Source of the DNA: a virus
Length of the DNA: 22,668 nt
Reading direction: 5' to 3' (one strand)
IMG/VR virus record: IMGVR_UViG_3300027659_000225
Coordinates: 1-22,668 of that record
Position numbers and translations under genes: made by a program. The first letter of the stretch is position 1. Every line of letters starts with the position of its first letter. This document shows positions 1-22,668 of this stretch, piece after piece. Below the pieces are notes generated by a model, which had not been told where the DNA came from, ran no database searches, and was given only the letters and a program-made list of their open reading frames with translations.

Positions 1-126
1 TACGACACTGGTGCGTCTGACTTGTTTGGTAATTTTGCTTTAATTCCCGGAGAGGGTATTTTGGCAAGAAATGGTATCTATTTGAGCATGAGTAACTTAC
101 TTTCTGCGAACATTTACTATGGCTAA
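1..126 (+). CDS. C-terminal end of an unknown, probably structural, phage protein (5' end outside window)
   Basis: Frame 1 is open from the first base and gives 41 residues before the TAA at 124-126. The tail reads like a compact beta-rich terminus, with the motif GEGILARNGIYLSMSN and a final IYYG. From memory, similar endings (GEGI...NGIY...VFYG) close small uncharacterised proteins in other environmental tailed phages, which suggests a virion or decoration-type protein. That link is an inference and no function can be assigned from 41 residues. The following gene starts inside this one (8-base overlap), so the two are probably translationally coupled. Confidence 0.7.
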   Translation, partial: YDTGASDLFGNFALIPGEGILARNGIYLSMSNLLSANIYYG

Positions 127-364
127 GTCACCAGCATGGCAGAGGAAAGAAGGCAAATCCGAGAAGGGCGGCTTGAACGCCAAGGGTCGGGCCTCCGCGA
201 AAGCGCAAGGTATGAACTTGAAACCTCCCCAGCCGGAAGGCGGCTCACGGCGCGACTCCTTTTGTGCAAGGATGAGTGGCATGAAGAAGAAGCTAACCTC
301 TGCCAAGACAGCCAACGATCCAGATTCACGAATCAACAAAGCTCTTAGAGCGTGGAATTGTTAA
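119..364 (+). CDS. Small basic protein, DUF6321-like
   Basis: The product has 81 residues and is rich in Lys, Arg and Gly. The opening KSPAWQRKEGKSEKGGLNAKGR, an internal SFCARMSGMKK and the ending DPDSRINKALRAWNC match, from memory, a short family known from tailed phages and some giant viruses that I believe is DUF6321. Its biochemical role is unknown. The start overlaps the previous gene by 8 bases and the stop lies one base before the next ATG, as expected for a co-translated late gene. Three other frames are also open across this stretch. I chose this frame because of the recognisable family pattern and the fit to both neighbours. Two cysteines near the end (C48 region and C81) could bind a metal, but that is not shown. 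Confidence 0.85.
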   Translation: MAKSPAWQRKEGKSEKGGLNAKGRASAKAQGMNLKPPQPEGGSRRDSFCARMSGMKKKLTSAKTANDPDSRINKALRAWNC

Positions 365-365
365 C

Positions 366-560
366 ATGACTCAGCACGACACAGCTAAAACAATTGCAGA
401 TGGCGCAGCGGTTTTGACAACTGTTGGCGTTATGGTTACGTGGCTTCCGCCTCTAGCTTCTCTGTTTACGATTATTTATCTTGGCCTCCGCATCTGGGAG
501 TCTGATACTGTTCGTGAAATGACTAAACGCAAGAAGGCAGACAATGCCATCGACGAGTAA
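366..560 (+). CDS. Small two-helix membrane protein, holin-like
   Basis: The product has 64 residues. A short polar N-terminus is followed by two closely spaced hydrophobic segments (about residues 13-26 and 28-44, around VGVMVTWLPPLASLFTIIYL) separated by a proline pair, and then a charged tail (REMTKRKKADNAIDE). This hairpin layout is typical of small class II holin-like proteins placed next to structural genes in podoviruses, and from memory the W-L-P-P turn recurs in such proteins. Holin activity is inferred only from topology and size. The window also holds a separate lysis cassette near 14 kb with better holin candidates, so this protein may be a second holin, an antiholin or an unrelated membrane protein. 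Its 3' end overlaps the next gene by 17 bases. Confidence 0.8.
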   Translation: MTQHDTAKTIADGAAVLTTVGVMVTWLPPLASLFTIIYLGLRIWESDTVREMTKRKKADNAIDE

Positions 561-1239
561 GAAGCAACACAATTTCATGGCGGCGGTGGCTAACAACCCA
601 TCGTTTGCTAAGAAAGCAGGCGTCCCACAGTCTGTGGGTAAAGAGTTTAACGAGGCCGACAAAGGCCGTAAATTTTCTAAAGGTGGTGACACTATGGCTA
701 AAAAAGATTCTGAATTTGATGATGACGTTGCTACGGTAAAACGTGCTCTGTACAAACAACCCGGCGATGCAACGCTTTACAGTCGTGAACGTGGACTTAG
801 ACCCGGTATGGCACGTCGTCGCCTTGATGACCGTGGCGTTGATGTTCGTGCTCTGGCGGCTAATGAGCAAAACCCAGATGATCTTGGTAGTTACAAAAAA
901 GGTGGCAATGTGAAAAAAATGAATATGGGCGGATATGCAGACGGTGGTATGCCTATGAAAGACGGTAAACCCGCTTTTGTTGGTGACGGCAAAGGCAAAA
1001 TGGCTAAGGGCGGCATGGCTAAAGCAGACATGAAGCAAGACAAAGGCATGATGCAAAAAGCCGTGAACAAACACGAAGGCCGTTTGCACAAAGGCTCTCC
1101 TATGACCAAGTTGGCTAAGGGCGGCATGGCTGCATCCAAAATGGGTTCGGTTAAAACTTCTTCTAGCCGTGATGGTATTGCTACTAAAGGTAAAACTAAG
1201 GGCACAATGATTACCATGAAAAATGGCGGGAAGTGCTAA
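544..1239 (+). CDS. Lys/Gly/Met-rich phage protein with KGG repeats and a DGIA-GKT motif
   Basis: The product has 231 residues and is strongly basic. The N-terminal 48 residues (SKKQHNFMAAVANNP, then VGKEFNEADKGRKFSKGG) match, from memory, a recurrent short protein of environmental phages. The middle (about 52-110) is mixed and charged (YSRERGLRPGMARRRLDDRG). The last 120 residues are low-complexity Gly, Lys and Met with repeated KGG units (YKKGGN, AKGGMAKADM, AKGGMAASKM) and end with DGIATKGKTKG followed by MKNGGKC. No enzymatic motif is visible. An in-frame ATG at 694 is preceded by a purine-rich AAAGGTGGTGA and could start a shorter product. High positive charge suggests contact with nucleic acid or another acidic partner, which is inference. 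It belongs to the cluster of small basic genes running to about 2.0 kb. Confidence 0.85.
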   Translation: MPSTSKKQHNFMAAVANNPSFAKKAGVPQSVGKEFNEADKGRKFSKGGDTMAKKDSEFDDDVATVKRALYKQPGDATLYSRERGLRPGMARRRLDDRGVDVRALAANEQNPDDLGSYKKGGNVKKMNMGGYADGGMPMKDGKPAFVGDGKGKMAKGGMAKADMKQDKGMMQKAVNKHEGRLHKGSPMTKLAKGGMAASKMGSVKTSSSRDGIATKGKTKGTMITMKNGGKC

Positions 1240-1242
1240 GCC

Positions 1243-1518
1243 ATGAAAAAATACGCTGAAGGTGGTATCTATACCGCTGAAATGGGTAAACCCCCAACAG
1301 ACCCCGAAGGCGTGCCAGCGGCTAAAAAACCTGCGGCTAAAACCCCACTTCCTAAGAAGATTGCGCCCCCAAAGGACTCAGTGTTCCGCGAAGGTATGCC
1401 AGTTCCACAAGACAAGGACGGCGCATCTGTGAGTAAGCCTAAAAAGCTAGCTTCTGGTGGCGTTACTCGTGCAGATGGTATTGCCCAGCGTGGTAAAACA
1501 CGCGGAAAGATGTGCTAG
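1243..1518 (+). CDS. Small Lys/Pro-rich protein with C-terminal DGIA-GKT motif
   Basis: The product has 91 residues. It opens MKKYAEGG, continues with a disordered-looking Ala/Lys/Pro stretch (residues about 25-60) and ends LASGGVTRADGIAQRGKTRG plus KMC. The last part is the same D-G-I-A-x-(K/R)-G-K-T signature seen at the end of the preceding gene, and the YAxGG opening recurs in the proline-rich protein at 2027. It follows the previous stop by three bases with only a weak purine stretch as a ribosome-binding site, so coupling is likely. I recognise the motif as recurrent in environmental phage genomes, but know no function for it. Low complexity and charge suggest an unfolded or partner-binding protein. 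Confidence 0.8.
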   Translation: MKKYAEGGIYTAEMGKPPTDPEGVPAAKKPAAKTPLPKKIAPPKDSVFREGMPVPQDKDGASVSKPKKLASGGVTRADGIAQRGKTRGKMC

Positions 1519-1521
1519 ATC

Positions 1522-1797
1522 ATGATGCCAAGCCGTGGTATGGGAGCCATATCCCCAAGCAAAATGCCCGGTGCAAAGAAAAAAGCACGTCGGGATAATA
1601 CTGACTTCACCCAGTACAAAGAGGGTGGCAAAGTTAACGCTGCTGGCAATTACACCAAACCCGGTTTGCGCAAACGAATTGTGTCGCAGGTAAAGTCCGC
1701 AGCAACTCACGGTACAGGCGCAGGTCAGTGGTCAGCCCGTAAAGCACAACTTGTTGCTAAGAAGTACAAAGAAGCTGGTGGGGGGTATAGAGATTGA
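1522..1797 (+). CDS. Small basic phage protein with GQWSARKAQ motif
   Basis: The product has 91 residues. Features are an N-terminal Met/Gly/Ser stretch (SRGMGAISPSKMPGAKKKAR), a central YKEGGKVNAAGNYTKPGLRK and a C-terminal GTGAGQWSARKAQLVAKKYK ending GGGYRD. From memory the last two blocks form a conserved unit found in many uncultured tailed phage genomes. I do not know a demonstrated role. The helix-forming basic C-terminus with a conserved Trp looks like a small folded domain rather than pure low complexity. The ATG lies three bases after the preceding stop, and a second ATG follows directly, so the true start could be one codon later. The stop TGA overlaps the next gene's start. Confidence 0.8.
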   Translation: MMPSRGMGAISPSKMPGAKKKARRDNTDFTQYKEGGKVNAAGNYTKPGLRKRIVSQVKSAATHGTGAGQWSARKAQLVAKKYKEAGGGYRD

Positions 1798-2027
1798 AAG
1801 CCCCTCAAAAATCGCTTAAGGATTGGGGCGACCAGAAATGGCGCACTAAGTCTGGTAAACCGTCAAGTAAGACGGGAGAGCGATATTTGCCTGAAGCGGC
1901 TATTAAATCTTTAAGCCCAGCAGAATACGCAGCTACAACCAAAGCCAAACGTGCCGGTAAAGCATCTGGTAAACAGTTTGTAGCGCAACCTAAAACTATT
2001 GCAAAGAAAACAGCGGGGTTCAGATAA
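1794..2027 (+). CDS. Small basic protein, DUF5872-like, with a TTG start
   Basis: The product has 77 residues and reads KAPQKSLKDWGDQKWRTKSG, then GERYLPEAAIKSLSPAEYAA and a Lys-rich tail ending KKTAGFR. The pattern K-S-L-x-x-W-x-x-Q-K-W-R-T-x-S-G-K followed by RYLP recalls a short family shared by phages and giant viruses that I believe is DUF5872; this is from memory. There is no in-frame ATG near the 5' end. The only start that keeps the conserved opening is TTG at 1794, which overlaps the previous stop in a TTGA arrangement and lies a few bases after a run of six G, a usable ribosome-binding signal. The function is unknown. The stop shares one base with the next ATG. Confidence 0.8.
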   Translation: MKAPQKSLKDWGDQKWRTKSGKPSSKTGERYLPEAAIKSLSPAEYAATTKAKRAGKASGKQFVAQPKTIAKKTAGFR

Positions 2028-3193
2028 TGGCATCTCTATACGAACAATTAATGGCTTCTAAAGGCGCTCCAAAGGCCGCCGCAGCCACAAACTCTACACA
2101 ACTACGTAAAGCTCCTGTGAGCCTGCGCTCTGCCATGCGTAAATACGCAGCGGGTGGTGATGTTACTGGCACTGCTCCAGACTACAGCCGTGCGTATGAT
2201 GCGTTTGGCGGGGCTGGTGTTGTTAATGATTTGCGAAATCAGTTCCTAAGTATGGGGATAGACGAAAATACAATTGGTTCTATCTTGTCAAAATATTACG
2301 CACCTGAAACGTCACAACCTACGCCGCAAGCACTGACCCCACCGGAGCCAATTCCTTACAGCCCGGGCGAAGGTGGAAGAGGGATACCTACACCAGACCC
2401 ACGCCCAGAGCCACGTTATGAAGAGCCATCACGCCCAATAGCTCCTGATCGGGAAACGCCATATATTGCACCGCAACAACCGCAAGGGCCGCGCACCTCT
2501 TACCGTCAAGAGGCTGATGGCACATTAACTGAGATAGGTTACGATGGTCAACCTATCTCTGGCTATACGGAACAACAAACGGCAATGGATAGGGCTACAA
2601 GAGGTCTTGATCCATCTGAGTATCGTTATGTTTGGAACGGAGAAGGCTATACCAAAGTGCCAAATGGCCCTCAGATTGGGTATAACCCCGAACCAGAAAT
2701 GCCACGCCCAGACCCACAGCCAAGGTATGAAGAGCCTATTGCGCCGCAAATGCCCTATTATCCTGAAGAGCCAATGCCTGAAACGTACATTGAGCCAGAA
2801 GTAAATTACGATGATAGGATGCCTGTACTTCCTCCTGTGTACGATGACTTAATGCCTGTACCTCCTCCTGAGGTTTTCCCACAGTATCCAACAGACCCCG
2901 GTTTTTATGAGCGGCCTTTGGATTACTACAACCCATCACCCCCCATGGATTTCCCAACAGACCCCGGTTTTTACCAGCCTCCTGTGTACGATAACCCAGC
3001 TATAAAGATAGCAAAAAGTTTACAAGGCGGTGATATTGGAAAGTTATTACAAGACTTAACTTCACGTTCAGGTGGTCAACAAAGTGAGGGCTTAGCCGCA
3101 TTGATTGCAAAAGCACTCGCTAGCGGAGGCGGAGGCGGTTCGTTAGACGAACAACGCAGACTAATAGAACTTCTTGGTTCAATCAGAGGATAA
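2027..3193 (+). CDS. Proline-rich protein with a YDxFGG domain, possible virion protein
   Basis: The product has 388 residues. Residues 1-50 are basic and contain MRKYAAGGDV, linking it to the small basic genes upstream. Residues about 57-92 (YDAFGGAGVVNDLRNQFLSM, then GIDENTIGSILSKYY) form a small predicted helical domain that also occurs near the N-terminus of the giant protein at 18147. Residues about 94-325 are a Pro/Glu/Tyr-rich, low-complexity region with imperfect repeats: PTDPGFY occurs twice, RYEEP twice, DDxMPV twice. The C-terminus (about 330-388) is helical with a Gly run (ASGGGGGSLDEQRRLIELLG). No catalytic motif is present. The Pro-rich part could act as an extended spacer inside or on the virion, which is inference. 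The start overlaps the previous stop by one base. Confidence 0.85.
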   Translation: MASLYEQLMASKGAPKAAAATNSTQLRKAPVSLRSAMRKYAAGGDVTGTAPDYSRAYDAFGGAGVVNDLRNQFLSMGIDENTIGSILSKYYAPETSQPTPQALTPPEPIPYSPGEGGRGIPTPDPRPEPRYEEPSRPIAPDRETPYIAPQQPQGPRTSYRQEADGTLTEIGYDGQPISGYTEQQTAMDRATRGLDPSEYRYVWNGEGYTKVPNGPQIGYNPEPEMPRPDPQPRYEEPIAPQMPYYPEEPMPETYIEPEVNYDDRMPVLPPVYDDLMPVPPPEVFPQYPTDPGFYERPLDYYNPSPPMDFPTDPGFYQPPVYDNPAIKIAKSLQGGDIGKLLQDLTSRSGGQQSEGLAALIAKALASGGGGGSLDEQRRLIELLGSIRG

Positions 3194-3196
3194 GCA

Positions 3197-4132
3197 ATGA
3201 CTACTACCGGCTCAACCCTCTTTAACATGGACTTCACGGAGATCGCTGAAGAGGCGTGGGAGAGGGCTGGCCGTGAGATGCGTTCTGGCTATGACCTGCG
3301 CACAGCACGTCGCTCAATGAACCTGATGACTGTTGAGTGGCAGAACAAAGGCATCAACATGTGGACGATGGAGCAGGGGATCATTAACTTGACCCCCGGT
3401 TTAGCCACGTATGCACTGCCGACTGACACCATTGACCTTCTAGAACATGTAATCCGTACTGGATCTAACACTGCTTCTACGCAAGCCGACTTAACCATTT
3501 CACGCATTAGCGTCTCTACTTATGCAACTATTCCAAACAAGCTTAGCCAAGCTCGCCCAATTCAAGTCTGGATTCAGCGCCTTTCTGGGGAAACTAACCC
3601 AACCAATTCGGTCTTGGTGGGCGCGATTACGGCAACAGACACCACGATAACGCTTAACACCATAGTGGGTTTAGCGGGCTCAGGATTTATGCGTATTGAT
3701 TCAGAAGATATTTACTACACGTACGTATCAGGGAATACCCTAGGTGGTGTGTACCGTGGTCAGAACAACACAACTGCCGCGTCCCATACTGATGGCTCAG
3801 CTATTTTTGTACCCCAGCTTCCAGCTGTGACTGTGTGGCCCACACCTGATAACAGCACGCCGTATCAGTTTGTGTACTGGAGACTACGTAGAGTGCAGGA
3901 TGCTGGCGCTGGTGTTGAGACTGCCGACATGAACTTCCGCTTTTTACCGTGCCTTGTAGCTGGTTTGGCGTATCACATTGCAATCAAAGTACCTGAATTG
4001 ATGCCCCGCATCCAAATGCTTAAACAGATTTACGACGAGACTTTTGAAATTGCCGCTGGTGAAGACCGTGAGAAAGCTCCGCTTCGCCTTGTTCCTAGGC
4101 CAATGTTTATTGGAAGTGGCGGAGGTTACTAA
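3197..4132 (+). CDS. Head-tail adaptor / tail-tube-A-like connector protein
   Basis: The product has 311 residues. The N-terminal third is helical (FTEIAEEAWERAGREMRSGY, then TARRSMNLMTVEWQNKGINM), followed by a beta region beginning GLATYALPTDTIDL. The C-terminal part holds VTVWPTPD, YWRLRRVQDAG and a helical FRFLPCLVAGLAYHIAIKVP. This arrangement, as I recall it from environmental podoviruses, marks a connector of the gp11-like (T7 tail tubular A) or P22 gp4-like class that attaches beneath the portal. Residues about 136-206 form an inserted beta-module (ITATDTTITLNTIVGLAGSG with IDSEDIYYTY and GVYRGQNNTTAASH) of a type found in many unrelated phage proteins. Placement ahead of another adaptor gene supports a connector role. 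The exact homolog is uncertain. Confidence 0.75.
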   Translation: MTTTGSTLFNMDFTEIAEEAWERAGREMRSGYDLRTARRSMNLMTVEWQNKGINMWTMEQGIINLTPGLATYALPTDTIDLLEHVIRTGSNTASTQADLTISRISVSTYATIPNKLSQARPIQVWIQRLSGETNPTNSVLVGAITATDTTITLNTIVGLAGSGFMRIDSEDIYYTYVSGNTLGGVYRGQNNTTAASHTDGSAIFVPQLPAVTVWPTPDNSTPYQFVYWRLRRVQDAGAGVETADMNFRFLPCLVAGLAYHIAIKVPELMPRIQMLKQIYDETFEIAAGEDREKAPLRLVPRPMFIGSGGGY

Positions 4133-4515
4133 TGGGTAATCGGTACGCATCCGGCAAGATAGCGATTGCTGAGTGTGATCGCTGTGGCCAGCAGTTCAAA
4201 CTAAAACAACTTAAGACTGAGATCATTAAGCAGCGTAAGTATGAGTTGTTGGTTTGCCCTGAGTGCTGGGATCCTGATCAGCCACAGTTGATGTTAGGTA
4301 CGTTTCCAGTAGACGATCCACAAGCCTTGCGTAACCCACGTAGAGATACAACGTATGTAACTTCTGGTGTTAACTTTAACGGCAACTTGTCAGGTGGTTC
4401 ACGAGACATTCAGTGGGGTTGGCAACCGGTTGGTGGGTCTAGTTTAAATGATGCAGGATTGACGCCAAACTACTTGGTGGCAACGACATTTGTTGGTACA
4501 GTAAGCATATCTTAA
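4132..4515 (+). CDS. Zinc-ribbon-containing phage protein
   Basis: The product has 127 residues. Two CxxC pairs (C15-C18 in CDRCG and C42-C45 in CPECW) separated by 23 residues form a rubredoxin-like or zinc-ribbon knuckle at the N-terminus. The second half is beta-prone, with DPDQPQLMLGTFPVDDPQAL, TTYVTSGVN and GGSRDIQWGWQPVGG. From memory the same order (MGxRYASGKxAIAxCDRCG through IQWGWxPVGG) recurs in uncultured phage genomes beside adaptor genes, which suggests a structural or assembly role for the connector. Zinc binding is inferred from the cysteines. Its start codon shares one base with the previous stop, and its own TAA forms part of the next gene's Shine-Dalgarno. Confidence 0.85.
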   Translation: MGNRYASGKIAIAECDRCGQQFKLKQLKTEIIKQRKYELLVCPECWDPDQPQLMLGTFPVDDPQALRNPRRDTTYVTSGVNFNGNLSGGSRDIQWGWQPVGGSSLNDAGLTPNYLVATTFVGTVSIS

Positions 4516-4519
4516 GGAG
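4513..4519 (+). promoter_or_regulatory. Strong ribosome-binding site fused to the upstream stop codon (TAAGGAG)
   Basis: TAAGGAG begins with the stop codon of the zinc-ribbon gene and ends six bases before the ATG at 4526. It closely matches the bacterial anti-Shine-Dalgarno complement. The same stop-plus-ribosome-site arrangement recurs before several downstream genes. Confidence 0.75.
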
Positions 4520-4525
4520 CTTAAA

Positions 4526-4714
4526 ATGGCATTCAGAAAATCAGCCGACGGCATTGCTAAAAAAGGCAAAACCGAAGGTAAAAATTTAGGTGATAGCGGC
4601 CCTACCTCTGGCATGATGCACGGCGGTAAAGGCAAAGGTAAAGGTAAAACCAATGCCGATATGAAGACTATGGGTCGTAACTTGGCAAAGATTGCCAATC
4701 AGAAACGAGGTTAA
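4526..4714 (+). CDS. Small Lys/Gly-rich protein with an N-terminal DGIA-GKT motif
   Basis: The product has 62 residues. It begins MAFRKSADGIAKKGKTEGKN, so the D-G-I-A-x-K-G-K-T signature that ends two upstream proteins is found here at the front. A Gly/Lys run follows (HGGKGKGKGKTNAD) and then a short helix (MKTMGRNLAKIANQKRG). Size and charge recall small DNA-associated proteins, but no such fold can be claimed. The gene has a strong ribosome-binding site (TAAGGAG at 4513) and is followed two bases later by another small basic gene. The motif is familiar from environmental phages; the function is unknown. Confidence 0.8.
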   Translation: MAFRKSADGIAKKGKTEGKNLGDSGPTSGMMHGGKGKGKGKTNADMKTMGRNLAKIANQKRG

Positions 4715-4716
4715 TC

Positions 4717-4980
4717 ATGGCTACATACAGTAAAAAACTGATGGGTAAAGAAGTTGGCGATGCCAAGGTCTACGCCAAACCACACACGATGTCTGGCAAA
4801 GCTGTTAAAGCTTCTGACAACCCCGGCTCTGGCCCTGACCACAGTGATGCAAATACAGTCAATATGTCTGTAGGCAACATCTCTCGCCGCGCACAACCAG
4901 CGACTAAAACGTCTGGTATCAAGGTTCGCGGTACAGGCGCAGCTACCAAAGGTTTGATGGCTCGGGGGCCAATGGCTTAA
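4717..4980 (+). CDS. Small basic phage protein ending in a RGTGAATKG-ARGPMA motif
   Basis: The product has 87 residues. It begins MATYSKKLMGKEVGDAKVYA and ends KTSGIKVRGTGAATKGLMAR plus GPMA, a terminal block I remember from many uncultured phage genomes, where a short Gly-rich protein sits beside the adaptor gene. The middle is polar with no clear secondary structure (DNPGSGPDHSDANTVNMSVG). The role is unknown; position and charge suggest a minor virion or assembly protein. The ATG follows the previous stop by two bases, and the next gene's ATG lies three bases after this TAA. Confidence 0.8.
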   Translation: MATYSKKLMGKEVGDAKVYAKPHTMSGKAVKASDNPGSGPDHSDANTVNMSVGNISRRAQPATKTSGIKVRGTGAATKGLMARGPMA

Positions 4981-4983
4981 ATT

Positions 4984-5835
4984 ATGGCAATGACATACGC
5001 CCAACTTGTTGCTGCGGTAGTTGACTATACGCAGAACACGTTTGATACCACAACTATCAACACGCTGATTAAGCAGGCGGAGCAACGCATCTATAACACG
5101 GTGCAGATTGCCAACTTGCGTAAGAACGTGACGGGTGTATTGTCAACTGGCAACAAGTACCTTGCTTGTCCAGAAGACTTTCTTTCAACATACAGCCTTG
5201 CCATATATCCGTTTAACTCTACAACTGCTACCGGCACGGCTGGCGCAAAAAGTATTGTTGTAACAAGTACAACGGGTATTGCTGTAGGTCAACAGGTTAC
5301 AGGCACAAACATTGGCACTAACGCTATTGTTCGCAGCATTAGTGGGACAACAATTACTTTAACTGTAGCTAATAGCGGTACAGTCAATACTACGGTCACT
5401 TTCCAAGGTGACTATCTGTACCTTCTAAACAAAGATGTGAACTTTGTCCGCGAGGCGTATCCTTTGAGTGCGCAGCAGTCTGAGCCTAAACACTACGCTA
5501 TCTTTGGCCCACAGTCAGCTAACGTCAATGAGTTGTCGTTCATTCTTGGCCCTACACCAAATGCCAACTACTACGCAGAACTGCATTATTACTACTATCC
5601 AGAATCTATTGTTACCGCATTGACCACATGGCTGGGTGATAACTTTGACTCTGCATTACTGTATGGCACTCTGTCTGAAGCAGGAACATACATGAAGAGC
5701 GCACCGGAAGACGGTATGTACAAGACGTATCAAGAACGGTATGTTCAAGCTATGGCGCTTCTCAAGAACTTGGGTGATGGTAAACAACGTGCTGACGCTT
5801 ATCGTGATGGTCAGATTAGGGTTGCAGTCTCATGA
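4984..5835 (+). CDS. SU10-adaptor-like head-tail connector protein
   Basis: The product has 283 residues. The opening MAMTYAQLVAAVVDYTQNTF followed by INTLIKQAEQRIYNTVQIAN matches, from memory, the adaptor family of Escherichia phage SU10-type podoviruses, which forms a ring between portal and tail. The core continues with LACPEDFLSTYSLAI, resumes after an insertion with YLYLLNKDVNFVREAYP, AELHYYYYPESI and a helical C-terminus with LLYGTLSEAGTYMKSAPED and YVQAMALLKNLGDGKQRAD. Residues about 81-141 are an inserted beta-module (AKSIVVTSTTGIAVGQQVTG, GTTITLTVANS) of a common mobile type. The following gene overlaps by four bases (ATGA). If this is the true adaptor, the protein at 3197 is a second connector component. 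Confidence 0.85.
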   Translation: MAMTYAQLVAAVVDYTQNTFDTTTINTLIKQAEQRIYNTVQIANLRKNVTGVLSTGNKYLACPEDFLSTYSLAIYPFNSTTATGTAGAKSIVVTSTTGIAVGQQVTGTNIGTNAIVRSISGTTITLTVANSGTVNTTVTFQGDYLYLLNKDVNFVREAYPLSAQQSEPKHYAIFGPQSANVNELSFILGPTPNANYYAELHYYYYPESIVTALTTWLGDNFDSALLYGTLSEAGTYMKSAPEDGMYKTYQERYVQAMALLKNLGDGKQRADAYRDGQIRVAVS

Positions 5836-6248
5836 GCAGCATTCTTCAAACTCAAACAACTAGCTTTAAAACAGAGCTATACACAGGCGTTCACAACTTA
5901 GCTACCAATACGCTTTATATTGCTTTGTATACGGCTAGCGCTGATTTGAACGAAGCTACCACTGTATATTCTTCTGTAAACGAAGTAAGCGGTGGCGGGT
6001 ATCCTCCCGGCGGAGTACTTTTGACTGGCGTAACCATTAGCTCCTCTGGGTATACGGCTTTTGTAGACTTTGCCGATGTGGTGTTTAACGCATCTGTGAC
6101 GGCTCGTTGTGCTTTGATTTACAACGTTACTCAGGGTAATAAATCTATTGCTGTGTTGGACTTTGGGTCTGACAAAACATCTACCAATTTCACCATCACA
6201 ATGCCTGCTAACACAGCAACAGCAGCATTGATTCGTTCTTCCAATTAA
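5832..6248 (+). CDS. Beta-rich phage structural protein
   Basis: The product has 138 residues. It begins with a helix ending in FKTELYTGVHNL, followed by beta-strand-rich sequence: NTLYIALYTASADLNEATTV, SVNEVSGGGYPPGGVLLTG, YTAFVDFADVVFNAS, ARCALIYNVTQGNKSIAVLD and a final TATAALIRSSN. From memory this FKxELYxxxHN...KIALYTASA...EVxGxGY...ALIYN pattern is widespread in phage genomes between adaptor and fibre genes. It is probably a virion component, but its position in the particle is unknown. The start overlaps the adaptor stop in ATGA. Its own TAA begins the TAAGGAG ribosome-binding site of the next gene. Confidence 0.8.
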   Translation: MSSILQTQTTSFKTELYTGVHNLATNTLYIALYTASADLNEATTVYSSVNEVSGGGYPPGGVLLTGVTISSSGYTAFVDFADVVFNASVTARCALIYNVTQGNKSIAVLDFGSDKTSTNFTITMPANTATAALIRSSN

Positions 6249-6258
6249 GGAGTCTTAC

Positions 6259-6822
6259 ATGAGCTTGGACAAAATGACCGCTACAGATCAAATAGCAGCA
6301 ATCACAAAATACAACACCATGCCTACTGATGAGATGGCTATTCATGGTACATACCACGCTGTTTGCTACAGCATTGATGGTTTTGTCAAATGGGAAGAAC
6401 CTATTCAGAACTTGGTAACGACTGTTGGTAAGAACTTGACCTTGGATACCATCCTCGGTAACTCAGCCGCTGGCGCAGTTGTAATGGGCTTAAAGGGCGC
6501 TGGTACAGCCGTAGCCGCTGACACACAAGCCTCTCATGCAAGCTGGTTAGAAGTAGGCGGCACTAACGCTCCTGCATATTCTGGTAGCCGTCCTACACCT
6601 TCATTTAGTTCAGCCGCCGCCGCAAGCAAAGCTACGTCTTCTGCCGTGTCATTCTCTATGACCAGCACTGGAACTGTGGCGGGCTGCTTTATCAACATTG
6701 GCGGTAGTGCAACTAAAGATTCAACCACTGGCACATTGTTCTCTGCTGGTGATTTCTCTAGTTCTAAGGCTGTGGTTAATGGTGACACGATTGCGGTAAC
6801 GTACACATTAACACTGACTTGA
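6259..6822 (+). CDS. Probable tail structural protein
   Basis: The product has 187 residues. The front half holds AIHGTYHAVCYSIDGFVKWE and VTTVGKNLTLDTILGNSAA, the back half is beta-rich with LEVGGTNAPAYSGSRPTPSF, KATSSAVSFSMTSTGTVAGC and a final NGDTIAVTYTLTLT. I recall the combination HGxYxVxCxxxDG...W...NLVxxxGKN...LDTxL...NAPxYSGxRxT in minor tail proteins of many tailed phages, always near fibre genes. A precise function is not established. A TAAGGAG at 6246-6252 supports the ATG at 6259. The next ATG lies one base after the TGA. Confidence 0.8.
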   Translation: MSLDKMTATDQIAAITKYNTMPTDEMAIHGTYHAVCYSIDGFVKWEEPIQNLVTTVGKNLTLDTILGNSAAGAVVMGLKGAGTAVAADTQASHASWLEVGGTNAPAYSGSRPTPSFSSAAAASKATSSAVSFSMTSTGTVAGCFINIGGSATKDSTTGTLFSAGDFSSSKAVVNGDTIAVTYTLTLT

Positions 6823-6823
6823 T

Positions 6824-7660
6824 ATGGCGTTAGCTTGGGGTGACGGCACATGGGGTGAGAACGCATGGGGCGGGGGAGAAACTTTCCCTGTCAGCGTTAC
6901 AGAAACCGCCCTGATTGCCGACTCTCCAGCCGCTGGGTTATTAATTGATGTAAGCATTACGGAGTCGTTGACCGGTGGTACGTCTTGGGGTCAAGACGCT
7001 TGGGGTGCTGATTCGTGGGGTGGTACAGCGGGCATTCAGGATATTCAGACTGTAGCTCTGACGATGAATGTGGCGGTAGATGAATCTGCGGCTATTGCTG
7101 AAGTTCAGTCGGTTGTTGCTGGTTTTGTAGCGTCTATAACTGAGACTATGGCTATTGCTGAAGATAACGCAGCAATAACTAGCTACAACGTCAGTGTGAC
7201 GGATAGCCAGACCATTACGGATGATGAGGCGGCGCAGACAAGTTATAACGAGAGCGTAGCGGATTCAGTTGGGATTGTGAGTGTAGAAGAGGCGGTTGCT
7301 ACATTCTTGGGTGATATATCGGAGTCGATTGCAATAGCAGAAGCGCAGGTGGCTGTGCTGATTATGGCCATCAATGAGTCGATGGGTATTGCAGAGGGAA
7401 CGACTGTAGGAACGTATTACCAAGAATTTTTAACTGAGTCTGCGGCAATCACGGATATAAATGGTGGTGGTGCAAACTACCAAGTTAGTCAGACGGAAAC
7501 AATGGCTATTACGGAAATAAACGGTGGGCGATATTTGTGGGAAATTATTGATGACACAGAGGTCGCAAACTGGCAAAATATCAGCAATCCGCAAACACCG
7601 GGCTGGGGTGCTGTTGATACAACGGAATCGCCCGGTTGGACAGTAATTTCTACTCAGTAG
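6824..7660 (+). CDS. Repetitive tail protein with Trp-Gly boxes and ES/AI repeats
   Basis: The product has 278 acidic residues. Two Trp-Gly boxes (WGDGTWGENAWGGG at about residues 5-18 and WGQDAWGADSWGG at about 55-67) precede a run of imperfect repeats of roughly 22-35 residues based on an (I/V)(T/S)(E/D)(S/T)xxI(A/T) core, as in VDESAAIAE, ITETMAIAE, VTDSQTITD, ISESIAIAE, INESMGIAE, LTESAAITD. The C-terminus is different: EVANWQNISNPQTPGWGAVD and ESPGWTVISTQ, with two GW turns that I recall as typical endings of environmental phage tail proteins. This looks like a fibrous or extended virion protein. The Trp-Gly box resembles one in the nozzle-like protein at 15403. It has no recognisable enzyme motif. 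Confidence 0.8.
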   Translation: MALAWGDGTWGENAWGGGETFPVSVTETALIADSPAAGLLIDVSITESLTGGTSWGQDAWGADSWGGTAGIQDIQTVALTMNVAVDESAAIAEVQSVVAGFVASITETMAIAEDNAAITSYNVSVTDSQTITDDEAAQTSYNESVADSVGIVSVEEAVATFLGDISESIAIAEAQVAVLIMAINESMGIAEGTTVGTYYQEFLTESAAITDINGGGANYQVSQTETMAITEINGGRYLWEIIDDTEVANWQNISNPQTPGWGAVDTTESPGWTVISTQ

Positions 7661-7669
7661 GAGAATTAA

Positions 7670-8512
7670 ATGGCAAATACATCGCTAATTGGACTAACCC
7701 TCCCAGTACAAGGAACTCTATCCGGTAGCTGGGGTAATACGGTTAACAATGCGATCTCCCAGATTGTGGACGTTGCCGTTGCTGGCACACAGACAATTAC
7801 GGTTGATACAGACATTAACTTGGCGGTTACAGTCGGTACTGATGCAAGTACAGGACTAACGGCTAATAGCTCTCAGTACGCAGTTCTCCTGTGTACGGGC
7901 GCACGTACAGCACTGCGCTTTATCAATACTCCCAAGCAAAGCAAAATCTACGTTGTTATTAACGATACGACAGGCGGCTTTGCGGTAACGGTTCGTGGTG
8001 GCCCTACATCTCCTACAACGGGTGTAACTGTACCAGCGGGTGGCCGAGCAATCATTGCTTGGGATGGTGGTCTTGCTACGCCTGACTTTGTAAGCGTTGG
8101 AGGTGGCTCTGCTGCTGGCTCTAACACGCAGATTCAGTTTAACAACGCTGGTGCTTTTGGTGCTGCTGCTGGTTTGACATGGGACGGCACAACGCTGACG
8201 GCCAATGACATCATTGACTCTTCATTGACTGCTAGCAAACCTGTATTTACAAACGGCAGTAAGAACTTGGTGTCTACTGGAACTCTTGGTGTTGACCAAG
8301 GCGGTACAGGTCTTTCTACTACAACTGCGTATAGCGTGGTGTTCTCAGGCACTACAAGTACCGGCGCATTTCAGGCATCGGCTGGCCCCGGTACAGCGAC
8401 ACACGTTTTGACAAGTAATGGCGCAGGTGCATTACCTACTTTCCAAGCACCCGCAGCTTCTGGCGTATCGCAAGCCAGAGCAACAATGATCTCCTTTATC
8501 TTTGGCTTCTAA
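7670..8512 (+). CDS. Tail fibre-like protein
   Basis: The product has 280 residues. The N-terminus (LIGLTLPVQGTLSGSWGNTV followed by NNAISQIVDVAVAGTQTI) is a frequently seen fibre opening in phage genomes. The middle is beta-rich with YVVINDTTGGFAVTVRG. From about residue 146 it has fibre-shaft sequence: NTQIQFNNAGAFGAAAGLTW, then LGVDQGGTGLSTTTAY, where the GGTGLS turn is common in phage fibres. No chaperone or peptidase domain ends the protein; the last residues are ATMISFIFGF. It probably contributes to adsorption or to a minor tail part. A TAGGAG at 7658-7663, which uses the previous stop, supports the ATG at 7670. Confidence 0.8.
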   Translation: MANTSLIGLTLPVQGTLSGSWGNTVNNAISQIVDVAVAGTQTITVDTDINLAVTVGTDASTGLTANSSQYAVLLCTGARTALRFINTPKQSKIYVVINDTTGGFAVTVRGGPTSPTTGVTVPAGGRAIIAWDGGLATPDFVSVGGGSAAGSNTQIQFNNAGAFGAAAGLTWDGTTLTANDIIDSSLTASKPVFTNGSKNLVSTGTLGVDQGGTGLSTTTAYSVVFSGTTSTGAFQASAGPGTATHVLTSNGAGALPTFQAPAASGVSQARATMISFIFGF

Positions 8513-8521
8513 GGAACTAAC

Positions 8522-8917
8522 ATGGCAAATCCTAATCTCTTAGCCGCGACCACAGCTTCCGGCACAACCTCTTACCTAACACCCGGCGGAACCACTGCAC
8601 TTGTGTTAATTAGAAATGCTGCTTCTAGTAATCAGGTTTTAAAAATTAACCAGATTGTTGCGGCTAACGTAAATGGTTCTGCGGCTGTGGATACCACTGT
8701 ATCTATCTACACTAACGGCGGTGTTGCCCCCGGTTCCGCACCTTCAGGTGGAACGGCTTACCCAGTTGTGTCTACAGTGTCTGTCCCTGCCGATGCTTCG
8801 TTAATCGTGACTGATAAAACTACGGCTATCTATTTGATGGAAGACCAGTCAATTGCGGTAACTTCTGGCACAGCCAGCGGCATTACCTACACAGTCAGCT
8901 ACGAAATTATTAGCTAA
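8522..8917 (+). CDS. Small beta-sandwich-like virion protein
   Basis: The product has 131 residues, rich in Thr, Ser, Ala and Val with few charges. Strand-like blocks are TTALVLIRNAASSNQVLKIN, AAVDTTVSIYTNGG, VSTVSVPADASLIVTDKT and the closing GITYTVSYEIIS. The pattern of a strand-rich core with an aligned Y/I ending is typical of small accessory tail or baseplate proteins encoded just ahead of a large fibre gene, as here. I do not recognise a named family. The TAAGGA ribosome-binding site at 8510-8515 overlaps the preceding stop. Its stop is followed by GGGGAG, which serves the large fibre gene. Confidence 0.75.
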   Translation: MANPNLLAATTASGTTSYLTPGGTTALVLIRNAASSNQVLKINQIVAANVNGSAAVDTTVSIYTNGGVAPGSAPSGGTAYPVVSTVSVPADASLIVTDKTTAIYLMEDQSIAVTSGTASGITYTVSYEIIS

Positions 8918-8931
8918 ACGGGGAGCAGTTC

Positions 8932-10953
8932 ATGTCCAATCGCTACAAAGGCGCGATCATTTCCGCAACGCCGCCTACGACTACAGGTGGTGAATCAGGC
9001 ACTGCGTCTGGCGCATGGACATTAGAACAACAGATGCAGTTGCAAGCGGCTGGACTGTGGCCTAGCCCTCCACCCCCACCTCCTATTGAAGAGTTGTTTT
9101 CAACGTATTTGTATACGGGTAATGCTTCTACACAGACCATAACCAACAACATTAACTTGTCTGGTAAAGGTGGATTGGTTTGGACAAAAAGCAGCACTAA
9201 TCCTTATAGCAATGCTTTGTATGACACTGCTAGAGGTGTTAATAATCGACTTTTTAGCAATTCAACAGCGGCGGTAAATACTACGTCAGATACATTAACT
9301 GCATTTAATACTAATGGTTTTACATTAGGTGCTAATGATGGTGGAAACTTTGGTTCGGGTTCAAATGCAGTCTCATGGACATTCCGCAAACAGCCTAAGT
9401 TCTTTGATGTTGTGACGTATACGGGGACGGGTTCTAACACAACAATTGCCCATTCACTAGGCTCAGTGCCGGGAAGTATTATTGTCAAGCGCACAGATAC
9501 AACCGCTGATTGGGCTGTTTACCACCGCAGCCTTGCCAATACGCAATATCTTGTTTTAAACAGCACAGCGGCGGCGGCAACAGGTGCAACATGGTGGAAC
9601 AGCACAACACCCACATCCTCAGTTTTTAGCGTAGGCACTGACGCAAGCGTTAACGCATCAGGCGGCACATATGTGGCTTATATCTTCGCCCATGACGCAG
9701 GGGGCTTTGGCTCAACTGGTACAGAAAATGTAATTTCGTGTGGGTCTTATGCGGGCAGTGCGTCATCTATAGAAATAAATTTAGGCTATGAACCACAATG
9801 GGTTTTAATTAAACGCTCAAGTGATGCAGGGAATTGGGTTTTATTGGACACCATGAGGGCCATGTCAAATACCTCTGCTGAAATGCTTTTCCCAAATTTA
9901 AGCAATGCTTCAGACCCAAAAGCATATGCAATGGTTATACCAACAGTCACTGGTTTTACAGTTACTACAAACAATGCACAAGTAAATGAGATTGGTTATG
10001 ACTTCATTTACATGGCTATCCGCCGTGGGCCTATGAACCCCCCAACTGTTGGAACACAAGTTTATAATGCTGTGTTAAGAACTGGGACTGAAATTGCCGC
10101 AAATGTAACTGGAGTAGGATTTCCTCCAGACTTGGTTATTGTAGAACAGCGTATTGATCCAAAAGGGGCTTTTGTTGATAGGTTACGTGGAACTTCTAAA
10201 GTACTACAGTCTTACGAGTATGCGGGTGAATCAACAGATACTGCTGGCGTTACAAGTTTTATTATGGACGGAATGGTGGTAGGTAGTGGTTTTTTAGCTA
10301 ACCGCAATACAAGAACATACGTCTACTGGTTTTTCCGCCGCTATCCATCTGTGTTTGACCAAGTTTGCTACACAGGGACTGGCAGCGCTAGAACTGTGGC
10401 GCATGGTTTGACGGTAGTGCCTGAGTTAATGATTATTAAGGATAGAGGTGCAGGAACCAATGATTGGGCTGTTTATTCTGGGGTAAATACTAAAGCACTT
10501 GTCTTAAGCGAAGTTGCTGCATATGCAACTAATCCTGCGTATTGGAATGACACTTCTCCAACAGCATCAGTTTTTACAGTCGCAGGAAGCGGAAGTGTAA
10601 ACGAAAATGCCAGATCATATGTTGCTTACCTATTTGCAACTCTTGCTGGTATTTCTAAAGTAGGCACATACACAGGTACAGCGGCACTTCAAACCGTCAA
10701 CTGTGGTTTTACAACTAGTGCTCGTTGGGTAATGATTAAACGCACAGACAGTACAGGCAGTTGGTACGTCTGGGACTCCGCCCGTGGAATGTCAGCAGGA
10801 AATGACCCTTACTTACTTTTTAACGCCAACGTTGGTGAAGTCACTGGCACAAATTACGTAGACACAGACACCACGGGTTTTAAAATAACCGCCGCCGCAC
10901 CAGCCGAAATTAACGCCAGCGGCGGGTCTTACATCTTCTTAGCATTTGCTTAA
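8932..10953 (+). CDS. Large tail fibre protein, DUF7483-like, first of a paralogous pair
   Basis: The product has 673 residues. A short N-terminal tether (MSNRYKGAIISATPP, then WTLEQQMQLQAAGLWPSPPP with a run of prolines) precedes about six beta-modules whose starts fall near residues 59, 160, 271, 377, 478 and 577, a period near 100. Each module begins with a YTG-type strand and a turn leading to a (I/V)K(R/D) strand, for example VVTYTGTGSNTTIAHSLGSV and VGTYTGTAALQTVNCGFTTS. Other recurring blocks are FSTYLYTG, SWTFRKQPKFFDVVTY, YVAYIFAHDAGGFG and AIRRGPM. From memory this composition matches DUF7483-type fibres of environmental phages. Receptor binding is the expected job, not a demonstrated one. 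The gene directly downstream is its paralog. Confidence 0.85.
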   Translation: MSNRYKGAIISATPPTTTGGESGTASGAWTLEQQMQLQAAGLWPSPPPPPPIEELFSTYLYTGNASTQTITNNINLSGKGGLVWTKSSTNPYSNALYDTARGVNNRLFSNSTAAVNTTSDTLTAFNTNGFTLGANDGGNFGSGSNAVSWTFRKQPKFFDVVTYTGTGSNTTIAHSLGSVPGSIIVKRTDTTADWAVYHRSLANTQYLVLNSTAAAATGATWWNSTTPTSSVFSVGTDASVNASGGTYVAYIFAHDAGGFGSTGTENVISCGSYAGSASSIEINLGYEPQWVLIKRSSDAGNWVLLDTMRAMSNTSAEMLFPNLSNASDPKAYAMVIPTVTGFTVTTNNAQVNEIGYDFIYMAIRRGPMNPPTVGTQVYNAVLRTGTEIAANVTGVGFPPDLVIVEQRIDPKGAFVDRLRGTSKVLQSYEYAGESTDTAGVTSFIMDGMVVGSGFLANRNTRTYVYWFFRRYPSVFDQVCYTGTGSARTVAHGLTVVPELMIIKDRGAGTNDWAVYSGVNTKALVLSEVAAYATNPAYWNDTSPTASVFTVAGSGSVNENARSYVAYLFATLAGISKVGTYTGTAALQTVNCGFTTSARWVMIKRTDSTGSWYVWDSARGMSAGNDPYLLFNANVGEVTGTNYVDTDTTGFKITAAAPAEINASGGSYIFLAFA

Positions 10954-10962
10954 GGACAGAAC

Positions 10963-12972
10963 ATGAGTACAAAGTACACCGGCGGTTTCATCACAAAATC
11001 CCCAGTAGCGCCAACATCATCGGCGGCTTCTGGTATCTGGACGCTTGACCAACAACAGCAAGCTCAGAAAGCCGGTACTTGGCCCAGCCCCCCTATATTC
11101 ATTGAGGATTTGTTCTCAACGTATTTGTATACAGGCAATTCCTCTACACAAACCATTACAAACAACATTGATTTGTCCACTAAAGGTGGATTGACTTGGA
11201 TTAAATCACGTTCCGATACAACAAGTCATTTTTTGTTTGACACCATTCGGGGCGCTTTAAATGAAATAAACAGTAACAATACTCAAGCACAAGCGTCTCT
11301 TGCCGACAGTTTAACGGCTTTTAACACCAATGGTTTTTCTTTGGGAAATAGTGGGCAAACTAATTTTACTGGAGAAACTTACGCCTCATGGACATTCCGA
11401 GAGCAACCAAAGTTTTTTGATGTTGTAACTTGGACTGGAAATGGTACTGGCGATAGAGAAATATCCCACAATTTGGGCGTAGCTCCCGGTTGCATAATTT
11501 TTAAAAGCACCTCTAACGCAGGTACAAATTGGTTTGTTTACCATAGAGCTTTGTCAACACCTGACTATCGTTATATGTATTTACAAGATACAGCCGCCGC
11601 TCTTACATCAGGCGACAATTTGTGGAATGTAACATCTACAACTTTTCGTGCATCTAGCACACTTGATGCAAACAACAATGGCTTTACCTACGTAGCCTAC
11701 CTATTTGCCCATGACGCAGGGGGCTTCCCTGTTTCTGGCGGTGGATCAACCAATGGTATTTCGTGTGGGTCGTTTACTACTGATGGATCTGGTAATGCTA
11801 CTGTTACTCTTGGGTACGAACCACAATGGGTTTTAAACAAAACTTCATCTAGCGCAGACAACTGGACTATTGCAGATAATATGCGAGGGTTTTCAGTAAC
11901 TAATGAGCAAAGACTTTACGCAAACCTGTCTAATGCAGAAGCCGCTGCAACTACTTTTAGACCAACTGCCACAGGTTATACAGTAAATAGTGGAGAAGTT
12001 TCAAAAACATACATCTACATAGCCATCCGCCGTGGCCCAATGAAGACCCCAACTGTGGGGACGAGTGTCTATAACGCTATTGCTCGGGCTGGAACAGGGG
12101 CAGTAGCTACGGTGACAGGTGTTGGATTCCCACCTGATTTGTTAATTTCAAAAATTCGTACTTCAACTGTAGGGGCAAACTGGTCGGATAGGTTGCGTGG
12201 TTCCACTGCAAACTTAATCTCTAGTTCAGATGGCGCAGAAGCAATTTCTGCAAATCGAGTAACTGCACTTGGGCAAGACGGTTTCTCGCTTGGCACAGCA
12301 AGTGAAGTTAATGCCAGTGGGTTTGACTACATTAACTGGAACTTTAGACGTGCGCCATCGTTTTTTGATGAGGTTTGCGATACGGGGACAGGATCAACGC
12401 ACACAATTGCTCATAATTTAGGAGTTGTACCTGAGTTTATGATTCGTAAAAGTAGATCGCAAAGCTCAACAGCTTGGTATTGCTACGTTGCTAGTGAGGG
12501 CGCTTCACGCAGGGGGTTTCTAAACCAAGATTTTGCTTGGGGTGGCCCAGACAATTCCATTTGGGGTGGGACAACGCCAACAAGCACTGTGTTCACCGTG
12601 GGAGCCGATGGCAGTATAAACAACAACGCATCTACCTACGTCACTTACCTCTTTGCCACTTGTGCGGGCGTTTCTAAAGTTGGAACATACACCGGCACAG
12701 GCGCACTTCAAACTGTCAACTGCGGGTTTACTTCAGGCGCTAGGTTTGTTTTGATTAAGCGCACAGATAGCACAGGCGACTGGTACGTCTACGACAGCGC
12801 ACGGGGTATTACATCCGGTAACGACCCATATTTGTTGTTAAACAGTACAGCCGCTGAAGTCACAGGCACAAACTACGTTGACACCGACACAACTGGGTTT
12901 AAAGTAACCGCCGCCGCACCCGCAGGTTTAAACGCCAATGGCGGAACCTATATCTTTCTTGCCATCGCTTAA
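10963..12972 (+). CDS. Large tail fibre protein, DUF7483-like, second of a paralogous pair
   Basis: The product has 669 residues and aligns end to end with the fibre at 8932: tether MSTKYTGGFITKSPVAP and WTLDQQQQAQKAGTWPSPP, first module at FSTYLYTGNSSTQTITNNID, then SWTFREQPKFFDVVTWTG, YVAYLFAHDAGGFP, GYEPQWVLNKTSS, AIRRGPMKTPTVGTSVYNA, NFRRAPSFFDEVCDTG and a final module starting VGTYTGTGALQTVNCGF. Both ends are best conserved between the paralogs; the middle modules differ more. Many differences are synonymous, so the duplication is not very recent. Two kept, diverged fibres could give hetero-oligomeric fibres or two receptor specificities; this is inference. TAAGGAC at 10951-10957, fused to the preceding stop, serves the ATG. 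Confidence 0.85.
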   Translation: MSTKYTGGFITKSPVAPTSSAASGIWTLDQQQQAQKAGTWPSPPIFIEDLFSTYLYTGNSSTQTITNNIDLSTKGGLTWIKSRSDTTSHFLFDTIRGALNEINSNNTQAQASLADSLTAFNTNGFSLGNSGQTNFTGETYASWTFREQPKFFDVVTWTGNGTGDREISHNLGVAPGCIIFKSTSNAGTNWFVYHRALSTPDYRYMYLQDTAAALTSGDNLWNVTSTTFRASSTLDANNNGFTYVAYLFAHDAGGFPVSGGGSTNGISCGSFTTDGSGNATVTLGYEPQWVLNKTSSSADNWTIADNMRGFSVTNEQRLYANLSNAEAAATTFRPTATGYTVNSGEVSKTYIYIAIRRGPMKTPTVGTSVYNAIARAGTGAVATVTGVGFPPDLLISKIRTSTVGANWSDRLRGSTANLISSSDGAEAISANRVTALGQDGFSLGTASEVNASGFDYINWNFRRAPSFFDEVCDTGTGSTHTIAHNLGVVPEFMIRKSRSQSSTAWYCYVASEGASRRGFLNQDFAWGGPDNSIWGGTTPTSTVFTVGADGSINNNASTYVTYLFATCAGVSKVGTYTGTGALQTVNCGFTSGARFVLIKRTDSTGDWYVYDSARGITSGNDPYLLLNSTAAEVTGTNYVDTDTTGFKVTAAAPAGLNANGGTYIFLAIA

Positions 12973-12984
12973 AAGGAGCACATC

Positions 12985-13512
12985 ATGGAAATTCGTTTAC
13001 GTTCAACAGGTGAAGTTATGTATGAGAGTGAGTTCCGTACTCGCTTCGCTCAGAACTTGCCCCCCCGCCCAGTAACACAAGAGTGGCTTGACAGCTACAT
13101 TAGCGACCCCGCTGGTGACATTGTGTTTGAAGGCCCACAGGCTACAGGCGGTACGGTATATCAGTACAGCCAACGCTCTGGCGTAGAACAGCTTGACGGC
13201 AAGTGGTACACAAAGTACATACTTGGCCCAGTGTTTACAGACCGCGCCGCATCAGAAGGCCAGCCTGCCCAGACAGCCGCCGAGCAGGAAACTGCATACA
13301 AGGCAATGAAGGACGCAGAGCAAGCCGCTAATGTACGCAGATCACGTACAGAAAAGCTGAAAGACTGCGACTGGACACAGATTGCCGACAGCACTGCGGA
13401 TAAAACTGCATGGGCTACATACCGCCAGCAACTCCGTGACATCACCGGTCAGGCAGGTTTCCCTTGGACAATCACATGGCCTAAAGACCCTAACTGGGTT
13501 GAGCCTGCCTAA
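12985..13512 (+). CDS. Protein with C-terminal phage tail assembly chaperone-like domain
   Basis: The product has 175 residues. The N-terminal half (MEIRLRSTGEVMYESEFRTR, later YQYSQRSGVEQLDGKWYTKY and LGPVFTD) is a beta-rich block I recall as recurrent in environmental phages. A charged helix follows. The C-terminal region (about residues 118-171: RRSRTEKLKDCDWTQIADST, KTAWATYRQQLRDITGQAGF, then TITWPKDP) matches the RRxKLxxxDWTQxxD...YRQxLRDIT...FPxxxxWP pattern of the phage tail assembly chaperone family (Phage_tail_APC type). Such proteins are often encoded right after fibre genes and are thought to help fibre folding or assembly, fitting its position after the paralogous fibres. AAGGAG at 12973-12978 gives a strong ribosome-binding site. 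Confidence 0.85.
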   Translation: MEIRLRSTGEVMYESEFRTRFAQNLPPRPVTQEWLDSYISDPAGDIVFEGPQATGGTVYQYSQRSGVEQLDGKWYTKYILGPVFTDRAASEGQPAQTAAEQETAYKAMKDAEQAANVRRSRTEKLKDCDWTQIADSTADKTAWATYRQQLRDITGQAGFPWTITWPKDPNWVEPA

Positions 13513-13514
13513 TC

Positions 13515-13607
13515 ATGTGGGACTGGGCTGAAGCATTCATTGCGGCGGCCTGTATAGTGGCCTTCGTCATCTATGGCACTTACATAATTGCATGGAGTAT
13601 GGTGTGA
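13515..13607 (+). CDS. Predicted 30-residue single-helix membrane peptide
   Basis: The ATG lies two bases after the preceding stop and the TGA lies three bases before the next ATG, so this ORF fills an otherwise empty 98-base gap in the operon. The 30-residue product begins MWDWAEAF and is then almost entirely hydrophobic (IAAACIVAFVIYGTYIIAW) with a short SMV tail, as expected for one membrane helix. No strong ribosome-binding site is visible, so coupled translation is likely. Position at the head of the lysis cassette suggests a small lysis or membrane accessory protein, but the function is unknown. Support is gene packing and composition only. Confidence 0.6.
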   Translation: MWDWAEAFIAAACIVAFVIYGTYIIAWSMV

Positions 13608-13610
13608 TAA

Positions 13611-13898
13611 ATGCGTTGGCTCATACTGTTACTGCTGTTGGGGCTAGTTGGAGCCGTAGCCAAGAATGGCTGTCACGTGCGCGAGTTCTATGGGATAGGC
13701 CACACCATCCACAACCCTACAGAACGCCATCTTCAAATGGTGCTGTGGTTAAAGAACAATGCGCCTTATTGCAAATCCGAAGACTACGTGGTCATTTGGA
13801 ACAACTTGCCTTCATGGGCTGGGACTGCAGACAGCGCAGAGCTGCGCTTGAGAGTTATTCAGGGCTTGAGAGATGCAGATGAGCGAGAGAAAAAATGA
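13611..13898 (+). CDS. Secreted or membrane-anchored protein of the lysis cassette, unknown function
   Basis: The product has 95 residues. Residues 3-17 are a strong hydrophobic stretch (WLILLLLLGLVGAVA) preceded by Arg, and the A-V-A at 15-17 would suit signal peptidase I. C21 is not in a lipobox, since the preceding residues are K-N-G. The mature part contains HTIHNPTERHLQMVLWLKNN and VVIWNNLPSWAGTADSAELR, blocks I remember from uncharacterised phage proteins, and a helical charged tail. Cysteines 21 and 54 could form a disulfide in the periplasm. The location before the holin and lysozyme genes suggests a role in lysis, possibly spanin-like, but no spanin signature is proven. The stop overlaps the next start by four bases. 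Confidence 0.75.
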   Translation: MRWLILLLLLGLVGAVAKNGCHVREFYGIGHTIHNPTERHLQMVLWLKNNAPYCKSEDYVVIWNNLPSWAGTADSAELRLRVIQGLRDADEREKK

Positions 13899-14134
13899 AG
13901 GTCAGTTACGACAAGTGGTATCCAGTCGTTCAACCTACCGCGACCACGCAGACAGATGTTTTTGCCAAGCGGGTGGAAAGGCTAGACGCTGAACGTGCTT
14001 TAAACACACAAATAGCGCAACAGGTAAAGAAGTTCCACCAGTACGAGTATGAGATTTATGAATACAGGATGCGGCAGGTAACCATAAACATTGACATCAA
14101 CAACTTGAAACGCGAGATTGACAAACTTGTATGA
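13895..14134 (+). CDS. Small helical protein, possible coiled coil
   Basis: The product has 79 residues. After MKVSYDKWYPVVQPTATTQT it is almost entirely charged and helix-forming: VFAKRVERLDAERALNTQIA, QQVKKFHQYEYEIYEYRMRQ and a final NINDxxxLKREIDKLV-like segment (NIDINNLKREIDKLV). Heptad-like spacing suggests a coiled coil. No signal sequence or membrane segment is seen, so it is cytoplasmic or virion-borne. I recall a similar small protein (KVSYDKY...TTQTDVFxKRxERLxxERALNTQIA) in environmental phages at the same place in the gene order, without known function. It overlaps both neighbours by four bases, which argues for tight coupling within the cassette. Confidence 0.75.
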   Translation: MKVSYDKWYPVVQPTATTQTDVFAKRVERLDAERALNTQIAQQVKKFHQYEYEIYEYRMRQVTINIDINNLKREIDKLV

Positions 14135-14412
14135 CCAAGAAACCGATACCCAGACCAGTCAGGAAGCCACAGCTGGAGACAAAAGAAAAGCTGACGCTGT
14201 GGGTCACCCTCATGGTAAGCACAACCCTGTGTATCTCCGTATTGGCTATGGTAATTGCTTTTATGTTGGGTTTGTGGGCCAAGGAAGTGGACAACGCAGA
14301 AATATTCAAAATGATTTCACCCGCTTTTTCTACTCTTATCGGCGGCATGATTGGGTTCCTGTCTGGTATCAAACTTATGCAAAACGATGACAAAAAGGAC
14401 TCTAAATGCTAA
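14131..14412 (+). CDS. Two-helix membrane protein, holin-like
   Basis: The product has 93 residues. A basic N-terminus (MTKKPIPRPVRKPQLETKEK) leads to a long hydrophobic helix (about residues 22-47, WVTLMVSTTLCISVLAMVIA), a charged loop (WAKEVDNAEIFKM) and a second helix (about 62-82, FSTLIGGMIGFLSGI), ending in a charged KLMQNDDKKDSKC tail. Size and topology fit a small holin or lysis regulator. It sits directly before the GTA_holin-like gene, which makes a holin/antiholin pair possible. No motif proves this. Its start overlaps the previous stop in ATGA, and its 3' end overlaps the next gene by seven bases. Confidence 0.75.
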   Translation: MTKKPIPRPVRKPQLETKEKLTLWVTLMVSTTLCISVLAMVIAFMLGLWAKEVDNAEIFKMISPAFSTLIGGMIGFLSGIKLMQNDDKKDSKC

Positions 14413-14921
14413 CGCTTCTCTCAACCCTAATCTCGTTCCTAATGGGCGGCTTGCCTAAGTTGTTGGATTTTTTCCAAGACCGTGCCGACAAGCTGCATGA
14501 ATTAAACCTTGCTCGGCTACAGATTGAGCGTGAGTTAGAACTGCGTAAAGCTGGCTTTGAAGCGCAGGAGCGCATTGAGCATATCCGGTCAGAACAGTTG
14601 GCAACCGAGAGCGCAGCTAACACCCAGCAAGTCCTGATTGGGGCACAGCAAGCTGAAATGCAGGCCATCTACGCCCATGATGAAAGTTTAAACGAAGGCA
14701 CAAGCCAGTGGATGAAGAACCTGAGAGCCAGCGTTCGCCCTGTCATTACCTATGGTTTCTTCTTTCTGCTGTTGTTTGTGGATGTTGGTTTGTTTGCCTA
14801 CGGCTGGCACAGTGGCGCTACGTTCGTAGAGTTAGCCGAGATGCTTTGGGACTCTGACACCCAAGCTTTGTTTGCTTCAATCATTGCTTTCCACTTTGGT
14901 GGTCGGGCGTTTGGTAAATGA
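14406..14921 (+). CDS. Holin-like protein, GTA_holin_3TM-type
   Basis: The product has 171 residues. The N-terminus is a hydrophobic amphipathic helix (LLSTLISFLMGGLPKLLDFF), followed by a long charged coiled-coil-like helix (about residues 25-85, LNLARLQIERELELRKAGFE). Then comes ASVRPVITYGFFFLLLFVDV, a transmembrane segment (about 110-135), and a final hydrophobic FASIIAFHFGGRAFGK. This order, with the RASVRPVITY element, matches from memory the GTA_holin_3TM family, whose members form membrane holes letting the endolysin reach the peptidoglycan. The lysozyme gene follows with a four-base overlap (ATGA), as expected for a holin-endolysin pair. This is the best holin candidate in the window. 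Confidence 0.8.
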   Translation: MLTLLSTLISFLMGGLPKLLDFFQDRADKLHELNLARLQIERELELRKAGFEAQERIEHIRSEQLATESAANTQQVLIGAQQAEMQAIYAHDESLNEGTSQWMKNLRASVRPVITYGFFFLLLFVDVGLFAYGWHSGATFVELAEMLWDSDTQALFASIIAFHFGGRAFGK

Positions 14922-15394
14922 ACATCTCAGAGAAATGCCTGCACATGATCCGCCACCATGAGGGGGTCAGGCAAAACCCGTATAAATGTCCAGCAAAGTT
15001 GTGGACGGTGGGGGTCGGGCACGTTATGTTTCCAGAGCAGGGTAAGCTTAAGATAGACCAGCGGGATGCCTTTGTGCCACCGCCAGAGGCTATGCGTAAA
15101 CACAGCATGGAGGAAGTTAATGAAATACTTAAGGCCGATCTTGCTAGGTTTGAGCGAGGCGTGGCTACCTATTGTCCTGTTCCTCTTACTCAAGGACAGT
15201 TTGACGCACTTGTATCGTTTTCATTCAATGTTGGGCTAGGCACACTCCAGCGGTCAACCATGCGTCAAAAGGTGATTCGTGGTGATATGGCGGGGGCCGC
15301 AGAAGAACTCTTGAAGTATTGCATGGCGGGGGGTAAAATTCTCAAAGGGCTACAGAAACGTCGTATTGACGAACGAGCACTGTTTTTATCCTAG
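14918..15394 (+). CDS. Phage lysozyme (endolysin), GH24 family
   Basis: The product has 158 residues. Catalytic Glu is E15 in IRHHEGVRQNPYKCPAK, and WTVGVGH (residues 29-35) carries T30. By spacing from E15 (+9 and +15), the T4-lysozyme triad E-D-T is here E15-C24-T30, with Cys in place of Asp; this E-C-T variant is known among phage lysozymes. The family core QFDALVSFSFNVGLGTLQRS follows, and the C-terminus GGKILKGLQKRRIDERALFL is a typical GH24 end. Activity would be cleavage of the MurNAc-GlcNAc bond in peptidoglycan. There is no signal or anchor sequence, so export must depend on a holin such as the one encoded immediately upstream. The stop TAG starts a TAGGAC ribosome site. Confidence 0.93.
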   Translation: MNISEKCLHMIRHHEGVRQNPYKCPAKLWTVGVGHVMFPEQGKLKIDQRDAFVPPPEAMRKHSMEEVNEILKADLARFERGVATYCPVPLTQGQFDALVSFSFNVGLGTLQRSTMRQKVIRGDMAGAAEELLKYCMAGGKILKGLQKRRIDERALFLS

Positions 15395-15402
15395 GACTAC
15401 CG

Positions 15403-17490
15403 ATGGCGCTTAAAAAACTTGCAATGAAGCCGGGGGTTAACCGGGAGAATACCCGTTACATGAACGAGAACGGTTGGTATGAGTCCGACAAAGTGCGGTT
15501 CCGTCAAGGTACGCCTGAAAAGATTGGTGGCTGGGCACGTATATCTGCGTCTACATTCCAAGGTCTGTGCCGTTCTTTGTGGAACTGGATCACGCTAGAC
15601 AACTTAAACCTAATTGGTGTAGGCACTAACTTAAAGTTTTACCTTGAACTAGGTGGTGAGTACAACGACATTACGCCTATTCGGGCGGGAGCTATCCTAA
15701 ATAACCCGTTTGCCACAACTAACCTGCTTACTTTAGTTACTGTCACAGATGCATCCCACGGTGCAATTACAGGTGACTTTGTAACGTTCAGTAACGTAGC
15801 GCCCGTAGGTGGCCTTGATTTAAACGGTGAGTTTTCTATTACCTATGTTGATGCCAATACCTACACTATTACAGCTCCTAGCGCAGCTACTTCAACTGTG
15901 GCGGCTGGCGGTGGTTCAACTGTTAATGCGATCTACCAAATCAACGTAGGCGATCCATACGAAATTCCGCTGGCGGGCTGGGGTGCGGGTACATGGGGCG
16001 CAGGAACTTGGGGCTTTGGCGGTACGTCTACCTCTGCCCTGCGTCTATGGAGCCAGAACAACTTTGGTGAAGACTTGGTTTATGGTTTCCGTGGTGGCCC
16101 AATCTATTACTGGGATGCTGGTTATGGCGTAAACCCTGCTTTAGCTTCAATTACCATAGCCTCTCCTGCGGTGGTTACTGCCGCTTATAGTTTGCCAAAT
16201 GGCTCTCCAGTCATCTTTACAAACAGTGGGTATCCCGCTGCGCTACCTACAGGGCTGTCTCCCGGAACAATCTACTATGTTATTAACGCTAGTGGTAATA
16301 CGTTTAACTTAGCGGCTACTGTTGGCGGCGCGGCAATTACCACAACAGGAACGCAGTCTGGCGATCATTACATCATGCCTAACGGTGTAAACATCACAAG
16401 TTTGTCGGGCGCATCAGACTGCCCAATCATTCAAAACTTTGTTTTTGTATCTGATGTAAGTCGCTTTGTGTTTGCTTTTGGCTGTAATGATTACGCTTCT
16501 ACAGTACAAAACCCCATGTTAATTCGCTGGTCGGATCAGGAGTCCGTGGTTAACTGGACACCATCTGCAACCAATCAGGCTGGTAGTGTTACGTTATCCC
16601 ACGGCTCAAGCATTATTACCGCAATTCAAACCCGCCAAGAGATTTTGGTGTGGACTGATTCTGCTATCTATTCTCTTCAATACATTGGTCAGCCTGTGGT
16701 TTGGTCTAGTCAGTTAATGGGAGACAACATATCTATCCTCGGTCAAAACGCAGCAGCACAAGCTTCTGGCGTGGTGTACTGGATGGGTGTGGATAAGTTT
16801 TATCTGTACGACGGACGTTTGCAGACTTTGCCATGTGATCTTCGCCGGTACATCTATCAGGACATTAACCTCCAACAGAACCAGCAAGTGTTTGCCGGTA
16901 CAAACGAAGGCTTTAATGAGGTCTGGTGGTTCTACTGCGCGGCTGGTAGTTTGGTTGCTAATCGTTATGTGGTCTACAACTACCTTGAAAAAATCTGGTA
17001 CTACGGCACGATGGAGCGAACAGCTTGGCTAGACTCTGGCCTAAGAGACTTCCCTATTGCCGCTACGTACAACTACAACTTAGTTGATCAAGAGTACGGC
17101 TTAGACAATAACGAAACAGGTACGCCTCTAGGTATTGAGGCTTACATCTCATCCACAGAATTTGACATTGATGATGGCGACAGATTTGGTTTTGTTTGGA
17201 GAATGTTGCCTGACTTGACTTTCTCAGGGTCAGATGCTTCACCAACTCCGCAAGTTACGTATACTTTATATCCCATGCAGAACTCAGGCTCTGGCACAGG
17301 CACAGCGGTAAATAAAGATGTAGACAAGTTAACCGGTGCTCAGTACACAGTAACTGAAGGCTTTACAGGGCAGATCAATACCCGCGTGCGGGGCAGGCAG
17401 TTAATCTTAAAGGTTAGCTCGGATAACCTTGGAACAACATGGCAGTTGGGTGCAACTCGTATTGACATTAGACCGGATGGCAGACGATGA
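15403..17490 (+). CDS. Tail hub / nozzle-like protein (P22 gp10-like DNA stabilization family)
   Basis: The product has 695 residues. The opening (MALKKLAMKPGVNRENTRYM, then NENGWYESDKVRFRQGTPEK and IGGWARIS) is characteristic, from memory, of the environmental-phage version of P22 gp10 and the SU10 nozzle, a protein that closes the short tail below the adaptor. Later blocks such as NGVNITSLSGASDCPIIQNF, ILVWTDSAIYSLQYIGQP, VYWMGVDKFYLYDG and EVWWFYCAAGS suggest repeated beta-propeller-like blades. Two beta-modules look inserted (about residues 102-183 and 243-328), the second containing LPTGLSPGTIYYVINASGNT. A Trp-Gly box (GWGAGTWGAGTWGFGG) resembles that of the protein at 6824. The DNA-retaining role is inferred from the family. 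Confidence 0.85.
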   Translation: MALKKLAMKPGVNRENTRYMNENGWYESDKVRFRQGTPEKIGGWARISASTFQGLCRSLWNWITLDNLNLIGVGTNLKFYLELGGEYNDITPIRAGAILNNPFATTNLLTLVTVTDASHGAITGDFVTFSNVAPVGGLDLNGEFSITYVDANTYTITAPSAATSTVAAGGGSTVNAIYQINVGDPYEIPLAGWGAGTWGAGTWGFGGTSTSALRLWSQNNFGEDLVYGFRGGPIYYWDAGYGVNPALASITIASPAVVTAAYSLPNGSPVIFTNSGYPAALPTGLSPGTIYYVINASGNTFNLAATVGGAAITTTGTQSGDHYIMPNGVNITSLSGASDCPIIQNFVFVSDVSRFVFAFGCNDYASTVQNPMLIRWSDQESVVNWTPSATNQAGSVTLSHGSSIITAIQTRQEILVWTDSAIYSLQYIGQPVVWSSQLMGDNISILGQNAAAQASGVVYWMGVDKFYLYDGRLQTLPCDLRRYIYQDINLQQNQQVFAGTNEGFNEVWWFYCAAGSLVANRYVVYNYLEKIWYYGTMERTAWLDSGLRDFPIAATYNYNLVDQEYGLDNNETGTPLGIEAYISSTEFDIDDGDRFGFVWRMLPDLTFSGSDASPTPQVTYTLYPMQNSGSGTGTAVNKDVDKLTGAQYTVTEGFTGQINTRVRGRQLILKVSSDNLGTTWQLGATRIDIRPDGRR

Positions 17491-18137
17491 GCTACATCAT
17501 TACATCTGAGTTTGAACTCAATAAAGTAGCCGCACCTAACTTGCCGCTTCCTCCAGAGGATTACAACCGTGTGTATTTTGACCAGATGCTTAACATTTTG
17601 CGTCTGTACTTCAACAGGCTTGATGCTCTGACGGGGCAGTTAAATACTTCCTCTGGCGGGGCAGGCATACGATTGCCGTATGGAGCTTTTTCCAGCGATC
17701 AGGATCAAACAACAACAGCTAATACAGCTACGTTGATGACGCTGAACACCACAGACTTTACCAACGGCGTCACTATTGCAACTTCTAAAATTACGGTAGC
17801 AACTGCCGGTATTTACAACTTGCAGTTCAGTACGCAGTTTGCAAACACAAACAGTAACGTCCAAGATGTCTATATTTGGTTAAAACAAGGCGGTGTAGAT
17901 ATTCCGGGGTCAACTGGTTTTGTATCTATTCCGGGAAGTCACGGAGGTACGGATGGGCACTCAATTGTTGGCTGGAACTATTTTTTAAGCATGACAGCAA
18001 ACGACTACGTTGAGATTTATTGGTCTGTGCCTAATGTTGCTGTGACTATTCAACACCTTGCCGCTTCCGGCACACCCACTAAGCCGTCTACGCAGTCGGT
18101 GGTGGCTACAATGACATTTGTTTCGGCATTAGCTTAA
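17487..18137 (+). CDS. Minor tail protein with C1q/TNF-like jelly-roll domain
   Basis: The product has 216 residues. The N-terminal section (SEFELNKVAAPNLPLPPEDY, then FDQMLNILRLYFNRLDALTG) is a short helical anchor typical of proteins that attach to phage tails. The rest reads as a jelly roll: LPYGAFSSDQDQTTTANTAT, LMTLNTTDFTNGVTIATSKI, GIYNLQFSTQFANTNSNVQD, VYIWLKQGGVDIPGS and WNYFLSMTANDYVEIYWSVP. The order of YGAFSS, a GIYNLQFS strand and a NDYVEIYW strand is what I know as the C1q-like fold used for trimeric binding heads in phage fibres. Host receptor or glycan binding is inference. The start overlaps the previous stop in ATGA. Confidence 0.8.
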   Translation: MSYIITSEFELNKVAAPNLPLPPEDYNRVYFDQMLNILRLYFNRLDALTGQLNTSSGGAGIRLPYGAFSSDQDQTTTANTATLMTLNTTDFTNGVTIATSKITVATAGIYNLQFSTQFANTNSNVQDVYIWLKQGGVDIPGSTGFVSIPGSHGGTDGHSIVGWNYFLSMTANDYVEIYWSVPNVAVTIQHLAASGTPTKPSTQSVVATMTFVSALA

Positions 18138-18146
18138 GGTTTAGAC

Positions 18147-21100
18147 ATGTCAGTCAGAGACTCTTATAGAACGGTTTACGAGCCAGAAGATGACGTTACG
18201 GATTATTACGCCCAGCAATTTGGGCCAGATACTCCCGCCGCCGCTCCCCCTCCTCCTCCCCCTGAAAGTACCTCTAATTACGAAAGTATTTATGACCTTT
18301 TTGGCGGAAAAGATGCTACCAATGATTTAATTGCGCAGATTAGAGGTATGGGGTTATCTGATAGCGATATTGCTGGCATCTTTGCCCCGTATCAAAAAAC
18401 AGCTACTACAGAAACAGCCACCGTTCAAGCTCCTGCCGCCGTTCAAGCCCCCGCCGCTGTTGAAACCCCCGCTGTTCAAGCCCCCGCCGCTGTTGAAACT
18501 CCTGCCGCTGTTGAAACTCCCGCCGCAAAAACTACTGACATAGTAGACGACTACATTGCGTCTATCCCTGAGTCTGATATGACGGTTGAGGATTTGTACA
18601 CAACCATTCTTGGTCGTCCATCAGATGCAGGTGGTAAGGCATTCTGGGAAAACGCATTTGGGCCTACTGTAGATGAGTCGGAAAAAGCTGACTTTTTGCA
18701 AGCAGCTAAAGCAGAACTCGCCACTAAAACTAAAGAAGAACAAACAGCGTTGGCTCCTAATCTTGTAGGTACAACACAAACAACTGCGGACACAACCCAA
18801 GTTGCAGCAGTTGAGCCTGAAATAGTTTTAACTCCTGAACAAATAAAAGAAATAGAAGAAGGATTAAAAGATATAGATTTTCTTGGACTTAAGCCAGCGA
18901 ACCAAGGTTTGGGTGGCCCGCTTCTTACAGTTGCTCCACCAGAAGTGCAAAATGCGGTTGATTTAAAGAACGGTACATATCTAACTACTACTGGCACAAT
19001 CGTTGATGTGTCAGGTAACGTGCTTGCGGATACCGGGTCTGCCGCTACTACCACATTGACCCAACAAATTCTTGGGCAAAACTTGACGGATAAATGGCAG
19101 GGTCAGGGATGGGGGACGGCGCAAGCTAATGCTTCTGACATGGCAAGAATTTTGGCCAGTATTGACATTACGGACATCAAACAATTTGGTGAAGTTCCTC
19201 TTTTAGCGCCTGTTGAAGAAATTGGTAAAACGTATAACGGAAACCAAGTTGTCAAAATTGACCTTGGCGATGGCGAAATTAGAAATGCGGTATATCAAGG
19301 GACTGGTCAATTTGACGATAATGGCGAAATTGGTAGATATGTACCAGTGCCTAAAGATGCAAAAATTGAAACGCTTTACGGGGTATCTAATGGTGAAAGC
19401 TACGATGCCGTTGATCCATCAAAAGTAAAAATAATAGATGGCAAACCTGTAGTTGACACAGGGCAAAAAACATTTGGCAATAAAGTGACGGGCGAAGCTG
19501 TTCCTAATACATACAGTGAACGTCAAACTGGAAACGCTTGGGGTGGAACATTTGCTGGTAAAGGTAACACAGGTTATCGAGTTCAGTTTGCCCCTGATGG
19601 AACGCCAATCTTTTACACAACAGCTGCATCCTCAAATGATTTAGCTAATCTTATGCAAGACCTTGGCCCGATTGGTCAAATTGGTTTGGCCATTGCTACG
19701 GGTGGTTTGTCTATACCTCAACAGATTGCGGCTAATTTAGCTGTAAACGTTTTAAGCGGTAAAGACCTTGGTGATTCAATTAAAAGCGCTGCAATTAGTT
19801 TTGCTGGCGCTCAAATCCCTGGTATGGATTTCATGTCAGATGGCGCTTCGTTTATTAAAGACCTTGGGCTGTCAACAGAACTTACAAACACGCTAACTAA
19901 CTCTTTCCAAAACGCTGCGGTTTCTGCTGGCACTGCGCTGCTTAGTGGCCAAGATGTTGGCGAAGCCATGACTAGAGGTTTTGTTACCGGTGGTGTTAAC
20001 GGTGCTGTTAATTCGCTCTTAGGTAATATTGAAGGGTTTGGCGACCTAACCGCTAACCAAAAGAAGATGGTTACCAATGCCGTAACAGGCGTGATTTCAG
20101 GTAAACCACTGGATCAGATTGTTATCAATACCGCTATCTCTGCGGCCAATTCAGCTATTGCCGACGCTAAAGGCACAACTGGAAACCTAGATACAAACAC
20201 AGAAGACACGCTAACTAAAGCTGGGTTAGTAGACGGCAATGCCGCAACGGACACCGACACTCTTACCTCACTCCTTGCCAATAAAGATGTTGTTTCGTCT
20301 ATTGGTAGCGACGCAGTCACAACCCCAGATACTTTAAACCTTGGCGGTGCGGATACGCTTGCAGCAACTCTTCCAGACGCTAGTACGCTTATTGATACTG
20401 AGTTTGGTGACCTAAAAGGCGCGCAAGATAGAAACGCCGCAGACAACCAACTGCGGGATACAATTAAAACCAGCAGTAGCTTTAATGATGCGTATGCACT
20501 GGCACGTAAAGAACTCGGTGCAAATAAAACATTTGATTGGTTAAACCCCAAGACAGGCAAGGTAGAAAGCTTTAGCACCGCTACAAAAGAAGAGCGTCCA
20601 GATTTAAACATTACTGCCGCTGACAAAGCAATTGACGCTCTAAACGCATCTAACTTATCTACAACAACCAACGCATCCAGTACAGTTGCAGCACAAGGCG
20701 ATACGGCTGCTAGAACACTTGCCACTGCGCCGGATCAAAACCCTGCGGAAACTAGACGTCTATCAGCGCTTAATAACTCTTTGGTATTGGGTAATGCTCC
20801 TGACCAATCGGCAGCGGAAACAGCAAAACTAGCTGCGCAGAACAGAACTGCCAAACTGTCGGCTGAAGAGTCTGATAGCGTTATTACATCGGTATTTAAA
20901 AACGTAACGGGTACATTATCCGCAGCCGCAGGTGAACAAGCATCCGCACTTGAGGGCGCACTTAAGGCTAGTGGGGCTATTGGCAAAAACAGCCTACTTG
21001 CGGGTATGGCAAACGGTTTGACTTCTTACGGAGCAAATAATGTTAGTACCAAAGCTCAAGAGCAAGAACAAGGGTTTGTAACTGAGATTGCTAAAGCTGG

Positions 21101-22668
21101 TAACACTGGCAACTGGAGGGAGGATGCTGTTGCTAAAATAAAAGTCCTACCTTCAGCCATTATTAACAACCCAATTGGTTTTGGTTACGCTGTAGTTAAA
21201 GAAGGTATCCAAGAAGTTATTCCAATTTTGACTGGCGTTACTGCGGCTAAGTGGGGCGGTAAATTTATAGGCTTTGCTGCCGACGCTATTGTTAACGGAG
21301 TTGAAGCTGGCGGCGCAGGGTACAACGGCACTGTGGCAAAAGCCGAAAAAGCCGGTATGAGTGAAGCAAATGCACATGCTGCGGGTCAAAAAGCGTTTGT
21401 TGCTTCCGCTACTGTAGCTGCTGTGCTTGGCCCTATTGTTGATGCTCCGTTTATTAAACGGGCCGCAGGTGACGTAGTTGAAAAAACAACTCTTAGTACA
21501 GTAGGTAAATCAGCGGCTAAAGAAATGCCGCTAGAGTATGTAGAAGAAGGCTCGGCTCAAGGTTTTGAAGACTATTTTGCTACCGGCAAGGTCAACGTAA
21601 ATAACATTTTGACGGGTGCAACCGCTGGCGCTGCTGTTGCTGGACATACTGTAGCTTCTATTCAGTTGGGCGAAATGGCGCTGAGTAAGGTAGAACAAGC
21701 GGCTTCTTCTGAAATACTTACTTCCGTAGCTGGCGATAAAGCCGGTGAGTTGCAGACTCAAGTTGCAAGCACTCTTGCAAATACTAAAAACTTGTCAGAC
21801 GCCGGTACGCAGATTGCAACTACGATGCAAGACGCAGGCATGAACGTTAACCAAGCTCAGTCGGTTGCCAATACTGTTGTGGCCGAGGCGGTTGTTCATA
21901 ACCTTACAAAGACTAGCGGCGCAGATACTAAGTTTAGTGTTGATAATTTAAACGCGCCTGTTGGCTTTGATACAGACGGCAATGCAGTCACAGTCGGTGA
22001 TGTGCTTGGTTCTAGCGTAACGGGTAAAGGCACGGACTTTAAAGTCCAACCAGATGTAGTTATTGGAACTGCGGGTGATGGTAAACCCTTAACAATTGGT
22101 GAGTTGACTGGTTTAAAGGCTAAAGATACCCCTATCACAACCGATGCAAAAGCAACTGCGGCTGCGGTGGACGCCAAATCAGATGTCGTTGCTGCCTTAG
22201 AAACTGCGGGGCTGTCTGAGACTAAAGCCGACACAGCTATTACAGCCGATCAAGCGCAACAAGTTATGGCTGATCTTGGGCTTAATGTTTCGAATGAGAC
22301 GGCGCAATCGTTGGCAACTAAGATTGAAGGCGCTAGTAAAACGGATGTTGTTACTGCTCTGGAAACTGCGGGGTTGTCTGAAACTAAAGCCGACGCTCTT
22401 GCAGATGTACTCTCAACTACCAAACCTGCTGTAGATACCAAGTCTGACGCAGACACCAAGCTAGACACTAAGCAGGACGTAGACACTAAACCAGACACCA
22501 AGCTAGACACTAAGCAGGACGTAGACACTAAACCAGACGCTAAGCTAGACACTAAGCAGGACGTAGACACTAAACCAGACGCTAAGCTAGACACTAAGCA
22601 GGACGTAGACACTAAACCAGACGCTAAGCTAGACACTAAGCAGGACGTAGACACTAAACCAGACGCTA
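18147..22668 (+). CDS. Giant repetitive virion protein, possible internal/ejection protein (3' end outside window)
   Basis: The ATG at 18147 follows a TAAGGT that overlaps the previous stop, and the frame stays open to the window edge: at least 1,507 residues. In order: residues 48-83 hold the YDLFGG...NDL domain also found in the protein at 2027; residues about 84-128 are Ala/Pro/Val repeats (PAAVETPAAVETP); about 147-191 hold a DUF4214-like segment (LYTTILGRPSDAGGKAFWEN); about 195-480 are mixed beta; about 505-650 hold Gly/Ala-rich helical segments (GPIGQIGLAIATGGLSIPQQ). Near residues 1010-1180 are further hydrophobic Ala/Gly segments and EYVEEGSAQGFEDYF. The end is Ala/Thr/Asp/Lys-rich with two DVVxALETAGLSETKAD copies and five 14-residue repeats. 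Size, place after the tail genes and Gly/Ala helices suggest an internal virion or ejection protein; this is inference. Confidence 0.85.
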   Translation, partial: MSVRDSYRTVYEPEDDVTDYYAQQFGPDTPAAAPPPPPPESTSNYESIYDLFGGKDATNDLIAQIRGMGLSDSDIAGIFAPYQKTATTETATVQAPAAVQAPAAVETPAVQAPAAVETPAAVETPAAKTTDIVDDYIASIPESDMTVEDLYTTILGRPSDAGGKAFWENAFGPTVDESEKADFLQAAKAELATKTKEEQTALAPNLVGTTQTTADTTQVAAVEPEIVLTPEQIKEIEEGLKDIDFLGLKPANQGLGGPLLTVAPPEVQNAVDLKNGTYLTTTGTIVDVSGNVLADTGSAATTTLTQQILGQNLTDKWQGQGWGTAQANASDMARILASIDITDIKQFGEVPLLAPVEEIGKTYNGNQVVKIDLGDGEIRNAVYQGTGQFDDNGEIGRYVPVPKDAKIETLYGVSNGESYDAVDPSKVKIIDGKPVVDTGQKTFGNKVTGEAVPNTYSERQTGNAWGGTFAGKGNTGYRVQFAPDGTPIFYTTAASSNDLANLMQDLGPIGQIGLAIATGGLSIPQQIAANLAVNVLSGKDLGDSIKSAAISFAGAQIPGMDFMSDGASFIKDLGLSTELTNTLTNSFQNAAVSAGTALLSGQDVGEAMTRGFVTGGVNGAVNSLLGNIEGFGDLTANQKKMVTNAVTGVISGKPLDQIVINTAISAANSAIADAKGTTGNLDTNTEDTLTKAGLVDGNAATDTDTLTSLLANKDVVSSIGSDAVTTPDTLNLGGADTLAATLPDASTLIDTEFGDLKGAQDRNAADNQLRDTIKTSSSFNDAYALARKELGANKTFDWLNPKTGKVESFSTATKEERPDLNITAADKAIDALNASNLSTTTNASSTVAAQGDTAARTLATAPDQNPAETRRLSALNNSLVLGNAPDQSAAETAKLAAQNRTAKLSAEESDSVITSVFKNVTGTLSAAAGEQASALEGALKASGAIGKNSLLAGMANGLTSYGANNVSTKAQEQEQGFVTEIAKAGNTGNWREDAVAKIKVLPSAIINNPIGFGYAVVKEGIQEVIPILTGVTAAKWGGKFIGFAADAIVNGVEAGGAGYNGTVAKAEKAGMSEANAHAAGQKAFVASATVAAVLGPIVDAPFIKRAAGDVVEKTTLSTVGKSAAKEMPLEYVEEGSAQGFEDYFATGKVNVNNILTGATAGAAVAGHTVASIQLGEMALSKVEQAASSEILTSVAGDKAGELQTQVASTLANTKNLSDAGTQIATTMQDAGMNVNQAQSVANTVVAEAVVHNLTKTSGADTKFSVDNLNAPVGFDTDGNAVTVGDVLGSSVTGKGTDFKVQPDVVIGTAGDGKPLTIGELTGLKAKDTPITTDAKATAAAVDAKSDVVAALETAGLSETKADTAITADQAQQVMADLGLNVSNETAQSLATKIEGASKTDVVTALETAGLSETKADALADVLSTTKPAVDTKSDADTKLDTKQDVDTKPDTKLDTKQDVDTKPDAKLDTKQDVDTKPDAKLDTKQDVDTKPDAKLDTKQDVDTKPDA
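18423..18527 (+). repeat. Ala/Pro/Val/Glu-rich short coding repeats
   Basis: Residues 93-127 of the giant protein repeat a five- to six-residue unit of the form V(Q/E)(A/T)PAA, with codons such as GTT CAA GCC CCC GCC GCT and GTT GAA ACT CCT GCC GCT. The unit is imperfect, with mixed synonymous codons. It probably forms an extended linker between the N-terminal YDLFGG domain and the DUF4214-like segment. Confidence 0.85.
22182..22394 (+). repeat. Two copies of a DVVxALETAGLSETKAD unit in the giant protein
   Basis: The first copy begins at 22182 and the second at 22344. The two 17-residue units differ by one residue (A versus T) but by several synonymous bases, so this duplication is older than the 42-bp array downstream. 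They flank a stretch with a similar theme, QQVMADLGLNVSNETAQSLA, suggesting a longer degenerate helical repeat of about 50 residues. Confidence 0.8.
22458..22667 (+). repeat. Five 42-bp tandem repeats in the coding sequence (14-residue units), running off the window
   Basis: Units start at 22458, 22500, 22542, 22584 and 22626, each 42 bp, encoding KLDTKQDVDTKPD plus T or A. The first unit ends ACC (Thr) and the other four end GCT (Ala); otherwise the copies are identical in bases. The period is exactly 14 codons, so the reading frame is kept whatever the copy number. A degenerate preface (VDTKSDADTK) comes just before. The array continues past the last base of the window, so total copy number is unknown. 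Confidence 0.95.

Follow-up and report, generated by a model that had tools for sequence, protein, structure and literature searches.

A giant, cysteine-free protein from the late cassette of an uncultivated short-tailed phage shares a helical module with the N4 virion RNA polymerase and is probably ejected

Very few phages (N4, DEV, and T7) have served to study the passage of giant proteins through a tail channel of about 35 Å and across the cell envelope. The gp50-type RNA polymerase of N4 and DEV is an ejection protein (PMC10925440; PMC12633501), and the virion RNA polymerase (vRNAP) reaches the cytoplasmic membrane of the host (PMC4496689). The N-terminal domain (NTD) of N4 gp50 has predicted membrane-spanning helices (residues 224–278) and goes into nanodiscs; it is joined by a low-complexity linker of about 100 residues, and a beads-on-a-string passage through the channel has been proposed. 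Large polyvalent proteins of the LPD39/DarB type are also thought to be injected (PMC5512222). Here we compare with these systems a giant gene, gA, at the right end of a viral contig.

The window analyzed is a whole IMG/VR viral record of 22,668 bp, with nothing past position 22668. The frame of gA starts with an ATG and runs from 18147 to 22667 with no stop in 1,507 codons, in agreement with an earlier note made on this DNA, which had also correctly described the gene's own ribosome-binding sequence and a terminal tandem array (Table 1). The array consists of 5.2 copies of a 14-residue unit at 98% match (TRF), and tandem arrays are an ordinary stopping place for short-read assembly. The open 3′ end of gA is an assembly break in this array, and the gene itself is real: complete relatives carry stops and the break lies within the repeats, so the unfinished state of gA is an assembly effect. 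The stop that the earlier note had expected beyond 22668 is thus found in the relatives but not in this record. A second contig (L002), encoding a gA protein that is 100% identical over 1,491 residues, also breaks inside the same array, and when a continuation was sought by the repeat sequence across the collection, L002 alone carried the array, without further sequence. The complete relatives nearest to the window protein have 1,627–2,031 residues (1,946, 2,031, 2,013, and 1,627 among them), and full-length gA probably has about 1,600–2,040.

Table 1. Positions of gA, its parts, and neighboring features in the window
Feature	Position	Strand	Basis or remark
Endolysin-like gene	14918..15394	+	Same place in many relatives; label from appearance of sequence
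Stabilization/tail-tube type virion protein (P22 gp10-type)	15403..17490	+	phrog_3287, 6.9e-62
Short tail gene, 216 aa	17487..18137	+	Directly before gA; synteny
AAGG ribosome-binding sequence	18136..18139	+	7 nt 5′ of gA ATG; overlaps stop codon of preceding gene
gA (giant gene)	18147..22668	+	Frame open, 1,507 codons; 3′ end cut by contig end
N-terminal domain, aa 41–89	18267..18413	+	Common to gene 2027–3193
Second copy of the small N-terminal domain	2177..2317	+	In 388-aa gene 2027–3193
Ala/Pro/Val/Thr repeat linker, aa 86–130	18402..18536	+	TRF 18423–18526; composition
Weak DUF4214-like segment, aa 147–170	18585..18656	+	E 0.0099, under Pfam cut-off
Core part 1, aa 299–498	19041..19640	+	Compact alpha+beta domain, pLDDT mostly ~90 (alignment A3, AlphaFold2)
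Core part 2, aa 499–695	19641..20231	+	Gly/Ala-rich helices (alignments A1/A3); low-confidence helices in model
Small helix/beta-hairpin unit, aa 770–820	20454..20606	+	pLDDT 80–96, first 50 residues of model A4
Helical module, about aa 914–1180	20886..21686	+	Homologous to giant B N-terminal region and N4 gp50 NTD (hhalign)
Low-complexity Ala/Thr/Val/Asp tail, about aa 1192–1434	21720..22449	+	Composition
Tandem array	22450..22668	+	42-bp/14-codon unit DTKQDVDTKPDAKL; assembly stops inside (TRF)

The protein is laid out as an N terminus, a linker and core, a second module, a low-complexity tail, and the repeat array. The N-terminal domain is indeed shared, as had been observed earlier, with another gene of the window (2027–3193), the local alignment score being 82 compared with a best score of 49 in 1,000 shuffles; phmmer with the 388-aa protein of that gene also recovers the N termini of gA from other phages. 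The Ala/Pro linker described in the earlier note was recovered by TRF. The DUF4214-like label fared less well, since DUF4214 (PF13946) scores 16.4 bits in the window protein against a gathering cut-off of 23.2, but the label holds in one relative (L046), where the score of 35.7 bits passes the cut-off, possibly in another copy. The core (aa 299–695) is the best-conserved part of gA; its column identity averages 53% in an alignment of 52 sequences. A Foldseek search with the model of its first part gave no match at E≤0.001 among solved or predicted viral folds; the second part contains IPGMDF and a repeated “SGKxxxxxI...A” motif that was seen by eye. The second module comprises aa 770–1191 (alignments A2/A4), and its model beyond the first 50 residues is helical and of low confidence (mostly below pLDDT 50–70), so the lack of a significant Foldseek match for the module carries little meaning. 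The Gly/Ala-rich segments to which the earlier note drew attention are present and helical, and only three 19-residue stretches of gA exceed a mean hydropathy of 1.2, all of them within aa 1080–1172.

Whole-protein searches of Pfam, PHROG, and NCBIfam gave no family match for gA and no enzyme or LPD domain, nor did they find a single-subunit RNA polymerase domain, the RNA polymerase of N4 lying outside the homologous part. RTX and disulfide-rich binding modules are absent from the window protein, and neither the core nor the module has a relative in a sequence search of the PDB. No copy of the core was confirmed in 84,980 prokaryote species genomes, which therefore offer no clue to a provirus or host. 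The findings named beforehand as contrary to an ejected or other virion protein (an early in-frame stop, a break on resequencing, or homology of the whole protein to a non-virion enzyme) did not occur.

Motifs common to the second module and to the N-terminal region of another giant late protein, giant B, were first noticed by eye and were confirmed by profile comparison with three giant B N termini. In hhalign, the module matches the N-terminal region of giant B (18 sequences) with a probability of 96.7% (E 4e-10). Profile comparison and structure prediction on separate pieces of gA had been proposed in the earlier note, and the former connects the module with an ejection protein, the N terminus of the N4 vRNAP (11 Schitoviridae polymerases; 92.7%, E 4e-7). 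The giant B N terminus (three sequences) in turn matches the N4 vRNAP at 98.2% (E 3e-14), and an independent link is provided by HMMER, in which giant B of L018 matches phrog_2206, “virion RNA polymerase” (E 1.6e-10). It should be noted that the hhalign E-values refer to single pairs and that more weight should be given to the controls; reversed profiles gave ≤0.5% and 60 column shuffles each gave ≤0.4%. The gA core gives only 0.1% with N4, so the signal in the module reflects more than Gly/Ala richness. Among 23 known whole phage proteins, N4 gp50 is the sole match to the module (54% as a single sequence, residues 145–442); the remaining proteins, including internal proteins of T7, P22, P1, and crAss001, give ≤0.6%, and the T7 fiber and P22 tailspike give 0.1%.

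Judged by sequence comparison, gA thus shares the general build of the N4 vRNAP. Both proteins are very large and cysteine-free, contain low-complexity linkers as well as the homologous helical module, and are encoded beside other ejection genes. However, gA has no polymerase or other recognized enzyme, its module lies in the middle of the protein rather than at the N terminus, its gene precedes the other ejection-type genes, and it has a core, a repeat tail, and a C-terminal tip of its own. The module is missing from gA in many relatives, and is then often found in giant B; it therefore does not define the gene. Among 34 genomes, a module of the N4 type is present in gA only in 10, in giant B only in 14, in both in 4, and in neither in 6, some of which may hold diverged copies. 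A rule of exactly one module per genome was considered and is a trend only (Fisher p = 0.035, uncorrected for kinship).

Over many contigs the genes are arranged in a cassette in the order endolysin-like gene, stabilization, short gene, gA, g288, g309, g566, and giant B. Among the matches of the window's stabilization protein in other phages are genes annotated “stabilization protein,” and it has the same position in related contigs. In a 63,442-bp sequence (G003) whose stabilization protein is 95% identical to that of the window, the gene order includes terminase, portal (phrog_1216), scaffold, and capsid, and replication genes lie past giant B on the other strand. The product of g309 matches phrog_4287, “DNA ejection protein,” weakly here (E 1e-4) and in L018 (8e-4) and well in phage MinM2 (2e-19). 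Giant B matches LPD39 and DarB-like antirestriction families (in L065:8416-14256, for example, both), and LPD39 occurs in giant B only, not in gA. A HELLHA motif seen by eye in the giant B counterpart of L006 suggests a zinc protease. In eight relatives (L037, L038, L044, L087, L096, L098, L105, and L137), g288 and g309 are fused into a gene for about 570–660 residues.

The types of genes in this cassette parallel the P22 order gp10, needle gp26, gp14, gp7, gp20, and gp16. As with the P22 gp7/gp20/gp16 block, gA follows a gp10-type stabilization gene and a short tail or needle gene and is accompanied by a member of a DNA-ejection family, but the module has no sequence match in these P22 proteins, the largest of which (609 aa) is exceeded by gA at least 2.5-fold. 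By analogy with the gp10-gp26 order, the short tail gene before gA possibly encodes a tail needle. The earlier note had called it C1q-like, a label that rests on appearance, for Pfam and NCBIfam searches with this gene gave no match and did not recognize C1q. Among relatives, the short gene, which encodes 89–222 residues in most of them, falls mainly into two length classes (about 89–116 and about 208–236 residues). The long class has an additional putative knob, recalling tail needles, some of which possess a tip domain and some of which do not. The cultured phages DSL-LC04, MinM2, HTVC023P, and HTVC027P keep the order stabilization, g288, g309, and giant B, with neither the core nor the module of gA between these cassette genes. 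Therefore gA is not universal in the cassette, and from these comparisons it seems to be an additional gene that this group has in the ejection block.

Comparison of gA with its relatives, some of which are 84–100% identical to the window protein, divides it into pieces that can be exchanged. The N terminus is nearest to that of L046 and the middle is nearest to those of L006 and L010, whereas the middle of L046 is quite different; on this evidence gA is a mosaic whose exchangeable N terminus, linker and core are followed by the second module and by a repeat tail that is hypervariable. The 49 non-redundant complete relatives, which have a stop and a downstream gene, range from 506 to 2,039 residues (median 1,482), and in 28 of them the next gene begins 1 bp after the stop, this spacing lying between −8 and +11 bp in all 49. 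A conserved C-terminal tip of about 100 residues is present in 32 of the 49 and would lie beyond the end of the window contig. The tip may be a clade marker; a tie to the state of g288/g309 was also considered, the tip being absent from all seven fused cases, but this is weakened by 10 split cases that are also without it. The tails of the relatives consist of PTT, EP, TD, KAD, or Cys-rich repeats. Long Cys-rich repeat ends (C-x11/12-C) occur in a minority (L027, L037, L038, L085-L087, L090, L105, L115, and L139), and that of L105 gives a match to the chitin-binding Peritrophin-A family. RTX calcium-binding repeats are found in two relatives, L183:1384-6309 (E 1.8e-11) and L045:7346-11941 (E 1.6e-5). 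A match to the gA core and module on the opposite strand directly after the gA gene of L041 (6044-7669) is probably an inverted assembly artifact.

There is no cysteine among the 1,507 residues of gA, and 67 of 76 non-redundant relatives also have none; in the eight with at least four, nearly all are in Cys-rich C-terminal tails. Cysteine is likewise absent from all g566 and giant B proteins that are homologues of the L046 protein, and makes up about 0.04% of g288/g309, 0.89% of the stabilization protein, and 2.5% of the endolysin-like protein. Cysteine is very scarce, relative to the other phage proteins counted, in proteins that are known or believed to travel through the tail: N4 gp50, gp51, and gp52 have none in 4,294 residues, and the ejection proteins of T7 and P22 have 2 in 3,658, compared with 54 in 7,058 for the other proteins (Fisher p = 4e-8). 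P1 DarB is an exception, with 9 in 2,255 residues. The phages in this comparison were N4 (L145), T7 (L156), P22 (L157), P1 (L212), crAss001 (L213), and T4 (L214); crAss001 gp47, gp49, and gp50 have 5 cysteines in 6,102 residues, and T4 IPI-III and gp2 have none. The T7 internal core protein gp16, which is ejected, resembles gA in being very large and cysteine-free but has no detectable sequence relation to it (0.1%), and no transglycosylase domain was found in gA. P22 gp26 and scaffolds are also cysteine-free, so the property is not exclusive to ejected proteins, and since some other virion proteins share it, it supports an ejected role for gA but does not prove it.

We consider gA to be an ejected virion protein of an uncultivated short-tailed phage, with a probability of about two-thirds. 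The main reason for favoring ejection is that a helical segment of gA is related to the membrane-inserting part of the injected RNA polymerase of N4; the internal or ejected virion protein suggested in the earlier note is also supported by the absence of cysteine and by the position of gA between the stabilization and short tail genes and a block whose next-but-one product belongs to a DNA-ejection family. As a large modular ejection (pilot) protein, gA would be synthesized late and stored in the head, over or around the portal, and on infection would exit through the tail ahead of the DNA. Like the NTD of N4 gp50, its module might then become associated with the inner membrane, and gA could help the products of g288, g309, g566, and giant B to form or prime a path for DNA across the envelope, with the repeat tail as a flexible linker of variable length and the C-terminal tip probably docking to the portal or to the next gene product.

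A location on the outside of the particle, with gA attached to the tail beside the product of the short tail gene and binding host cells or particles as an adhesin or appendage through its repeat tail and tip, would fit the position of gA directly after that gene, the Pro/Thr/Asp/Lys-rich tails, the RTX repeats and chitin-binding-like match in the three relatives mentioned, the Cys-rich C-terminal tails of a minority of relatives, and the strong modular mosaicism, which is typical of receptor-binding parts. We regard it as unlikely, because the homology of the window protein's module is with an ejected membrane domain and not with fibers, nearly all relatives of gA lack cysteine, and the window already has two tail-fiber-type genes (DUF7483) in another place. 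If gA is ejected, it might act mainly in the host, in anti-defense or transcription, with the membrane module as its delivery part. The N4 vRNAP itself joins a delivery domain to an enzyme, and gA resembles the polyvalent-type giant B, with its antirestriction matches, in being giant, late, encoded in the same cassette, and presumed to enter the cell with the DNA. However, homology between gA and giant B is limited to the N-terminal, delivery-type region and to some of the giant B proteins; gA has no recognized enzyme or LPD domain, and its confidently modeled core domain has no fold match; an effector of this kind is therefore distinctly improbable. The chances are slimmer still that gA is a structural protein inside the head or at the portal that is kept in the particle and never ejected. 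A homologue of the core is encoded between portal and scaffold in MW202710, and the absence of gA from several relatives shows that ejection does not require it in every phage, but the homology of aa 914–1180 to an ejected domain, the lack of cysteine, and the place in the ejection block all argue against retention.

Ejection of gA, the reading preferred here, can tentatively be extended to a wider possibility, one that may well not hold. The NTD of the N4 vRNAP might be one case of an “ejection domain” that can be transferred and that freshwater podoviruses insert into giant, cysteine-free gA or giant B proteins independently of a polymerase. In that case gA would represent a new family of ejection proteins, in which this domain is combined with a middle and a repeat tail that are both swappable and with a docking tip that stays constant at the C terminus. 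The polymerase-free proteins with an N4-type membrane module are encoded on many uncultivated, mostly aquatic phage contigs, in either of two neighboring giant genes; in them the delivery domain is found apart from its cargo and becomes testable. The near-absence of cysteine from ejected proteins provides a simple sequence cue for finding more of them.

Recurrent short “(K/R)xxxGG(V/I/M)” motifs, possibly for processing or binding, are shared by a number of small late proteins, namely the products of window genes 544–1239, 1243–1518, 1522–1797, and 2027–3193 as well as g288 and g566 of L006. Genes 3197–4132 and 4984–5835 both match SU10-type adaptor proteins. The consecutive genes 8932–10953 and 10963–12972 each match DUF7483 (tail fiber/virion structural families) over two stretches and represent a tandem duplication.
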